Part shown: in pieces, positions 1 through 64,000 of the stretch
Layout of the letters: each line of letters opens with the position of its first letter
Numbering within the stretch: the stretch's first letter is position 1
NCBI RefSeq assembly: GCF_030540825.1
Contig: NZ_JAUOEO010000001.1
Coordinates: 3,361,001-3,425,000, forward strand
DNA from: Flavivirga spongiicola
GTDB lineage: Bacteria > Bacteroidota > Bacteroidia > Flavobacteriales > Flavobacteriaceae
Length of the DNA: 64,000 bases
Direction of reading: 5' to 3'
Notes under the pieces: generated by a model
Database searches by the model: none
What the model saw: only the letters and a program-made list of their open reading frames with translations
What the model was told of the DNA's origin: nothing
Translations under genes and position numbers: made by a program

Positions 1-19
1 TCTAAAATGCTAACCAAAA

Positions 20-2296
20 ATGAAAACAATCCTACTTATATGTTTTCTGTGCACTATAAATCCGTCTTTTTCTCAGGATGATAAGCACACGATATTTCAG
101 ATAGACAGTTTGAATTCCGATGCTTTACGATTCTATGATAATAATGAGATAGTAAATGCGCTATCTACTATTAATAAATCTAAAAGGCTGTCAGAGTCCA
201 TTAATGATATTTACGGCAGTGCACTAGCTAATTTTATTCAAGGCCAAATTTATAGTTCTATGGAAGAGTATGATGCTGCCGAGAATAGATTTGTTACTTC
301 ACTTAAAAATTCATTAAAAATTGAAGATAATTACTTAATAGCAAGATCATATTTAAATTTAGGAAAGTTATGTAAAAGAAAGAAACCCATTAAACTGGTG
401 CATACTTACTTTGACCATGCTTTAAAGTATGTTTCAATTGGTAATGTTAAGGATCATAATAACCATGATAAACAACAAGATGTTCTGTTTGATATTCAAA
501 TTAGTTTGTGTCAAATATATTTAGAGGATAACTTAACGGAAAAAGCATTAATATATCTTTTAAGAGCAGAGGAAAATTTGAATGATTATGTGGCAGATTC
601 AAATGCTTATGCATATTTAAAGTATACTCAGGGATTATATTTCATTAAAAAAGAGTTGTTTAATAATGCGAATAAAAAATTCAATGAGGCATTGGCATTG
701 TTAGAAGGAAATAATCAAGGTAAAAGGCAACATCATAACTTACTTTTACTCAATGTCTATGAAAAATTAGCCTTGTCTTTTGAGAAACAAGATTTAGATA
801 AGCAGGCATATAATGCACTATTGAAATATAATAACTATATGCGTCAATATAGAGACGAAGCGCAATCTGAACGAAAATCTATTGCAAAATCAGAATTTCT
901 TATTGAAGATTATAAAAAAGATGCTCAAATAGCAAATACAGAACGAATACACCAAGTTGAAATTACTAATAAGGTAAAAAACTTAAATATTATCATTACG
1001 ATAGCTTTGGTTCTATTTCTTGTATCGCTAATCACAGTTTATAGGAGTTATATTTCTAAAAGAAAGTTGACTAATATTTTAAAAGATCAGAATGAACAAT
1101 TAGAAATTGCTCGAAATGAAGCTGTGAAATCATCAGAGTTGAAATCGAAATTTATATCAAATGTAACACACGAATTAAGGACACCTCTTTATGGTGTTGT
1201 TGGTGTGACCTCATTGCTTCTTGAAAATAGTGATTTAAGCAAAAGTGAGACTAAACTTATAAATTCACTAAAGTACTCTGGAGATTATTTGTTAAACCTT
1301 ATTAATGATATTTTACAAGTAAGTAAAATTGAATCACATAAAATAGAATTAAAAAATACTACGGTTAATTTAAAAACATTATTAAAGAATATTGTTGATT
1401 CTTTTGACTTTAGATTAAAAGAAACCAATAACAAAATTAATGTATTAATAGATGAAGGACTTCCACAATATATAAAATGTGATAATGTAAGACTGTCCCA
1501 AATTTTAATTAATTTAATCGGAAATAGTATAAAATTTACCGAAAGTGGACATATTAACCTTCGAGTAATAATGATAGATAATAATACAAAAGATGTTAGT
1601 GTACGCTTTGAAATTGAAGATAATGGTTGTGGAATTCCGAAGCATAAATTTGACACAGTTTTTGATAATTTTTCTCAATTAGATGAAAATAATAATATTA
1701 ACTACCAAGGTACAGGCTTAGGGCTTTCTATTACCAAAAATTTGGTTGAGTTATTTAAGAGCGAAATTGAACTAGAAAGTGAAGTAGGAGTTGGTAGTAA
1801 GTTTAGTTTCAACATCACTTTTGAAATAGATGAAGTAGAAAAAAATAAGCTAGAATCAAAAAATGAAGTTGAAGACAAATTGTTAAATAAAAGGTATAAG
1901 ATTCTTGTTGTAGAAGATAATAAGATAAATCAGGTTGTTACACAAAACTTATTAAAAAAGGCTAATTACGAATCTTTCGTTGTTAGTAATGGTTTAGAGG
2001 CATTAAATGCAGCTAAAAATAATAAGTTTGATCTTATTCTAATGGATATTAATATGCCGATAATGAATGGTAAAGAGGCAACCAATAACATCAGGAAATT
2101 TGATGTTAATATTCCTATTATAGCCTTAACAGCGTCTGATGTTGATAGTGTAAAAAGAGATTGTAATGGTATTGGTTTTAATGATATTATTTACAAACCA
2201 TTTGATACTTACGAGTTTTACCAAATCATTGAAACTAATATTCAATTTAGTAAATTAAAGTTGTCTAAAACTATAAAACCTCTACTAGCTGTATAA
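20..2296 (+). CDS. TPR-containing hybrid sensor histidine kinase/response regulator
   Basis: A one-protein phosphorelay of 758 residues. Residues 1-18 form a signal peptide, followed by a periplasmic TPR-like helical region (about 30-280), one membrane segment (about 320-342), a HisKA domain with phospho-acceptor His384 in the HELRTPL motif, a GHKL ATPase (N box NLIGNSIKF, G boxes DNGCGIP and GTGLGL) and a C-terminal receiver with phospho-acceptor Asp676 in LMDINMP. There is no DNA-binding output domain, so the phosphoryl group presumably moves on to another protein. The TPR sensor region suggests a protein or peptide ligand, which is inference. It is paralogous to the kinase at 23910-26153. 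Its stop codon abuts the palindromic element at 2296-2454. No partner response regulator lies beside it. Confidence 0.93.
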   Translation: MKTILLICFLCTINPSFSQDDKHTIFQIDSLNSDALRFYDNNEIVNALSTINKSKRLSESINDIYGSALANFIQGQIYSSMEEYDAAENRFVTSLKNSLKIEDNYLIARSYLNLGKLCKRKKPIKLVHTYFDHALKYVSIGNVKDHNNHDKQQDVLFDIQISLCQIYLEDNLTEKALIYLLRAEENLNDYVADSNAYAYLKYTQGLYFIKKELFNNANKKFNEALALLEGNNQGKRQHHNLLLLNVYEKLALSFEKQDLDKQAYNALLKYNNYMRQYRDEAQSERKSIAKSEFLIEDYKKDAQIANTERIHQVEITNKVKNLNIIITIALVLFLVSLITVYRSYISKRKLTNILKDQNEQLEIARNEAVKSSELKSKFISNVTHELRTPLYGVVGVTSLLLENSDLSKSETKLINSLKYSGDYLLNLINDILQVSKIESHKIELKNTTVNLKTLLKNIVDSFDFRLKETNNKINVLIDEGLPQYIKCDNVRLSQILINLIGNSIKFTESGHINLRVIMIDNNTKDVSVRFEIEDNGCGIPKHKFDTVFDNFSQLDENNNINYQGTGLGLSITKNLVELFKSEIELESEVGVGSKFSFNITFEIDEVEKNKLESKNEVEDKLLNKRYKILVVEDNKINQVVTQNLLKKANYESFVVSNGLEALNAAKNNKFDLILMDINMPIMNGKEATNNIRKFDVNIPIIALTASDVDSVKRDCNGIGFNDIIYKPFDTYEFYQIIETNIQFSKLKLSKTIKPLLAV

Positions 2297-2454
2297 TACC
2301 AAATAAACATTAAAACAAGCCTTTTTAATTTGTTTCTTGTTCATTTTTCACAATAAAATAAAACCGTAGTTAACGGCTATGTTTGGGTTTTATATATTTA
2401 TCTGAGTATGATATAATTCAAATTCTTTAAGGTTTGTTTTAAAATTTATTGGTC
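2296..2454 (-). repeat. ~159-bp imperfect palindromic element (copy D)
   Basis: The two ends are inverted copies of each other: ACCAAATAAACATTAAAAC on the left, and on the right the complement of ACCAATAAATTTTAAAAC. The centre, read on the minus strand, contains CATAGCCGTTAACTACGG, which matches the cores of the elements at 48195 and 54094. The element starts on the last base of the kinase stop codon. It could act as a terminator or a structured RNA, or be a miniature mobile repeat; the sequence does not decide. Confidence 0.6.
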
Positions 2455-2645
2455 TCAAATTTGGTTAAAACCATGTGCTTTAGTTCTTTTCGCTTTTAGC
2501 TTCTAAAAATTTTTCTACTACGAATTTTACAAATTGTCACAAATTCATTATCGTGAATTCTCAAATAATGTTCCACATTTCACGAAGCAGATTTTCAGTC
2601 TGTCAAATAAAGATAGGAGTGGTTTGGTTGATATATTATTGATTG
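2455..2645. other. Intergenic remainder without a recognisable gene
   Basis: An AT-rich stretch between the palindromic element and the end of the O-methyltransferase gene. It contains a GAATTC-centred sequence (around 2552-2562) but no open frame, hairpin terminator or promoter that I would defend. Confidence 0.4.
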
Positions 2646-3299
2646 TTATTTGACCTTTCTGCTAATAGTCAACCCATCTCTAATAGGTAAGACAACAGTT
2701 TCAACTCTATCATCGTTTTTTAAAAGTATGTTATATTCTAACAATGCTTTTGTAGCGGTATCATCGGGTTCTAATTCTACAAGTATTTTACCACTCCAAA
2801 GGACATTATCAGATAAAATAATGCCTCCGGGATTTAATTTATCAATAGCAATATTAAAATAATTGGGATAGTTTTCTTTATCGGCATCAATAAAAATCAA
2901 ATCGAAAGTTGTATCTAGGTTTGGAATAATTTCTAAAGCATTTCCCGTATGCTGAAAAATTTGATTTCCATAATTTGATTTATTAAAATACTTTCGTTGA
3001 AAGTCTGTTAATTCTTCATTTATATCAATAGTGTGCAATGCTCCAGAATCTTGTAAGCCTTCTGCTAAGCATAACGCTGAATAGCCAGTATAAGTCCCTA
3101 TTTCCAAAATATTTTTTGGATTCATTAGTTTAGAAATCATGCTTAAAACACGTCCTTGATAGTGCCCACTAAGCATACGTGGCTGCAATATTTTTTGATA
3201 GGTTTCTCTGCTAAGTTGCTGTAATAATTCTGGTTCGTTTTCAGAATGTTTTACAACATAATCATCTAATTCTTCAGGTATAAAATGCATAATATTCAT
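2646..3299 (-). CDS. Class I SAM-dependent O-methyltransferase
   Basis: A 217-residue protein of the caffeoyl-CoA/catechol O-methyltransferase family, which moves a methyl group from SAM to a phenolic or catechol-type hydroxyl using a divalent metal. Visible motifs are the SAM-binding ILEIGTYTGYSALCLA (about 64-79), the acidic loop IDINEE (about 92), the metal and SAM region FDLIFIDADKENYPNYF (about 132-148) and LSDNVLWSG (about 164). The length is normal for the family. The start overlaps the stop of the upstream peptide-transporter gene by one base (TAATG), so the two are probably translationally coupled. The substrate cannot be told from sequence. Confidence 0.93.
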   Translation of the reverse strand: MNIMHFIPEELDDYVVKHSENEPELLQQLSRETYQKILQPRMLSGHYQGRVLSMISKLMNPKNILEIGTYTGYSALCLAEGLQDSGALHTIDINEELTDFQRKYFNKSNYGNQIFQHTGNALEIIPNLDTTFDLIFIDADKENYPNYFNIAIDKLNPGGIILSDNVLWSGKILVELEPDDTATKALLEYNILLKNDDRVETVVLPIRDGLTISRKVK

Positions 3300-4843
3300 T
3301 AATGAACACCAGACATCATATTTTTAATTACTGGTGAAATTAGTAGTGCAAATATACCAACAATCACGCTAATGAAACCAAAGCTTGTGTATACGGATAC
3401 ATATGAATACAATTGTTGGAAATCTTCACTATTCTGTATAGCGATTTCTGATGTAATACCTGTAGTAAACTCTACAATCTCTCCTAATATTCCTTTTGTA
3501 AAAACATTAGTTTCTCCTTGGGTTATTGTAGTAAGTTTTGCAATTTTCCCAGCGAAAAAGTGGCCGTAAAAATTGGCTGAAAACCAAACCCCCATAATAA
3601 AGGCTACATATTTTAAAGGAGACAATTCGGTCATTTTTGAAAGCCCGATAGGAGATAAGAATAATTCACCTATGGTTAATACCATATAGCCCATGATTAA
3701 ATATAGCATAGATGTTTTAGCAAATTCATCAACACTATGTGCAGATAAAGCAAATATAATAAAACCTAAACCTAAAAAAACGAGTCCTAATCCAAACTTA
3801 ATAGCCGAATTAGGATTCTTTTTACGTTTGTTTAAATACGTCCATAATATTGAAAATGGAATAGCAAATAGTATTATAAATCCAGCATTAATACTATTTG
3901 TACCGGCTGCATCCATTCCAACCAAGTTTACATTTCTATCTGCAAAGAGCGTTAAAGAACTTCCAGCTTGTTCAAAAATGGCTGAGAATAAAGCATATAA
4001 TAGGGTAAAATATATGGCTATTAGCAAGCGTTTTTTTTCTTTAATACTTACTCTGGACAAAATATAAATAACGTAGATCATTAAGAAGGCAGTGACAATC
4101 CAAACAAGATAGTGTTCAAATTCATGATAATTAATAATCAATGCAAAAAAGGGAACAGCTAAAAAAGCACTTAAGGTTATTAGAGTTCCCTTAGAGATAC
4201 CAAAATGCTTTTTATTATATGTGTTTTCATTAGGAACTAGGCCTTTATCTCCAAATACATTATTTTTAAGACCTCTATTAAAAAAAAATAGACCAGTAAC
4301 CATTCCTATTCCAGCTAATACAAAACCATAATGCCACCCGTATGCTGCGGCTACCCATGCGCACATAAGGGGAGCAAGGGCAGCTCCTAAATTGATGCCT
4401 AAATAAAAAATAGTAAACCCAGAATCTCTTCTGGTATCTTCTTGTTCATACAAATCACCAACAAAAGATGAAATGTTTGGTTTGAAAAAGCCATTTCCAA
4501 CTATAATGAGACCCAGTGAACCATAAAAGAAAAAAGGATGTTCAAAAGTTAAAAAGAAATGGCCCAAAGCCATTAAAACACCTCCTAGTAAAATAGCCTT
4601 TCTAAAACCAAGAATTTTATCTGCTAAAATTCCTCCAATCATGGGGGTGACATAAACTAAAGACATATATGCTGCATACACACCAAAAGCCATATCATCT
4701 GTGAATAATAATTGTTTGGTCATATAAAGAACTAAAAGTGCACGCATTCCATAAAACGAAAAACGTTCCCATAGTTCTGCAAAAAATAAGTAGATTAATC
4801 CTTTTGGATGCCCAAATGCTTCATTAGATTTTAGAGTATTCAC
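3299..4843 (-). CDS. POT/PTR2-family proton-dependent oligopeptide transporter
   Basis: A 514-residue inner-membrane MFS protein that imports di- and tripeptides with protons. It has about 12-14 hydrophobic segments. Family signatures are the loop GGILADKILGFRKAILLGG (about 71-89), FFKPNISSFVGDLYE (about 123-137) and FYLGINLGAALAPL (about 146-159), which corresponds to the PTR2 signature. The canonical N-terminal ExxER proton-coupling motif is seen as AELWERFSFYGMRALL near residue 22-37. It is the first gene of a two-gene unit with the O-methyltransferase. The start is a clear ATG followed by a short hydrophilic stretch before helix 1. Confidence 0.95.
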   Translation of the reverse strand: MNTLKSNEAFGHPKGLIYLFFAELWERFSFYGMRALLVLYMTKQLLFTDDMAFGVYAAYMSLVYVTPMIGGILADKILGFRKAILLGGVLMALGHFFLTFEHPFFFYGSLGLIIVGNGFFKPNISSFVGDLYEQEDTRRDSGFTIFYLGINLGAALAPLMCAWVAAAYGWHYGFVLAGIGMVTGLFFFNRGLKNNVFGDKGLVPNENTYNKKHFGISKGTLITLSAFLAVPFFALIINYHEFEHYLVWIVTAFLMIYVIYILSRVSIKEKKRLLIAIYFTLLYALFSAIFEQAGSSLTLFADRNVNLVGMDAAGTNSINAGFIILFAIPFSILWTYLNKRKKNPNSAIKFGLGLVFLGLGFIIFALSAHSVDEFAKTSMLYLIMGYMVLTIGELFLSPIGLSKMTELSPLKYVAFIMGVWFSANFYGHFFAGKIAKLTTITQGETNVFTKGILGEIVEFTTGITSEIAIQNSEDFQQLYSYVSVYTSFGFISVIVGIFALLISPVIKNMMSGVH

Positions 4844-4960
4844 CTATTCTGTATTTTGATTGATTGGCAAATTATTTATTAGAAGCCTTAATACAGTATG
4901 ATGTTATAATTTATAGCAAATTATAATTGATTGTGCTTAATTGTAATTGAACTTTTATAC

Positions 4961-5009
4961 CAATTACGATTGATGATTGATGATTTACGATTGGCGATTG
5001 GTAATTGAG
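4961..5009. repeat. Degenerate 7-bp tandem array (GATTNNN type)
   Basis: Seven consecutive heptamers are readable: CAATTAC, GATTGAT, GATTGAT, GATTTAC, GATTGGC, GATTGGT, AATTGAG. A second short 7-bp-spaced stretch (TTAGAAG, TTAAGGG, TTCAGGG types) follows at about 5058-5090. The array lies downstream of the 7-TM gene and upstream of the peptide transporter. A small open frame across it (4911-5123) is an artefact of the repeat. Confidence 0.6.
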
Positions 5010-5110
5010 GGACGAAGACGGAAGAACGAAAAAACAAAGAGAATAGAGCCAAAGGCTAGAAGTTAAATGGTTAGAAGTTAAGGGTTCAGGGCTAAAAATC
5101 AACAACCAAT

Positions 5111-6253
5111 TTATAAGTTGCAAAGTGCTTTGTAATAGGCATTTTCAGGAGTTTTACAGAATTCTTCACAAAGTGTTGCGTCTATGGTAATATTATCAGG
5201 AATAACTCTTAATCTGTATTTCCCTTCCCCAATGAAGGTGAATAAATCTCGCCGTTCTAATAATTGTGTGGTGTCTAATTGTAAAATAGTATTAATATTT
5301 TCAAAAATTCGTGTTAAGTAAGTTTGGTTTTTAATTTCTCCACCTAAATTAACTACCATACTTTGTGAATGACCTTCTCCATATTTTCTCCTAAGAGCAA
5401 ACTTTAATAGGTTTTTATATTGCGTTGTTTTAGAACGAAAATCAATGGTTTGGTCAAAAACACCTTTAGTAGGGATACTTATTTTTACTAAACTCCAATC
5501 CATAAAGTTAATAGTCATTTCATTTGGTTTTGGCATATTCGCCAAACGGATCACCCAGGTAGTTGCTAATACTAGAAATATAGAGATAAGCGAGGTTTTT
5601 GAAATGATTTTAATGAAGTTGTTGCTAAAATCATTTCCGTAATTAACGAATACATTAGAGATTTGAGAAATGAAAATTAATATAATTACAAGAATTGAGA
5701 TGCCACCTACAATTTTTAAACCTCTATGTGAAAATGTCCTGTAAAAGGAAATGCTCAATAGGTAACATAAAAAACCTGTTAACAATAAGTCGGGTATACC
5801 ACTTAGTTTTACCCCATTCATGATATCATTTTTTCCAAGAAAATAGGATAGAAAAAAAGTAATAATTGAAGTAATGATGATTACTATTAAAATGACATTA
5901 ATATTTTTTTTGTTATTATAAATAAATTGAGGGGCATAATAAAAATAGAATAATGCCAATAACAGAAACATATTATTCACAATTGAGAAAATATCAATTC
6001 CTAATCGATAACCATTAGTATGTTCCAAAGAGAGCCTGTGTGTGGCATAAGACCAGATTCCAGAAAATACCCAAATAAACGTCGCAAGACTTAGATAGAG
6101 CAATCCCTTATCTACACGTTTTTGTGAGTCATTTTCTTCGAGAATTTGTTTAAAACGTTGTCTTATATTGAACCAAATTGCAATTAATAAAATAGCACCT
6201 ACAAACGAAATAAATATATGGGAAAGGATAAAAAACTCTGAGACTTCGGTCAT
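5111..6253 (-). CDS. Seven-TM membrane protein of unknown function, last gene of the kynurenine cluster
   Basis: I do not recognise this family. The 380-residue protein has seven predicted membrane segments (about 6-27, 51-70, 84-108, 119-139, 156-174, 181-203, 212-236), then a soluble C-terminal domain of about 140 residues with no kinase, cyclase or HTH motif. That layout (7TM plus a cytosolic tail) resembles bacterial 7TM receptors more than transporters, but this is inference. It starts one base after the stop of the ACMS decarboxylase gene, so it is almost certainly cotranscribed with the kynurenine genes. It could sense or carry an aromatic amino acid or pathway intermediate, or simply be an operon passenger. 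Confidence 0.85.
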   Translation of the reverse strand: MTEVSEFFILSHIFISFVGAILLIAIWFNIRQRFKQILEENDSQKRVDKGLLYLSLATFIWVFSGIWSYATHRLSLEHTNGYRLGIDIFSIVNNMFLLLALFYFYYAPQFIYNNKKNINVILIVIIITSIITFFLSYFLGKNDIMNGVKLSGIPDLLLTGFLCYLLSISFYRTFSHRGLKIVGGISILVIILIFISQISNVFVNYGNDFSNNFIKIISKTSLISIFLVLATTWVIRLANMPKPNEMTINFMDWSLVKISIPTKGVFDQTIDFRSKTTQYKNLLKFALRRKYGEGHSQSMVVNLGGEIKNQTYLTRIFENINTILQLDTTQLLERRDLFTFIGEGKYRLRVIPDNITIDATLCEEFCKTPENAYYKALCNL

Positions 6254-6254
6254 T

Positions 6255-7340
6255 TTAATTAGCTAGAATTCTATTTACTAATTCTTGTTTCGCAGTATCA
6301 TTATCACCAAATAACCAACGTAATACATTATCCTCCCATATGTCATCATATTGTTTTTCATTGATTACATGTTTCTCTATGGCTAAGTCTAATAGCTTTC
6401 CGGGATAAGAAGATTGCGCATCGCTTTCCATTTCACCTAAAGGGTAGGGGTCATCTAATCCCATAATAACTTGATTGCTACCTTGACGATCTATCATGAG
6501 TTTTAACGAATCGGTATCATGCACTAAGGTGTCAAAATAAATATTAGGATGTCCAACAGCTTTTCTCGGGTGGTGTTTTCCTTTAAATAAGTCCGGTCTA
6601 CCATCAAAACCTTGAATACGCCTTCCTAAATTCATTTGAGCTAATTGCCCACCATGAGCAAAACAAGTTCTTATATTAGGAAAACGTTCTTGCATGCCAT
6701 TTAATGTGTAAAAATGATAAGCATCCCCACATTGTGCCAGCATCCATATTAAATGAAATCGCCATGAGGAATTTTCTAAATTTATCATTTTGTCACCGTC
6801 GTAAGGATGTATTTCAATGGCTAATTTATACTTATTAGCCAATTCAAAAATAGCATCATTTTCTTTATCAAAAACAGAGCGCCATTGGCCAATAGAATCC
6901 ATAAAATGTGTTGGTAAACAAAGCACTTTCATATCTAATTGCTCAACACAACGTTCAATTTCATATAGAGCACCATGTATAAACCCTGGATGGACAACAA
7001 AACCACAGGTAAACTTATTAGGGTGGTCATGCTGTACTTTTGCATTGAAGTCGTTTTGAAAACGGAGTGCTTTTTTCATTTCTTCTAAACGTAATCCATT
7101 GCCATAAAGTTGTGATAGGTTTAAAACAACCGCATGATCTAATTTGTTGCGTTCCATCCATTCTAATTTTTCATTTAAAAAGAAACTAGAATCAGTTACA
7201 GGTCTTCTCCATCCTTTTTGAAGCATGTATTTGCGTTCATCATCTACCCAAAAAATTTCTTTTTCTTTCATGAATTGTGGAATATCCTCAGGATAAGGAA
7301 GTAAATGCGAATGCCCATTAATGCGAAGTTTACGTGCCAT
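6255..7340 (-). CDS. nbaD: 2-amino-3-carboxymuconate-6-semialdehyde decarboxylase (ACMSD)
   Basis: An amidohydrolase-family (TIM-barrel, Zn) enzyme that decarboxylates ACMS, the ring-opened product of 3-hydroxyanthranilate, to 2-aminomuconate semialdehyde. This steers flux away from quinolinate. The 361 residues show the N-terminal metal motif HSH (His10, His12 in INGHSHLLP), the strand-5 region CGFVVHPGF, the strand-6 CFAHGGQ and the catalytic Asp region MGLDDPYPLGE. Length and motifs fit ACMSD rather than other amidohydrolase-2 members. The dioxygenase making its substrate is the gene just upstream (nine-base gap). The symbol follows the Pseudomonas nba nomenclature. Confidence 0.93.
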   Translation of the reverse strand: MARKLRINGHSHLLPYPEDIPQFMKEKEIFWVDDERKYMLQKGWRRPVTDSSFFLNEKLEWMERNKLDHAVVLNLSQLYGNGLRLEEMKKALRFQNDFNAKVQHDHPNKFTCGFVVHPGFIHGALYEIERCVEQLDMKVLCLPTHFMDSIGQWRSVFDKENDAIFELANKYKLAIEIHPYDGDKMINLENSSWRFHLIWMLAQCGDAYHFYTLNGMQERFPNIRTCFAHGGQLAQMNLGRRIQGFDGRPDLFKGKHHPRKAVGHPNIYFDTLVHDTDSLKLMIDRQGSNQVIMGLDDPYPLGEMESDAQSSYPGKLLDLAIEKHVINEKQYDDIWEDNVLRWLFGDNDTAKQELVNRILAN

Positions 7341-7349
7341 ATTTCTTAT

Positions 7350-7874
7350 TTAAACTTTTTTAGGAGCTTCCATTTTTGTACCACACTCATTACAAGTACA
7401 TTTTTTTTCACTTGAGTAGTATTTGTCGAAAATCTTGGGCATATCTGTTTCTATATTATCGAGCTTAAACTTCTTTCTATATAATAAATTATTGCAATTT
7501 TCACAATACCACTCTAAGGCATCTTTCATTTTTTTTGAGCGTGGATACTCAATAACTAAGCCAACAGTATTAGCTTTACGTTGTGGCGAATGCGGTACTT
7601 TTGGTGGTAATAAATAAATATCACCTTCCTTAATATGTACATCTTTAGGCGTATCGCCGTCTATAATTTTTAAAATCATATCGCCTTCAACTTGATAGAA
7701 AAATTCTGGAGTCTCGTTATAATGATAATCTTTTCTATTATTGGGACCACCAACAACCATGACGATAAAATCACCATCTTTCCAAACACATTTATTACCA
7801 ACAGGTGGTTTTAAAAGATGTCTATTTTCTTCGATCCAGGCTTTAAAATTTAAGGGAGAAACTAATTTATTCAT
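7350..7874 (-). CDS. nbaC: 3-hydroxyanthranilate 3,4-dioxygenase (bacterial, rubredoxin-like tail)
   Basis: A cupin-fold Fe(II) extradiol dioxygenase that opens 3-hydroxyanthranilate to ACMS. The catalytic iron ligands His51, Glu57 and His95 are at the positions described for the Cupriavidus enzyme (motifs KDYHYNETPEFFY and PPKVPHSPQR). The C-terminus carries two CxxC pairs (Cys124/127 and Cys161/164) that form the rubredoxin-like second iron site of bacterial forms. The 174-residue length is typical. It sits directly upstream of ACMSD, which uses its product. The ATG at 7874 is preceded by an inverted-repeat-rich 134-bp gap, so this gene may have its own promoter. Confidence 0.95.
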   Translation of the reverse strand: MNKLVSPLNFKAWIEENRHLLKPPVGNKCVWKDGDFIVMVVGGPNNRKDYHYNETPEFFYQVEGDMILKIIDGDTPKDVHIKEGDIYLLPPKVPHSPQRKANTVGLVIEYPRSKKMKDALEWYCENCNNLLYRKKFKLDNIETDMPKIFDKYYSSEKKCTCNECGTKMEAPKKV

Positions 7875-7876
7875 AG

Positions 7877-8007
7877 AAAGCCCCTCTTAATCTCCCTTGA
7901 GGGGAGAAACTCAAATCGGGTATTTGAGTTTTTGTTAAACATAGTATTTTATATAAAGATAATATATTCATATAATTTTCCCTTCCTCGGGAGGATTAGG
8001 GTGGGTT
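7877..8007. repeat. MITE-like inverted-repeat pair
   Basis: Two related C-rich blocks face each other: AAAGCCCCTCTTAATCTCCC at about 7877, and the complement of AAACCCACCCTAATCCTCCC ending at about 8007. They enclose about 70 bp of AT-rich sequence. The left block has its own hairpin (CTCCCTTGAGGGGAG). It splits the catabolic cluster between the SDR and dioxygenase genes. No gene is seen inside. Confidence 0.55.
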
Positions 8008-8008
8008 T

Positions 8009-8791
8009 TTACAAACTTTTCGTTCGTCCACCATCAACAGGAACGTTAATTCCATTAACATAGCTAGCAGCTTCACTTGTCAAAAAAGTAATAACACTTG
8101 CCATTTCTTCAGGTTTAGCAAAACGATTAGCTGGGGTATGACTTTTCATGATTTTGGTCATTTCTTCAATTGAAGTATCAACACTTTTTGCTTTAATTTC
8201 AATAATTTCCGTTAAACGTTCTGTTTCTGTGAAACCCGGTAGTACATTGTTTACGGTAATGCCAAAAGGTGCTACTTCATTAGATAAGGTTTTACTCCAA
8301 TTACCAACAGCACCTCTGGTAGTATTACTAACACCTAGACCTGGAATGGGTTCTTTAACAGAGGTAGAAATAACATTTATAATTCTTCCAAACCCTTCTT
8401 CCTTCATAAACGGAATAGTAGCTTGAGCTAGTACGTGATTGCATTTAAGGTGCTGTATAAAAGCATTTTCAAACTCTTCTAAACTAGCCGTTAAAATATT
8501 GCCACTTTTTGGACCGCCGGTATTATTAACAAGGATATGAAATCCATGATTTCTATCTATAAACTTGATGACCTTTTCTTGTAAATCTCTGGGATCTGAA
8601 AAATCTGCCACAATAAAACTATGGTTTCTGTGTTTAGGTAATTCTTCTAAAACAGCTTTAAGTTTATCTCTATTTCTAGCAACTAAAGTAACATTAACAC
8701 CTTCTTGGGCTAAAGCTATAGCCGTTGCTTTACCAATGCCTTGTGTGCTTCCACATACCAAAGCGTTTTTATTGTTTAAGTTTAAATTCAT
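8009..8791 (-). CDS. Atypical short-chain dehydrogenase/reductase-like protein
   Basis: A Rossmann-fold SDR of 260 residues with a nucleotide-binding loop (GSTQGIG, 14-20), NNTGG in place of the usual NNAG (about 89-93), the catalytic-region serines of ISTS (141-144) and a C-terminal VDGG. The usual catalytic YxxxK is replaced: Ser155 stands where Tyr is expected and Arg159 where Lys is expected. This matches the SDR subgroup described as BKR-like that lacks a perfect catalytic tetrad. It is encoded one base after the acetyltransferase and inside the kynurenine cluster. It may work on an aminomuconate or oxalocrotonate intermediate by unusual chemistry, or bind without catalysis; the role is unknown. 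Confidence 0.9.
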   Translation of the reverse strand: MNLNLNNKNALVCGSTQGIGKATAIALAQEGVNVTLVARNRDKLKAVLEELPKHRNHSFIVADFSDPRDLQEKVIKFIDRNHGFHILVNNTGGPKSGNILTASLEEFENAFIQHLKCNHVLAQATIPFMKEEGFGRIINVISTSVKEPIPGLGVSNTTRGAVGNWSKTLSNEVAPFGITVNNVLPGFTETERLTEIIEIKAKSVDTSIEEMTKIMKSHTPANRFAKPEEMASVITFLTSEAASYVNGINVPVDGGRTKSL

Positions 8792-8792
8792 A

Positions 8793-9233
8793 TTATTCGT
8801 ATATTAATTTAGCACGCTGGCTTAATTTTTCCATTAATTTTTCAGGACTTTTCACGATGTTAAATCCAAATTTCTCATAAAGTTTATGGGCATCTTTTGT
8901 TGCAAGCATCCATTTGTCAATATTTTTTAACTCAGGGAAATTTAAGATTTTGTCTATTAATAACTTCGAATATTCTTTACCTTGATATGCCTCAATAACA
9001 AAAACATCTAGTAGGTATGCGAAAAATACTTTGTCGGTCATAACTCTGGCATAAGCAATTTGATTTCCATTATGAAAGAGACCAAAATTGATTGTATTTT
9101 CTAAAGCTTTTTTTTGCTCTTCTAACGTTCTTGATTCACCCCAATAAGAGTTTTTAATAAATGTATAAATAACATCTAAATCCATATCATTCGTTTCAGA
9201 CGAAAAAAATATACCCTTTTTTATTTCAATCAT
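8793..9233 (-). CDS. GNAT-family N-acetyltransferase-like protein
   Basis: A 146-residue GNAT domain with the motif-A strand/loop LLDVFVIEAYQGKEYSKLLI and the motif-B end LYEKFGF, expected to bind acetyl-CoA. The pyrophosphate loop (QGKEYS) is weaker than the canonical Q/RxxGxG/A. I start it at the ATG at 9233. The open frame extends upstream to 9302, but that extension encodes a CHAELVSAS-type peptide, which is translation of a dispersed repeat (9250-9280) and overlaps the previous gene. The substrate is unknown; the position in the operon suggests an amino-group-bearing metabolite of the kynurenine route, as inference only. Confidence 0.82.
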   Translation of the reverse strand: MIEIKKGIFFSSETNDMDLDVIYTFIKNSYWGESRTLEEQKKALENTINFGLFHNGNQIAYARVMTDKVFFAYLLDVFVIEAYQGKEYSKLLIDKILNFPELKNIDKWMLATKDAHKLYEKFGFNIVKSPEKLMEKLSQRAKLIYE

Positions 9234-9249
9234 TGCTTGTCTCTTATTA

Positions 9250-9280
9250 TGAGATGCTGAAACAAGTTCAGCATGACAAC
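9250..9280. repeat. Short dispersed palindromic repeat (GCTGAA-N5-TTCAGC)
   Basis: GAGATGCTGAAACAAGTTCA followed by GCATGACAA forms a small hairpin with GCTGAA/TTCAGC arms. Translated on the minus strand it gives CHAELVSAS, a peptide that often appears as a false extension in annotated Bacteroidota proteins. It sits across the junction between the aldehyde dehydrogenase and GNAT genes. Confidence 0.65.
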
Positions 9281-9286
9281 CGGTTG

Positions 9287-10729
9287 TCAATATTTTATAC
9301 ATACGTTTTTAGCTTCAGTGAAAAAACGTAACGCTTCAAAACCACCTTCTCTGCCAACACCAGATTCCTTAACCCCACCAAACGGTGTTCGTAAATCGCG
9401 GAGCATCCATGTGTTTACCCAAATTATGCCAGATTGTAATTGGTTACTCATTCTCATGGTACGTTTTAAATTATTTGTCCACAATGTTGCTGATAATCCA
9501 TATTTAACTTTGTTAGCCATTTGTAAGACATCATTTTCAGTGTTAAAAGGCATAATGGTTACCACTGGTCCAAAAATTTCTTCTTGATTGACTCTACATT
9601 CATCAGTTACTACTTCAATAACTGTAGGTTCTAAATAATACCCACCCTCATAACCGGGAACAATAACTTTGTTGCCTCCACAAATAATGGTACCGTTTTC
9701 TTCTTTTGCAATATCAATGTAGCGTATTACTTTTTCTAGATGAGACTTAGAAACTAGAGCTCCGATATTTGTGCCTTCTTTTGAAGGATGACCAATTTTA
9801 AGTTGTTTGACTTTTTCAACAAAATCAGTTTTAAATTTTTTATAAATGGTAGCTTCTACAAAAATACGACTTCCACATAAACAAATTTGACCTTGATTGG
9901 CAAAAGACGAACGTACTGTTGTTTTTAACATATCATCATAATCGCAATCGGCAAAAATGATATTTGGGTTTTTACCACCAAGCTCTAATGACAATTTTTT
10001 AAACATGGGTGCTGCTATTTTTGCAATATGTGCACCTGTTTCAGTACCACCTGTAAAAGAAATAGCTTTAATGTCTGGATGTTCTATAATAGCTTGCCCT
10101 GTTGTGGAGCCCAAACCATGAACAATATTTAAAACGCCTGTGGGTAATCCTGCTTCTGTACAGATTTTTCCTAACAAATAAGCCGTCATAGGTGTTATTT
10201 CACTTGGTTTGGCAACCACACAATTTCCTGCAGCAATAGCTGGAGCAATTTTCCAGGTAAAGAGATAGAGTGGGAGGTTCCAAGGTGAAATACAGCCTAC
10301 CACGCCAATAGGTTGACGTAATGTATAATTTATGGCATCATGGCCAACACTTTCATGGCTTTCACTGGCAAATTGTGTAATGGCGTTCCCGAAAAAGCGA
10401 AAGTTACTTGCTGCTCTTGGAATATCAACAGTTTTTGCTAAACCAATAGGTTTGCCATTGTCTTTGCTTTCGGCTTCAGCGAAACGTTGTAAATTGGCTT
10501 CTAGTAATTCTGAAATCTTGATTAAAATTCTGCTGCGGGCTTCTAAAGTGGTTTGAGACCAGAGAGGAAAAGCAGATTTTGCAGCACTATATGCTTTTTC
10601 TACATCTTCTTTTGATGAGTTTGGTATGTGTCCATAGACCTGACCATTAGCTGGGCAATAGTTGTCAATCCACTCGTCATTGACGGGAGGCAAAAATTTA
10701 CCGTTTATGTAGTTTTTAATTTTATTCAT
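9287..10729 (-). CDS. nbaE: 2-aminomuconate-6-semialdehyde dehydrogenase (ALDH family)
   Basis: An NAD(P)-dependent aldehyde dehydrogenase, 480 residues from the chosen start. Catalytic residues are in place: Asn151 (SPWNLPL), Glu249 (LELGGKNPN) and Cys283 (NQGQICLCG), with the cofactor motif GFTGGTETG in the usual position. Its neighbours make it the oxidase for 2-aminomuconate semialdehyde to 2-aminomuconate; 2-hydroxymuconate-semialdehyde dehydrogenases are close relatives, so specificity rests on context. I start at the ATG at 10729. An upstream in-frame start at 10768 only adds residues encoded by a dispersed repeat (10737-10760). Confidence 0.9.
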   Translation of the reverse strand: MNKIKNYINGKFLPPVNDEWIDNYCPANGQVYGHIPNSSKEDVEKAYSAAKSAFPLWSQTTLEARSRILIKISELLEANLQRFAEAESKDNGKPIGLAKTVDIPRAASNFRFFGNAITQFASESHESVGHDAINYTLRQPIGVVGCISPWNLPLYLFTWKIAPAIAAGNCVVAKPSEITPMTAYLLGKICTEAGLPTGVLNIVHGLGSTTGQAIIEHPDIKAISFTGGTETGAHIAKIAAPMFKKLSLELGGKNPNIIFADCDYDDMLKTTVRSSFANQGQICLCGSRIFVEATIYKKFKTDFVEKVKQLKIGHPSKEGTNIGALVSKSHLEKVIRYIDIAKEENGTIICGGNKVIVPGYEGGYYLEPTVIEVVTDECRVNQEEIFGPVVTIMPFNTENDVLQMANKVKYGLSATLWTNNLKRTMRMSNQLQSGIIWVNTWMLRDLRTPFGGVKESGVGREGGFEALRFFTEAKNVCIKY

Positions 10730-10736
10730 TTTTTTT

Positions 10737-10760
10737 ATTCCTGCGGAAGTAGGAACCTCA
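10737..10760. repeat. Dispersed palindromic repeat (TTCCTGCG...AGGAA family)
   Basis: ATTCCTGCGGAAGTAGGAAC is a variant of the repeat seen as CATTCCTGCGAAGGCAGGAA at 11223 and 56714. It lies just before the aldehyde dehydrogenase start and creates a spurious N-terminal extension. Confidence 0.6.
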
Positions 10761-10808
10761 TTTCGCATTCGTTTACTTTATTTTTATCATAATATTTGAA
10801 TTCATAGC

Positions 10809-11216
10809 CTACAGCTTCTTATAAGCCATTACTTTAATCTCCACAACCAAATCTGGATGTGGTAATTGATGAACAGCTACTGTTGTACGCGTTGGCCCAG
10901 TTTCTGTGTCAAAGAATTCTGCATACGCTTTGTTATAGTCTGCAAAATCATTCATGTTTACTAAAAAAGATGTGACATCAGCGATATCATCTAAAGTGGC
11001 TCCTTCTTTAGCTAAATTCTTTTCTATGTTTTTTAATACCTCACGGGTTTGTACTTCAATATTTAAACGTTTGGTGCCCATTTCGTCAATAATATCGACT
11101 CCAGCAATAGTATTATCTGCTCTACGCGAACTGGTTCCTGATACAAATATAAAATCACCTACACGTTTGGTGTGTGGGTAGGCGCCTCTTGGTGTTACGT
11201 TGTTTGTTTTTTCCAT
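10809..11216 (-). CDS. nbaF: RidA/YjgF-family 2-aminomuconate deaminase
   Basis: A 135-residue RidA-fold protein. Its place between the semialdehyde dehydrogenase and kmo genes indicates hydrolytic deamination of 2-aminomuconate to 4-oxalocrotonate with release of ammonia. Family features are [18 protein letters not shown] at the N-terminus, [15 protein letters not shown] in the middle, the substrate-carboxylate-binding Arg in GPTRTTVAV, and a late acidic residue in LVVEIKVMA. General enamine/imine deaminase activity is the alternative. The ATG at 11216 is preferred; an ATG at 11225 adds three residues and falls inside the repeat at 11223-11248. Confidence 0.87.
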
Positions 11217-11222
11217 ATTTTT

Positions 11223-11248
11223 CATTCCTGCGAAGGCAGGAATCTCAT
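11223..11248. repeat. Dispersed palindromic repeat (CCTGCGAAGGCAGG hairpin)
   Basis: CATTCCTGCGAAGGCAGGAA followed by TCTCAT. The core CCTGC-GAAG-GCAGG is a five-base-pair stem with a GAAG loop. It matches both arms of the inverted pair at 56714-56790. Confidence 0.65.
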
Positions 11249-11547
11249 AATTTTATTTTCTATTTTAATTTCACCCTTCTGTCTTCAGTTCCAAAAAAGT
11301 GAACTCTATATTTCTATATTCATTTTTTGCTTGTCCAAAAAACGAACCAAAAAAAGACATCCAAGTCAAGGAATTTTTCAGTTTTGCAAACTGAAAACCG
11401 ATTCGAAAACTCCGCGTCGAACTTTGTTCTCCTGTTTTCGGAGCTTTTCTTCATCTATTCTTCGCCTTGGCGATCAATTCGTAGAATTGATTTAGGACTT
11501 TCACTTTTATTATATCTAATTTTAATCCCATTTTATTTTCTTTTTTT
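11249..11547. other. Intergenic spacer between kmo and the RidA gene, probably repeat-derived
   Basis: No credible gene. It contains a CTTGTCCAAAAAACGAACC block (about 11330-11348), small palindromes (CAGTTTTGCAAACTG at about 11379-11393; TTCGTAGAATTGATTTAG near 11478) and low-complexity stretches. It resembles the repeat-laden spacers common between flavobacterial genes. Open frames here lack any protein-like character. A promoter for the RidA-to-7TM half of the cluster could lie here, but I could not identify one. Confidence 0.4.
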
Positions 11548-11597
11548 GCTAACAGCTAACAGCTAACAGCTAACAGCTAACAGCTAACAGCTAACAG
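11548..11597. repeat. Perfect 7-bp tandem repeat, seven copies, overlapping the kmo stop codon
   Basis: GCTAACA is repeated seven times without error, followed by a G. Read on the coding strand of kmo the unit is TGTTAGC, and the first copy supplies the last codon (TGT, Cys) and the TAG stop of kmo. Gain or loss of units would change only the 3' untranslated region. Confidence 0.9.
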
Positions 11598-13009
11598 TTT
11601 TTCAATCCAATAATTTTACCTTCTTCTAAAATCTCTTGAGTTTCAGTTTTTACTTTTTCTAATATTATTTTTAATTCTTCTTTGGTCATATCAAACGTTG
11701 ACGAAATATCCCTATCTGCTATCATATTTAAAATGGCTTTATCTTGTGCGCGCCCTCTTGTCATGGCTTCATGGTAATTAATGTCTTCATTAAATGTGAC
11801 CAAAGAGTACTTCGATGAGTACTCATCTGGAAAATTTTCTTCTAAAGCCATTTCTAATTTACGCTTTTTTTGAAAAATAGGATTGGCTACATGGTCTTTC
11901 ATTTCATGAAAGTTATCTATGGCTAAATCTGCAATTGCATCGGTGTCTCTTTTGCGGGTAGCCTCGTAGGTTTTAAACACGGCTTCCCAGTTTTCTAAAC
12001 CTTGATCTAAAACAGCATCGAACTCAACAACATCTTCAAAAGAAGCATTCATCCCTTGACCATAAAAAGGGACAATGGCATGGGCAGAATCACCCATTAA
12101 CAAAGTATTGCCTTTATAATGCCAAGGCGAGCATTTTACAGTGCCCAATGCAGCTGTTGGATTGTTAAAAAAATCTTCAATGAGATTTGGCATTAACTGT
12201 AAAGCATCTGGGAACTCTTTTTGAAAGAATTCTGAAACGATTTCCGGAGTTGTTAAATTATTGAAATTGTAGGCCCCTTCGTTATAACTTAAAAATAATG
12301 TGACTGTAAAGCTGCCATCTAAATTTGGTAGGGCAATAAGCATAAAACGACCTCGAGGCCATATATGTAATGCATTTTTATAGGTTTTATAATCGCCGGT
12401 TTTGGTTGGAAGAATACTTAACTCTTTATAACCATGTGTTAAATAGTCTTGAGAAAAACTGAATAAGAATTTTTTGGCTAAATAGTAACTTTTGCGCATT
12501 GCAGAACCAGCACCATCTGTAGCGATAATAACATCGGCATCTTCTATAAATTCTGATTTTGTTTCGTAATCTTTAAATAATGCAGTCGTTTTCTTAAAAT
12601 CGACCGATTTGCATTTTTTATTGAAATAAATGGAAACATTTTTATGTTTTTCTGCTTCGTCCAAAAGTAAAGCATTGAGTCCACCACGAGAGATGGAGTT
12701 GATATACTCATGGTCACGTCCGCTATAATTTGATAGAAAAGTATGACCTTCTTTATCATGAATCATACGACCGTTCATAGGAATGCAAAGTGCTTTTACT
12801 TTATCTTCAATACCAACCAGTTTCATGGCTTTGTTGCCACGATCTGAGAACGCTAAATTTATAGAACGACCTGCACTAATGTCTACTTTACGCAGATCCG
12901 GACGCATTTCGTAAACCGAAACATTATAACCTCTTTGGCCTAAACGTAAGGCTAAGAGAGAACCGCAAAGACCTGCACCTATAATGAGTATGTTTTGTTG
13001 TTTATTCAT
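11591..13009 (-). CDS. kmo: Kynurenine 3-monooxygenase
   Basis: An FAD- and NADPH-dependent hydroxylase converting kynurenine to 3-hydroxykynurenine, 472 residues. The FAD-binding GxGxxG is ILIIGAGLCGSLLALRLGQRG at the N-terminus with the acidic VYEMRPD at the end of strand 2. The second FAD motif is LLMGDSAHAIVPFYGQGMNASFED (about residues 300-325). Length and motifs agree with bacterial KMO. I use the ATG at 13009; a GTG nine codons upstream gives a non-conserved MNPKSENKN extension. The stop lies in the heptamer array. Its product is used by the kynureninase encoded upstream. Confidence 0.95.
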   Translation of the reverse strand: MNKQQNILIIGAGLCGSLLALRLGQRGYNVSVYEMRPDLRKVDISAGRSINLAFSDRGNKAMKLVGIEDKVKALCIPMNGRMIHDKEGHTFLSNYSGRDHEYINSISRGGLNALLLDEAEKHKNVSIYFNKKCKSVDFKKTTALFKDYETKSEFIEDADVIIATDGAGSAMRKSYYLAKKFLFSFSQDYLTHGYKELSILPTKTGDYKTYKNALHIWPRGRFMLIALPNLDGSFTVTLFLSYNEGAYNFNNLTTPEIVSEFFQKEFPDALQLMPNLIEDFFNNPTAALGTVKCSPWHYKGNTLLMGDSAHAIVPFYGQGMNASFEDVVEFDAVLDQGLENWEAVFKTYEATRKRDTDAIADLAIDNFHEMKDHVANPIFQKKRKLEMALEENFPDEYSSKYSLVTFNEDINYHEAMTRGRAQDKAILNMIADRDISSTFDMTKEELKIILEKVKTETQEILEEGKIIGLKNC

Positions 13010-13105
13010 ATTTTTATTCTCGCTTTTTGGATTCACTCAAGATAAACATCAGTGAGAATCTTATTGAATTAACTGCTATTTATAAATGAATCCCATACTA
13101 AAAAA

Positions 13106-13420
13106 TTAGTTTAATGCTCTTTTTATTTGTTGAATTTCTTCTGTGGTAATTCTAAAATCATTTAACTCAATATATTCTTTTTTTTGTTCACCACTATAAA
13201 ATTCTATGCTGTTTTTTACAGAATTAAAATCAATCTTAAGGTCATAATTATATGAAATATTCTTTATGACTTTATTTCTGATGATGTATAATATTCTTTT
13301 TTTTGTAATTATTAGATAATCAAATTTTTTACGTTTTAATAAAAACAAAATACCTAAAAGCGATGTGTCTGACGATATTAACGGTTCAAAAAAATGATGC
13401 TTGGATTCTTTTTTAAACAT
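13106..13420 (-). CDS. Small PH-like hypothetical protein
   Basis: I do not recognise it firmly. It is 104 residues from the ATG at 13420, or 112 from a TTG at 13444. The centre reads FDYLIITKKRILYIIRNKVIKNISYNY and then FRITTEEIQQIKRALN. This alternating beta pattern ending in a helix is reminiscent of bacterial PH-like domains. It has no signal peptide and no cysteine pairs. It lies between kynU and kmo in the same direction with short gaps, so it is expected to be in the transcript. Its role is unknown. Confidence 0.7.
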   Translation of the reverse strand: MFKKESKHHFFEPLISSDTSLLGILFLLKRKKFDYLIITKKRILYIIRNKVIKNISYNYDLKIDFNSVKNSIEFYSGEQKKEYIELNDFRITTEEIQQIKRALN

Positions 13421-13457
13421 TAATATTTTGTGCTTTTTAGACAAGGTTTGCTCTATT

Positions 13458-14729
13458 TCAGTTTTTCTCGTTTAATATTTTTTTCAATTTATCAACCATG
13501 TGATATACATCTTGAAATGAATTATAAAGCGGTGTAGGAGCACAACGAATGACATCGGGTTCTCTCCAATCACTTATCACGCCCGTTTCTGTTAATTTAT
13601 CATGCAACACTTTATCAGCATTTAAAACCTGAATGGATAGCTGGCAGCCACGATTTTCCGGATTTTCTGGGGTTATTATTTTAATGGTATCTTCTCCTAA
13701 TTGTTTTAACAACAACTCAAAGTAACCAGTTAGTTTTTTAGATTTATCTGTTAGTCTTTTTATACCTACTTCATTAAAAATATCTAAAGATGCTTTAATA
13801 GCTGCCATTGATAATATTGGAGGATTACTAAGTTGCCATCCCTCGGCACCAGGAAGTACATCAAACTCGTGACGCATATTAAAACGGGTCTGCTTATTAT
13901 GACTCCACCAACCTGTAAAACGATTTAAGTCTTTATTATACGCATGTCTTTCGTGTACAAAACAACCTGCTAAACTACCTGGGCCGGAATTTAAATATTT
14001 GTAGGTGCACCAAACAGCAAAGTCAGCACCAGAATCATGTAAATTTAGTTCTACATTTCCGGCGCCATGTGCACAATCAAACCCAACGATGCAACCATGT
14101 TTATGTCCAAGTTTAGTAATGCGTTTTAAATCGAAATATTGTCCTGTGTAATAGTTAACGCCACCAATCATAACCAATGCCACTTCGCTCCCATGTTTTT
14201 TCAGAATAGCTTCTAAATCTTCATGATGTAATAGCTCTTCATTTTTTCTAGGTTTCCAAAGAATTAATCCTTCTTTATCATCAAAACCATGATGTCGTAA
14301 TTGCGATTCTACAGCATACTTATCGGATGGAAAGGCGTCGCTTTCAATGATTATTTTGTAGCGTGTTTTTGTTGGTTTATAAAAGGAAACCATCATAAAA
14401 TGCAGATTAGCAGTCAATGTATTCATGGTAACTACTTCAACAGGTTTAGCGCCGACAACATTAGCCATGCTTTCGGTTAAAGACTCATGATATGGTAACC
14501 AAGGGTTTTTTGCCTCGGTATGCCCTTCTACACCTAAATTAGCCCAATCTTCTAGTTCTTGATCTATATATGTTTTTGTTTGTTTTGGTTGTAGCCCGAG
14601 CGAGTTCCCTGTCATATAAATCAGTTCATTTCCATTTTTGTCTTTGGGAATATGAAATTGATTACGGTAATTAGAAAGTTCATCTAACTCATCTTGCCGC
14701 TTTGCGTAATCTAAAGTTACTTTATGCAT
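13458..14729 (-). CDS. kynU: Kynureninase
   Basis: A PLP-dependent hydrolase of 423 residues that cleaves 3-hydroxykynurenine (and kynurenine) to 3-hydroxyanthranilate and alanine. The Schiff-base lysine is Lys244 in VWCTYKYLNSGPG; the PLP-contacting Asp is in GFDCAHGAGN (Asp218), and MTGNSLGLQPK near the N-terminus is the substrate-region signature. Length matches the family. It is the first gene of the minus-strand cluster. The 184-bp gap to the divergent IclR gene carries the putative operator, so this is probably the main regulated transcript. Confidence 0.96.
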   Translation of the reverse strand: MHKVTLDYAKRQDELDELSNYRNQFHIPKDKNGNELIYMTGNSLGLQPKQTKTYIDQELEDWANLGVEGHTEAKNPWLPYHESLTESMANVVGAKPVEVVTMNTLTANLHFMMVSFYKPTKTRYKIIIESDAFPSDKYAVESQLRHHGFDDKEGLILWKPRKNEELLHHEDLEAILKKHGSEVALVMIGGVNYYTGQYFDLKRITKLGHKHGCIVGFDCAHGAGNVELNLHDSGADFAVWCTYKYLNSGPGSLAGCFVHERHAYNKDLNRFTGWWSHNKQTRFNMRHEFDVLPGAEGWQLSNPPILSMAAIKASLDIFNEVGIKRLTDKSKKLTGYFELLLKQLGEDTIKIITPENPENRGCQLSIQVLNADKVLHDKLTETGVISDWREPDVIRCAPTPLYNSFQDVYHMVDKLKKILNEKN

Positions 14730-14810
14730 TTTAAAGCCAGTAGTTTTATGTTGAAATTTTATGATTATGCTAATGAAAGGTTACCTGATTTTATTAAAAA
14801 TTCAAAAAAC

Positions 14811-14836
14811 GTTTCACTATATGAAACACTGTTTCA
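14811..14836. promoter_or_regulatory. Candidate IclR-type operator: three alternating half-sites
   Basis: GTTTCA (14811-14816), TGAAAC (14822-14827) and GTTTCA (14831-14836) form two overlapping perfect palindromes. The inner one, TGAAAC-ACT-GTTTCA, closely resembles boxes bound by IclR-family regulators such as KdgR. The site sits in the only divergent gap of the cluster, between kynU and an iclR-type gene. Binding by that regulator is inferred from position and motif. Confidence 0.7.
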
Positions 14837-14842
14837 AAATTA
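14835..14842 (-). promoter_or_regulatory. Candidate -7 element for kynU
   Basis: TAATTTTG on the minus strand fits the Bacteroidota TAnnTTTG -7 consensus. It overlaps the last half-site of the operator, so a bound repressor would block it. No good TTG -33 box was found 19 bp upstream. Confidence 0.4.
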
Positions 14843-14847
14843 ATACT

Positions 14848-14855
14848 TATTTTTG
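14848..14855 (+). promoter_or_regulatory. Candidate -7 element for the IclR gene
   Basis: TATTTTTG fits TAnnTTTG and would start transcription about 50 bases before the ATG at 14914. The region where the -33 box should be is the operator itself, which suggests autoregulation. Confidence 0.4.
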
Positions 14856-14913
14856 AATAAGAAAAATTATTTTGTCTCTCCATGTAAAGGCAGGGTTAAA
14901 AAAATATCCTACA

Positions 14914-15684
14914 ATGAAAGAAGTTAATAAAAATTTAAATTTATCCGTAGTCAAAGCTTTTAAGCTTTTAGATGTGTATTTAAATAATAAAGAAGCATGG
15001 GGTGTGCGTGAATTAGCGAAGAAAACGGGTTATAATAAAACGACTACTTATCGCTTACTAAGTACATTAGAGTCTTTAGATATTGTGCAAAAGAACGATG
15101 ACGATAAGTATATTTTGGGGCTTAAATTATTCGAATTAGGGAATTTAGTATCTGTACATAAATCGCTAAGGAACTTTTCTAGAATTCCTTTAGAGAATAT
15201 AGCTAAAGAAATTAAAGAAACAGTACATTTTGGAGTATTAAGAAATAACAAAGTATTGTATTTAAATAAAGCTGAGAGTGAACTAGGTTTGAAAGTAAGC
15301 ACACAAATAGGATCTTATCAACAGGCATATTGCTCAGCTTTAGGGAAAGTGCTTTTGGCATTTTCATCCAAAAAACAAATTTCAGATTATTTAAAAAACG
15401 TAAAGCTAGATGCTTATACCTCGAATACTATAACTAGGCCTGAAGCTTTATTAATCGAATTAGAACAAATAAGAAAAAAAGAATATGCATTAGATATGGA
15501 AGAACTAGAAGTAGGTCTTATTTGTATCGCTATACCTGTATTTAATAAAAACAAAGATGTGGTTGCTGGCATTAGTGTTTCAGGACCATCAAGTAGATTT
15601 AAACCTGAAAATGTACAATCCTACTTGGCTATTATAAGAAAAGGCGCTTTGGAAATTGAGAATCATGTACATGATTATAGTTAA
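14914..15684 (+). CDS. IclR-family transcriptional regulator of the kynurenine cluster
   Basis: A 256-residue regulator with an N-terminal winged HTH (about 8-70; WGVRELAKKTGYNKTTTYRLLSTL contains the recognition helix) and the IclR ligand-binding domain (about 75-250; typical VHFGVLRNNKVLYL, YCSALGKVLLA and GLICIAIPVF). It is transcribed away from kynU and shares the operator-bearing gap with it, so it most likely controls kynurenine degradation in response to a pathway compound. Ligand and sign of regulation are unknown. I prefer the ATG at 14914; an upstream TTG at 14872 adds 14 residues that do not look like part of the fold. Confidence 0.9.
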   Translation: MKEVNKNLNLSVVKAFKLLDVYLNNKEAWGVRELAKKTGYNKTTTYRLLSTLESLDIVQKNDDDKYILGLKLFELGNLVSVHKSLRNFSRIPLENIAKEIKETVHFGVLRNNKVLYLNKAESELGLKVSTQIGSYQQAYCSALGKVLLAFSSKKQISDYLKNVKLDAYTSNTITRPEALLIELEQIRKKEYALDMEELEVGLICIAIPVFNKNKDVVAGISVSGPSSRFKPENVQSYLAIIRKGALEIENHVHDYS

Positions 15685-15782
15685 ATTTTATTCTTTATAC
15701 CATAGTTGATATTAGATGGTTTAGCTAAACGTAGGTATTTTGTATAATCATTATTTAGTATCTTTAGTGAAAACTAGGTGTT

Positions 15783-16202
15783 ATGAGTAAAATCAAAGAA
15801 TATTCAAACGGGGAAACTACAGTAGTTTGGGAAGCTGAAAAATGTATACATTCAGCAATTTGTGCTAAAGGTTTATCAGAAGTTTTTAAGCCAAAAGAAC
15901 GGCCATGGATTAAAATAGATGCGGCTTCTACGGATGCTATTATAAATCAAGTCAAGCAATGTCCTTCTGGTGCGTTACGTTATTATATGAATGCAGAAGG
16001 TGATAAAACTGCCGAGGTTTTAGAGACAAAAGTTGAGGTTTTAAAGAATGGTCCATTGTTGGTTTATGGTACGCTCAAGGTAACTCATAAAGATGGTACT
16101 CAGGAAACTAAAAATAAAACCACAGCGTTTTGTAGATGTGGTGCTTCAGCTAATAAGCCTTTTTGCGATGGTGCCCATGTTGCTAATGAGTTTAAAGGGT
16201 AA
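15783..16202 (+). CDS. YjdI-type (4Fe-4S) domain plus CDGSH iron-sulfur protein
   Basis: A 139-residue two-domain protein. Residues 1-70 resemble the divergent mono-cluster ferredoxin-like YjdI domain, with cysteines in EKCIHSAICAKG and VKQCPSGAL. Residues about 85-135 hold a CDGSH cluster-binding site, FCRCGASANKPFCDGAH (three Cys and one His, a 2Fe-2S ligand set). Such proteins are small cytosolic redox or cluster-transfer proteins. It stands alone between the regulator and a terminator, and no partner is obvious. Confidence 0.9.
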   Translation: MSKIKEYSNGETTVVWEAEKCIHSAICAKGLSEVFKPKERPWIKIDAASTDAIINQVKQCPSGALRYYMNAEGDKTAEVLETKVEVLKNGPLLVYGTLKVTHKDGTQETKNKTTAFCRCGASANKPFCDGAHVANEFKG

Positions 16203-16234
16203 ACCCAGATAGATAAATCATTATAAATAAAAGA

Positions 16235-16267
16235 AAAAGCACTCCAATCTAAGATTGAAGTGCTTTT
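16235..16267. terminator. Rho-independent terminator, probably bidirectional
   Basis: A long stem AAAAGCACT-C-CAATCT paired with AGATTG-A-AGTGCTTTT around a single-base loop centre, flanked by A and T tracts. It lies between the CDGSH gene (plus) and the lipoprotein gene (minus), which converge here. Confidence 0.8.
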
Positions 16268-16380
16268 ATATATATAGACGCAAAATGCGGAAAATTCTAT
16301 CTATACTTTATATACGGTTTTAGTCGTAGGTTAGATGTTTTCATTACACAATAATTTATATTTCAAAATTTGTGCCAATA

Positions 16381-17055
16381 TTAGTTTTGATCAAGGCTTA
16401 TTTTTATATTGGTAAAGTTAAGATTCCAGTTGGCTTCTGTTTTTTTATGATCTAGAGCAATCTTAATACCACTAAAATCCTGATAGTTTTCAAAGGTTGT
16501 AATCATAGAAGGTTTGTTAGAATTGCCTTCTCTGAAAATCCATTCTTTAATTAAGAAGTCGTCTCCATAATAGATGTCGTAAGCATCCCCTGGGGTGTAA
16601 CCGCCTTTTTTAGAATAGGTTAAGGTTATTTTGTTCATTTCTATTTTGCTAATTGGAGCGATTTCTTTTTTAGATTCAGAAATACTTAGGCCTTCATCCC
16701 AAATGAGTTGAAATGGTACTAATAACCAGTATTTGTCGTTTATAAAACCACTATCTGTTTTGGTTAAAGTTGAATCCATTTTAGTTCTATTATAACTAAT
16801 GGTATCATTTTTACTTATGGCAATAACATTATTTGTTTTAGGTTCCCAAGTCCAGGTTCTTTCAAAATGACTACTGTCTCTATCAACATTAAAAGTGAAA
16901 TTAATACTGGCTACATGTTTCCAGTTTTCAAAACCGTGGGCATTAGCTATTTTTTCGGCAATAGTAAGTGGTTTAACTTCAGGTACTTTTTCTTGTTTTT
17001 GTTTGCACGAAAAACTTAATGACGTGATGAGAACAATGCGAATATATTTTTTCAT
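16381..17055 (-). CDS. Predicted lipoprotein of unknown function
   Basis: A 224-residue protein with a lipoprotein signal peptide (MKKYIRIVLITSLSFSC, lipobox LSFS-C with Cys17), so it should be anchored in an envelope membrane. The mature part is rich in aromatic residues and beta strands (FERTWTWEPKTNNV, PSMITTFENYQDFSGIKIAL), like the periplasmic outer-membrane-lipoprotein-type beta folds seen in many Bacteroidota lipoproteins. I cannot assign a family. It is a single gene with convergent and divergent neighbours. Confidence 0.85.
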   Translation of the reverse strand: MKKYIRIVLITSLSFSCKQKQEKVPEVKPLTIAEKIANAHGFENWKHVASINFTFNVDRDSSHFERTWTWEPKTNNVIAISKNDTISYNRTKMDSTLTKTDSGFINDKYWLLVPFQLIWDEGLSISESKKEIAPISKIEMNKITLTYSKKGGYTPGDAYDIYYGDDFLIKEWIFREGNSNKPSMITTFENYQDFSGIKIALDHKKTEANWNLNFTNIKISLDQN

Positions 17056-17125
17056 AATCTAAATTTTAAACAAAGATATTGAACATTCAATAAGATGTTT
17101 TATCTTGGAGGATTAAATTTTTATT

Positions 17126-17926
17126 ATGGATACTAATGCTGTTTATTTTAATGCCAATAAAGCGACCTGGAATGATAAAGTAAAAGTACATGCTAAAAGC
17201 GATATGTATGATTTAGATGCTTTTAAGAAAGGTAAATCTTCTTTAATGCCTTATGAGTTAGAAGCTTTAGGAAATGTAAAAGGTAAATCGCTTCTACATT
17301 TACAATGTCATTTTGGGCAGGATACATTAAGTTGGAGCAGGTTAGGAGCCAAATCTACTGGTGTCGATTTAAGCGATGAAGGTATTAAGTTAGCACAAAG
17401 TTTAAATACGGAATTAAACTTAGATGCTGAATTTGTTTGCTGTAATGTTTTAAATACGTCAGATTTTATAAAAGATACATTTGATATTGTTTTTACAAGT
17501 TATGGGGTGATTGGATGGTTACCCGATTTAAAACCCTGGGGACAAATGATTGCTGAACGTTTAAAAAAAGGTGGTACATTTTTTATGGCAGAATTTCACC
17601 CTATAGTTTGGATGTTTGATTATTTAGAAGATAAACCGTTTATGAAATATGGTTATATGCAAACCGATGTCATTTATGAGGAATATGAAGGGACTTATGC
17701 AAATCAAGAATCAAAGATGGTGAGTAAAGAATATGGATGGAATCATGGTTTGGGTGAAGTGATTTCTGCTTTAACTGAAGCGGGTTTGCATATAGAGTAT
17801 TTAAAGGAATATGATGAAAGCCCCTATGATGTTTTGCCGGATTTAGAGAAAACCGAATCAGGTATGTATGTTACTAAGGATAAATTATATCCATTGATTT
17901 TTACATTGAAAGCAACTAAAAGATAA
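17126..17926 (+). CDS. Class I SAM-dependent methyltransferase
   Basis: A 266-residue cytosolic methyltransferase of the Methyltransf_11/25 kind. Motif I is LLHLQCHFGQDTLSWSRLGA (about 54-73) followed by the acidic GVDLSDEG (about 77-84), then VLNTSDFIKDTFDIVFTSYG and a GGTFFMAEFHP strand. The substrate is not evident; relatives include small-molecule and tRNA-like methyltransferases. It stands alone, divergent from the lipoprotein gene across a 70-bp gap. Confidence 0.88.
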   Translation: MDTNAVYFNANKATWNDKVKVHAKSDMYDLDAFKKGKSSLMPYELEALGNVKGKSLLHLQCHFGQDTLSWSRLGAKSTGVDLSDEGIKLAQSLNTELNLDAEFVCCNVLNTSDFIKDTFDIVFTSYGVIGWLPDLKPWGQMIAERLKKGGTFFMAEFHPIVWMFDYLEDKPFMKYGYMQTDVIYEEYEGTYANQESKMVSKEYGWNHGLGEVISALTEAGLHIEYLKEYDESPYDVLPDLEKTESGMYVTKDKLYPLIFTLKATKR

Positions 17927-17965
17927 GATTACTTTACCTAAATTCAACGTTTAATTAAGTTTATG

Positions 17966-18007
17966 TCTGGTCGAGCCTTTTGACTCCGCTCAAGACAGGC
18001 TAGATCG
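17966..18007. repeat. Dispersed repeat of the TTGAGCG-GAGTC type
   Basis: GGTCGAGCCTTTTGACTCCG continuing CTCAAGACAGG resembles, in reverse complement, the CATTGAACGCAGTCGAAATG element at 37374-37397. Such elements are frequent between flavobacterial genes. Confidence 0.5.
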
Positions 18008-18123
18008 ATATACCTATTTTATGAAATTGTAAGCTAACAACCTTTCACTTGTAGCTTCATTTTATATTGCAATAATGTTAGAGGAGACAAATAGCAATAA
18101 GATTCAGATTTATAATGTTGTGT

Positions 18124-18780
18124 TTAATGATTATCTTTTAATAGTTCAGGGAATTTAGCTTTAAACCTATTTAATCTGGGGATAGATACATTTCTTATAT
18201 AGCTATTGTTAGGGTGTAATCTTTCATAATTTTGATGATAATCTTCGGCAATCCAAAATTTTTGAAACGGATAGACTTCAGCGGCAATTTTAGCACCCAA
18301 TTTTTTTGCTAAAGCTTCTTTTTTCTTTAAAATAATTTGTTTTTGTACCTCATTTTGATAAAAAATAATAGAACGGTATTGAGAGCCTCTATCATTACCT
18401 TGTCCGTTTACTTGTGTTACGTTTTGTGACCCAAAATACACATCAACCAAAGTTTCAAAATTGACAATTTTGGGGTCGTAAATAATTTCAACAGCTTCAG
18501 CATGTCCTGTTCTTCCTGTGTTACTTCCTGCATAAGTTGGGTTTTTTGTATGTCCGCCAGAATATCCAGAAATGGATTCTTCAACGCCTTTTACACTTTC
18601 ATAAATCGCTTCTACACACCAAAAACAACCACTGGCAAAATAAGCTCTGGCTTTTCCATTTTGTAATGAAACTTCAATAGGTTCTGCATTAATGACTGCT
18701 TGTTGTTTTGAGTTGACTTGTGCTGTATTGTGACAATTAAATAATAGTACAAAAGCAAAAAAGACGATCCATTTTTTCAT
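18124..18780 (-). CDS. msrA: Peptide-methionine (S)-S-oxide reductase, lipoprotein form
   Basis: Reduces the S-epimer of methionine sulfoxide in oxidised proteins. The 218-residue protein has the catalytic Cys52 in FASGCFWCVEAIY, then GYSGGHTKNPTY and TGRTGHAEAVEIIYDP, all diagnostic of MsrA. A lipoprotein signal precedes it (LLFN-C, Cys16), so it is expected to act in the cell envelope rather than the cytosol, repairing periplasmic or surface proteins. No msrB gene is adjacent. Confidence 0.95.
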   Translation of the reverse strand: MKKWIVFFAFVLLFNCHNTAQVNSKQQAVINAEPIEVSLQNGKARAYFASGCFWCVEAIYESVKGVEESISGYSGGHTKNPTYAGSNTGRTGHAEAVEIIYDPKIVNFETLVDVYFGSQNVTQVNGQGNDRGSQYRSIIFYQNEVQKQIILKKKEALAKKLGAKIAAEVYPFQKFWIAEDYHQNYERLHPNNSYIRNVSIPRLNRFKAKFPELLKDNH

Positions 18781-18985
18781 AGCGATAATTTTTCTTTTTT
18801 TAATAGACGTATAAAAATACGAAACCTTAAATAGTTTTGTTTTTATTTATAAAATAGCATTAAAAGTACTATGCATAATTTCTTATATTGTACAAACAAA
18901 TTTTTTATATTAACTATGTTAATAGTCAGAAAACAAAAGCTATATATAACTATTACTAATCATAATAAAATTATTTAAACAAAGT

Positions 18986-20806
18986 ATGAAGAAACTTTTA
19001 TCTATCTTAGTTATTCTGGGGTGTTCAACCTCAATGTTTGCCCAAAATGATGTATTATGTGGAATAGATGGTATACATAAAAAGTTAATGAAAATAGATG
19101 CTTCTTACAAAGCAAGGTTTGAAGACAATGAGAAAAAAGTCAGAAATAAAATATTAACCAATAAGGCTAACAAAAAATTAAGTACAACTCAATATACAAT
19201 TCCAGTGGTTGTACATGTTATTCATTTAGGAGAATCGGTTGGAACAGGAACAAATATTAGCGACGCTCAAATTCAAAGCGCCATTGATAATTTGAATACT
19301 GCTTATTCTGGATCAGGAAGTTACATAACCGATATGAACATTGATTTTGTATTAGCGAAAAGAGATGGAGATTGTAATCCTTCAACTGGTATTATTAGAG
19401 TTGATGGCTCTGGCACATCAGATTATGCTACACAGGGACTCACCTATAATGGTGTAGGTAGTGATAATGAGCTGTTAATAAAAGATCTTAGTAGATACCC
19501 TAGAGACGAATTTTATAATATATGGATTGTTAGTGAAATTAATAATAACGGAGCTGGTTCTGGTTTACAGGGATTTGCTTATTTTCCAGGATCAAGTTAT
19601 AATCTTGATGGAGCAGTAATATTATATAATGCTTTTGGTTATGACCCTAGTGGGGTTCTAGGTTATGAATTAAAATCATACACAGATAGTAACGCTATTG
19701 CAATACATGAAATGGGGCATGCTTTTAGATTATACCATACTTTTAAAGGTGATGATTCAAATAATGATGATACAGCAGATCAATGTCCTGTAAACACAGA
19801 TCCTAGTAGTGATGGTGATGCTTGTGCGGATACAGATCCACATAGGAGAAATGATGGGAATTGTGGCAGCTCAGGAGAAACATGTGCAGGAGCAGGAACA
19901 GATTTAGGAGATGTGGTAACCAATTTTATGGCCTATTCTAATGAAAGTTGTCAGGTTAAGTTTTCTAATGATCAAAGAGAAAGAGCAAGAACTGCTTTGG
20001 AAACTACAAGATGGTCTTTAATAAATTCTTCTGGAGGTGAAACACCTACTACTTCAATACCTACAACTACATTATCTTCCACACCTGTAACTCAAAACCT
20101 AGCTTTTGGTTCTGGTGTAGGCATACATGGACTGACCTTAGATACTACAACTTATAGTTCTGGTAGTGCTGCTTACGATGGAGGCTATCATGAAAATGCA
20201 TGTAGTCATTTTGATATAAGTAGTAGCAATACATATGATATTACTGTGAGAACTGGGGGAGTTAATGTTGAAAATGTAAAAGTTTATATTGATTATAATA
20301 ATGATGGTGATTTTGTTGATGCAGAGGAAGAAATATTTAGTAGTGTATCTATAGATGAAACGCATACAGGTACTTTTACAGTGCCTGCTATATCGTCAAA
20401 TGTAATTGCAAATACGCCATTATGGGTAAGGGTAATTAGTGATTATGCGCCTTTGTCAACGAATGTTATAACAGGACCAGATTATTCTCCTAACCTTGGA
20501 CAGGTTGAAGATTTCCCAGTAGTAATTTCTAGTTCTTTAAGTGTAAATGAAAATGAATTATTCAATGATTTATTAAAAATATTCCCTAATCCAACTTATG
20601 GTGAGTTTATTTTAAATTATAACGGAGGCTTAAATTTAGAACAGTTAAGTGTTTATAATATTATAGGTAAGGAAGTAACTTCAGTATCGTTAAAGGGGTT
20701 TGCCAAGAGTAAAAAGATTGATTTGTCAAATATTGAGGCTGGTGTATATTTTGTTACAATTAAATCAAGAGAATTAAAAGTGACTAAAAAGATTATTATA
20801 AAATAA
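18986..20806 (+). CDS. Secreted M43 (pappalysin-type) metalloprotease with GEVED and T9SS sorting domains
   Basis: A 606-residue exported zinc protease. A signal peptide (1-19) precedes a propeptide-like region. The metzincin site is HEMGHAFRLYH (His241, His245, His251), followed by cysteine-rich loops and the Met-turn NFMAYS. A GEVED-type beta domain (about 370-510) has the acidic DYNNDGDFVDAEEE and ends GQVEDFPV. The last about 75 residues, starting LKIFPNPTYGEF and ending with a basic stretch, are a type A Por/T9SS sorting domain. It should be secreted by the type IX system and released or surface-anchored, probably for extracellular protein digestion. Confidence 0.95.
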   Translation: MKKLLSILVILGCSTSMFAQNDVLCGIDGIHKKLMKIDASYKARFEDNEKKVRNKILTNKANKKLSTTQYTIPVVVHVIHLGESVGTGTNISDAQIQSAIDNLNTAYSGSGSYITDMNIDFVLAKRDGDCNPSTGIIRVDGSGTSDYATQGLTYNGVGSDNELLIKDLSRYPRDEFYNIWIVSEINNNGAGSGLQGFAYFPGSSYNLDGAVILYNAFGYDPSGVLGYELKSYTDSNAIAIHEMGHAFRLYHTFKGDDSNNDDTADQCPVNTDPSSDGDACADTDPHRRNDGNCGSSGETCAGAGTDLGDVVTNFMAYSNESCQVKFSNDQRERARTALETTRWSLINSSGGETPTTSIPTTTLSSTPVTQNLAFGSGVGIHGLTLDTTTYSSGSAAYDGGYHENACSHFDISSSNTYDITVRTGGVNVENVKVYIDYNNDGDFVDAEEEIFSSVSIDETHTGTFTVPAISSNVIANTPLWVRVISDYAPLSTNVITGPDYSPNLGQVEDFPVVISSSLSVNENELFNDLLKIFPNPTYGEFILNYNGGLNLEQLSVYNIIGKEVTSVSLKGFAKSKKIDLSNIEAGVYFVTIKSRELKVTKKIIIK

Positions 20807-20822
20807 AAAAAGTTATTAAATA

Positions 20823-20851
20823 AAAAAACCTTCAATATTGAAGGTTTTTTT
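20823..20851. terminator. Strong intrinsic terminator, convergent genes
   Basis: A perfect palindrome (AACCTTCAATATTGAAGGTT extended by A and T tracts) between the M43 protease gene and the converging coiled-coil gene. It can serve both strands. Confidence 0.88.
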
Positions 20852-20869
20852 ATTTAAATTTATAATGGA

Positions 20870-21649
20870 TTATAGTTTTGAAAACATTTTTTCCATTTTT
20901 GCTTTTTGTTCTTCAGCTAAAGCGGCATCTACCAAAATTCTACCACTATGCTCATCTGTAATTACTTTTTTACGAGAAGCAATTTCTACCTGTACTTGCG
21001 GTGGTATTGTAAAGAAAGACCCTCCTGAAGCACCTCTTTCAATTGGCACAACAGCTAAACCGTTTTTAACATTTACACGAATTCTATTATAAGCAGCTAC
21101 TAAACGCTCTTCAATTTGAGTTTTGTAAGCTTCCGATTTTTCGATTAAAGCTTGCTCTTCTTTTTCAGTTTCAGATAAAATGGCATCTAACTCACCTTTT
21201 TTGTGCTTTAAATGCGTTTCACGCTCTTTTAAACGGCCTTTCGTCTCAGCAATGACTTCTTTTTTCTGCTCAATTTGAACCTTAAATTCTTTAATATGTT
21301 TTTCAGCTAGTTCAATTTCTAATTCTTGAAATTCAACTTCTTTAGTTAAAGAATTATATTCTCTGTTATTTCTAACATTTTTTTGTTGCTCACTGTACTT
21401 CTTTATTAAAGCTTTAGATTCTTCAATAAGGTTTTTCTTTGAAGTAATATCATTATCGATTACTTCTAAACTTGCAACAAGTTTTTCTAATCTTATGTTT
21501 AGTCCAGCAACTTCATCTTCTAAATCACGAACTTCTAAAGGAAGTTCTCCACGAACATTTCTGATTTCATCTATACGAGAATCGATTAGTTGTAAATCGT
21601 ATAAAGCTCTTAAGCGCTCTTCTACAGTTACTTCTTTCTTTTTAGCCAT
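20870..21649 (-). CDS. Coiled-coil protein of the C4 zinc-ribbon (CT398-like) family lacking its cysteines
   Basis: A 259-residue protein. Residues about 10-190 form a long coiled coil, and the C-terminal domain aligns with the zinc ribbon of the CT398/zf-RING_7 family (GGSFFTIPPQVQVEIASRKK ... HSGRILVD). In typical members that domain has two CxxC pairs; here no cysteine remains (positions are RGASGG and TDEHSG), so it cannot bind zinc the same way. Function is uncertain; family members have been linked to flagellar or secretion chaperoning and nucleic acid binding. It is three bases downstream of the Nif3-like gene and likely cotranscribed, a pairing common in Bacteroidota. Confidence 0.88.
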   Translation of the reverse strand: MAKKKEVTVEERLRALYDLQLIDSRIDEIRNVRGELPLEVRDLEDEVAGLNIRLEKLVASLEVIDNDITSKKNLIEESKALIKKYSEQQKNVRNNREYNSLTKEVEFQELEIELAEKHIKEFKVQIEQKKEVIAETKGRLKERETHLKHKKGELDAILSETEKEEQALIEKSEAYKTQIEERLVAAYNRIRVNVKNGLAVVPIERGASGGSFFTIPPQVQVEIASRKKVITDEHSGRILVDAALAEEQKAKMEKMFSKL

Positions 21650-21652
21650 ACT

Positions 21653-22747
21653 TTAAAAATACTTAACAGGATTGGTAGTTATCTTTGATAAAACGACTGC
21701 AAAATTAGTGATTTTTTTTGTAAGATATACTACTAAAAAGTTTTTTGTGAACTGTTCGCTTTCATAATGCCCTATATCTGCCAAAAGAATGCGGTTTTCT
21801 GCAGTAAAAAAGTCATGATATTTTAAATCTGAAGTTATAAAGACATCAGCACCAGATGCTTTAGCTGATTCAATGGCAAAACTACCAGACCCTCCCAAAA
21901 CGGCTATTCTTTTTATTGGTTTGTTTAAAAATGAAGAATGTCTAATACATGCTGTATTCATTTTTGTTTTTAAATAATTTAAGAAACTAGATTCGTCCAT
22001 GGGTTCTTTTAATTCACCAATCATACCCATACCAATGCTTTGGTTTTTATTTTCAATAGTGGTTATTTCATAAGCAACTTCTTCATAGCTATGTGAATCA
22101 AAAAGAGTTTTGATAACTTTTGATTCTAAATGTTTAGCGTATGTAATCGTAATTTTAGTTTCTATTTCGGTATGTGTTTTTCCTTTTTCTCCTTTTGTTG
22201 GGTTGGAGCTTTCATTACCATTAAAGGTACCATAACCTTCTACATTAAAACTACAATCGTTATAATTGCCAATGCTTCCTGCTCCTACATTAAATATAGC
22301 AGTTCGTAATTTTTCAGCTTCATCTTTTGGCACATAAGTAGTTAGTTTTTTAATCGTTTCAGATTGTGGAATTAAAATATGCTTATTAGTTAGTTCTAAT
22401 TGATTACAAATGATATCGTTTACACCTTGCAACGCATTATCAAGAGCTGTATGCATGCTGTAAATAGCAATGTCATGTTTTATAGCTTTCATAACAACAC
22501 GCTCCACATAATTCTTGCCCGTTAGTTTTTTTAAGCCTTTAAAAATAATGGGATGAAAACTAACTATAAGATTACAGTTTTCTTTTATAGCTTCATCTAT
22601 AACAGCCTCGAGTGTATCTAATGTAATAAGTACACCTGTTATTTTTTCATTTTTGTTACCAACTAAAAGCCCAACATTGTCAAAATCTTCAGCGTAAGCT
22701 AATGGCGCTAATTCTTCTAAGTGGTTAATAACGTCTTGAACAATCAT
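21653..22747 (-). CDS. Nif3-like dinuclear metal-centre protein (YqfO/GTP cyclohydrolase I type 2 family)
   Basis: A 364-residue protein of the Nif3 family, forming a toroidal hexamer with a dinuclear metal site. Seen are LAYAEDFDNVGLLVGN (about 15-30), IVSFHPIIFKGLK with a metal-ligand His, YSMHTALDNALQGVND, an inserted PII/CutA-like middle domain (about 125-230) and the C-terminal VFITSDLKYHDFFTAE with metal ligands. The biochemical function is not settled despite the GTP cyclohydrolase label. I start at the ATG at 22747, since an upstream ATG at 22768 only adds MNLNTNT. The start lies 47 bp from the divergent lpxK start. Confidence 0.9.
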   Translation of the reverse strand: MIVQDVINHLEELAPLAYAEDFDNVGLLVGNKNEKITGVLITLDTLEAVIDEAIKENCNLIVSFHPIIFKGLKKLTGKNYVERVVMKAIKHDIAIYSMHTALDNALQGVNDIICNQLELTNKHILIPQSETIKKLTTYVPKDEAEKLRTAIFNVGAGSIGNYNDCSFNVEGYGTFNGNESSNPTKGEKGKTHTEIETKITITYAKHLESKVIKTLFDSHSYEEVAYEITTIENKNQSIGMGMIGELKEPMDESSFLNYLKTKMNTACIRHSSFLNKPIKRIAVLGGSGSFAIESAKASGADVFITSDLKYHDFFTAENRILLADIGHYESEQFTKNFLVVYLTKKITNFAVVLSKITTNPVKYF

Positions 22748-22793
22748 AGTATTTGTGTTTAAATTCAAAGATAAAATAATTACATTCGTTGTG

Positions 22794-23807
22794 ATGAATT
22801 TTTTACGTTACATTTTGTTCCCCATTGTTCCTATTTACTATTTAGTAACATGGCTAAGGAACAAGTTATATGATTTAGGAATTAAAAAGTCTGTATCTTA
22901 TAATTTTCCTGTGGTTTGTGTTGGTAATTTAAGTGTTGGAGGTACTGGAAAAACCCCTATGATTGAGTATTTAGTAGATCTTTTAAAACATGATTATCTG
23001 ATAGCTACCTTAAGCCGTGGTTATAAGCGGAAAACAGAAGGGTTTCAATTGGCAAATAAGGATTCTACTGCTGAATCCATAGGGGATGAGCCTTTTCAGT
23101 TTTATAATAAGTTTAAAAAGAATATTCTGGTAGCGGTTGATGCAGACAGAAATAATGGGATTAAGCAATTACAATCCATTGATAATCAACCGGAAATTAT
23201 TTTACTTGATGATGCTTTTCAGCACAGAAAGGTAAAAGCTGGATTTAATATTTTACTAACTACTTATAACAACCCGTATTTTAAAGATATTGTTTTGCCC
23301 ACTGGTAATTTACGTGAGCCTAGAAACGGTGCAAAACGAGCTCATATTATTATTGTGACTAAATGTCCAAAAGATTTAGGTGATGCCGAAAAGAATGCCA
23401 TCTTGCAACAAGTGAATCCAGAAAGTAACCAGCATGTGTTTTTTAGTTCAATTTGCTATTCAAATAATGTTGTTTCAAATAATACTACGAAGCCTATTGA
23501 AGATTTGGGAAATTTTACTTTGGTTACTGGTATTGCTAATGCATCTCCTTTAGTTAATTTTTTAAATGAGAAAGGTTTAAAGTTTGAACATTTAAATTTT
23601 AAAGATCATCATGAATTTTTAAAACAAGATATTCTTGATCTAAATAAAAAAGAATTGATAGTGACTACAGAAAAGGATTTTATGCGTTTAAAACAATACG
23701 AATCTTTAAGACACAAATTGTTCTATCTACCAATTAGCGTTGTCATTAATGATGAAGTTAAAATAAATAAGTTGATAAAAGATTTTTTAACTCGCATTAT
23801 TCATTAG
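22794..23807 (+). CDS. lpxK: Tetraacyldisaccharide 4'-kinase
   Basis: An inner-membrane enzyme that phosphorylates the 4' position of the lipid A disaccharide precursor with ATP. The 337-residue protein has an N-terminal membrane-interface helix (MNFLRYILFPIVPIYYLVTWL), the P-loop VGNLSVGGTGKTPM (about 45-58), TLSRGYKR, the DEP and DDAFQHRKV catalytic regions and a C-terminal TTEKDFMRL. I choose the ATG at 22794; the upstream in-frame ATG at 22755 adds residues with no counterpart in the family. Its presence supports a lipid A-bearing Gram-negative envelope. Confidence 0.94.
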   Translation: MNFLRYILFPIVPIYYLVTWLRNKLYDLGIKKSVSYNFPVVCVGNLSVGGTGKTPMIEYLVDLLKHDYLIATLSRGYKRKTEGFQLANKDSTAESIGDEPFQFYNKFKKNILVAVDADRNNGIKQLQSIDNQPEIILLDDAFQHRKVKAGFNILLTTYNNPYFKDIVLPTGNLREPRNGAKRAHIIIVTKCPKDLGDAEKNAILQQVNPESNQHVFFSSICYSNNVVSNNTTKPIEDLGNFTLVTGIANASPLVNFLNEKGLKFEHLNFKDHHEFLKQDILDLNKKELIVTTEKDFMRLKQYESLRHKLFYLPISVVINDEVKINKLIKDFLTRIIH

Positions 23808-23840
23808 AACTTCGAAATGAAGGTTAAAATTTAAAAATAC

Positions 23841-23899
23841 AGTAAAGCGATAGATTTTGCAGTAATTTTAATCTGTAATAGATTTTCTAATGAATAATG
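23841..23899. repeat. Dispersed repeat, AGTAAAGCGATA family (copy 1)
   Basis: AGTAAAGCGATAGATTTTGC and the following about 40 bp align with 45420-45478 (about three quarters identical by eye). It lies between the ends of lpxK and the second hybrid kinase. No coding potential. Confidence 0.5.
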
Positions 23900-23909
23900 T
23901 GGGTTATAA

Positions 23910-26153
23910 CTAAGCTGTAGCAGAGCGATCATTATTTGCTGCTAAAGCATTGTAAAGTTTTTTCTCGAATTCTTCTTGTTTAAATGGTTTTGGAATAATA
24001 TCCGTAAAACCAGCTTCTTCAAATTCGTGCATTTTATCTTCAATGGTAACTGCAGTTAGAGCAAAAATAGTTAACTCCTTATCAAAAGATCGAACTCTTT
24101 TGGTAGCTTCCATACCACTGATGCCAGGCATATGAATATCCATTAAAATAATGTCGTACTTGTTAGCTTTAATCATTTCGACAGCTTCCTCACCATTATC
24201 TATAATATCACATTTAAGACTCATTTTAGTAAGAATCTTTTTGGTGATCATTTGATTGATTTTATTGTCTTCTACAACTAAAATCTTAACATTAGTCAAA
24301 TCTAATTCACTTGTATCTCCATCAAAATAGGCCACTGTATTTTCTTTCGCTTCTTCTACAGACGTGTATTCAAGAGGTATTTCAAAGTAGAATGTTGTGC
24401 CTTTTTCTAATTCACTTTTTACGTAAATTTTTCCTTTTAAAATATCGATTAACCCTTTTACTATGGATAGCCCTAAACCTGTACCACCATATTTACGATT
24501 TATTTGAATAGAGCCCTGTGAAAAGCTCTCAAACATATTGTCCTGTTTTTCTTGGCTAATACCAATACCATTATCTTCTACTTCAAAACGCAAGGAATAA
24601 ACACTTTCTTTTTCTTCTATTTTATAAACTCTAATCCAAATATCACCATCTTTAGTAAACTTGATAGAGTTACCAATTAAATTAATAAGAATTTGAGAAA
24701 TTTTTAATTGATCAGCAATGAAGTTTTCCGGTAAATCAGAATCGTACTCAAAATGAATTTTAATATTGTTATCTAACGCTGAATTGTTAAGTGCTAAAAC
24801 AATATTGTTTATTTTCTTTTTTAAGTTAAATGATTCGGGTTCAATATCAACTTTATTTGCTTCAATTTTATTTATTTGAAGAATATCGTTAATAAACGTT
24901 AAGAGATAATCTCCAGAAAATTTTAATGATTTTAAATGCTGAACTTGTTCAGGTTTTGGGTTTTCATCTAGTAGCATGTTGCTCAACCCGGTAACCGCAT
25001 AAAGAGGTGTGCGTAATTCATGAGTTACTGTAGATAAGAAATTGGCTTTGGTTTTTGATGCTAATTCCGCTTTCTCTTTAGCAATAATAAGTTCTCCATT
25101 TTTTTTATGAAGCATATTATTGGTTTTAAGTCTAATGTTATTGTTTTTGTAAAGCGATAAAGTTAGTAGTGATAAAATGGTAATTAAAGCAACACTTAAA
25201 ATAGAAATTAAAGTACCTAAATTTTTATCATCTTCGAATTTTTCTAATTGTTCTTCGATCTCATCATTCTTTTCTTTGGCTTGTTTTAATAAGTCTTTTG
25301 TTGCTTGATCTTGATCTTTTGAAGAATTTAAACGTATTAAGGCTCTTATGGAATCAGAAAGCTTTATATGCTTGGATAAATATATTCTAGAGAGCTCGAA
25401 ATCTTCTTTATCTTGATAAATATCACTAATAACGAAGTAGCCCTCATTGAGTATACTTTTCAGGTCGTTTTTTTTAGCAATCTCCAGACCTTCATTGGCT
25501 AAGGTTAAAGCTTTTTCGTAATCATTTAATTTTCTATAAATGATACCATGATTAATTAAGGCATTACTTAGAGTTTTTTTGTATTCACCTTTTTTTGCCT
25601 GTGCCACAGATTGTTCAATAATGTCCCTTGCTTTTTCATAATCTTTTAAAAACATATAAGTTTTACCTTCACATAAAAGAACTTCGGCCAAATTTTCATT
25701 TAAACCTTCTTCTTGAAATTTTGATTTCGCTGCGGTATAAGAGTCAAGTGCTTGTTTATAATTCTTTTTTGTTAAATAAACGTCTCCAAAAATTTTATAA
25801 GATTTACCTAGATTTTTGTTATCGTTAATAATTCTTTGTACTTCAATTGCTTTATTAAGATATTTTATAGCGTTATCTTCCTTTTCAATTATGAGTTGAA
25901 GTTTTCCTTTGATAGCATAAATAATCCCAATACTTTTTTTATTATCCGATTTTTCAGCCAATTTTAAGGCTTCATCTAGATTTTTTTGAGCATCGTAATA
26001 GTTGTATTTCTCCAACTCAACTTGGGCTTGCTCCATACGATAGTTAATTTCATTTTGCCGAATCTCAGGGTCGTCATCGATTGTTTTTTGCGACGAAGCA
26101 CTCAGGCTAAATAACATTACTATAATGTATATGTAGTTTTTAACTTGGGACAT
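23910..26153 (-). CDS. TPR-containing hybrid sensor histidine kinase/response regulator (second copy)
   Basis: A 747-residue paralogue of the kinase at 20-2296 with the same order: signal peptide, periplasmic TPR repeats (about 30-280), a coiled linker, a membrane segment (about 307-328), HisKA with His378 in HELRTPLYAV, a GHKL ATPase (NLIGNSIKF, DNGIGIS, GTGLGLS) and a receiver with Asp672 in LMDIHMPGISG. The TPR array here is longer and more regular (YEKARDIIEQSVAQAKKGEY and following). I use the ATG at 26153; an upstream ATG gives MLVIFNK before the signal peptide. It follows gap by 27 bp, so readthrough is possible. The output partner is unknown. Confidence 0.93.
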   Translation of the reverse strand: MSQVKNYIYIIVMLFSLSASSQKTIDDDPEIRQNEINYRMEQAQVELEKYNYYDAQKNLDEALKLAEKSDNKKSIGIIYAIKGKLQLIIEKEDNAIKYLNKAIEVQRIINDNKNLGKSYKIFGDVYLTKKNYKQALDSYTAAKSKFQEEGLNENLAEVLLCEGKTYMFLKDYEKARDIIEQSVAQAKKGEYKKTLSNALINHGIIYRKLNDYEKALTLANEGLEIAKKNDLKSILNEGYFVISDIYQDKEDFELSRIYLSKHIKLSDSIRALIRLNSSKDQDQATKDLLKQAKEKNDEIEEQLEKFEDDKNLGTLISILSVALITILSLLTLSLYKNNNIRLKTNNMLHKKNGELIIAKEKAELASKTKANFLSTVTHELRTPLYAVTGLSNMLLDENPKPEQVQHLKSLKFSGDYLLTFINDILQINKIEANKVDIEPESFNLKKKINNIVLALNNSALDNNIKIHFEYDSDLPENFIADQLKISQILINLIGNSIKFTKDGDIWIRVYKIEEKESVYSLRFEVEDNGIGISQEKQDNMFESFSQGSIQINRKYGGTGLGLSIVKGLIDILKGKIYVKSELEKGTTFYFEIPLEYTSVEEAKENTVAYFDGDTSELDLTNVKILVVEDNKINQMITKKILTKMSLKCDIIDNGEEAVEMIKANKYDIILMDIHMPGISGMEATKRVRSFDKELTIFALTAVTIEDKMHEFEEAGFTDIIPKPFKQEEFEKKLYNALAANNDRSATA

Positions 26154-26180
26154 TTTATTAAATATTACTAGCAAATATAA

Positions 26181-27197
26181 TTATTTTATCGACAAAATAC
26201 ACTTTTTTTCCGACAAATTGCATATCAAATCAATTATTCGTTTGGAATAACCAGTTTCATTATCATACCAACCTATTATTTTTACCATGTTTCCAATGAC
26301 GGATGTCATGCCTGAATCAAAAATACAAGAATGTGTATTCCCAACAATATCAATTGAAACAATAGGATCTTCAGTATATTCTAAAATACCTTTATAATGA
26401 TTTTTAGAAGCTTCTTTAAAAGCATTATTTATATCGGCTATTGAGACATCTTTTTTTACATTAAAAGTAATATCAGTTAAAGAACCATTTATTACTGGTA
26501 CTCTTATACCACATCCCCCTATAACATCTGATAAATCGGGAAATATTTTGGTAAGTGCTTTTGCTGCTCCTGTTGTAGTAGGTACAATAGATTGACTAGC
26601 AGCTCTTGCACGGCGTAAATCGCGATGTGGTTGATCATGTAAACTTTGATCGGTGGTATAGGAATGAACTGTAGTAATATAAGCCTGATTAATACCACAA
26701 AGCTTATTGACGATATCAATCATAGGAGCTGCATTATTAGTAGTACATGATGCATTAGAAATTATAGCTTCAGAGCCATCTATACTACAGTCGTTAACGC
26801 CCCGAACAATTGTTTTTATACTGTCTTCTGAAGGAGGAACACTTAAAATAACTGATTTAGCACCATTGTTTATGTGATTTTGTAGTTCTGAAGTTGTTTT
26901 GAATTTTCCAGTAGCTTCAATAACAAAATCTATATTATATGGTCTCCAATTGGTTGTTTTAGGATGATTATTATTTAGTAAAGGAATTTTTTCTTCATTT
27001 ACAATAATGTTATTATCGTCGTATGATACTGTACCTTTAAATAATCCATGAACACTATCATATTTAAGAAGATGGCTCAAAGTTTTAGTATCTGCTAAAT
27101 CATTAATAGCGACAACTCTTATGTTTTTATAATCTTGAAGTAATCTAAAAACACGCCTACCTATTCTACCAAACCCATTGATTGAAACAGTAATCAT
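26181..27197 (-). CDS. gap: Glyceraldehyde-3-phosphate dehydrogenase
   Basis: An NAD-linked enzyme of glycolysis and gluconeogenesis, 338 residues. It has the Rossmann start SINGFGRIGRR, the adenine-ribose Asp in AINDLADTKTL (favouring NAD over NADP), the catalytic Cys151 in SNASCTTN and the histidine in TTVHSYTTDQ. After the catalytic motif it reads NNAAP rather than the common NCLAP, as seen in some second GAPDH copies of Bacteroidota. It lies two bases from the lipA stop, so the two are probably in one transcript; why is not clear. Confidence 0.95.
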   Translation of the reverse strand: MITVSINGFGRIGRRVFRLLQDYKNIRVVAINDLADTKTLSHLLKYDSVHGLFKGTVSYDDNNIIVNEEKIPLLNNNHPKTTNWRPYNIDFVIEATGKFKTTSELQNHINNGAKSVILSVPPSEDSIKTIVRGVNDCSIDGSEAIISNASCTTNNAAPMIDIVNKLCGINQAYITTVHSYTTDQSLHDQPHRDLRRARAASQSIVPTTTGAAKALTKIFPDLSDVIGGCGIRVPVINGSLTDITFNVKKDVSIADINNAFKEASKNHYKGILEYTEDPIVSIDIVGNTHSCIFDSGMTSVIGNMVKIIGWYDNETGYSKRIIDLICNLSEKKCILSIK

Positions 27198-27199
27198 AA

Positions 27200-28078
27200 T
27201 TAATTGATGTGTTTTTGTGCTCGGTAAGAAGATCTTACTAAAGCACTACTTTCAACATGGCGGAAACCTAATTCAAGACCAATGTCTTCATACTCTTTAA
27301 ATTGATCAGGATTTATAAACTGTTTTACCGGTAAATGTTTTTTGCTAGGTTGTAGATATTGTCCAATAGTTACTATGTCTACGTCATTTTCTCTGAGGTC
27401 ATGAAGCGTAGCGATAACCTCTTCTCTAGCTTCTCCCAAGCCAAGCATAATACCAGATTTTGTACGTCTTTGACCTTGCTGTTTCAAATATTTTAAAACA
27501 CCAAGACTTCTATCGTATTGAGCTTGTATACGAACTTGACGGGTTAAACGCCTAACAGTTTCAATATTATGAGACACAACTTCTGGGGCTACATCAATAA
27601 TTCTGTCTACATGTTGTTCAATGCCTTGAAAATCAGGAATTAAAGTTTCAAGAGTCGTTTCAGGATTCATTCTACGTACCGCTTTAACGGTTTCAGACCA
27701 CATAATACTTCCCATATCTTTTAAATCATCTCTATCAACACTTGTTAAAACAGCATGTTTAATTTTCATGATTTTTATAGACCGTGCTACTTTTTCAGGT
27801 TCATCCCAATCTACAGTTTCTGGTCTTCCGGTTTTTACACCGCAAAAACCGCAAGAACGCGTACAAATATTTCCTAATATCATAAACGTTGCAGTCCCTT
27901 CTCCCCAGCATTCTCCCATATTTGGGCAACTACCAGAAGTACAAATAGTATTTAGTTTATATTTATCAACTAAACCTCTAAGTTCAGTATACTTTTTACC
28001 TGTTGGAAGCTTAACACGTAACCATTTTGGTTTTGCTTGTCGCTCTGGTAATATATTTGAAGCAGTTTCCGAATTCAT
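27200..28078 (-). CDS. lipA: Lipoyl synthase
   Basis: A radical SAM enzyme that inserts two sulfurs into protein-bound octanoyl groups to make lipoate for the 2-oxoacid dehydrogenases and glycine cleavage. The 292-residue protein has both cluster motifs: the auxiliary CTSGSCPNMGECW and the radical SAM CTRSCGFC (CxxxCxxC). The C-terminal SSYRAQK region carries the conserved RSSY-type serine that ligates the auxiliary cluster. Length is normal. Confidence 0.97.
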   Translation of the reverse strand: MNSETASNILPERQAKPKWLRVKLPTGKKYTELRGLVDKYKLNTICTSGSCPNMGECWGEGTATFMILGNICTRSCGFCGVKTGRPETVDWDEPEKVARSIKIMKIKHAVLTSVDRDDLKDMGSIMWSETVKAVRRMNPETTLETLIPDFQGIEQHVDRIIDVAPEVVSHNIETVRRLTRQVRIQAQYDRSLGVLKYLKQQGQRRTKSGIMLGLGEAREEVIATLHDLRENDVDIVTIGQYLQPSKKHLPVKQFINPDQFKEYEDIGLELGFRHVESSALVRSSYRAQKHIN

Positions 28079-28126
28079 ACATTAAAAATAAAGAGCAAAG
28101 ATACAAATAATGCTTTTAAAAGTACC

Positions 28127-29371
28127 TTATAAAGTAGTGAGGTACCAGATACTAAATCCTATTAAAAAAGCAATTCCAAGCCAGCTTAAAATATGAAGTT
28201 GTTTTGATGGCCTCCAATTTTTAGGAGTGTGCTTGCTGGAAATTAGACGGTAATTAATAATGGCATAAAAAGGAGCTGTTATAAAGGATAAAATGGTAGC
28301 TACTTTAATAAGGAAACCCATTTCTGAAGCAAAAAAGAAAAAGATGCAAATGGTTCCAATGGCTAATAAGACTATCCAAAAGGTATAGTTGAATTTTGAA
28401 GATGTATTAAAAAGTAATTGTGTGGTTTTAGTCATGGCTCTTGGTGAAGCATCTAAGGTTGTTAGTGTAGTGCTAAACATGGTTGTAAAAGCTGCAATGC
28501 CAATGATTATATACGCCCAATCTCCCAGGCTATTTGTGTACATTTTTATTAACTGATTAGAAAATACACCGGCAGAATTACTAAATGTTTCACCGTTATT
28601 AAACATCACTAAAGCACCTAATAAAAGAAACCCAATACCTAAAATAATCGTACTTATATATCCAACATTAAAATCGAATAATGCTGATTTAGTATTGTAT
28701 TTTTTCGTACCCTTCTTTTTTTCGATACACCAGAGTGATTGCCATACAGAAATATCTAAAGGAGCTGGCATCCAACCCATAAAGGCAATTAAGAAGGTTA
28801 TTTCTAAAGTGTTATTTGGTAATATTTGAGTAAAAGAGATCGTGTTAGAATTATCAGATAAAGCCATACTTACAGCAATTATGGTACTAATGGTTAATGT
28901 GATAATAATAATCTTCATTAATTTATCTAATAGTTTATACTTACCAACCATTAGTAATAATAAGCAAATGGATGTAATAATAACGGTCCAGATTTCAGTA
29001 CTGGTTATCACTCTATTTCCAATTTCAAAAGTTGGAAAATTACCAAAAAGAGAAGATGCTAAACCTGCAGTTACGATAGTTACTGCGGTTTGAATGGTAA
29101 ACATCGTTGCTAAATTTAGCAAGAAATAAACCGCTAAAACACCCTTTCCTAATTTGTTGTAGCCATCTAATAAGCTTTCACCAGTGGCAGAGGCATAACG
29201 AGGTCCAAACTGAAAAAATGGATACTTAAATAGATTTACTAAAAGTAATGCCCAAAGTAATCCTAAACCAAAATCTGCACCTGCACGGGTAGATTGCACC
29301 AAGTGTGATACACCAATAGCTGCGCCGGCAAATAATAAACCAGGACCTAAATTTTTAAGTTTAGTAATCAT
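28127..29371 (-). CDS. NRAMP-family transporter relative lacking canonical metal-binding motifs
   Basis: A 414-residue inner-membrane protein with about 11 hydrophobic segments and the NRAMP/LeuT-like start NLGPGLLFAGAAIGVSH. In true Mn/Fe transporters helix 1 carries DPGN and helix 6 MPH. Here the equivalent segments read AAIGVSHLVQS and WMPAPLDISVW, so the Asp, Asn and His are gone. It may carry another substrate, as some NRAMP-related Mg or Al carriers do, but the sequence does not tell which. Its ATG directly follows the stop of the sigma factor gene, with no gap. Confidence 0.9.
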   Translation of the reverse strand: MITKLKNLGPGLLFAGAAIGVSHLVQSTRAGADFGLGLLWALLLVNLFKYPFFQFGPRYASATGESLLDGYNKLGKGVLAVYFLLNLATMFTIQTAVTIVTAGLASSLFGNFPTFEIGNRVITSTEIWTVIITSICLLLLMVGKYKLLDKLMKIIIITLTISTIIAVSMALSDNSNTISFTQILPNNTLEITFLIAFMGWMPAPLDISVWQSLWCIEKKKGTKKYNTKSALFDFNVGYISTIILGIGFLLLGALVMFNNGETFSNSAGVFSNQLIKMYTNSLGDWAYIIIGIAAFTTMFSTTLTTLDASPRAMTKTTQLLFNTSSKFNYTFWIVLLAIGTICIFFFFASEMGFLIKVATILSFITAPFYAIINYRLISSKHTPKNWRPSKQLHILSWLGIAFLIGFSIWYLTTL

Positions 29372-29917
29372 TTATCTTTTTCGAATAATTTCAGCAAGTA
29401 ATTTTTTTGCGCGTAGTAGTTTTACTTTGACATTATTTATAGGTTCCCCCAATTTCTGGCAGATTTCTTTATAGCTTAATTCTTGAAAATAACGTAAATT
29501 TATAACTTCCTGATAACGTGGTTTTAACTTCTTAATGTCTCGTAGAAGCTTTGCTAAATGCTGATCGGTTATTAGTATATCTTCAGGAGAGGGCGACTCA
29601 TCTAAAATTTGATAAACGGATTTATCATCGTTAGAAACAATTTGAGAAATGGAGTTCTTTTCTTTCCGTAATAAATCTATGTGAATGTTTTTGGAAATGG
29701 TAATTAACCATGTTTTAAATTTATAATTATCATCAAAAGTCCCAATTTTATCGAATGCTTTAGAAAATGTTTGAATAGTAATATCTTCTGCATCATTTTC
29801 ATTTTGAACGCGTTTTAATTGAAAACCATACACATCATCCCAAAAGAGATCTAATAAATAATTAAACGCTTTTTGGTCGTTTTCTTTTGCACGTTTAATG
29901 GCTTCGCTTATTTCCAA
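29372..29917 (-). CDS. ECF-type RNA polymerase sigma factor
   Basis: A 181-residue sigma-70 family protein with region 2 (FNYLLDLFWDDVYGFQLKRV ... AEDITIQTFSKAF) and region 4 HTH (LSYKEICQKLGEPINNVKVKLLRAKKLL). There is no region 3, as expected for ECF factors. Its start overlaps the glycosyltransferase stop by 10 bases and its stop abuts the NRAMP-like gene, so these three are tightly coupled. No anti-sigma factor is adjacent; control by another route or a distant anti-sigma is likely. Confidence 0.93.
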   Translation of the reverse strand: MEISEAIKRAKENDQKAFNYLLDLFWDDVYGFQLKRVQNENDAEDITIQTFSKAFDKIGTFDDNYKFKTWLITISKNIHIDLLRKEKNSISQIVSNDDKSVYQILDESPSPEDILITDQHLAKLLRDIKKLKPRYQEVINLRYFQELSYKEICQKLGEPINNVKVKLLRAKKLLAEIIRKR

Positions 29918-31020
29918 TAATTAGGTTTTGATATAAGATTATTTATAAAGATAGTTAATTGTACAATAATTAAAAAAACTTCAAGGAAAGGAAGTAATAC
30001 TAACAGATCATTTTCTTTTAATTTCTTTGAAGGTATTCCAAAAATAGTATATTGAATAATAATTCTAAATAAAAATAAAGCTAAAACAATTTGCCAATTA
30101 TATGTTGTTATAAATAAAGCGATTGCAAAAACCCAAAATAATAATTGAGAACTGTAAATTAAGGTTAGCAAAATTTTATGCTTTAATTTATAGTACTTTG
30201 CTGTTGAAACGTGACGTCTTTTTTGTTTGAACCAATCTTTAAAAGTCGTTTTTGGAATGGATTCTGTAAAGCCATTTTTTAAAAAACAGATAGCGGTGTT
30301 CTTTTTGTTTGCTACTTGGTTAACAAATAGGTCATCATCACCAGACTGAACTTTTATATGATTAATAAAACCATTATTTTTGAAAAACTCATTTTTTGTG
30401 TAGGCTAAATTTCTTCCAACACCCATATAAGGTATCCCTAGTTTTGCAAAAGAGAAATAATGCATTGCAGTCACTAATGTTTCAAAACGGATGAGTTTGT
30501 TTAGCAAGGAGTTTTTAATTTTTGAATACCCACCATAGCCTAAAACAAGTTGTTTCTTTTTGCTAAAATGGCTACTCATATGTCTAATCCAATATTTAGA
30601 AACAGGTTTGCAGTCGGCATCAGTAAATAAAAGAAACTCATTTTTTGAAGCCTTAATGCCAAGTGTTAAAGCGTATTTTTTATTTCCCCAAAAAGTTTCG
30701 TTGTTTTTAACGTTTACAATTTTGATATTTTCATGTTGACTCGCAAATTGTTCCATGACTTTTAATGTATCATCATGAGAAGCATCATTAATTAGAACAA
30801 TTTCGAAATCTGGATAGTCTTGATTTATAATCAAGGGTAAAAAGTTCTGTAAATTTTCAGCTTCATTTTTAGCACAAATAATAACTGAAATGTCGATGTT
30901 TTTCCGGGATTTTTTTTCTTGCTTAAGAAGCGTAAACTTTATGAAGAAAAAAATATAAAAGATTGCTTGAATAACAACTACAGCAATAAATGCGTAGAAA
31001 ATAAAATCAAGAAATATCAT
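29908..31020 (-). CDS. Membrane-bound family 2 glycosyltransferase
   Basis: A 370-residue GT-A glycosyltransferase. An N-terminal membrane segment (about 4-27) precedes the catalytic domain with ISVIICAKNEAENL, INDASHDDT, the metal-binding DADCKP and the acceptor-side GDDDLF. A KQKRRH stretch follows where processive enzymes have QxxRW. C-terminal membrane segments occupy about 275-365. Probably adds a sugar to a lipid or surface glycan; donor and acceptor unknown. It is the first gene of a three-gene coupled unit with the sigma factor. Confidence 0.91.
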   Translation of the reverse strand: MIFLDFIFYAFIAVVVIQAIFYIFFFIKFTLLKQEKKSRKNIDISVIICAKNEAENLQNFLPLIINQDYPDFEIVLINDASHDDTLKVMEQFASQHENIKIVNVKNNETFWGNKKYALTLGIKASKNEFLLFTDADCKPVSKYWIRHMSSHFSKKKQLVLGYGGYSKIKNSLLNKLIRFETLVTAMHYFSFAKLGIPYMGVGRNLAYTKNEFFKNNGFINHIKVQSGDDDLFVNQVANKKNTAICFLKNGFTESIPKTTFKDWFKQKRRHVSTAKYYKLKHKILLTLIYSSQLLFWVFAIALFITTYNWQIVLALFLFRIIIQYTIFGIPSKKLKENDLLVLLPFLEVFLIIVQLTIFINNLISKPNYWK

Positions 31021-31026
31021 AAATGA

Positions 31027-31230
31027 CTATGAATGTTGAGGTTCATTACAATCAGCAAATTGGTCTGGAGTTTTTCCACAGAAACCACAAGCTTCACCTT
31101 CTTTGTTAAGGACTGGGTTCTGACTTGCACAAGTACCAGCAAACTTGCCGTCTTTTTTTGCCCAAATTTTAATAGCAATTCCAGCAATTCCTAACCCTAA
31201 TAAAATGATAGTTATTAAAAAAAGTTCCAT
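31027..31230 (-). CDS. Small single-TM protein with cysteine motif
   Basis: A 67-residue protein: one N-terminal membrane segment (3-24), a short basic stretch, then a cysteine-containing tail (GTCASQNP ... ACGFCGKTPDQFADC). The CGFCG motif is CxxC-like and could bind metal or form a disulfide. I do not know a function; similar short proteins occur beside glycosyltransferase genes in flavobacteria. It ends six bases before the glycosyltransferase start codon and is likely cotranscribed. Confidence 0.82.
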   Translation of the reverse strand: MELFLITIILLGLGIAGIAIKIWAKKDGKFAGTCASQNPVLNKEGEACGFCGKTPDQFADCNEPQHS

Positions 31231-31361
31231 TATGAATTATTTTTTACAAAGATAATGCTTTTCATTAAAAATGATGCTGAATATAGTGAGGATATGTATG
31301 GAGTGACGAATTCCATTATTTCGTGTCTAATGTAGGGTACTAACTAATTAAATTAATATTT

Positions 31362-32048
31362 ATGAAAAAATTATTTGCAGAATTTTTTGGAACATTTTGG
31401 CTTGTTTTTGGAGGCTGTGGTAGCGCTGTTTTTGCAGCGGGTTATCCAGGGTTAGGAATAGGTTTTGTTGGTGTGGCACTAGCGTTTGGACTTACCGTAT
31501 TAACGATGGCTTATGCTGTGGGGCATATTTCTGGCGGACATTTTAACCCTGCGGTATCTCTTGGTTTATGGGCAGGAGGGAAGTTTGAAGCTAAAGATTT
31601 GTTAGGCTATATTATAGCACAATTAATAGGTGCTGTGGCAGCTGCAGGAGCATTGTATTTAATAGTAACAAACAAATCTGATTTTGTTACTATTGGAGGT
31701 TTTGCAGCTAATGGTTATGGTGATTTATCACCAGATGGCTATTCTATGACGGCTGCATTAATAGCAGAGTTTTTATTAACGGCTTTTTTCTTATTAATTA
31801 TTTTAGGAAGTACTCACGTTAGAGCTCCTAAAGGGTTCGCTCCGATTGCTATTGGTTTAGGCTTAACATTAATACATTTAATAAGCATTCCAATAACAAA
31901 TACATCTGTTAACCCAGCGCGTTCTACGAGTCAGGCTTTATTTGCAGAAGGTGCCTTTACTTCTCAACTTTGGTTATTTTGGTTAGCCCCAATTGCAGGC
32001 GCTATTGTAGCAGGTCTTATACATAAGACATTATTTGATAAAGAATAA
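31362..32048 (+). CDS. aqpZ: Aquaporin Z
   Basis: A 228-residue six-helix channel with the two pore motifs [10 protein letters not shown] (NPA1) and TSVNPARST (NPA2). The residues after NPA2 (ARS) and the His of TLIHLI in helix 5 fit the water-selective AqpZ filter rather than glycerol facilitators. It is monocistronic, closed by a strong terminator at 32084. Confidence 0.96.
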
Positions 32049-32083
32049 TTATATCATTTTAAATGAGTAAATTAACCATAACA

Positions 32084-32120
32084 AAAAAGCCTCGTTTTAA
32101 TTACTAAAACGAGGCTTTTT
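32084..32120. terminator. Intrinsic terminator between convergent genes
   Basis: A 16-bp perfect stem AAAAAGCCTCGTTTTA / TAAAACGAGGCTTTTT with a five-base loop. It serves aqpZ (plus) and the anti-sigma gene (minus). Confidence 0.92.
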
Positions 32121-32134
32121 ATATGGTGTTAATA

Positions 32135-32926
32135 TTATTGTTGTAAGCTAATCGCTGCTACTGTATTTTCCATAGAAGCTATCGTGTTTCCTCCTTTTGG
32201 TTCAATAGTAATATTTAAAGCAAGCGCATTTTCAGCGTACGGAATAGACATAAGTTGTCTGTCAGATTCACTTAAAATACCTAAACTGACCATTTTACCT
32301 TGCAAATCAGCCCATATTTGGTAGCATTGCTCCTCTGGTAATTGAGGTAATGAAACCACATCAATCATCGATGTTTTTTCTTTTGGATTTATGTAAGCAA
32401 CCGTTTTTAAGTCTTTAGCTCTTTCATTTCCTTTGATGATGTATTTTTCGGTTTCTGGATTATTAAGCTTTAATAATTGTCTCATGACATTATCAAGCAT
32501 CAAATTGTTTTTTGCAATATCACTTCGTAAATCAAAAATTTCATCAACCACTATTTGGTTTTCTTGAGATAGTTTTCGTTTTTGAGAATAGAAATGATAA
32601 GAAGTACCAGCAAAAATTAAAGCAGCAATACTAGCTGCTACACTAAATTTATACCACGATTTGTATTTCTTTCGCGTATTTAAATTAACAACTGGTTTTT
32701 CATCAAGTTCCTCTAAAATATTATTTAAAATATTTTTAGGGGCTTCAACTGCATTACTTTTAGCTACAATTTCTAAATTGTATTGTAATGTGTTGTATGC
32801 GTTCTGTACTTCTGGATATTTTGAAATATAAGATTCAACCATTTCTGTTTCCACAGTAGTAGTTTCACCTAATAGATATTTTTCTAAAAGGCCAGAATTT
32901 AAAAAAGTAGTTATTTTCTCATTCAT
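32135..32926 (-). CDS. RskA-type anti-sigma factor
   Basis: A 263-residue single-pass protein. The cytosolic N-terminus (about 1-90) is an anti-sigma domain with LLEKYLLGETTTVETEMVES, without a HxxxCxxC zinc motif. A membrane segment follows at about 92-112, then a coiled linker and a periplasmic RskA domain (SLPQLPEEQCYQIWADLQGK ... VSLGIL). It is 12 bases downstream of the ECF sigma gene and presumably sequesters that sigma until an envelope signal arrives. Confidence 0.92.
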   Translation of the reverse strand: MNEKITTFLNSGLLEKYLLGETTTVETEMVESYISKYPEVQNAYNTLQYNLEIVAKSNAVEAPKNILNNILEELDEKPVVNLNTRKKYKSWYKFSVAASIAALIFAGTSYHFYSQKRKLSQENQIVVDEIFDLRSDIAKNNLMLDNVMRQLLKLNNPETEKYIIKGNERAKDLKTVAYINPKEKTSMIDVVSLPQLPEEQCYQIWADLQGKMVSLGILSESDRQLMSIPYAENALALNITIEPKGGNTIASMENTVAAISLQQ

Positions 32927-32938
32927 GACTTTGTTTAG

Positions 32939-33469
32939 TTAAGGATTATAAATTTTTTTCAATTCACGTAATCCAATTTTTAATCTTGATTTTATAGTTC
33001 CCAGCGGAATATCTAATTCATCACTGGCTTCTTGTTGTGTCATACCCTCAAAAAAGAGTGCATTAATGACTATTTGATATTTTTTATCAAGTGTATTTAG
33101 ATGGGTTTTTATATCTAAAACATCTTGATTTAATTCGTTCGATGTTATTTTATATACGGATGAAGTCTCTATTTGGACTTCTTTACCACTTTTGTTTTTT
33201 TGAGATCTAACTTTGTCTATAGCAGTATTGTAAGCAATTCTATATAGCCAGGTAAATAATTTAGCTTTGTTAGAATCGTATTTTTTTGCATATCTCCATA
33301 TTTTCACAAAGCTTTCTTGCAGTACATCTTGTGCTGTATCATCATCTGGTATTATTTTTTTGATGACACCAAACAGCGAATCTGAGTAGCTTTCATAAAG
33401 TAGAGTAATGGCTTTTTTATCGCCATTTTCTAGGAAGTGAATTATTTCTTTTTCTGTAGATGAAATCAA
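32939..33469 (-). CDS. ECF sigma factor (SigK-like)
   Basis: A 176-residue sigma factor with region 2 (LYESYSDSLFGVIKKIIPDD, AQDVLQESFVKIWRYA) and region 4 (MTQQEASDELDIPLGTIKSRLKIGLREL). The downstream gene is its likely anti-sigma factor. The pair resembles SigK/RskA modules, which respond to envelope or redox stress in other bacteria; the regulon here is unknown. Confidence 0.93.
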   Translation of the reverse strand: MISSTEKEIIHFLENGDKKAITLLYESYSDSLFGVIKKIIPDDDTAQDVLQESFVKIWRYAKKYDSNKAKLFTWLYRIAYNTAIDKVRSQKNKSGKEVQIETSSVYKITSNELNQDVLDIKTHLNTLDKKYQIVINALFFEGMTQQEASDELDIPLGTIKSRLKIGLRELKKIYNP

Positions 33470-33537
33470 AGTGAATTTGGTTTTAACTATAAATCGATTT
33501 GGTCGTAATTATGCCAAAGTTAGAAATTTCTTTTAGA

Positions 33538-34551
33538 TTACAAGATATTTACTTCAACTTCAATAGAAATGTCAAAAAGTCTCTTAACAGTTTTTTGTAT
33601 TAATTTTGAAAGATTTAAAATGTCTGAACCTTTCGCGTTACCATAATTTACAAGTACTAGAGCTTGATTTTTATGGACACCATAATCACCAAATTGTTTC
33701 CCTTTAAACCCGGCTTTTTCAATAAGCCAACCTGCTGGAACTTTTACTTCATCTTCAGAAATTGGGTAACTTGGAATATCTGAGAAATTTTGCAATAGTG
33801 TATTGAAGTTAGATTTTGAGATCACTGGGTTTTTAAAAAAACTACCACTATTCCCTATCTCTTTAGGATTAGGTAGTTTACTTTGTCTAATAGCTATAAC
33901 TGCTTTTGAAACATCTTGAATAGTTGGATGCGTAATATGCATTGTTTCAAGTTGAGAAGCGATAGCTCCATAGTCTATATGAAGTTTGTGATTGTTTTTG
34001 CTAAGAATAAATGTAACACTGGTTAAAATATATTTTCCTTTAGCACGTTGCTTAAAAATGGAATTTCTATAGCCAAAGTCACAATCAGTTTTTGTAAACG
34101 TTTCTAAAGTTTTCGTTTCTAATGAAATCGCTTCACATGATACAAAGGTGTCTTTTAATTCAATGCCATAAGCTCCAATATTTTGGATAGGTGCTGTGCC
34201 CACATTGCCAGGAATTAGTGATAAATTTTCTATACCTCCAAAATCGTTATTAATACACCACAGTACAAATTCGTGCCAATTTTCGCCTGCACTCGCTTTA
34301 ATAGTAACGAAATCATCATTTTTAGAAATGATTTCAATACCTTTTAAATTGATATGTATAACAAGACCTTCAAAATCTTTAGTGAGCAACATATTACTAC
34401 CACCACCTAATATAAGTTTGTTAGGATGTTCATTGAGGGCTAAAACTTGCTTTAATTCATTTATACTGGAAACAGAAATAAAAAAATTTGCCAATACATC
34501 AATACCGAAAGTATTGTATGGCTTTAAAGATATGTTCCGTTTTATATGCAC
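33538..34551 (-). CDS. murB: UDP-N-acetylmuramate dehydrogenase
   Basis: A flavoenzyme reducing UDP-GlcNAc-enolpyruvate to UDP-MurNAc for peptidoglycan. The 337 residues show the FAD-binding LGGGSNMLL (about 46-54), NLSLIPGNVGTAPIQNIGAYG, YRNSIFK, the proton-donor serine in GNSGSFFKNP and AGWLIEKAGFKG, matching a type I MurB. Translation appears to start at GTG; this overlaps the TAG stop of the aminotransferase by one base, which supports coupling. No in-frame ATG lies nearby. Confidence 0.95.
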   Translation of the reverse strand: MHIKRNISLKPYNTFGIDVLANFFISVSSINELKQVLALNEHPNKLILGGGSNMLLTKDFEGLVIHINLKGIEIISKNDDFVTIKASAGENWHEFVLWCINNDFGGIENLSLIPGNVGTAPIQNIGAYGIELKDTFVSCEAISLETKTLETFTKTDCDFGYRNSIFKQRAKGKYILTSVTFILSKNNHKLHIDYGAIASQLETMHITHPTIQDVSKAVIAIRQSKLPNPKEIGNSGSFFKNPVISKSNFNTLLQNFSDIPSYPISEDEVKVPAGWLIEKAGFKGKQFGDYGVHKNQALVLVNYGNAKGSDILNLSKLIQKTVKRLFDISIEVEVNIL

Positions 34552-35741
34552 TAATTATTATAAGTTTTTAAGGCTTCTTTTAAAATATTAACTGCTTTTA
34601 TCAGACTTTCTTTTTTAAGTACGTATGCAATACGTATTTGGTTTAGACCAACCCCTGGTGTGGAGTAAAAACCACCAGCAGGAGCAACCATTATCGTTTC
34701 ACCATCAACATGAAAATGCTCTAAAAGCCACTGTGCAAAATCATCAGAGTTTTTTACAGGAAGTTCTGCAATACAGTAAAAGGCACCTTTTGGCTTTGCA
34801 ACTTTAACACCATCTATTTTTTGTAATTCTGAAATTAAAGTATTTCTTCTATCTACATATTCTTCAATAACAGCATCAAAATAACTTTGAGGCGTTTCCA
34901 ATGCAGCCTCACTAGCAATTTGGGCTAGTGTTGGTGGGCTTAAGCGTGCTTGAGCAAACTTTAAAACAGTTTGTATAAGTGTTTTGTTTTTCGATACGAG
35001 ACATCCAACTCGTGCTCCACACATGCTGTATCGCTTTGAAACAGAATCGATCATAATGGCATGATCTTCGAGTCCGGTTTCTTGCATGACAGAATAATGC
35101 GTGTTACCATCATATGCGAATTCCCGATAAACTTCATCAGCAATTAAAAATAAATCATGCTTTTTAACAATGGCCGCCAATTTTTGTATTTCTTCTTTAG
35201 AATATAAGTAACCTGTAGGATTTCCAGGATTACAAATTAAAATGGCCTTAGTTTTAGGCGTAATTAACTTTTCAAATGCTTCAATTGGAGGTAAAGCAAA
35301 ATTATTTTCAATCTTAGAAATTACCGGAACGACTTTGACTCCGGATGCTGTCGAAAATCCGTTGTAGTTAGCATAAAATGGTTCAGGGATAATAATTTCA
35401 TCATCTGTATCCATAATACTTCCAAAGGCAAAAAGAAGCGCTTCACTACCTCCGGTTGTTACTACAATATCATCATGAGCAACATGAATATTGTGTTTAG
35501 AATAATACGTTGAAATTTTTTGTCTATATACTTCAGATCCTTCCGATCTTGAATACGCTAATACGTCTATGTTACTCTCTTTTACCGCTTGTAAAGCAAT
35601 TTTAGGAGTTTTAATATCAGGTTGTCCAATATTTAAATAATATATGCTTTTCCCTTTTTTCACAGCTTCTTCAGCATAAGGAACTAACTTACGTATGGGT
35701 GATGCAGGCATTTGTTGCCCTTTTTTAGATATTGTTGGCAT
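34551..35741 (-). CDS. Class I/II PLP-dependent aminotransferase
   Basis: A 396-residue aspartate-aminotransferase-fold enzyme. Seen are the N-terminal YLNIGQPDIKTP, the cofactor-stacking region TTGGSEALLFAFG, CNPGNPTGYLYS, ADEVYREFAYDG and the Schiff-base lysine in DSVSKRYSMCGARVG. The C-terminal IRIAY carries the substrate carboxylate-binding Arg. The substrate could be aspartate, tyrosine or a branched-chain amino acid. It is cotranscribed with murB. Confidence 0.92.
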   Translation of the reverse strand: MPTISKKGQQMPASPIRKLVPYAEEAVKKGKSIYYLNIGQPDIKTPKIALQAVKESNIDVLAYSRSEGSEVYRQKISTYYSKHNIHVAHDDIVVTTGGSEALLFAFGSIMDTDDEIIIPEPFYANYNGFSTASGVKVVPVISKIENNFALPPIEAFEKLITPKTKAILICNPGNPTGYLYSKEEIQKLAAIVKKHDLFLIADEVYREFAYDGNTHYSVMQETGLEDHAIMIDSVSKRYSMCGARVGCLVSKNKTLIQTVLKFAQARLSPPTLAQIASEAALETPQSYFDAVIEEYVDRRNTLISELQKIDGVKVAKPKGAFYCIAELPVKNSDDFAQWLLEHFHVDGETIMVAPAGGFYSTPGVGLNQIRIAYVLKKESLIKAVNILKEALKTYNN

Positions 35742-35844
35742 TGATTATAAATTATGCTGCAAAGTTGAGAAAATTATCTTAAATTTTTTTTAAAAAACAG
35801 TACTAAATAATTGAGTTAATCTAAAAGATTCGTAAATTCATTCT

Positions 35845-37200
35845 ATGAAAATTGTATTCTTCTCAATTAAGAAGCTTTTAACTCTGATTTTAGTGTTTTT
35901 TTGCTTCAGTAATCTTAGTTTTTCTCAAAATAAATTTGTTATTCAAAACAAGAACCAGTCAGATAGAGTTAAGTTCAAATTAATAAATAATTTAATTATA
36001 ATTCCTGTTGAAGTTAACGGCGTAAGTTTATCTTTTTTATTGGATACAGGAGTAAGTAAGCCCATTATTTTTAATTTTTTAAATGTATCTGATACACTAA
36101 AAATAAAAGATACCGAGACTATTTTTTTAAGAGGTTTAGGAGAAGGAGAATCTGTAGAAGCATTAAAATCTAAGAATAATGTTTTTAAAATTGGAGAAGC
36201 CATTAAGTTAAATCAGGATTTATATGCGGTTTACGATTCTAATCTCAATTTTGCTCCCAGATTAGGTTTTCCAGTTCATGGCATCATTGGCTTCGATTTA
36301 TTTAGGGATTTAGTAGTTGAAATAAATTACTCTAAAAAGGTTATAAAACTAACTGCACCAGAAAAATATAGGTATAAAAAATGCAAAAAATGCGAAAGAC
36401 TAAATTTGGAGTTTTACAATAGTAAGCCTTATATAAATGCTGAAGTAACCATGAATAGAAGAAAGATACCTGTTAAATTATTAATAGATTCTGGAGGAAG
36501 TGATTCTTTATGGTTGTTTGAAGATGACTCTTTAGGAATTGAATCCAGTAATAAATATTTTTATGATTTTCTTGGTCATGGTTTGAGTGGAAGTGTTTAT
36601 GGTAAACGTTCAAAAGTCAGAAGTTTTTCTTTAAAAAGTTTTCAACTAAATAAGGTTAATGTGTCATTTCCAGATTCAACATTTATATTATTTGCAAGAA
36701 AACATAAGAGTCGTAATGGTAGTTTATCAGGTAACATTTTAAAGCGTTTTAATGTTATTTTTGATTATCGGAACGCGATAATTACGCTAACAAAAAACCA
36801 TTATTTTAATGAAAAGTTTCAGTATAATAAAAGCGGTATAGAGTTGGCACATGATGGATTTAGATTAGTAAGAGAGAAAGATAACTTGGTTAGTAATGAT
36901 AATGGTCTTGGGGATTCTCAAGAAAAGGGCACAAAAATTATAATAGACCCCCAGTATAAGTTGTCATTAAAACCAGCCTATGCCATAGTAGAATTGAGAA
37001 AAAATTCTCCGGCAGAAAAGGCAGGTTTACTTAAAGGAGATATAATCTTGAGTATAAATAATAGGAATAGTTATCAATTTACGTTACAAGAGTTGATCCA
37101 TATGTTTTATGGTGAAGCGGGTAAACGCATAAAATTAAAAATAGAAAGAGATAAAAGCACTTTTACTTTTCAATTTCAATTAGAAAACCTTTTTCAATAA
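35845..37200 (+). CDS. Exported retropepsin-like aspartyl protease with PDZ domain
   Basis: A 451-residue protein with a signal peptide (about 1-27). It has two retropepsin-like half-sites: FLLDTGVSKP (about 65-74) and LLIDSGGSDSLWL (about 212-224). A C-terminal PDZ domain (about 370-440) contains NSPAEKAGLLKGDIILSINN. Two DTG/DSG motifs in one chain suggest a pseudo-dimeric active site as in pepsin-like enzymes. It probably acts in the periplasm or at the outer membrane. A CKKCERL pair lies between the lobes. Single gene. Confidence 0.9.
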   Translation: MKIVFFSIKKLLTLILVFFCFSNLSFSQNKFVIQNKNQSDRVKFKLINNLIIIPVEVNGVSLSFLLDTGVSKPIIFNFLNVSDTLKIKDTETIFLRGLGEGESVEALKSKNNVFKIGEAIKLNQDLYAVYDSNLNFAPRLGFPVHGIIGFDLFRDLVVEINYSKKVIKLTAPEKYRYKKCKKCERLNLEFYNSKPYINAEVTMNRRKIPVKLLIDSGGSDSLWLFEDDSLGIESSNKYFYDFLGHGLSGSVYGKRSKVRSFSLKSFQLNKVNVSFPDSTFILFARKHKSRNGSLSGNILKRFNVIFDYRNAIITLTKNHYFNEKFQYNKSGIELAHDGFRLVREKDNLVSNDNGLGDSQEKGTKIIIDPQYKLSLKPAYAIVELRKNSPAEKAGLLKGDIILSINNRNSYQFTLQELIHMFYGEAGKRIKLKIERDKSTFTFQFQLENLFQ

Positions 37201-37535
37201 ATTCATCCTGACTTTTGTTTTTAACCTAAAATGAGATGAAATTTATTCAGATGAAACTATTTTTGTAAAGCATGTATTGTAGGCATAAGAAAACAGACAA
37301 AATAAGGGCGAATTTCTGCCATTCCTACACCTGTTGGACATTTTCATTAAGTTAAGGAGATTTATTTTGTATTGTCACATTGAACGCAGTCGAAATGCTA
37401 TTGAAAAACAAGGTTTTATTGTTTTCTACTGCCGTTCGTCCGGCGGACGCTCAAACTGCACTTTGGTGCCTTAATTTAATGAGATTGACCTGCCAGAAGG
37501 TTTTAGGAAATAGAAAAAGTCAAGACGAGTTCAAT
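37201..37535. other. Intergenic region with repeat remnants
   Basis: No gene. Visible are the dispersed element GTCACATTGAACGCAGTCGA at 37374-37397, a GTCCGGCGGAC palindrome near 37438, and otherwise AT-rich sequence. The terminator at 37536 closes it. Confidence 0.45.
37374..37397. repeat. Dispersed repeat (CATTGAACGCAGTCGAAATG)
   Basis: The sequence matches a short element very common between Bacteroidota genes; related remnants occur at 17966-18007 and about 63049-63069. Function unknown. Confidence 0.55.
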
Positions 37536-37572
37536 AAAAAAAGCCAGAGAAATTAATTTCTCTGGCTTTTTT
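37536..37572. terminator. Intrinsic terminator
   Basis: A perfect long palindrome (GCCAGAGAAATTAATTTCTC then TGGC) with flanking A and T tracts, between the protease gene and the converging DUF1573 gene. Confidence 0.9.
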
Positions 37573-37626
37573 TGATTTTTAAAAATTTGTCAACCTTTAA
37601 TAGGACGATTTATTTTTGTAAAGCGT

Positions 37627-38052
37627 TTATTGCTGAACAATACTTTTATTTTTCTTTTCTAAAACACTCTTTTTATTAGGGTCAATAACCAAGCCTTTTA
37701 TTTTTAAGGCTACTGTAGGTGTTTCAGCATTAGAGATAACAGTTATTGTTTTTCTAATAGGATTTACTCTATTTGTGTCATACTTAACCTCAATTTCTCC
37801 AGTTTTTCCTGGTAAAATAGGATCTTTTGGTTTTTTGGGAATAGTACAACCACAACTAGATGAAACTTTAGAAATTATAAGAGGTGCATCACCAGTGTTT
37901 GTGAATTTAAAAACACGTACACCATTTGATCCTTTTTCAATAGTTCCGTAATCGATAGTATCAGACTTAAATTCTATTTTTGCTACTTTATCTTGCGCAT
38001 TTACAGATAAACTAATTAATCCGATAAATAAAATTGTAATTAACTGTTTCAT
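37627..38052 (-). CDS. Exported DUF1573 domain protein
   Basis: A 141-residue secreted or periplasmic protein. A signal peptide (1-19, ending SVNA) is followed by an immunoglobulin-like ASH/DUF1573 domain, with FKFTNTGDAPLIISKVSSSCGCTIP and GEIEVKYDTN typical of the family. The SSCGC cysteines are conserved in DUF1573. Function is not established; such domains are abundant in Bacteroidota envelopes. The upstream gap of more than 400 bp contains its promoter, which I could not place. Confidence 0.93.
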   Translation of the reverse strand: MKQLITILFIGLISLSVNAQDKVAKIEFKSDTIDYGTIEKGSNGVRVFKFTNTGDAPLIISKVSSSCGCTIPKKPKDPILPGKTGEIEVKYDTNRVNPIRKTITVISNAETPTVALKIKGLVIDPNKKSVLEKKNKSIVQQ

Positions 38053-38440
38053 TTGTCTATTTTTTAATTGTTTTTTTAAGGTCGAATAATGAACACTTCT
38101 AATATTATTAAAGCTTTGTAATGCTCATTTTATTACTTTTAATTTCATGTCAAACATACTTACTTTTTATACAATCTGCAAAAATATTAGATATAATGCA
38201 GGTATGTTAACATATTCAACTGAGTTAAAAGTACGTACAACTTTTCTGAAATAAGTCTATATTTTTGTTAAAATATCCAATAATCATTGTTTTATGATTG
38301 ATATTATAGTTTTCATTTGTTAATATTTATTTTTACTGTAGTCAGACCAAACCAACCAAACAGGTGTCATTTGCATATTAAAATCTCATTTATTAATGAA
38401 ATTAATAGCTATGCTCATTTCACAGAAAAAGAAATATAAG
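38053..38440. other. Long AT-rich intergenic region upstream of valS
   Basis: About 390 bp without a coding frame. It holds the divergent promoters of the DUF1573 gene and valS. I looked for a T-box or other tRNA-sensing leader before valS and saw no matching specifier/antiterminator structure. A short purine-pyrimidine direct repeat (GACCAAACCAACCAAACAG) is at about 38345. Confidence 0.4.
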
Positions 38441-38448
38441 TACTTTTG
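38441..38448 (+). promoter_or_regulatory. Candidate -7 element for valS
   Basis: TACTTTTG matches TAnnTTTG and would place the transcript start about 25 bases before the valS ATG at 38479. It also argues against the TTG at 38446 as the start codon. The -33 position has no TTG. Confidence 0.5.
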
Positions 38449-38478
38449 CACATCAATGTTCAAAAACTATTCCAAAGT

Positions 38479-41115
38479 ATGCAAATACCTTCAAAATATG
38501 AGGCAAGTCAGGTAGAAAGTAAGTGGTATGATTACTGGATGAAACACAATTATTTTCATTCAGAGCCAGATGAAAGAGAACCATATACTATTGTGATACC
38601 TCCACCAAATGTAACAGGGGTTTTACACATGGGGCATATGCTTAATAATACGATTCAAGATGTATTAATTCGTCGTGCGCGTTTACAAGGTAAAAATGCC
38701 TGTTGGGTACCTGGTACAGATCATGCATCTATTGCTACTGAAGCGAAAGTAGTTGCCAAATTAAAAGAGCAAGGTATTGATAAAAATGATTTGTCTCGTG
38801 AGGAGTTTTTAAAACATGCTTGGGATTGGACTCACGAATATGGGGGTGTTATTTTAGAGCAACTTAAAAAACTGGGGTGTTCTTGCGATTGGGAACGGAC
38901 TAAATTTACGATGGATGATGACATGAGTGAAGCGGTCATCAAGGTGTTTGTAGATTTGTTTAATAAAGGTTTGATTTATCGTGGTTACCGTATGGTAAAC
39001 TGGGATCCTGAAGCAAAAACAACCTTATCTGATGAAGAAGTTATTCATGAAGAACGTCAGGGGAATTTATATTATCTTCAATATAAAATTGAAGGTAGTG
39101 AAGATACTTTAACGATAGCTACGACGCGTCCTGAAACTATTTTTGGAGATACAGCTATTTGTATTAATCCAAATGATGAAAGATTTCTACACTTACGTGG
39201 AAAAAAGGCTATTGTACCCATATGTAACCGAGTTATTCCTATTATTGAGGATGATTATGTAGATGTTGAGTTCGGTACAGGTTGCCTTAAAGTAACACCA
39301 GCACATGATGAAAATGATAAAAATTTAGGAGATAAGCATAAGTTAGAGGTTATAGATATTTTTAATGAAGATGCTTCTTTAAATAGCTTTGGATTACATT
39401 TTGAAGGTCAGGATCGTTTTGTAGCCAGAAAAGCAGTCGTTAAAGAATTAGAAGCAACAGGTGTTTTAGTAAAAACTGAAACTCATATTAACAAAGTAGG
39501 AACTTCCGAAAGAACCAAAGCTGTTATTGAACCACGTTTGAGTGATCAGTGGTTTCTAAAAATGGAAGATTTAGCAAAACCAGCTATAAAAGCGGTTTTA
39601 GGCGAAGATTCTGAGATTAATTTATTTCCTAAGAAATTTGAAAACACCTACCGTCATTGGATGGAGAATATCCGTGATTGGAATATTTCACGTCAATTAC
39701 TTTGGGGACAACAAATTCCAGCTTATTACTACGGTGATGGAAAAGAAGATTTTGTAGTAGCAGAAAATAAAGAAGACGCTTTAAAGTTAGCTAAGGATAA
39801 AACCAAAAACCAGCAACTAACAATCAGCAATTTAACTCAAGACACTGATGCTTTGGATACTTGGTTTAGCTCATGGTTATGGCCAATAAGTGTTTTTGAT
39901 GGAATAAGAAATCCTGAAAATAAGGATATTAAATACTATTATCCAACAAACGATTTGGTAACGGGCCCGGATATTTTATTCTTTTGGGTAGCTCGTATGA
40001 TAATCTCAGGATATGAGTATAAAGACGAGAAACCGTTTAATAATGTATATTTAACGGGCTTAGTTCGTGATAAGCAAAGACGAAAAATGTCTAAACAACT
40101 TGGTAATTCGCCAGATGCTTTAAAGCTTATAGAAGAATATGGAGCTGGAGGCGTTCGTGTTGGGTTGTTATTAAGTTCTGCTGCAGGAAACGATTTAATG
40201 TTTGATGAGGCACTTTGTCAACAAGGAAAAGGTTTTGGAAACAAAATTTGGAATGCTTATCGTTTAGTTGATGGATGGAAAGTTGATGAAAATATAGAGC
40301 AACCGGAGTCAAGTAAAATGGCTATAGATTGGTACGAATCTAAATTTCAGAAAGCTTTAATTGAGATTGAAGACCATTTTAGCAAGTATAGATTGAGTGA
40401 TGCATTAATGGCTATCTACAAACTTATTTTTGATGATTTTTGCGGATGGTACTTAGAAATGATCAAGCCTGGATATTTACAACCAATTGATGCTAAAACT
40501 TTAAAAAGCACCATTACCATTTTTGAAGATAATTTAAAAATTGTACACCCATTTATGCCATTTTTAACGGAAGATATTTGGCATTATATAGCTGATAGAA
40601 CCCCGGAAGAAGCTTTGATTGTTGCTAAATGGCCAGAATCTAAGCCAGTTAATGAAGCTTTAATTAATGAGTTTGAATTTGCTTCAGAAGTTATTTCAGG
40701 GATTAGAAACGTTAGAAAACAAAAAAATATAGCTTTTAAAGATGCTATTGGACTTTCGATAATTAATAATGAAAAAAACCATAAAACATTCGATAGTATT
40801 ATTTCTAAATTAGGCAATTTAGAAAACATCGATTATGTTTCTGATGCTGTTGATGGTGCTTTAACTTTTAGAGTAAAATCTAATGAGTATTTTATACCTA
40901 TGGTAGGTAGTATTGATGTTGAGGCAGAAATTAAAAAATTAACAGAAGAATTAAGCTATACAGAAGGTTTCTTAAAATCGGTACAAAAGAAACTCTCTAA
41001 TGAGCGTTTTGTCTTAGGGGCGCCGGAACAGGTGGTTGCTAGTGAGAAGAAAAAAGAAGCAGATGCCTTAGCAAAAATAGAAACACTTAAGGCAAGTTTG
41101 TCAAGTTTGCATTAA
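38479..41115 (+). CDS. valS: Valine--tRNA ligase
   Basis: Charges tRNA-Val. The 878-residue class Ia synthetase has the HMGH signature in GVLHMGHML (about 43-51), the editing domain with TTRPETIFGDTA and the threonine-rich pocket, the DWNISRQLLWGQ motif, the KMSKQLGNSP catalytic loop (about 535) and a C-terminal coiled-coil arm typical of ValRS. I start at the ATG giving MQIPSKYEASQVESKWY; an upstream TTG frame adds 11 residues and overlaps the likely promoter. Confidence 0.97.
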   Translation: MQIPSKYEASQVESKWYDYWMKHNYFHSEPDEREPYTIVIPPPNVTGVLHMGHMLNNTIQDVLIRRARLQGKNACWVPGTDHASIATEAKVVAKLKEQGIDKNDLSREEFLKHAWDWTHEYGGVILEQLKKLGCSCDWERTKFTMDDDMSEAVIKVFVDLFNKGLIYRGYRMVNWDPEAKTTLSDEEVIHEERQGNLYYLQYKIEGSEDTLTIATTRPETIFGDTAICINPNDERFLHLRGKKAIVPICNRVIPIIEDDYVDVEFGTGCLKVTPAHDENDKNLGDKHKLEVIDIFNEDASLNSFGLHFEGQDRFVARKAVVKELEATGVLVKTETHINKVGTSERTKAVIEPRLSDQWFLKMEDLAKPAIKAVLGEDSEINLFPKKFENTYRHWMENIRDWNISRQLLWGQQIPAYYYGDGKEDFVVAENKEDALKLAKDKTKNQQLTISNLTQDTDALDTWFSSWLWPISVFDGIRNPENKDIKYYYPTNDLVTGPDILFFWVARMIISGYEYKDEKPFNNVYLTGLVRDKQRRKMSKQLGNSPDALKLIEEYGAGGVRVGLLLSSAAGNDLMFDEALCQQGKGFGNKIWNAYRLVDGWKVDENIEQPESSKMAIDWYESKFQKALIEIEDHFSKYRLSDALMAIYKLIFDDFCGWYLEMIKPGYLQPIDAKTLKSTITIFEDNLKIVHPFMPFLTEDIWHYIADRTPEEALIVAKWPESKPVNEALINEFEFASEVISGIRNVRKQKNIAFKDAIGLSIINNEKNHKTFDSIISKLGNLENIDYVSDAVDGALTFRVKSNEYFIPMVGSIDVEAEIKKLTEELSYTEGFLKSVQKKLSNERFVLGAPEQVVASEKKKEADALAKIETLKASLSSLH

Positions 41116-41143
41116 GTGTTTATTTAGCTTGTAGTTTATTTGC

Positions 41144-41638
41144 TTAGTGTTTAGTGTAACTAATGCTATCACCAACAGAAAGGGACCAGATATCTACCAG
41201 ACCAGCATTAATTTCGAGCACATATTTTGCGGGAAAATTTGAAGGCAAAGAGCTTTCATCAAATGGTTTAGCATTTTTCTGAAAGCTTACGATGCTTTTA
41301 TTTTCGTTTATATAAATTAAGTCTAAAGGTATTTTTGTGTTCTTCATGTAAAAGAAACGCTCTCTAACATCATCAAACACAAATAACATCCCCTGTTTTT
41401 TATCCATAGAATTTCTGTACATTAATCCTGTCTGAATATCAAAATCAGTATCGGCTATTTCAATATCCAGGTTTACTTGTGTAGAGTCAATGGACTTGAA
41501 AATTGTAAGCTCTCCTTCCTTTTTAAAAGTGACTTCGGTTTGCTTTATGACTTTTTTGTTTTCTTTACAAGACGATAGGCTTAAAATAAAACCATTCGAA
41601 ATTATAAAAGTTAATAAAAGGAAACGTTTAGAAAACAT
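41144..41638 (-). CDS. DUF192 lipoprotein
   Basis: A 164-residue predicted lipoprotein (signal to LSLSS-C near residue 25). The mature DUF192 domain includes DTDFDIQTGLMYRNSMDKKQGMLFVF, YMKNTKIPLDLIYINENKSI and AKYVLEINAG. The family is small, beta-rich and of unknown function; it is often exported. I start at the ATG at 41638, since the longer frame overlaps lgt. It follows lgt by one base and is surely in the same transcript. Confidence 0.92.
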   Translation of the reverse strand: MFSKRFLLLTFIISNGFILSLSSCKENKKVIKQTEVTFKKEGELTIFKSIDSTQVNLDIEIADTDFDIQTGLMYRNSMDKKQGMLFVFDDVRERFFYMKNTKIPLDLIYINENKSIVSFQKNAKPFDESSLPSNFPAKYVLEINAGLVDIWSLSVGDSISYTKH

Positions 41639-41639
41639 C

Positions 41640-42569
41640 TTATTTAACGACTGTTTTTGGTTTATAAACAAACATAAAATATAAACCAATTAGAATAAAT
41701 GGAATACTTAGCCATTGCCCTGTATTTAAATTAGCCCAATTAATATATTCATCACCTTGAGGCTCTTTGGTAAACTCGACAAAGAAGCGAATAGTCCACA
41801 ATAGGACTAAAAACAATCCAAATAGAAAACCGGTTTGATCTCTTTTTTTAGTTTTTGAATAGAAATACCATAAAATTAAAAACACAAAAATATAACAGAA
41901 AGATTCGTATAGCTGAGCAGGATGTCTATAGGGGACTTTTTCTAGTAATTCTACAAATTGGGGGTTATCGGTGACAGCATTATACGCTTCCTGAACATCT
42001 TTAATACCCGTAAGTTGTGTGATTTGACTCTTGTAGTATTCATCTTGAATAAAACGAACCCCCAAACTAGATTCTGTAACTTTTCCAATAATTTCAGAAT
42101 TGATAAAATTTCCAATTCTGATAAAAACGGCTCCTGAAGCAACCGATATAACAACACGGTCTAAAACCCATAATAATGATTTGTATTTGTATTTTTTACG
42201 ATACAAATACATGCCTATTATAATACCAATAGCAGCACCATGACTCGCTAATCCTTGAAAACCGGTAAATTCAAAACCACCTTTAAATTTGAATGGTAGA
42301 AAAATACTAAAAAAGTCTTGTGAGATTAATTCTGATTGATAAAACAAAACATGCCCTAAACGCGCACCTAACATAGTTGCTAATACGGTGTAAATAAATA
42401 AAGGATCCAGATAGTCTAAAGATATTTTTTCTTTAGTGAAAATACGTTTCATAATATACCAGCCTATTATAAAGGCAATGACCCACATAAGACTGTAGAA
42501 GTGTAATTTGAAATTTCCGAAAATGTCAATTCCAGTTACAGGGTTCCAATCGAATTTTAATGCTTGCAT
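41640..42569 (-). CDS. lgt: Prolipoprotein diacylglyceryl transferase
   Basis: An inner-membrane enzyme that attaches diacylglycerol from phosphatidylglycerol to the lipobox cysteine of prolipoproteins. The 309-residue protein has about seven membrane segments. Lgt features are GARLGHVLFY (with the essential Arg and His region), GLASHGAAIGIIIG, the signature region RIGNFINSEIIG and the HPAQLYES motif. The 55-residue loop before HPAQLYES is long. The many predicted lipoproteins in this window are its substrates. Confidence 0.95.
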   Translation of the reverse strand: MQALKFDWNPVTGIDIFGNFKLHFYSLMWVIAFIIGWYIMKRIFTKEKISLDYLDPLFIYTVLATMLGARLGHVLFYQSELISQDFFSIFLPFKFKGGFEFTGFQGLASHGAAIGIIIGMYLYRKKYKYKSLLWVLDRVVISVASGAVFIRIGNFINSEIIGKVTESSLGVRFIQDEYYKSQITQLTGIKDVQEAYNAVTDNPQFVELLEKVPYRHPAQLYESFCYIFVFLILWYFYSKTKKRDQTGFLFGLFLVLLWTIRFFVEFTKEPQGDEYINWANLNTGQWLSIPFILIGLYFMFVYKPKTVVK

Positions 42570-42581
42570 ATGTTTTATTTT

Positions 42582-43709
42582 TTACTTTAAAATTTCTAAA
42601 ATTTCAACTTCGAAAATGATGTTAGATTTTGGAGGAATCCCTCTACCTCCTGCTTCACCATAAGCTAAATGATACGGAATAAATAGGGTTGCTTTATCTC
42701 CAACATTTAATTGTTGTAACCCTTCCTTAAAGCCTGAAATCATTTTGGCATCTGGACTGATATCAGCAGTAATAGGTTGGTATTGGTCTGCGGCTTTACG
42801 CTTTTCGTTTACGGCATCAAGAGCTTCAGCAATTTCTAATTTACTGGTTTGAAGTAGTTTTCCGCTTTCAAAATATACAGCATAATGGGTAAGCACTTCA
42901 GCGTTTTCTGGTAATTTTTTTCCAGTGCCTTTTTCGGTAACAAAAAATTGTAAACCAGAAGACAACGTCATAGCTTTAGCTCGTTGTTTTTCAAATTTTT
43001 CTTTAGAAGCTTTTATAATTGCTTCTATTTTGGCTAGCTTTTCTTTTTCTTTACGTTCTGCTTCAGCAAAATGATTATTAAATGTGTTTGGAGCATCAAA
43101 GGATTTTGCATCTTTACCTTTTCTAATAATATTTAATTCTTTAATGACAACGTCTTCCACAGGTCTGTCTCCAGATGCCGTTTTTACATTAGAAATACTG
43201 TCCTGGATATCTATTCCAATAACGAGCTCACCAAATATATTATACCCATTATCTAAATGAGGTTTTGGGATTTCTGTAATAAAAAATTGACTTCCGTTTG
43301 TATTGCGTCCAGAGTTTGCCATAGATAAAATACCTGGTTTATCATGTTTTAGATCTGGATGAAATTCATCCGTAAATTTATAACCGGGACTTCCTCCACC
43401 TGTACCTGTAGGGTCACCACCTTGAATCATAAATTCATTGATAACACGATGAAAAATAAGTCCGTTATAGAATTTTTTTCCTATATAAGCACTGTCTACC
43501 ATAGTATTAGTACCTTCTGCTAGTGAGACAAAATTAGCAACAGTTATAGGTGCTTTTTTATGTGCTAATTTAGCAACCATAATACCTTCTGAGGTAATAA
43601 ATTCTGCATATAATCCATCTTCAAGATCTGGATATTGAGCTTTACATGAAGCTAAAGTTATTAAAGAAGTAGTTAATAATATTTTGACTGCGTTTTTTAA
43701 AAAATTCAT
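42582..43709 (-). CDS. Cyclophilin-FKBP fusion peptidyl-prolyl isomerase, lipoprotein
   Basis: A 375-residue lipoprotein (signal to LAS-C, Cys22) combining two unrelated prolyl isomerase folds. The N-terminal cyclophilin domain (about 35-190) shows [25 protein letters not shown] and [18 protein letters not shown]. After a charged helical linker (about 205-245), the C-terminal FKBP domain (about 265-375) shows [18 protein letters not shown] and [19 protein letters not shown]. It is likely a periplasmic folding factor. It is two bases from gldI, another FKBP-type lipoprotein, and probably acts with it on exported proteins. Confidence 0.94.
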
Positions 43710-43711
43710 TA

Positions 43712-44254
43712 TTAATTAGTTTGATTTTGGGTAATTGAATTTACTGTAACTTCACATACTATTGGTGTGTTGCTACCTATTTTGTTTTCATCGCCATAAT
43801 AACCATATGCTTTTTGTGAAGGGAAAAGAAAGGTAACAGTTTCGCCAGTTTTCATTAGTTTTAAACCTTCACGTAAACCGGTAAATAACTCTTCTTTATC
43901 CATAGCATAGTTTTGCGTTTTAATATCTTCTTTTGAATATATTAGGCTGCCATTTAATGCTTTTATATTGTAATTATAGTTTATAATATCTCCGAAGAGA
44001 GGTGTTTTTAAAGTATCTATTTCTATTTTATTATTGTAGTAATACCAGAAACCACTCTCTGAAGCTATATAGTCTATGTCTTGCGCTTGCATGATTTTTT
44101 CTATGGAAACTTGTTCTTGAGCAATCAGTTTTTTATTGCGCTCTACGGAGGCATCTATAAAAGAGCCAGTTTTTACCGATATGGGACGTCGAGCATCGGG
44201 GGTTTTACAGTTTAATGCCAGTAAAACAATGGCCAATGTTAGTAATTTATTCAT
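43712..44254 (-). CDS. gldI: GldI-like FKBP-type gliding motility lipoprotein
   Basis: A 180-residue lipoprotein (LALN-C, Cys16) with a divergent FKBP domain: [57 protein letters not shown] and [11 protein letters not shown]. Length and features match GldI of gliding flavobacteria, where it is needed for gliding and T9SS function, probably by folding envelope components. It overlaps the nrnA stop by eight bases and leads into the cyclophilin-FKBP gene. Gliding itself cannot be concluded from this gene alone. Confidence 0.85.
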
Positions 44255-45266
44255 TATTTAGGGCTTTATTATAACTAGGCAATATACTAATAAATTTAGC
44301 AACTGTATCTTCTAGCGATAAATAGCTTTTTCCTCCAGCAGCGTTGGTATGACCACCACCACCAAAATGCGCTCTGGATAATTCGTTGACAGAAAAATTC
44401 CCTTTAGAGCGTAACGAGATCTTTATAATGCCTTCTTGTTTATCTTCAATGAAAATAGCAGCTAGTATCGTATTGTTTAATGACAAAGCATAATTCACAA
44501 CACCTTCTGTATCGCCTTTTTTATAATCATGTTTATATAATTCTTCTTGTGTAAGTGTAATATAAGCTGTTCTTGATTCTGGAATAACTTTTAAGTTGCT
44601 TAACGCACATCCCAGAAGCTGTAAACGTTCGTAGCTATTAGTGTCGTAAACATTGTTATGAATTTCCGTATTATTAGCTCCTTTTTCAATAAGTTGAGCT
44701 ATTATTTGGTGGGTTTTACTAGTTGTGGATAAAAACCTAAAAGAACCTGTGTCGGTCATTATGCCAACATATAAGCAGGTTGAAATGTTTGTGTCTATCA
44801 GATTTGTATCGCCTAACATATTAATAAAATGGTATACCATTTCGCAGGTCGAACTCATACTAACATCACTAAACATGTAAGTAGCGTAATCATCAGGTGC
44901 TTGATGATGATCAATCATAATTTTTAAGGCATTACTTTTAGCTAATACAGTTTCCATATTACCAGTTCTATGAAAAGCATTAAAATCTAAGGTAAATATA
45001 ATATCTGCGGCTTCAATTAATGCATCACATTTTTTAGTCTGAGAATCATGTTTTAATATGATGTCATTACCTGGAATCCATTTCAGAAAAGTAGGATAAT
45101 CATTAGGTACTATAACATTTACCTGGTGATTGCCTTTTATAAGATAATGATAAAGCCCAAGTGTAGAGCCAATGGCATCGCCATCTGGATTTTTATGGGG
45201 TACGATTACAATCTTTTTTTTAGAAGACAATAGCCGTTTTATACTTATAATATCTTGTTTATTCAT
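44247..45266 (-). CDS. nrnA: DHH/DHHA1 phosphoesterase (NrnA-like oligoribonuclease/pAp phosphatase)
   Basis: A 339-residue cytosolic Mn-dependent hydrolase that degrades 2-5-nt RNAs and, in relatives, dephosphorylates pAp. DHH-domain motifs are VPHKNPDGDAIGS (about 20-32), TLDFNAFHRTG, the signature DHHQAPDDY (about 117-125) and MTDTGSFRF. The DHHA1 part ends with the substrate-binding GGGGHTNAAGG. It is the first gene of the nrnA-gldI-PPIase transcript. Confidence 0.92.
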   Translation of the reverse strand: MNKQDIISIKRLLSSKKKIVIVPHKNPDGDAIGSTLGLYHYLIKGNHQVNVIVPNDYPTFLKWIPGNDIILKHDSQTKKCDALIEAADIIFTLDFNAFHRTGNMETVLAKSNALKIMIDHHQAPDDYATYMFSDVSMSSTCEMVYHFINMLGDTNLIDTNISTCLYVGIMTDTGSFRFLSTTSKTHQIIAQLIEKGANNTEIHNNVYDTNSYERLQLLGCALSNLKVIPESRTAYITLTQEELYKHDYKKGDTEGVVNYALSLNNTILAAIFIEDKQEGIIKISLRSKGNFSVNELSRAHFGGGGHTNAAGGKSYLSLEDTVAKFISILPSYNKALNNE

Positions 45267-45419
45267 AGTTGACGAAGATACAATTTTTTTTAACCTGAAT
45301 GATGCTTTAAAAGGATGTTGTAAAGCTTAAAACTATAATAAAATATTGGCTTTTTATAAGTTTCAGTATGGTATCTGAGAGGCTTGTCCTCACGGAAGTG
45401 AGAAATTAAACTTAAAAAA

Positions 45420-45478
45420 AGTAAAGCGATATATTTTGCAATAATTTTAAGATAAGAATAGGTTTTTTAATGCGTTAT
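45420..45478. repeat. Dispersed repeat, AGTAAAGCGATA family (copy 2)
   Basis: AGTAAAGCGATATATTTTGC and following sequence align with 23841-23899. The copy sits between nrnA and ndk, about 20 bp upstream of the ndk -33 box. A GAGGCTTGTCCTCAC-type small hairpin precedes it (about 45380). Confidence 0.5.
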
Positions 45479-45498
45479 ACTAGTTTATGATTTAATGG

Positions 45499-45528
45499 TT
45501 GTTTTTAATTAGAAATACATTACTTTTG
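45499..45528 (+). promoter_or_regulatory. Promoter of ndk (TTG-N19-TACTTTTG)
   Basis: TTG at 45499-45501 and TACTTTTG at 45521-45528, spaced by 19 bp. This is an exact match to the Bacteroidota housekeeping promoter pattern and the best promoter in the window. Transcription would start shortly before the ATG at 45550. Confidence 0.75.
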
Positions 45529-45549
45529 CTGCAAAATTAAAACAATAAA

Positions 45550-45969
45550 ATGGCAACAAATAGAACATTTACAATGCTTAAGCCAGATGCTGTTGAAAAG
45601 GGACACATTGGCGCAATATTAGAAAAAATTTCAGCTTCAGGATTTAGAATCGTAGCAATGAAATTAACACAAATGACAAAAGCTGACGCTGAAGCATTTT
45701 ATGCTATACATAATGAACGTCCATTTTTTGGGGAATTAGTCGAATATATGACTCGCGGTCCTATTGTTGCAGCTATTTTAGAAAAAGACAATGCTGTTGA
45801 AGACTTTAGAACTTTAATAGGGGCAACTAACCCTGCTGATGCTGCCGAAGGAACTATTCGTAAACTTTATGCAGCTTCTATTGGTGAAAATGCAGTACAT
45901 GGAAGTGATAGTGATGATAATGCGGCTATAGAGGGAGCTTTTCATTTTTCTGGTAGAGAGATGTTTTAA
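45550..45969 (+). CDS. ndk: Nucleoside-diphosphate kinase
   Basis: Balances nucleoside triphosphate pools by phosphate transfer through a histidine. The 139 residues include [15 protein letters not shown] at the N-terminus, [15 protein letters not shown], and the active-site histidine in [15 protein letters not shown]. Length is standard. It has a textbook Bacteroidota promoter and its own terminator. Confidence 0.97.
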
Positions 45970-45994
45970 GTCGTTAAAAATTATAAACAAACAG

Positions 45995-46024
45995 AAAGCT
46001 CGCAACATCGTTGCGGGCTTTTTT
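45995..46024 (+). terminator. Terminator of ndk
   Basis: AAAGC-T-CGCAAC, loop ATC, GTTGCG-G-GCTTTTTT: a stable hairpin followed by a T run, 25 bases after the ndk stop. Confidence 0.88.
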
Positions 46025-46031
46025 ATTTAAG

Positions 46032-46086
46032 ATGCCCCGTCTTGAAATAAGTCGATTTTGTGTCAACTTATTTCAGGACGGGGCAT
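46032..46086. repeat. 21-bp inverted repeat with 13-nt loop
   Basis: Left arm ATGCCCCGTCTTGAAATAAGT and right arm ACTTATTTCAGGACGGGGCAT (21 bases each, written here only as arms) pair with one mismatch around a 13-base loop. The arms are far more GC-rich at their outer ends than the surroundings. It lies between the ndk terminator and the cold-shock gene. The TGTCAACTTATTTCAGGACG end could be a remnant of an insertion-sequence terminus or a miniature element. Confidence 0.7.
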
Positions 46087-46093
46087 TCCATAA

Positions 46094-46128
46094 AAAAAAG
46101 CCTATCGAATAAATGATAGACTTTTAAT
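46094..46128 (-). terminator. Terminator of the first cold-shock gene
   Basis: On the minus strand AAAAGTCTATC ... GATAGGCTTTTTTTT forms a hairpin with a T run, just downstream of the cspA stop. A matching hairpin follows the second copy. Confidence 0.7.
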
Positions 46129-46151
46129 TGTAAATTGTTAAAAGTATATTG

Positions 46152-46343
46152 TTAGATTACTTTTACGTTTACGGCGTTTAATCCTTTTTTGCCTTCTTGT
46201 AGATCGAATTCTACAGCATCACCTTCACGAATTTCATCGATAAGTCCTGAAATGTGTACGAAATGTTCTTTGTTGTTGTCGTCTTCAACGATAAATCCAA
46301 AACCTTTAGAATCATTGAAAAATTTTACGGTACCTTTACTCAT
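46152..46343 (-). CDS. cspA: Cold-shock domain protein, copy 1
   Basis: A 63-residue single-domain cold-shock protein that binds single-stranded RNA and DNA, acting as an RNA chaperone. RNP1 (SKGFGFIV) and RNP2 (HFVHISGL) are present, with RNP2 carrying VHIS in place of the common VHFS. The protein differs from copy 2 (46471-46662) at one residue (Lys in EGKKGLN against Arg). The coding sequences and terminators are near-identical, pointing to a recent tandem duplication of the whole gene. Confidence 0.95.
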   Translation of the reverse strand: MSKGTVKFFNDSKGFGFIVEDDNNKEHFVHISGLIDEIREGDAVEFDLQEGKKGLNAVNVKVI

Positions 46344-46414
46344 TGTTTATACTATTAAGTTAATTTGTTTTTGTAAAGATAGTGCCAAATAATTTATTAA
46401 TCACTAAAAACAAA

Positions 46415-46446
46415 AAAAGTCTATCAAATTGATTGATAGACCTTTA
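46415..46446 (-). terminator. Terminator of the second cold-shock gene
   Basis: A stem AAGTCTATCAA / TTGATAGACCTT with an A/T tract on the minus strand, separating the two cold-shock genes so each has its own transcript end. Confidence 0.75.
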
Positions 46447-46470
46447 ATTGTAATTGTTAAAGTATATTTA

Positions 46471-46662
46471 TTAGATTACTTTTACGTTTACGGCGTTTAA
46501 TCCTTTTCTACCTTCTTGTAGATCGAATTCTACTGCGTCACCTTCACGAATTTCATCGATAAGTCCTGAAATGTGTACAAAATGTTCTTTGTTGTTGTCG
46601 TCTTCTACGATGAATCCAAAACCTTTAGAATCATTGAAAAATTTTACGGTACCTTTACTCAT
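46471..46662 (-). CDS. cspA: Cold-shock domain protein, copy 2
   Basis: The 63-residue twin of the preceding gene, with RNP1 SKGFGFIV and RNP2 HFVHISGL and one substitution (EGRKGLN). The duplication unit is 319 bp and includes the terminator. Different upstream sequences (beyond the ATG the two gaps diverge) may give different expression. Confidence 0.95.
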   Translation of the reverse strand: MSKGTVKFFNDSKGFGFIVEDDNNKEHFVHISGLIDEIREGDAVEFDLQEGRKGLNAVNVKVI

Positions 46663-46758
46663 GTTATGTTTTATAAAAAATTAGGTCACAAATATAATAT
46701 AAATAATAATAGCTTTTTGGTTTAATACAAAAATTTTGTATAAAGTTTGTTTTTATAA

Positions 46759-47055
46759 TTATCGGAGTACCAGTTTTTTAATGATTTCTTTCCCTAATTC
46801 CTCGTTAAGCATGTTAATTATTTTTTGTTTACCATAACTTAATTCTTCCCTAAGAACACTAGAGGTCAGCTGTATATAAAGTGTGTCCCGTTCTAAGTTT
46901 ACCGATGCCGTGTAATTATTTACACCATTACCCATAAGGTTTGCCCATGCATCAGCTACATTAACTTTATTTAAACCTTTTTCTAATTTATTGGTTTCTA
47001 CAAATTCTTTTAAAGCATCTTGAATGCTAATATGTTCGTTGTTACGTTTTGCCAT
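46759..47055 (-). CDS. DUF721 (DciA-like) protein
   Basis: A 98-residue protein of the DUF721/DciA family. The N-terminus is HISIQDALKEFVETNKLEKGLNKVNVADAWANLMG, then the strand DTLYIQLTSSVLREELSYGKQKIINMLNEELG. DciA loads the replicative helicase in bacteria without DnaC. Its position immediately downstream of recF fits a DNA replication role, but short Bacteroidota versions have not been tested to my knowledge. Confidence 0.88.
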   Translation of the reverse strand: MAKRNNEHISIQDALKEFVETNKLEKGLNKVNVADAWANLMGNGVNNYTASVNLERDTLYIQLTSSVLREELSYGKQKIINMLNEELGKEIIKKLVLR

Positions 47056-47087
47056 TAGATCTTGTTATATATTAAGCTGCTTGAAAT

Positions 47088-48167
47088 TTAAAGCCTAAAA
47101 ATTTCATAAGATTGATGCACCTGCTTTACAGCTGCTTCTGTACGTTCTGCATGAGTGTCGCTTATAAATAGCTGTCCAAAATTTTCATCATCTACTAATT
47201 TAATAATTTGAGCGACACGATGTTCGTCCAACTTATCAAAAATATCATCTAGTAATAAAATCGGATTGACACCACTTTGCGCTTTTATAAAATCGAATTG
47301 AGCTAGTTTTAGTGCAATTAAAAACGATTTTTGTTGACCTTGACTCCCGAATTTTTTAATAGGATGCCCTTCAATATTAAAATGTAAATCATCTTTATGA
47401 ATACCAACGCTCGTGTATTGTAACGCTTTGTCTTTATTGATGATATTTTTTAACAGTGTGTTTAAATCAGCTTCAAATAAATCGCTGTGATATTTTAAGT
47501 CAACTATTTCACTACCATTACTAATAGCTTCGTAACGCGACTTAAAGATGGGAATAAATTCCTTTAAAAAAGTATCTCGTTTTTCGAAAATACGAGTTCC
47601 AAAGTCTGTTAATTGATTGTTGTAAACTTCTAAAGTATCATTATTAAAGGTGTGGTTTAAAGCAAAATATTTTAGTAACGCATTACGTTGAGCCAGTATC
47701 TTATTATAGTTTATTAAATGGTTTAAATAGGTTTTATCGCTTTGTGAAATGACACTGTCTATAAATTTTCGTCTGGTATCGCTACCTTCAATAATCAAAT
47801 CTCTATCGGCTGGCGAAATAATCACTAAAGGTAAAAAACCAATATGTTCGCTAAACTTTTCATAAGCTTTAGCATTGCGTTTAATAACTTTTTTTTTACC
47901 TCGTTTTAAGCTAATAATTATTTTTTCAGTTTTATTATCCTTTTCATAATCACCATTAATCACAAAAAAATCTTCGTCATGCTTAATATTTTGTGTTGCC
48001 ACGGGGTTAAAGTAACTTTTTCCGAAGGATAAATGATAAATAGCATCGAGTACATTGGTTTTTCCAATACCGTTATTACCAACAATGCAATTTATTTTAT
48101 CATTGAAGGCAAATGATTTACTATCAAAGTTTTTATAATTAAGTAACGAAAGGGATTTTAAAATCAT
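47088..48167 (-). CDS. recF: DNA replication and repair protein RecF
   Basis: A 359-residue SMC-like ATPase acting in gap repair with RecO and RecR. The Walker A is [14 protein letters not shown] (about 30-43), the ABC signature region is [19 protein letters not shown], Walker B is [12 protein letters not shown], and the C-terminus has a D-loop-type FISDT. Length is normal. It is cotranscribed with the DUF721 gene; a 301-bp gap with a long palindrome separates it from the divergent TPR gene. Confidence 0.96.
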
Positions 48168-48194
48168 ATAATAAGCGACTTAAAGGCTATATTA

Positions 48195-48355
48195 TACCAA
48201 TTAAACTTCAAAATGACGAATATAATTCATTTCTTTTTTACTTAAATTTCTTCAAAAACAGAACCATAACTTCAGCTATGCTTAAGGTTTTTGACTTATT
48301 TAAGCAAAAAATAATTCAAATTATTTATGTGTTATTTTGAAATTCAATTGGTATT
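48195..48355 (-). repeat. ~161-bp imperfect palindromic element (copy A)
   Basis: The ends ATACCAATTAAACTTCAAAA and, from the other side, ATACCAATTGAATTTCAAAA are inverted copies. Pairing continues through TTTTTTACTTAAAT/TTTTTTGCTTAAAT. The centre on the minus strand is TTAAGCATAGCTGAAGTTAT followed by GGTTCTG, shared with copies B and D. It fills most of the 301-bp gap between recF and the TPR gene. Confidence 0.7.
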
Positions 48356-48435
48356 TGTTGCTAAACTCTTTAAAAAGAAGTGCAAATTATTGAAAAATAT
48401 CAAATAAATACCCTTTTAGTTATGAAGAAAAATTA

Positions 48436-48443
48436 TATTTTTG
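48436..48443 (+). promoter_or_regulatory. Candidate -7 element for the TPR-RibH transcript
   Basis: TATTTTTG fits TAnnTTTG, 26 bases before the ATG at 48469. No clear -33 TTG. Confidence 0.45.
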
Positions 48444-48468
48444 CGGCGCATTAATATAGATAGAATAC

Positions 48469-49239
48469 ATGGCGACTTATAATAAAAGAGGATACAAACC
48501 AAAAAATAAAGTAGAGAAAGAACAAAACATCGAAACAGACTCTACTACAGCAGAAGTTTTTAATACACTCGATGAGACTGCTTCAAAAACAGAAGCGTTT
48601 GTTGAAAAGAACCAGAAATATATTTTTGTAATCATAGGACTTGTTGCATTAATTGTTTTAGGCTCTTTAGCATACAAGGAGTTTATAGCAAAACCTAAGC
48701 AAATGTCTGCTATGAACGATATGTTTCAAGCACAAAAATATTTTGATCAAGCAGTTACTGGTGTTGAAAAAGACTCATTGTACAATTTGGCTTTAAATGG
48801 CGGAGAAGGAAAGTTTGGTATGCTAGACGTTATTGAAGAGTATAGTGGTACACCGTCGGCTAACTTAGCTAGTTATTACGCTGGAACTGCATATTTAAGA
48901 TTAAAAGATTATAAAAAAGCAGTTGAGCATTTAGAAAATTTCAAAAGCGATGACGAAATATTAGCACCTATAGCAAAAGGAAATATTGGTGATGCTTTTG
49001 TACAATTAAATCAGCCAAATGAAGCTTTAGGGTATTATGAGCAAGCTGCTGAAATGCGCAATAACGAATATACGACACCCATGTATTTATTTAAAGCGGG
49101 AACTGTTGCCTTAGATTTAGGAAAGGCGGATAAAGCATTGGCTAATTTTAAAAGAGTTAAAGAAGAATACCCAAATTCAACAGAGGCGTCTAAAGTAGAT
49201 GTGTTTATAGGTAAAGCTCAAGTATTGGCAAGCAAGTAA
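48469..49239 (+). CDS. Membrane-anchored TPR protein (YfgM-like)
   Basis: A 256-residue protein: a charged cytosolic N-terminus (1-48), one membrane segment (about 50-68, IFVIIGLVALIVLGSLAY) and periplasmic TPR repeats (about 75-250; ASYYAGTAYLRLKDYKKAVEHLE, NIGDAFVQLNQPNEALGYYEQA). It resembles YfgM, a SecYEG-associated ancillary TPR protein, in size and layout. It is one base upstream of ribH and cotranscribed with it. Role inferred from architecture only. Confidence 0.9.
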   Translation: MATYNKRGYKPKNKVEKEQNIETDSTTAEVFNTLDETASKTEAFVEKNQKYIFVIIGLVALIVLGSLAYKEFIAKPKQMSAMNDMFQAQKYFDQAVTGVEKDSLYNLALNGGEGKFGMLDVIEEYSGTPSANLASYYAGTAYLRLKDYKKAVEHLENFKSDDEILAPIAKGNIGDAFVQLNQPNEALGYYEQAAEMRNNEYTTPMYLFKAGTVALDLGKADKALANFKRVKEEYPNSTEASKVDVFIGKAQVLASK

Positions 49240-49240
49240 T

Positions 49241-49726
49241 ATGGCTACGGCAAATAAAAATTTATCCGATTACGATAAAACGACAATCCCAAACGCGAAT
49301 AAATTTCGGTTTGGGATTGTTGTTTCTGAGTGGAACGAGACTGTTACCGAAGGGCTTTATGAAGGTGCTTATAATACTTTGATAGAAAATGGGGTGTTGC
49401 CAAATAGCATCATTAGATGGGATGTGCCCGGTAGTTATGAACTTATCTATGGTTGTAAAAAAATGCAGGAGCAAATGGTAAATGCCGTTATTGCTATTGG
49501 TAGTGTCATTCAAGGCGAAACAAAGCATTTCGATTTTGTCTGTGAAGCAGTGTCCCAAGGTATAAAGGACTTAAATGTAACACGAGAAACACCTGTGATA
49601 TTTTGCGTACTAACAGATAACAATATGCAACAAGCTATAGATCGTTCTGGCGGTAAACATGGGAATAAAGGTACAGAAGCAGCTATTGCCGCTATTAAAA
49701 TGGCTGAATTGCGTAAGAACAGCTAG
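49241..49726 (+). CDS. ribH: 6,7-dimethyl-8-ribityllumazine synthase
   Basis: Condenses 5-amino-6-ribitylaminouracil with 3,4-dihydroxy-2-butanone 4-phosphate in riboflavin synthesis. The 161 residues include FGIVVSEWNETVTEGLYEGA, the substrate-binding VPGSYELIYG, AIGSVIQGETKHFDFVCEAV with the catalytic histidine, and PVIFCVLTDNNMQQAIDR. The family forms icosahedral or pentameric shells. The stop is five bases from a heptamer array. Confidence 0.96.
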   Translation: MATANKNLSDYDKTTIPNANKFRFGIVVSEWNETVTEGLYEGAYNTLIENGVLPNSIIRWDVPGSYELIYGCKKMQEQMVNAVIAIGSVIQGETKHFDFVCEAVSQGIKDLNVTRETPVIFCVLTDNNMQQAIDRSGGKHGNKGTEAAIAAIKMAELRKNS

Positions 49727-49730
49727 TTTT

Positions 49731-49806
49731 CAGTAAGCAGTAAACAGTAAGCAGTGTTCGGTAAACAGTATTTGGTCGCAGTATTCAGTAAACAGTATTC
49801 AGTAAT
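49731..49806. repeat. Degenerate 7-bp tandem array (CAGTNNN type)
   Basis: Eleven units are readable: CAGTAAG, CAGTAAA, CAGTAAG, CAGTGTT, CGGTAAA, CAGTATT, TGGTCG (six bases), CAGTATT, CAGTAAA, CAGTATT, CAGTAAT. It begins four bases after the ribH stop codon. Confidence 0.8.
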
Positions 49807-49833
49807 TAATTCTCAGTATAAAGCAAATTCAAA

Positions 49834-49854
49834 AATCGTTAATCGTCAATCGTT
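49834..49854. repeat. Short heptamer array (AATCGTN)
   Basis: Three units, AATCGTT, AATCGTC and AATCGTT. In reverse complement this matches the GATTNNN array at 4961-5009. Confidence 0.6.
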
Positions 49855-49992
49855 ATTCTAAAATCGATTTGTTTTTGTTAACAATTTTTGACATCTCAAC
49901 TTCTGTTTTCTCCCTATTTTTAAGTATTTTTGATAAACTTGTCTTAAACCATTAAGGTTAAGATTAGTTGATTATTAAGAGCATTATAGATT

Positions 49993-50226
49993 TTGTTTAA
50001 ACAACGTAAAAATAGAACCTTTCAATATCGACCTAGATTTTTCAAGGAGAATCAAACCGATTTGGATTCAGATAATAAATCTGACACTAGAGATTTTATT
50101 TCCAAATGGCGACGACAAAGTGAGAATAAGATAAAAGTTAAGGGAGCTTTACCGGTAAAAACTTTAATTTTGGCTTTGGTATTATTATTGCTTTGTATGT
50201 ATTTGTTAGAAAAGAAATACATGTAA
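49993..50226 (+). CDS. Small single-TM protein, TTG start (paralogue 1)
   Basis: A 77-residue protein with a basic N-terminus (KQRKNRTFQYRPRFFKE) and one C-terminal membrane helix (about 53-71). The N-terminal motif matches the next gene (RKNKKFSYTPRYF), so the TTG start is probably right: no in-frame ATG comes before the membrane segment. Function unknown. It lies in the ribH-to-mutL gene block of flavobacteria. Confidence 0.78.
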   Translation: MFKQRKNRTFQYRPRFFKENQTDLDSDNKSDTRDFISKWRRQSENKIKVKGALPVKTLILALVLLLLCMYLLEKKYM

Positions 50227-50244
50227 CCTAAAAGCTTAGAAATT

Positions 50245-50532
50245 ATGGGAATTTTAAAACTACGGAAAAACAAAAAGTTTAGCTACACACCTCGTTATTT
50301 TGATGATAAAGGTGAAGGAAACCCTTTTGAAATTAAGCATAAATTTGACGAGCACAGAACAACGGTTGGTAGTAATAAAGGTTTAAAAACAAAACTTAAT
50401 AATGCTTTAGATGATTTAAAAAATAATCCAGACAAAGAGGTTAACAAACGTGTTTTAATAATTGTTGCTATTCTTGTTTTAATATTTCTTTTTATCATCG
50501 ATTTCGATTTATCTATATTCTTTTCTAAGTAA
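50245..50532 (+). CDS. Small single-TM protein (paralogue 2)
   Basis: A 95-residue tail-anchored-like protein: basic aromatic N-terminus (LRKNKKFSYTPRYFDDKGEG), a polar helical middle (about 35-70) and a C-terminal membrane helix (about 72-90). Homologues have, as I recall, sometimes been named riboflavin synthase subunit beta because of the neighbouring ribH. Nothing in the sequence supports that. It ends three bases before mutL, suggesting cotranscription. Confidence 0.85.
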   Translation: MGILKLRKNKKFSYTPRYFDDKGEGNPFEIKHKFDEHRTTVGSNKGLKTKLNNALDDLKNNPDKEVNKRVLIIVAILVLIFLFIIDFDLSIFFSK

Positions 50533-50535
50533 TAC

Positions 50536-52380
50536 ATGGCAGACATTATCCAGCTTTTACCAGATCATGTAGCTAATCAAATAGCTGCAGGAGAAGTTGT
50601 ACAACGTCCAGCATCTGTTGTAAAGGAGTTGCTTGAAAATGCGATTGATGCAGGAGCATCAACCATTAAACTTATTATAAAAGACGCTGGAAAAACATTA
50701 GTTCAAGTTATTGATGATGGAAAGGGGATGAGTGCTACCGATGCTCGTTTAAGCTTTGAGCGTCATGCCACTTCTAAAATTCGCACTGCCGATGATTTAT
50801 TTCAATTGGATACAAAAGGATTCCGTGGAGAAGCTTTAGCAAGCATAGCGGCCATTGCGCATGTTGAATTGAAAACGAAGCAAGAACAAGAAGATGTTGG
50901 TACTACTATTGTAATTGAGGGTAGTAATGTGGTATCCCAAGAAGTGGTAGTCACACCTAAAGGCACATCAATTTCTGTAAAAAACCTTTTTTTTAATATT
51001 CCTGCGCGACGCAATTTTTTAAAGTCAAATACGGTTGAATTGAGACATGTTATTGATGAATTTCATCGCGTGGCATTAGCGCATCCTAATATTAGTTTTG
51101 CTTTGTATAACAATGGAAGCGAATCTTTTAATTTACCAATTAGTAAATATAGGCAGCGTATTGTAAATGTTTTCGGGAATAAAACCAATGAAAAACTGGT
51201 GCCTGTTGAAGAAAATACAGAGGTTCTTGAAATTTCGGGATTTGTTGGTAAGCCGGAATTTGCTAAGAAAACGAGAGGCGAGCAGTATTTTTTTGTAAAC
51301 AATCGCTTTATTAAAAGTGCCTATTTAAATCATGCTATAGCCTCTGCATTTGATGGTTTATTGAAAAGTGGTACGCATCCAAGCTATTTTTTAAATTTAA
51401 CGGTAGATCCGCAAACTATCGATATTAATATACATCCAACAAAAACAGAAATTAAGTTTGATGACGAGCATACGCTGTACGCTTTGTTACGTTCTGCAGT
51501 AAAACATAGTTTAGGCCAATTTAATATTGCGCCTGTTTTAGATTTTGAGCGAGACCCAAGTCTTGATACACCATATAGTTATAAAAATAATGATACAAGT
51601 GTTCCTAAAGTAGAAGTAGATAAAAGTTTTAATCCATTCCAAGAGGAAACAAAAGCCAGAATGACATCTTATAAAAAAGAACCTGTTGCAAATTGGGAAA
51701 GTTTATATGTTGGATTAGAATCTAAAGGAACTAAAACACAGCAAGATTTTAGTGAAGTGCATTTTGAAAGCGAGGAATCTACACCTTCCATTTTTGATGA
51801 TGAAAAACAAATGGAAAATGTAAATACAACGTATCAGCTCCATAATAAATATATTGTCAGTACTATCAAATCGGGTATGTTGGTTATAGATCAACATCGA
51901 GCACATCAACGTATTTTATATGAAGAGCTTCTTAAAAATATGACGATAAAAGAAGCGGTAAGCCAGCAATTGTTATTTCCGCTTCAGTTACATTTTTCAA
52001 CACAAGAAATTACTATTGTAAAGCAGTTGAAAGATGATTTAGAGAATACTGGATTTGTTTTTTCAAGTTTTAATGATGAGTCTCTTGAGATTACAGGTGT
52101 TCCGGTATCGGTTCCTGAAAGTGAAGTATCTATTATTTTAGAGCAATTAATTAGTGATGTAGAAAATGAAGTGCCAGATAGTCATTTTAGTGCTACCGAT
52201 TTATTGGCAAAATCGATGGCGAAAAGTTTAGCTATTAAAACAGGGCAATCATTACAGAAAGATGAACAAGAACATTTGGTAAATAAGCTGTTTGCTTGTA
52301 AAGAACCAAATATTTCACCTACTAATAGGTCAACATTTATTACGCTAAGTGTTGATGAGTTAGATAAAAAATTTATATAG
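50536..52380 (+). CDS. mutL: DNA mismatch repair protein MutL
   Basis: A 614-residue GHKL ATPase that couples MutS mismatch recognition to strand removal. The N-terminal ATPase has ELLENAIDAGA, DDGKGM and FRGEALASIAA, followed by the transducer domain with FVNNRFIKSA and INIHPTKTEIKF. The C-terminal dimerisation domain (about 415-610) contains the DQHRAHQRILYEELL motif, which resembles the DQHAxxER motif of MutL endonucleases; a CKEPNISP near the end is close to the CPHGRP motif position. Nicking activity is therefore possible but not certain. Confidence 0.96.
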   Translation: MADIIQLLPDHVANQIAAGEVVQRPASVVKELLENAIDAGASTIKLIIKDAGKTLVQVIDDGKGMSATDARLSFERHATSKIRTADDLFQLDTKGFRGEALASIAAIAHVELKTKQEQEDVGTTIVIEGSNVVSQEVVVTPKGTSISVKNLFFNIPARRNFLKSNTVELRHVIDEFHRVALAHPNISFALYNNGSESFNLPISKYRQRIVNVFGNKTNEKLVPVEENTEVLEISGFVGKPEFAKKTRGEQYFFVNNRFIKSAYLNHAIASAFDGLLKSGTHPSYFLNLTVDPQTIDINIHPTKTEIKFDDEHTLYALLRSAVKHSLGQFNIAPVLDFERDPSLDTPYSYKNNDTSVPKVEVDKSFNPFQEETKARMTSYKKEPVANWESLYVGLESKGTKTQQDFSEVHFESEESTPSIFDDEKQMENVNTTYQLHNKYIVSTIKSGMLVIDQHRAHQRILYEELLKNMTIKEAVSQQLLFPLQLHFSTQEITIVKQLKDDLENTGFVFSSFNDESLEITGVPVSVPESEVSIILEQLISDVENEVPDSHFSATDLLAKSMAKSLAIKTGQSLQKDEQEHLVNKLFACKEPNISPTNRSTFITLSVDELDKKFI

Positions 52381-52383
52381 ATT

Positions 52384-53220
52384 ATGATGAGGATTTCAGA
52401 AACTGTTAAACACCTATTAATCATTAATGTGATTATGTTTATTGGTACCTTAGCAGTTGGTCAAGATTTGTTTTTTGATTGGTTTGCGATGCATTTCCCG
52501 AAAAGTGATGCTTTTCAATCTTGGCAAATCATTACACACATGTTTATGCATGGTGGCATAACACATATTTTATTTAATATGTTTGCCCTTTGGATGTTTG
52601 GTACACCTGTAGAACAGGTTTTAGGCTCCAAGCGGTTTTTGTTTATCTATATTTCTGCTGGACTGGGAGCGGTTGGATTACAAATAGCGTATTATTATTA
52701 TGATTTTTATCCTTTATTGAATAGCATTTCCGAGTTGGGATTCTCATCGGATATTATTAATAGCATAGTTAACTTTGATATTGTTGATTATAATGTTAAC
52801 GGTAAAGGTTTTTTTAGTCAAAAAATATTTGAAGATAAGCTTCTTCCGCTTTTTGTTGAGAATAATATAGATAAAAGTTTATTAAATCAAAATTCTTTTA
52901 ATAGCTTGTATGAAATGAATGTTATTACTAATAACAGTACAATGGTAGGGGCGTCAGGTTGTATTATGGGGATTCTAGCAGCATTTGGTATGATGAACCC
53001 CAATGCTGAACTCATGCTGATATTTTTACCAATTCCTATTAAAGCAAAGTATTTTATTCCAGGAATTATTATTTTAGATTTAATTTCTGGTTTAACAGGA
53101 CAATCCTTTTTTAGCCCTAGTAATACTGCTTACATGGCGCATGTTGGAGGCGCATTAATTGGTTTTTTAATTATGTGGTATTGGAAAAAAACACAGTTTA
53201 ATAGAAACCGTTGGAATTAA
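52384..53220 (+). CDS. Rhomboid-family intramembrane serine protease (1)
   Basis: A 278-residue polytopic protein with the rhomboid catalytic features: HMFMHGGITHILFNMFALW (the HxxxN helix), the nucleophile serine in VGASGCIMG (GxSG) and the histidine in AHVGGALIGF. There is a large insertion (about 105-180) between helices 2-3 and the active-site serine. It starts three bases after mutL and overlaps the second rhomboid. It likely cleaves membrane-protein helices; substrates unknown. Confidence 0.94.
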   Translation: MMRISETVKHLLIINVIMFIGTLAVGQDLFFDWFAMHFPKSDAFQSWQIITHMFMHGGITHILFNMFALWMFGTPVEQVLGSKRFLFIYISAGLGAVGLQIAYYYYDFYPLLNSISELGFSSDIINSIVNFDIVDYNVNGKGFFSQKIFEDKLLPLFVENNIDKSLLNQNSFNSLYEMNVITNNSTMVGASGCIMGILAAFGMMNPNAELMLIFLPIPIKAKYFIPGIIILDLISGLTGQSFFSPSNTAYMAHVGGALIGFLIMWYWKKTQFNRNRWN

Positions 53221-54089
53221 TGACTTCGCTCTCTCAAGACATAAAAGATAAATTGTCCAGACTTAATGTGCTAGAAAAAATTATAGCCATTAATGTCATT
53301 GTTTTTGTGTTAGGTTTACTTTTAAAATCTAGCTTAGGTTGGTTTGAATTACCAAGTGATTTTTCTGATTTTATAATAAAGCCATGGGCCATTATAACCT
53401 ATGCTTTTTTGCATTACGATTTTTGGCATCTATTTTTTAATATGCTTTGGCTGTATTTTATAGGGCGTATGTTTTTAAACTTATTTAGCCCTAAAATGGC
53501 ACTGAATATTTATTTTTTAGGTGCTATGGCTGGAGGTTTATTATATATGTTATGTTACACAGCGTTTCCTAATGTATTTCAATCAAACTCAAGATTGTTA
53601 GGAGCTTCGGCTGCTGTGAGGGCTTTATTAATTTTTCTTTGTGCTTACATGCCAAATCAAGAGCTGCGTTTTTTTACATTTAATTTAAAACTGTGGTATG
53701 TGGGTGTTGCCATTGTAATAATAGATATCATTGGCGTGTTTTCTGGAATTAATAACCCAACAGGTGGTAATTCCGGTGGTTATTTAGCGCATCTTGGAGG
53801 TGTGCTATTAGGCTATTTTTATGCAAAACAATTATTAAAAGGGCAAGATATAGGCAGAGGTTTTGAAAGTATTATGGATGCTGTTTTTAACATGTTTAAA
53901 GCAACAAAAAAAGGGCCGTTAAAAACAGTACACAAGAACAAATCGAAAGTTGGAGGATACACTAAATCAGATTTTAAAGAGTTTAATAATCAAAAGAAAA
54001 TAGACATTATTCTAGATAAGATTAGTAAAAGTGGCTATGATAGCTTAACTGCTGAGGAAAAAGAATTTTTATTTAGAGCGGGAAAATAG
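53220..54089 (+). CDS. Rhomboid-family intramembrane serine protease (2)
   Basis: A 289-residue rhomboid with HYDFWHLFFNMLWLYFIG, the serine in LLGASAAVRALLI and the histidine in AHLGGVLLGY. The motif around the nucleophile is GASA rather than GASG. It has a cytosolic C-terminal tail of about 70 residues. The ATG at 53220 overlaps the preceding stop (TAATG); an ATG nine bases earlier is the alternative. Tandem with another rhomboid and mutL, a flavobacterial arrangement. Confidence 0.92.
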   Translation: MTSLSQDIKDKLSRLNVLEKIIAINVIVFVLGLLLKSSLGWFELPSDFSDFIIKPWAIITYAFLHYDFWHLFFNMLWLYFIGRMFLNLFSPKMALNIYFLGAMAGGLLYMLCYTAFPNVFQSNSRLLGASAAVRALLIFLCAYMPNQELRFFTFNLKLWYVGVAIVIIDIIGVFSGINNPTGGNSGGYLAHLGGVLLGYFYAKQLLKGQDIGRGFESIMDAVFNMFKATKKGPLKTVHKNKSKVGGYTKSDFKEFNNQKKIDIILDKISKSGYDSLTAEEKEFLFRAGK

Positions 54090-54093
54090 TTTT

Positions 54094-54255
54094 ATACCAG
54101 TTCTTGTTTGATATTATCGTAAAATAAAATGATGATTTTTTGCTTTATACGAAACATGAAAATAAGCCATAGCTATAGTTACGGCTCCTTTTTATGCTGA
54201 AGTAGAGAGGAGAAAAGGGCGTTTTATTACGGTAATATCACATGAGAAATGGTAT
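54094..54255 (+). repeat. ~162-bp imperfect palindromic element (copy B)
   Basis: The left end ATACCAGTTCTTGTTTGATA continuing TTATCGTAA pairs with the right end (ATACCATTTCTCATGTGATA continuing TTACCGTAA, read in reverse complement). The centre AATAAGCCATAGCTATAGTT followed by ACGGCTCC is shared with copies A and D although the arms are different. It begins four bases after the rhomboid stop codon. Confidence 0.7.
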
Positions 54256-54559
54256 TATCAAAAGGGATGAGAGAAGATAGTAATGAATAATCGCGTATTT
54301 GGGAGAAGAAATTCACTCGTTAATCGAAAAATTCTTACAAATTGAAATTTATAATTTATCTTCTCAGCTATTATTAAAAACTTCTGGTTTGGAGGTTTTA
54401 AATATTTTGGGGGCATGGATCAGCTTAATCCAGAACAAAATTAATCATCAGATATTCTATTTCAAATTTTCTACTAGAGCCTGTAACATGTTTACATGAA
54501 ACTAATCGAAAATTCGAAATAGAATTCTGTTTATCGATGGATGCTCTTCAAGCAATAAT
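54256..54559. other. Intergenic region without recognisable gene
   Basis: About 300 bp following the palindrome. A 66-codon open frame exists (54299-54499), but its composition does not look protein-like and it has no start context or neighbour logic. It presumably carries the promoter for the next gene. Confidence 0.4.
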
Positions 54560-55585
54560 ATGAAAAAATTAAGTTTTATAAATAAAATTATCTATATCAT
54601 AAATGTCATTGTGGCACTTTTGCTACTGTTTTCATTTGCTTTACCATTTTTGCCGCCAAAAACATTTTCCTTATTATCGGTACTTAATCTAGGAGTCTCG
54701 TTTTTAATAGTTATTAACGTATTGTTCTTTTTATATTGGCTGGTGAGGCTCAAAAAACAGTTAATATTATCATTATTTGTGCTTTTTATTGGATACATTT
54801 CTTTTGGTTCTTTATATAAATTTTCTTCCTCAAAAAATATTGATAGCCCCAATAATATCAAGATTATGAATTACAATGTCAGATTGTTTAATCTCTATGA
54901 TTGGATTCCTGAAAAAAATATAGAAAACAAAATTGTCGATTTTATCAAGACAGAGGCTCCGGAAATTTTAAGTATTCAAGAATATCACCCTCATAAAAAT
55001 ATCGATCTTTCTTTTTTTAAGTATAAATATGAGAAGCTTTCAGGGGGGAAAACAAAATACGGACAAGCTATTTTTTCACAGTATCCCATTGTAAATTCTG
55101 GATCTATCGAATTTCCTGATACAGGTAATAATGCCATTTTTGCTGATATTTTAAAAGGGAGTGATACGATTAGGGTTTATAATATCCATTTAGAATCGTT
55201 ACATATAGGTGCCAATGTTGAAACTCTTAAAAAAGAAGATTCTGAACGTCTTTTTAAGCGTATTGGGGCGACATTTAAGATGCAACAGTTTCAAACGGAG
55301 TTATTTTTAATGCATAAAAAACAATGTACATATAAAATGATTATTTGCGGTGATTTTAATAATACCGCATTCTCGTATGTATATAGAAAAATTAAAGGTG
55401 ATTTAAATGATACGTTTAAAGAAGCTGGAAACGGATTTGGACGTACTTACGATTTTAAATTTTTTCCTGTGCAAATTGATTTTATTTTTGCCGATGAAGC
55501 ATTTGCTATAAACGATTTTAAAGCTTATAATGAGCACTATTCTGACCATTACCCCATTATGACAACTTTGGGTTTGACTCCTTAG
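54560..55585 (+). CDS. Membrane-anchored endonuclease/exonuclease/phosphatase-family protein
   Basis: A 341-residue protein with three N-terminal membrane segments (about 8-30, 36-60, 68-88) and a C-terminal EEP domain facing the periplasm or cytosol. Catalytic motifs: IMNYNVRLFNL (Asn), ILSIQEYH (metal-binding Glu), IYNIHLES (His), CGDFNNTAF (Asp and Asn) and HYSDHYPIM (Asp-His pair). All catalytic residues are kept, so it should be an active Mg-dependent phosphodiesterase or nuclease. The substrate is unknown. The TAG stop begins a heptamer array. Confidence 0.93.
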   Translation: MKKLSFINKIIYIINVIVALLLLFSFALPFLPPKTFSLLSVLNLGVSFLIVINVLFFLYWLVRLKKQLILSLFVLFIGYISFGSLYKFSSSKNIDSPNNIKIMNYNVRLFNLYDWIPEKNIENKIVDFIKTEAPEILSIQEYHPHKNIDLSFFKYKYEKLSGGKTKYGQAIFSQYPIVNSGSIEFPDTGNNAIFADILKGSDTIRVYNIHLESLHIGANVETLKKEDSERLFKRIGATFKMQQFQTELFLMHKKQCTYKMIICGDFNNTAFSYVYRKIKGDLNDTFKEAGNGFGRTYDFKFFPVQIDFIFADEAFAINDFKAYNEHYSDHYPIMTTLGLTP

Positions 55586-55636
55586 TATTTAGTGTTCAGT
55601 ATTCAGTTGCAGTGTTCAGTCTCAGTATGCAGTCAG
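55583..55636. repeat. Degenerate 7-bp tandem array beginning at a stop codon
   Basis: Units: TAGTATT, TAGTGTT, CAGTATT, CAGTTG (six), CAGTGTT, CAGTCT (six), CAGTATG, CAGTCAG. The first TAG is the stop codon of the endonuclease/phosphatase gene. Confidence 0.75.
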
Positions 55637-55775
55637 TTTAAGGAAGTCAGGAGCTATCTATTATTTAACTGTTTCAAAAGCTTGGCGTCTTTGAGCCTTT
55701 GCGAGAAAAAGGTATTTAGTCTACAGTATGCGATTGCCACAAAATTATTAACGTTATTTGAAAGTTTATTTGGTA

Positions 55776-56084
55776 TTACATAAACGAACAATCCGCTACA
55801 TCAGCCATAATATGAATTACCAGCCCTAAGCCAATTAAACGTGTTTTTTTTGGAAATAGAAGGATAAGGTACAATGCTATGGCGTAATAGGAATGAAGTG
55901 GATGAAAATTAATACTACACCTGTTAGGGTCAAAGATTGGGTTTGCGAGTAGATGATCTAAATCTATCCACATACCGGAAAGCATAATTATAAAAGCTAG
56001 TTTCCAATGGGGTTTGTACCAAATTAAAGCAACTAACAAGGGCATTAAAAAATGGCACCCATAATGAACAATAGTTTGTAGCAT
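55776..56084 (-). CDS. DUF6122-type small membrane protein
   Basis: A 102-residue polytopic protein with about four membrane segments and conserved polar residues in them (HYGCHFLMPLL, MWIDLDHLLANPIFDPNRCSINFHPLH, HIMADVADC). The His/Asp pattern DLDH ... HPLH ... H resembles the metal-dependent membrane hydrolase YdjM-like families. I believe the family is DUF6122; function unknown. The start overlaps the WbqC stop by one base (TAATG). Confidence 0.85.
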   Translation of the reverse strand: MLQTIVHYGCHFLMPLLVALIWYKPHWKLAFIIMLSGMWIDLDHLLANPIFDPNRCSINFHPLHSYYAIALYLILLFPKKTRLIGLGLVIHIMADVADCSFM

Positions 56085-56707
56085 TACTGTGTTATTATGG
56101 TTTGAGACTCTAAATAATTTAGCGCATTAGGGCCTTCATTAAAGAGCAGATCTAAAATACTTAAGTTAGATATAAAACCATGTTTGTTACTAAACACCTG
56201 AGTGTAGGTGTCAAAATGCTGAAAGGGCTCTTTTTTTGCATTTACTAAATGCCTGAAGTCCGTTTTGTCTTCTACCGTTTTTTGATAAGTTTCAGATTTT
56301 GAAGTATTCAATTCTAATTGTAAACAACTATAAATGGCTTCAAGACATTTAAAGTTATAGTCTAAAATATAGTCTACCTTTGTGTTAAATAAAGGTTGAA
56401 GTTCATCTTCGTAATATTCAAAAAAAGGTGATGTTCTATATGCAGAAAGTAGCGACTTCCAATGTAGATTTTGCCATTTTTCTTCATTAAAAATTTTTAC
56501 ATCACGATATTTTTGACGGTTCTTTTGCGAATGAATTACCGGGATATTTAAAGCAAGTTTACCATTAGCTCCATATATATAGGTACGGTTTCTGTAGGTT
56601 TGCTTTAGGAAATTGTCATCAACTTCAAAGATAACCTCCTCAGCTTTTGCCATAGCAACAAAATAAGCTATGTTGGGGAAGTATGTTGGATGTATGATAA
56701 TGTTCAT
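56084..56707 (-). CDS. WbqC-family protein
   Basis: A 207-residue protein of the WbqC-like family, with HPTYFPNIAYFVAMAKAEEVIFEVDDNF at the N-terminus, RNRTYIYGANGKLALNIPV, and KWQNLHWKSLLSAYRTSPFFEYYEDEL, which are typical. WbqC genes occur in O-antigen clusters, but in Bacteroidota the gene is often next to lepB as here. The enzymatic role is not established. Confidence 0.92.
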   Translation of the reverse strand: MNIIIHPTYFPNIAYFVAMAKAEEVIFEVDDNFLKQTYRNRTYIYGANGKLALNIPVIHSQKNRQKYRDVKIFNEEKWQNLHWKSLLSAYRTSPFFEYYEDELQPLFNTKVDYILDYNFKCLEAIYSCLQLELNTSKSETYQKTVEDKTDFRHLVNAKKEPFQHFDTYTQVFSNKHGFISNLSILDLLFNEGPNALNYLESQTIITQ

Positions 56708-56713
56708 TGCTAT

Positions 56714-56790
56714 GTCATTCCTGCGAAGGCAGGAATCTTATAAATTGAAACTTTATTTTATTAGTGGATTCCTGCCTTCGCAGGAATGAC
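56714..56790. repeat. Perfect 24-bp inverted repeat pair flanking 29 bp
   Basis: GTCATTCCTGCGAAGGCAGG (plus AATC) at 56714-56737 and its exact complement at 56767-56790. Each arm also folds by itself (CCTGC-GAAG-GCAGG). It lies between lepB and the WbqC gene and belongs to the family at 10737 and 11223. Confidence 0.85.
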
Positions 56791-56800
56791 AAAAAACAAA

Positions 56801-58381
56801 TTAACCATTTTTCTTACGTGCTCGCCATTTATTAAGCCCAATCCATCCAAATAATAAAATAAGAAATGGAATAAAATAAGAGGTTGCCTTACCACTTCCA
56901 CTTACAGTTGTAAAGAAACGTTCCCAGCGTGGGTTTTTTATACCATCCCAACTCATCCAAATGAATACTGGCTTACCGACAACATGGTCAAAAGGTACAA
57001 AGCCCCAGGCGCGAGCATCAATAGAGTTATGACGATTGTCACCCATCATCCAATAATAATTTTGTTTGAAAGTATATGTGGTAGCAACTTCTCCGTTAAT
57101 TAAAATCTGATTTCCGTTTACTTGTAACTCATTACCCTCGTATTCGGTAATGACGCGTTTGTATAATGGTAAAACTTCTAAATTTATGTCAATCGTTTTT
57201 CCTTCTTCGGGTATATATAGAGGACCAAAGAAATCAACGTTCCATTTATAATTTGGATCATGTGGAAAAATACTTGGATCTCTTACACCCTTTTCCTTCT
57301 TAACGGGAGTTATACTGGCAACATTTGGGTGGTTTTTGAACTTCGCTAAGGCTTCATCTGAAATGGCCGAAAAGTAGTAGGTGTTTTGTTGGTTTACTAT
57401 GCCAAAACCATCCGTTATATCATAACGTTCTTTGAGATATTTTGGGTTAAATTGATTCGTTTTAGGTTGTACATGATAGCTAAACTGCAAATGTGCTCTA
57501 TCTGGTAACACATTTTGTTTTCCGTTTATATATACATAGCCATTTCGAACTTCTAATGAATCACCGGCAATGGCAACACATCGTTTTACCAAATTGGTTT
57601 TCTTGTCAATAGGTTTATAATAGTTTCGATCTGGATGAAAATCATTCATATTCAGCAATGTATCTGCTGGTTGATTAAAAACGACTATTTCATTTCTGTC
57701 TATTTTTTCAAAACCAGGAAGTCTTAAATAAGGTAATTGTAATTTATTTACCCAAGAGGTTTTTCTTTCTTCAAAATGATCATTAAAGAGGTATGATTTT
57801 GTTCCCAATTTTGGAATAGTATCATGTACCATAGGAGCTCCAACAGTTGTCATAGGGATCCTGGCTCCATAATGAAATTTGCTTACAAAAAGGAAATCAC
57901 CAACTAGCAAAGATTTTTCTAATGATGATGAAGGTATAGTAAAAGGTTGTATAAAATATGTATGAACTATAGTTGCAGCAACGATTGCAAACAAAATGGA
58001 GCTTACCCAATCTCCTCCCGATGTTTTTGGTTGCAGGCTTCTATTCTCAACATAACTAACATCTGTCGCGTAATTTAAATAATAATTGTAGAAACCAAGT
58101 GTAGCAATAGCTAGAAAGGTATCTATAGGCATGTTTTTATCAAAACTTCTGGCGGTTTCAACCCAAACAACAGGAAACATAATAAGGTTTACTATCGGTA
58201 AAAATAATAAGATAATCCACCACCAAGGTCGGCTTAAGATTTTTATTAAAATAATGCCATTATAAACAGGTACAAAAGCTTCCCATGCTTGTCTACCAGC
58301 TTTTATGTATAGCTTCCAGGTTCCTAAACCATGAATTACTTGAATAATTAATATAAATATAAACCATTGCGTAAGTGTCAT
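56801..58381 (-). CDS. lepB: Signal peptidase I (long Bacteroidota form)
   Basis: Removes signal peptides at the inner membrane. The 526-residue protein has N-terminal membrane segments (about 5-75 and 128-147). The catalytic serine region is TIPSSSLEKSLLVGDFLFVSKFHYG, the lysine is in NLVKRCVAIAGDSLEV, and the late box is MMGDNRHNSIDARAWGFVP. It is larger than the E. coli enzyme because of an N-terminal membrane domain and an insert of about 120 residues between the Lys box and the late box. It is followed by a C-terminal membrane helix. Confidence 0.96.
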   Translation of the reverse strand: MTLTQWFIFILIIQVIHGLGTWKLYIKAGRQAWEAFVPVYNGIILIKILSRPWWWIILLFLPIVNLIMFPVVWVETARSFDKNMPIDTFLAIATLGFYNYYLNYATDVSYVENRSLQPKTSGGDWVSSILFAIVAATIVHTYFIQPFTIPSSSLEKSLLVGDFLFVSKFHYGARIPMTTVGAPMVHDTIPKLGTKSYLFNDHFEERKTSWVNKLQLPYLRLPGFEKIDRNEIVVFNQPADTLLNMNDFHPDRNYYKPIDKKTNLVKRCVAIAGDSLEVRNGYVYINGKQNVLPDRAHLQFSYHVQPKTNQFNPKYLKERYDITDGFGIVNQQNTYYFSAISDEALAKFKNHPNVASITPVKKEKGVRDPSIFPHDPNYKWNVDFFGPLYIPEEGKTIDINLEVLPLYKRVITEYEGNELQVNGNQILINGEVATTYTFKQNYYWMMGDNRHNSIDARAWGFVPFDHVVGKPVFIWMSWDGIKNPRWERFFTTVSGSGKATSYFIPFLILLFGWIGLNKWRARKKNG

Positions 58382-58447
58382 AATCTTAAAATTTTAATTT
58401 TTTGTTAGTAGTTAAACTTAGTAACGCTGTTACAGATTTATTAAGTA

Positions 58448-59152
58448 TTAACCAATATTTAACACATCGTTCATTGTAAAGACTCCTGTTTTTCCTGCAA
58501 TCCATTCGGCAGCAATGACTGCACCCAATGCAAATCCTTGCCTTGTATGCGCTATATGTTCTATAGAGATAGTATCTACTTCACTTTCGTAATTAATAGT
58601 ATGCGTTCCGGGAACATCTTCAATGCGTTTAGCAACTATTGGAATTATAGTTTCGCCACTTTCATCTAATTTCCAGTTGTTGTAACCAGTATGTTGCGAA
58701 ATAATATCGTTTGCTAAAGAAATGGCCGTTCCACTTGGAGCATCTAGCTTTTGTGTATGGTGAATTTCTTCCATACTAACATTGTATTGTTTAAGCGTAC
58801 TCATCATTTTAGCAAGTGTTTTATTAAGTTCAAAAAATATGTTAACACCTAAACTATAATTAGAAGCATAAATAAATGCGCCTTTTTTCTCTTTACATAA
58901 AGCGACAGCATTATCGTAATTGTCTAACCAACCTGTTGTTCCAGAAATAACAGGTACTTGATTGTTTATACACTTAGATATGTTACTAAATGCTACCGTT
59001 GGAATACTAAAATCTATGGCTACGTCTGCTTTCGTAATGTCATAATCTTTATCATCTTTGTCAACAGTTAGTACAATCTTATGTCCCCGCTTGATAGCAA
59101 TTTGTTCAATGGTTTTTCCCATTTTTCCGTAACCAAGTAAAGCTATATTCAT
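58448..59152 (-). CDS. dapB: 4-hydroxy-tetrahydrodipicolinate reductase
   Basis: A reductase of the lysine/diaminopimelate pathway, 234 residues. The N-terminus NIALLGYGKMGKTIEQIA is the nucleotide-binding GxGxMG. Other features are ISGTTGW, SNYSLGVNIF, EIHHTQKLDAPSGTAISLA (substrate-binding and catalytic His/Lys region) and a C-terminal helix. It is shorter than the E. coli form, as usual in Bacteroidota. It directly follows the DUF5683 gene without a gap. Confidence 0.96.
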   Translation of the reverse strand: MNIALLGYGKMGKTIEQIAIKRGHKIVLTVDKDDKDYDITKADVAIDFSIPTVAFSNISKCINNQVPVISGTTGWLDNYDNAVALCKEKKGAFIYASNYSLGVNIFFELNKTLAKMMSTLKQYNVSMEEIHHTQKLDAPSGTAISLANDIISQHTGYNNWKLDESGETIIPIVAKRIEDVPGTHTINYESEVDTISIEHIAHTRQGFALGAVIAAEWIAGKTGVFTMNDVLNIG

Positions 59153-59773
59153 TTAAAATTTAAAGTTTAAAGTTAATCCGAGATTGCTGGTTGCATCCAA
59201 CTCGTTGAATTTGTAATGTGGTGCCAGTGATAAATTTTCATCTACATTATACTGCAATAAGTGGGCATCAACATTGGCATCAATTATATTTAATGCATAA
59301 AGTCCAAAGGTTACGAGAAGTGAAATTTCTTTGTTTTTCCTAAAAAACTTCTGACCCCTTTCTAAACTTTCCGTAGTGACTCTGGGTGTTGTTAATTGGT
59401 TGCCATTAGAATCTTTATAAAACTCATCATCTGTAAAACCAGCTAATCTTCTTTTGTAAGCATCTCTATACCTGTTGTATTCTTTATTATTTGTCACATA
59501 AAAATATATACCTGTACCAATAGCACCATAAACTATTGGGATTTTCCAATATTTTTTATTGTAGGCTTGCCCCAGTCCTGGTAATATCGCTGAATAAAAT
59601 GCTGCTTTGGCTGGAGATAGGGGGTTGATGGGTTCTTTAATTTCTATGATAGAATCTATAACGATTTCTTTTGGGAGTTTTTTTCTTTTCCTTTCTTTTT
59701 CTTGTGCTATGGTTGAAAAACAAAATAAAAAGGCAAAGACACTTGCTATTAGAAATTTATTTGGCACCGTCAA
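59153..59773 (-). CDS. DUF5683 membrane/exported protein
   Basis: A 206-residue protein with a signal peptide (FLIASVFAFLFCFSTIAQ) and two further hydrophobic segments (SAILPGLGQAYNKKYWKIPIVYGAIGTGIYFYV, ISLLVTFGLYALNIID). The LPGLGQAYNKKYWKIP motif is characteristic of DUF5683. Function unknown. The reading frame begins with TTG (or a GTG two codons later), overlapping parB by 17 bases; no ATG is available, so the start is uncertain. It sits in the conserved parA-parB-DUF5683-dapB-lepB order. Confidence 0.88.
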   Translation of the reverse strand: MTVPNKFLIASVFAFLFCFSTIAQEKERKRKKLPKEIVIDSIIEIKEPINPLSPAKAAFYSAILPGLGQAYNKKYWKIPIVYGAIGTGIYFYVTNNKEYNRYRDAYKRRLAGFTDDEFYKDSNGNQLTTPRVTTESLERGQKFFRKNKEISLLVTFGLYALNIIDANVDAHLLQYNVDENLSLAPHYKFNELDATSNLGLTLNFKF

Positions 59774-60668
59774 CTAGTTTTTTAATACGATTAAAGTCTT
59801 CTTCTGAATGAAACGGAATTGTGATTTTTCCTTTTCCGTTTTTAGAGACTTTAACGTCAATTTTATGTCCAAAGTATTCAGAAAATGTAGTAATACCTTT
59901 TTTAATATATTTTGGAGCGTCTTCATCTTTCTCTTTTTTAGATGCGACTTTTACTACTTTGGTGTCATTAAAGTCACGAACCAAATTTTCAGTTTCTCTA
60001 ACAGAAAGCTTATTAGATATTATTTTTTCGTAAATATCAAGTTGAATGGTTGTGTCTTCAATATTAATCATGGCACGTCCATGACCCATTGAAATAAAAC
60101 CATCACGCATCCCAGTCTGAATGATTGGATCTAGTTTTAATAGGCGCAAGTAATTTGCAATAGTAGAGCGTTTTTTTCCAACACGCTCGCTCATTTGTTC
60201 TTGTGTTAAATTGATTTCATCAATTAAACGTTGATATGATAAGGCAATTTCAATCGGATCTAAATCTTGACGCTGAATATTTTCAACCAATGCCATTTCT
60301 AGCGATTCCTGATCGTTAGCAATTCTAATATACGCCGGAATAGTTTCTAAACCATTTAATTTTGAAGCTCTATAACGACGCTCTCCAGAAACTAATTGAT
60401 AGCTGTTAAATCCTAATTTTCTAACAGTGATAGGTTGAATGATCCCTAATTCTTTGATAGATGATGCTAATTCGCGTAATGATTCTTCACTAAAATTAGT
60501 ACGTGGTTGAAAAGGGTTAACCTCAATAAAATCAATATCTAATTCTACTATATTTCCAATAACTTTATCGGCGTTTTTATCTTGAACCGACTGAATATCG
60601 TTATCAGGGTCTTTTAATAATGCAGATAAACCTCTACCTAAAGCTTGTTTTTTTGTTGCCTTAGCCAT
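59757..60668 (-). CDS. parB: Chromosome-partitioning protein ParB
   Basis: A 303-residue CTP-dependent DNA clamp that binds parS. After an N-terminal ParA-interaction stretch (ALGRGLSALLKD), the CTPase motifs ELDIDFIEVNPFQPRTNF, GIIQPITVRKL and LVSGERRYRASK are present. A central HTH with EQMSERVGKKRSTIANYLRLL follows, then a C-terminal dimerisation domain. I looked for a TGTTTCACGTGAAACA-like parS site and saw none in the window. Confidence 0.96.
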   Translation of the reverse strand: MAKATKKQALGRGLSALLKDPDNDIQSVQDKNADKVIGNIVELDIDFIEVNPFQPRTNFSEESLRELASSIKELGIIQPITVRKLGFNSYQLVSGERRYRASKLNGLETIPAYIRIANDQESLEMALVENIQRQDLDPIEIALSYQRLIDEINLTQEQMSERVGKKRSTIANYLRLLKLDPIIQTGMRDGFISMGHGRAMINIEDTTIQLDIYEKIISNKLSVRETENLVRDFNDTKVVKVASKKEKDEDAPKYIKKGITTFSEYFGHKIDVKVSKNGKGKITIPFHSEEDFNRIKKLVDGAK

Positions 60669-60673
60669 AATAT

Positions 60674-61438
60674 TTAAGAGTTTTTATTGATGATTTCTTT
60701 TGCCAAACTTAAGTAATTGTTAGCACCTTTACTACTGGCATCATAATTAATTATAGTTTCTCCATAACTAGGTGCTTCACTTAGACGTACATTACGCTGA
60801 ATGATGGTATTAAAAACCATGTTGTTAAAATGTTTTTGAACTTCTTCAACGACCTGGTTAGACAATCTTAATCGAGCATCGTACATAGTAAGCAATAAGC
60901 CTTCAATATCTAATTCTGGATTATGAATTTTTTGAACACTTTTTATGGTGTTCAATAATTTACCTAAACCTTCCAACGCAAAATACTCACATTGTATTGG
61001 TATGACGACTGCATCAGCAGCCGTTAAAGCGTTTAATGTCAGTAAGCCTAAAGACGGCGCACAATCAATTAAAATATAATCGTAATCGTTTTTAATATCT
61101 ACTAAAGCCTTTTTTAACATGTATTCACGTGCATCTTTATCAACAAGTTCTATTTCAATAGCAACTAAGTCTATATGTGCAGGAATAAGGTCTAAATTAG
61201 GCGATTCAGTTTTCATAATAGCTTCTCTAACCGAATTAGAGTGCTCTAAAAGTTGGTAGGTTCCTATTTCAATAGACTCTATGTCTATTCCGATTCCAGA
61301 AGTTGCGTTTGCCTGAGGGTCAGCATCAATAAGCAGTATTTTTTTTTCCAGAACGCCAAGCGAAGCGGCTAAATTTATAGACGTTGTTGTTTTACCAACA
61401 CCGCCTTTTTGATTAGCAATTGCGATGATTTTACCCAT
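60674..61438 (-). CDS. parA: Chromosome-partitioning ATPase ParA
   Basis: A 254-residue ParA/Soj ATPase with the deviant Walker A KGGVGKTT (about 11-18), the switch LIDADPQANATSGIG, Walker B-like DYILIDCAPSLGLLTLNAL and the DNA-binding basic residues at the end. It is five bases upstream of parB, forming the standard parAB operon. A longer ParA paralogue is encoded just upstream. Confidence 0.96.
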   Translation of the reverse strand: MGKIIAIANQKGGVGKTTTSINLAASLGVLEKKILLIDADPQANATSGIGIDIESIEIGTYQLLEHSNSVREAIMKTESPNLDLIPAHIDLVAIEIELVDKDAREYMLKKALVDIKNDYDYILIDCAPSLGLLTLNALTAADAVVIPIQCEYFALEGLGKLLNTIKSVQKIHNPELDIEGLLLTMYDARLRLSNQVVEEVQKHFNNMVFNTIIQRNVRLSEAPSYGETIINYDASSKGANNYLSLAKEIINKNS

Positions 61439-61619
61439 TAAATGATTTGGTTTTGTTAACGGTAAAAATACAATTATTTATGAGGAATAAAAACCGAAAT
61501 TGTTAACAGTCGTCTAAAATCAACCTAGAAGTGAGTTAAAAGTAATTATTATAATTTTTTTGTAAGAAAAAACGATTAAAGATGTAATAAGTTCAGTATT
61601 AAACGAATTTTAATATTAG

Positions 61620-62705
61620 CTATTGAATCTTGTTTACTTTAAATGTTGTGAGTTTATAATCCACTATTTTTTCGTTTTCAAAATATAGATACAAATAGTT
61701 TTTTTTCATTAGACTGAAAGATTTACTAATTCTGTACATCCACGTATTTGAATGAATATCATTATAAGAAAACCCTAAAACCTTATTTACTTCATCTCTT
61801 TTTAACCCAATTAAGTGGCTGTAATCTTCTTCCTTTTTATTGGTATTGGTAGTTGTATGTCTATTTATTATATAGTCTACATCTTCCGTGTCATCTGTCA
61901 ATATTTTAGATAAATCGTTTCCTTTTTCCGAAGTTGTTACTACCTTTTTGTTTTTACTGATTAATTCTGCTCCTAAATTTAAATAATTTTCAGCGCCAAC
62001 ACTATCAGGATGGTACTTTATAATGCTTAAGCCATAACTGGGTGCTTCTCTTAGTTTAACATTTCGCCGTATAGTTGTATTAAAAACCATAGATTTAAAA
62101 TGTTTAACTAATTCTATTTGTAATTGGTTTGATAAGCTTGTTTTTGAATCAAACATGGTAATTAACAACCCTTCAATATCAATATTTGGATTAGATGATT
62201 TTTTGATACTTTTAATAGTTGTCAATAGTTTGCTTAAGCCTTCTAAAGCAAAGAATTCACACTGTACAGGTATAATTACTGAATGGCATGCTGTTAATGC
62301 ATTAAGTGCCAATAATCCAAAAGAAGGGGGACAGTCAATGAGAATATATTCATAATTTTCTATAATATTAGAAAGTGCCCTTTTTAGCATAAATAAATCA
62401 ATGGTTTTAGATTTATTTATTTCTATTGAGGCTAAACGGATGTTAGAAGGTATAAAATCAAAATGTGCAAATTCAGGTTTTACAATACTATTTTCAGCTT
62501 TAAACGTGTTGTTAAAAAAACCTAAACTACTATATTTAATTTCAAAAGGAACAAGGCCAACACCAGAAGTAGCATTGGCTTGAGGGTCTAAGTCTATTAA
62601 AAGTACTTTTTTATCAAGAAGACCAAGTGCATCTGCCAGATTTATGGACGTAGTCGTTTTACCAACGCCTCCTTTTTGACTAGCGATTGCAATTATTTTG
62701 TTCAT
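61620..62705 (-). CDS. ParA paralogue with an additional C-terminal domain
   Basis: A 361-residue protein. Residues 1-252 are a complete ParA ATPase (KGGVGKTT, LIDLDPQANATSGVG, ILIDCPPSFGLLALNAL), clearly related to the neighbouring ParA. It then carries an acidic linker and a domain of about 70 residues (about 290-361), SHLIGLKRDEVNKVLGFSYN followed by strands ending LYFENEKIVDYKL. That pattern is like the SmpA/BamE fold, as inference. There is no ParB partner of its own. The start is the ATG at 62705; an in-frame ATG upstream adds 11 residues. A 180-bp gap separates it from parA. Confidence 0.9.
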   Translation of the reverse strand: MNKIIAIASQKGGVGKTTTSINLADALGLLDKKVLLIDLDPQANATSGVGLVPFEIKYSSLGFFNNTFKAENSIVKPEFAHFDFIPSNIRLASIEINKSKTIDLFMLKRALSNIIENYEYILIDCPPSFGLLALNALTACHSVIIPVQCEFFALEGLSKLLTTIKSIKKSSNPNIDIEGLLITMFDSKTSLSNQLQIELVKHFKSMVFNTTIRRNVKLREAPSYGLSIIKYHPDSVGAENYLNLGAELISKNKKVVTTSEKGNDLSKILTDDTEDVDYIINRHTTTNTNKKEEDYSHLIGLKRDEVNKVLGFSYNDIHSNTWMYRISKSFSLMKKNYLYLYFENEKIVDYKLTTFKVNKIQ

Positions 62706-62947
62706 TAGTTCTTTAGATAAGGGAAAATAAAAATACAACTATTTTGGAGTATAATAAACAGAATTCAACGATAATTCATTTGAAACAAGCGTGTTACCTT
62801 GCTAGTTGTCTTTTTGTTGATGTTTTAACTCTTTTGAGTTTGAATTATGGTTTCTTTTGAAAAGACAGTTCAAAAAATAAGTATGTCGATATTTATTAAC
62901 GAATCAAAAACCATAAGTGTACCAATAAATTGATAACTGTAGTAATC
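62706..62947. other. Intergenic region upstream of the ParA paralogue
   Basis: No gene or terminator seen. AT-rich, with short direct repeats of TTTTGAGTTTGAATTATGG type near 62835. It presumably contains the promoter for the ParA paralogue on the minus strand. Confidence 0.35.
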
Positions 62948-63025
62948 ATGAACAAAGATTTAAGAGAAAAAATAGAAGCTGATAGTCATTTTGACAGTAT
63001 CGAAATAATGGAGATGATTATATGA
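62948..63025 (+). pseudogene. 25-codon fragment, possible remnant of a broken gene
   Basis: ATG at 62948 opens MNKDLREKIEADSHFDSIEI and four or five more residues before a TGA. The amphipathic, charged sequence looks more like the start of a real protein than random translation, and the frame ends just before repeat-like sequence. It could be a tiny gene, a truncated one, or chance. Confidence 0.3.
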
Positions 63026-63091
63026 CCTTTTAGTCTTTAGTTCATGCTCCGCGCAATCGAAATACTCAAGACATACTAAAGCAGAAGTATT

Positions 63092-63148
63092 GAAGTAGAA
63101 AGTGAAAAGGAACGTTTTACTACGGTTATCTTAAGTGAAGAACAGTAT
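63092..63148 (+). repeat. Possible half copy (copy C) of the palindromic element
   Basis: GAAGTAGAAAGTGAAAAGGA continuing ACGTTTTACTACGGTTATC resembles the right arm of the element at 54094-54255 (GAAGTAGAGAGGAGAAAAGG continuing GCGTTTTATTACGGTAATA). The matching left arm is not found. It would also be an open frame of about 20 codons, which I regard as chance. Confidence 0.4.
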
Positions 63149-63284
63149 AAGCTATAAAATTTTATTTTCGATAGTTCTACTATTTGTCGAATTACTGATT
63201 TTATGGGTTTTCATTCGCATAATTAAAGCAAGCCAATAGGAAAACAGGCAAACAAATTTTGCTCAAAATTAAAGAACAGGTACT

Positions 63285-64000
63285 TTAATCAATCAGGATC
63301 TCTAAAATCTTAATAGCTGCATCACTGATTTTGGTGCCAGGGCCAAATACAGCTATAGCACCAGTATCAAATAAGTATTGGTAATCTTGTTTTGGTATAA
63401 CACCACCTACAATGACCATAATATCATCACGGCCATAAGCTTTTAAGGCTTCAATAACTTGTGGTACTAAGGTTTTATGTCCTGCGGCTAATGACGAAAC
63501 ACCTAAAACGTGTACATCATTTTCAACAGCCTGTTTTGCAGCTTCTTGTGGTGTTTGAAATAATGGGCCAATATCTACATCGAAACCAACATCTGCGTAG
63601 CCTGTGGCTACTACTTTGGCACCCCGGTCATGACCATCTTGTCCCATTTTTGCAATCATAATACGAGGCCTTCTACCATCTTGTTCTGCAAAAACATCGG
63701 CAAGTTGTTGCGCTTTTTTAAAGGATTTATCGTCTTTTATTTCTTTACTGTACACACCAGAAAATGATTTTATTTGTGCTTTATAACGTCCAAATTCAAC
63801 TTCTAAAGCATCACTGATTTCTCCAAGAGTAGCGCGTTCACGAGCAGCTTCTACTGCTAAGGCTAATAAATTATAATCCTCGCGAAGGTGGGAATCTTTT
63901 GAGTCAATCTCTTGATTAGCTTTTGAATTTGGTTTATCCGAATTTAAGGAAAATTTAGCAGCTTCGGTTAATTTTAATAACGCCGACTTGACTTTTTCGG
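63285..64000 (-). CDS. Methylmalonyl-CoA mutase large subunit, C-terminal part (5' end outside window)
   Basis: The frame is open to the window edge, so this is the end of a larger gene. The last about 135 residues are the cobalamin-binding domain: [20 protein letters not shown] contains the DxHxxG (DGHDRG) that supplies the cobalt-ligating histidine, then [15 protein letters not shown] [11 protein letters not shown] and the late [11 protein letters not shown] and FGPGT. Preceding it is the end of the catalytic barrel ([24 protein letters not shown] ... [11 protein letters not shown]). The mutase interconverts methylmalonyl-CoA and succinyl-CoA. A GTG at 63755 is not the real start. The linker before NLLALAV appears lengthened by a repeat-derived insertion (see findings). 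Confidence 0.92.
63875..63896. repeat. Dispersed repeat inside the mutase coding sequence
   Basis: AATCCTCGCGAAGGTGGGAATC is a close variant of CATTCCTGCGAAGGCAGGAATC found in gaps at 11223 and 56714. Here it is translated in frame on the minus strand as part of KDSHLRED. Confidence 0.55.

Follow-up and report, generated by a model that had tools for sequence, protein, structure and literature searches.

The palindromes of about 160 bp in the Flavivirga spongiicola window (the whole stretch of 64,000 nucleotides that was analysed, positions 3,361,001 to 3,425,000 of contig NZ_JAUOEO010000001.1) belong to a real, mobile, MITE-like family that is wider than the three window copies show. Copies of this family have moved, as units and with a 3-bp target duplication. 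Two features are unlike those of an ordinary MITE, namely a usual length and core kept under unrelated ends, and a fold specific to one strand. The explanation we judge probable, taken as a whole, is that of a non-autonomous, MITE-like fold-back unit served by an enzyme acting in trans, whose mobility would depend on both its fold and its tips and whose arms would occasionally be copied onto each other.

Palindromes in the window

The initial annotation had placed a trio of palindromes of about 160 bp in the window. All three were confirmed at those places, with their limits refined so that the duplicated target is left out (Table 1). Each carries the core CATAGC..TAYGG, seen from the opposite strand as CCRTA..GCTATG, and the form with a six-base spacer occurs twice in the window against 0.03 occurrences expected from shuffles. 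In the copy at 2297-2454 the TAA on the left flank is the stop codon of the upstream frame, and the last base of the right tip is changed. The frames beside the copies are presumably response-regulator-like (2100-2293), RecF-like (48000-48168, minus strand) and the end of a rhomboid-like protein (53800-54088).

An inverted-repeat search with default settings returned arms of 22-29 nt in two of the window elements. It called no inverted repeat over 54000-54350 because the arms of that copy are interrupted by mismatches. The minus strand of 54090-54258 folds 4.8 standard deviations below 200 dinucleotide shuffles, none of which is as stable, so the arms of this copy are more complementary than shuffled sequence.

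Table 1 Palindrome copies, flanks and cores in the window, and short forms found elsewhere.
Feature	Position or locus	Strand	Length	Remarks
Type A palindrome	54095..54254	+ (strand reading CATAGC..TAYGG)	160 bp	Limits from sequence and covariance model
Target copies of 54095-54254	Left TTA 54092..54094, right TTA 54255-54257			Identical
Core CATAGC-N6-TACGG, apical hairpin, of 54095-54254	54168..54184	+
Type A palindrome	48195..48353	- (CATAGC strand is minus)	159 bp	Limits from sequence and model
Flanks of 48195-48353	Left TTA 48192-48194, right TTT 48354-48356			One base differs
Core CATAGC-N6-TATGG of 48195-48353	48264..48280	-
Type A palindrome	2297..2454	- (CATAGC strand is minus)	158 bp	Limits from sequence and model
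Flanks of 2297-2454	Left TAA 2294-2296, right TCA 2455-2457			One base differs
Core CATAGC-N7-TACGG of 2297-2454	2364..2381 (C1:3363364-3363381)	-		Genome-wide core search, coordinates converted
Short form, both ends kept	L111 (C1:939400-939900)		75 bp	Identical flanking triplets TAT
Short form, both ends kept	L107 (C1:3072700-3075260)		75 bp	Flanking triplets not identical
Short form, both ends kept	L400 (G009)		117 bp	Identical flanking triplets TTA

Copy number and distribution

Across the 5.9 Mb of the same genome the core pattern gave 98 matches, some of which are chance matches in coding sequence, against 19 for the pattern read backwards. A covariance model was built from 53 aligned copies, comprising 52 of 95 core matches (length 156-166, with matching tips) and the window copy at 2298-2453. 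With 150 of 11867 first-look candidates scored, this model found at least 133 matches at E 0.001 or better, so the window palindromes have many other copies genome-wide. The 133 matches fall in 113 places, 20 of which are matched on both strands. Identity to the nearest copy has a median of 90% and reaches at most 97.5%. Under simple frame calling, 103 of the 104 copies used (out of 108 own-genome matches) lie outside called frames. Nine copies, all of the type A defined below, start exactly at the end of a frame, which is expected where the target is TAA.

Occurrence of the family across the order is patchy. Model matches were present in 16 of 40 genomes (own genome included); these 16 include all 12 genomes of the genus, with 2 to at least 74 matches each when 74 candidates were scored per genome. 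Under stricter filters, 14 of 246 genomes of the order (own included) carried matches, representing 12 of 82 genera and four families. A scan for exact type B ends listed at least 80 stretches of named contigs. In 33 of these a matching second end lies 158-162 bp away (with 6 mismatches in 18 in two of the 33), on contigs from Aquimarina, Flavivirga, Snuella, Croceivirga, Algibacter and Lutibacter. Of the mobile-element collections, plasmids gave no match to the one type A and the one type B copy searched, and phages gave none to the type B copy. No description of the family was found in the literature by title or abstract, in a search that covered a minority of subscription papers, and words beginning with bacteroid or flavobacter are absent from the main text of a review of prokaryotic MITEs (PMC10969869).

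Pairing and covariation

Among the 53 aligned copies, 79.1% of cells pair, compared with 59.7% when partners are shuffled. Two-sided changes were found in 56 of 67 pairs, which bears out the observation in the initial annotation that the arms differ between copies yet stay complementary. The covariation score of 0.415 exceeds that of both controls, 0.143 in shuffles that ignore the relatedness of the copies (no shuffle among 500 comes up to 0.415) and no more than 0.144 in slid structures, and is significant in this sense. Type B taken alone scores 0.237 against 0.091 (none of 500 shuffles reach it) and at most 0.066 when slid, and its count of pair types was reached by 4 of 500 shuffles. RNAalifold predicted only the outer stem, both for type A and for the joint alignment.

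Terminal types under one architecture

Type A copies start with TACCA, and types B and C, counted together here as type B, start with GAACTC or GAAGTG. The ends of some copies are different again or damaged. The copies possess terminal inverted repeats, as expected of MITEs. In alignments of type A with type B the mean identity is 53.3%, against 51.2% with shuffled partners in a subset. Of the 108 own copies, 85 are 158-161 bp long with the core in the middle, as are 24 of the 28 from relatives, both sets being selections from the model matches; the spread in length is probably understated, since the covariance model derives from copies picked by core and length. GC of the copies is mostly 0.2-0.35.

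When only type A copies were used for training, a model that includes structure recovered 25 of the 30 type B loci (E 0.0005 or better); the match spans positions 1-160 in 24 of these, and in one locus the opposite strand matched as well. A sequence-only model made from the same type A rows found none of those type B elements among 30 loci, and its seven matches all lie in L161:867-1321, where a type A copy carries an insert, either within that copy or next to it. The cross-match from type A to type B suggests a shared architecture and is not proof of descent, because a share of the score comes from simply being a palindrome of that length.

Other unit lengths were seen, at 75, 117, 210-262 and 350-930 bp, and some of these units have duplicated flanks; 160 bp is thus not an absolute rule, which counts against our preferred explanation. 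In 30 stretches from genome G161, 13 units measure 160 bp, 10 measure 261-262 bp, 2 measure 255 bp and 3 measure 210-225 bp, while 2 lack a found end; identical flanking triplets were seen in 20 of these stretches. The units of 350-930 bp in genome G009 are type A copies whose core holds a further repeat that looks non-coding, and in one G009 copy (L398) the end belongs to a different terminal type.

Other repeats were observed in association with the palindromes. In G009 (L392-L399 and L161:867-1218), a repeat with ends CAATGTCATTAAGTTAAGG lies within the core CATAGCCTAGTT of several copies; it displays an apparent 8-bp direct repeat GCCTAGTT, and the insert varies in size and orientation. 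Similar insertions of about 50 bp (GATTCAYGAAC..GTGAGCTAAA) enlarge copies in two genera (L355, L364 and L373 in G161, L401 and L392 in G009). A short repeat around CCCAGTCAAGCTGAGCACATG in the own genome, which we regard as a second small dispersed repeat, sits inside copies, giving forms of 183-184 bp, or replaces one terminal repeat (L034, L039, L188, L189; L035, L052, L077, L193, L196).

Evidence of movement

Target duplications were counted with boundaries fixed by the tip motifs, both of which were found in 81 of 108 own matches and 22 of 28 matches from relatives; counts from boundaries set with a bonus for duplications were discarded. The chance level was taken from 5000 shuffles in which flanks were re-paired. 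Against 16.8 expected (largest shuffle 28), 33 of the 47 type A copies of the own genome have identical 3-bp flanks; for its type B copies the figures are 24 of 34 against 5.5 (largest shuffle 13), and for type B copies from relatives 7 of 10 against 1.3 (largest shuffle 6). Type A copies from relatives have 8 of 12 against 4.1, which stays within the range of the shuffles (largest 9) and counts against the explanation we prefer. Type A targets are mostly TAA or TTA, which raises the chance level of its duplications, and type B targets are varied AT-rich triplets. Across duplication lengths of 2, 3, 4, 5, 8 and 9 and offsets of -2 to +3, only 3 bp at offset 0 was prominent.

A search with joined flanks returned junction-spanning matches for six places, three of which we counted as clean empty sites. 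One is the site of a type A copy at C1:413048, inserted inside an older type B copy; 27 loci match across this junction, some of them representing the same place. Another is the own-genome copy L044, whose empty counterpart in Flavivirga rizhaonensis (L284) is 78% identical over 291 bp. For the third, a G009 copy (L384), the empty counterpart is the window itself at 63096-63345, with 78% over 250 bp.

Search for a driver

None of the transposase profiles Y1_Tnp, rve and DDE_Tnp_1_2 tracks the copies over 40 genomes. The rve profile was rejected as a driver because it has no match in G001, G006, G008, G010 and G025, which hold 50, 62, 67, 16 and 42 palindrome matches, respectively. DDE_Tnp_1_2 was likewise rejected, with matches in G008 and G009 only among the 40 genomes. 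The own genome has two DDE_Tnp_1 genes (three matches), and the best six inverted-repeat pairs per locus are unlike the palindrome ends. As a separate observation, G001, G006 and G008 combine many copies with few recognisable rve-type transposases.

To look for genes recurring beside copies, 642 frames taken at 188 loci were compared all against all; of the five clusters listed, none was transposase-like by eye. Nineteen of the stretches beside unpaired type B ends in the own genome held no convincing partner for a longer element with such ends. Among the 80 named stretches, seven ends have a partner-like end 0.9-4.5 kb away; these seven pairs have no matching flanking triplets and, by eye, no transposase-like frame between them. 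Neither an autonomous element nor a transposase with matching ends was present in the stretches examined. For accepted MITEs, too, the autonomous partner is often missing.

Strand-specific folding

Among 148 units of 145-175 bp, 142 have a lower RNA folding energy on the CATAGC strand than on the opposite one (mean -46.7 vs -33.9 kcal/mol). The CATAGC strand also folds better in 20 of 22 representatives sharing <66% identity, the exceptions being L201 and L065, the latter a copy with an overwritten arm. This strand folds better because its mismatched and bulged positions hold little C; bulges and clustered mismatches are A-rich (79 copies). A folding advantage of this kind is what selection on the folded strand would leave, and it does not separate RNA from DNA. 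The asymmetry hints at a functional single-stranded form, judging from predicted folds, and could be partly inherited composition. We rejected tolerance of G.U pairs as proof of RNA (A.C 157 vs G.T 41 on the modelled strand of own copies), as bulged bases show the same C over G skew as the mismatches and A.C mismatches are not specially enriched given the marginals.

Explanations

In the explanation we prefer, copies insert as a fold-back unit with duplication of three target bases, and the 3-base staggered insertion would be the work of an enzyme acting in trans, with a DDE-type transposase as the likeliest candidate. The arms would stay complementary because mobility needs matching ends. Mobility would also need the CATAGC strand to fold into a single long stem topped by the conserved apical hairpin, and occasional arm-to-arm copying would reset arms that have diverged. 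A bolder reading, conceivable but on the unlikely side, holds that the element is defined by shape, with the CATAGC strand in folded form, whether RNA or single-stranded DNA, recognised through its long stem of set length and fixed apical hairpin by a driver outside the tested profiles. If shape is what is read, then ends and target preference (TAA or TTA in type A, varied AT-rich triplets in type B) could change while mobility is kept. It is unlikely, in our estimation, that the family is an ordinary MITE with an unselected fold, in which the transposase reads the tips only and replication or repair copies one arm onto the other. Copying of this kind is favoured by L065, where the inner right arm resembles a copy of the left arm more than it does the right arms of the family and looks like a recent overwrite of left onto inner right. 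It is further favoured by two-sided changes that are far commoner than one-sided ones on the modelled strand, and by alternative arm versions that related copies carry in a single arm or in both. Most terminal-arm comparisons are mixed in direction, however, so we rejected conversion tracts as a general rule. Copying is also strand-symmetric, so it cannot alone account for the folding advantage seen in 20 of the 22 dissimilar representatives, the fixed core, or the usual length kept under unrelated ends. The initial annotation had proposed that selection or a copying mechanism preserves the hairpin; copying gains support from the overwrite in L065 and selection from the strand asymmetry, and both may act on the arms.

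A functional non-coding RNA, in which a putative transcript of the CATAGC strand forms a hairpin that works in the cell or in the element's own mobility, seems distinctly improbable to us. It would account for the covarying structure (as measured against shuffles blind to relatedness) and for a better-folding strand whose unpaired positions are C-poor, with A-rich bulges and clustered mismatches. Against it, the window and 19 loci have no Rfam match at the gathering threshold, the CATAGC strand shows no clear preference of direction among copies between codirectional genes (35 along vs 25 against), and the G.U argument is confounded by composition. The initial annotation had also offered a miniature transposon, a reading strengthened by the 3-bp duplications and empty sites, and a palindrome mobilised by a host protein. 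We regard the RAYT form of the latter, a REPIN-like single-stranded DNA element moved by a Y1 transposase, as very improbable. The own genome does have one Y1_Tnp gene, and a hairpin unit of set length that is extragenic and carries compensatory changes is as described for REPINs in the accessible part of PMC3116915. RAYT was nevertheless rejected as the driver, because G025 (with its 42 palindrome matches), G014 and G016 (genomes of 80% and 90% completeness, respectively, for the last two) have copies but lack a Y1_Tnp match, and copies are absent from several genomes that do have Y1 genes. The CATAGC strand also shows no preference for replication direction (48 vs 44, with replichores guessed from the skew of sampled stretches). 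The copies duplicate three target bases, something not expected of Y1 transposases.

Relation to known elements

Even as an ordinary MITE, this would be a high-copy, patchily distributed family of Flavobacteriales that we did not find described in the literature searched by title and abstract. It makes testable, within one family, whether it is selection on the fold or copying from arm to arm that maintains palindromes. Integron attC sites offer one parallel, for they have a conserved fold with little conserved sequence, and one strand is active. The palindromes likewise keep a fold over little conserved sequence and favour one strand, but they are dispersed singly with duplicated targets.

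Correia/NEMIS, ERIC and RUP elements are, in the accessible parts of PMC2229807 and PMC10969869, shorter than 200 bp, A+T-rich, gene-free and mostly intergenic, with terminal inverted repeats and target duplication. On the same sources, the palindromes share these traits, and transcripts of either would form long stems; unlike those MITEs, the palindromes have a 3-bp duplication with no TA rule in type B, and several unrelated terminal types under one length and core. The strand-specific folding advantage is a further point of comparison, measured in the palindromes alone. YPAL/RU-2 of Yersinia, as far as the accessible part of PMC2229807 describes it, is a palindromic unit of about 168 bp that is not A+T-rich and has duplications of 3 to 26 bp. 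A palindromic unit of near length and target duplications are thus common to both, whereas the palindromes here have a 3-bp duplication and the low GC given above. REPINs keep their length and hairpin capacity through compensatory changes, according to the accessible part of PMC3116915, and in this the palindromes resemble them. The palindromes differ from REPINs in having 3-bp duplications and no association with Y1. Ordinary MITEs are read as double-stranded ends, and for REPINs it is single-stranded hairpins that are believed to be recognised. Were the fold of a single strand what is read here, the palindromes would be a family inherited by shape across unrelated sequences and yet inserted by staggered cuts, a combination that would place them between ordinary MITEs and REPINs.
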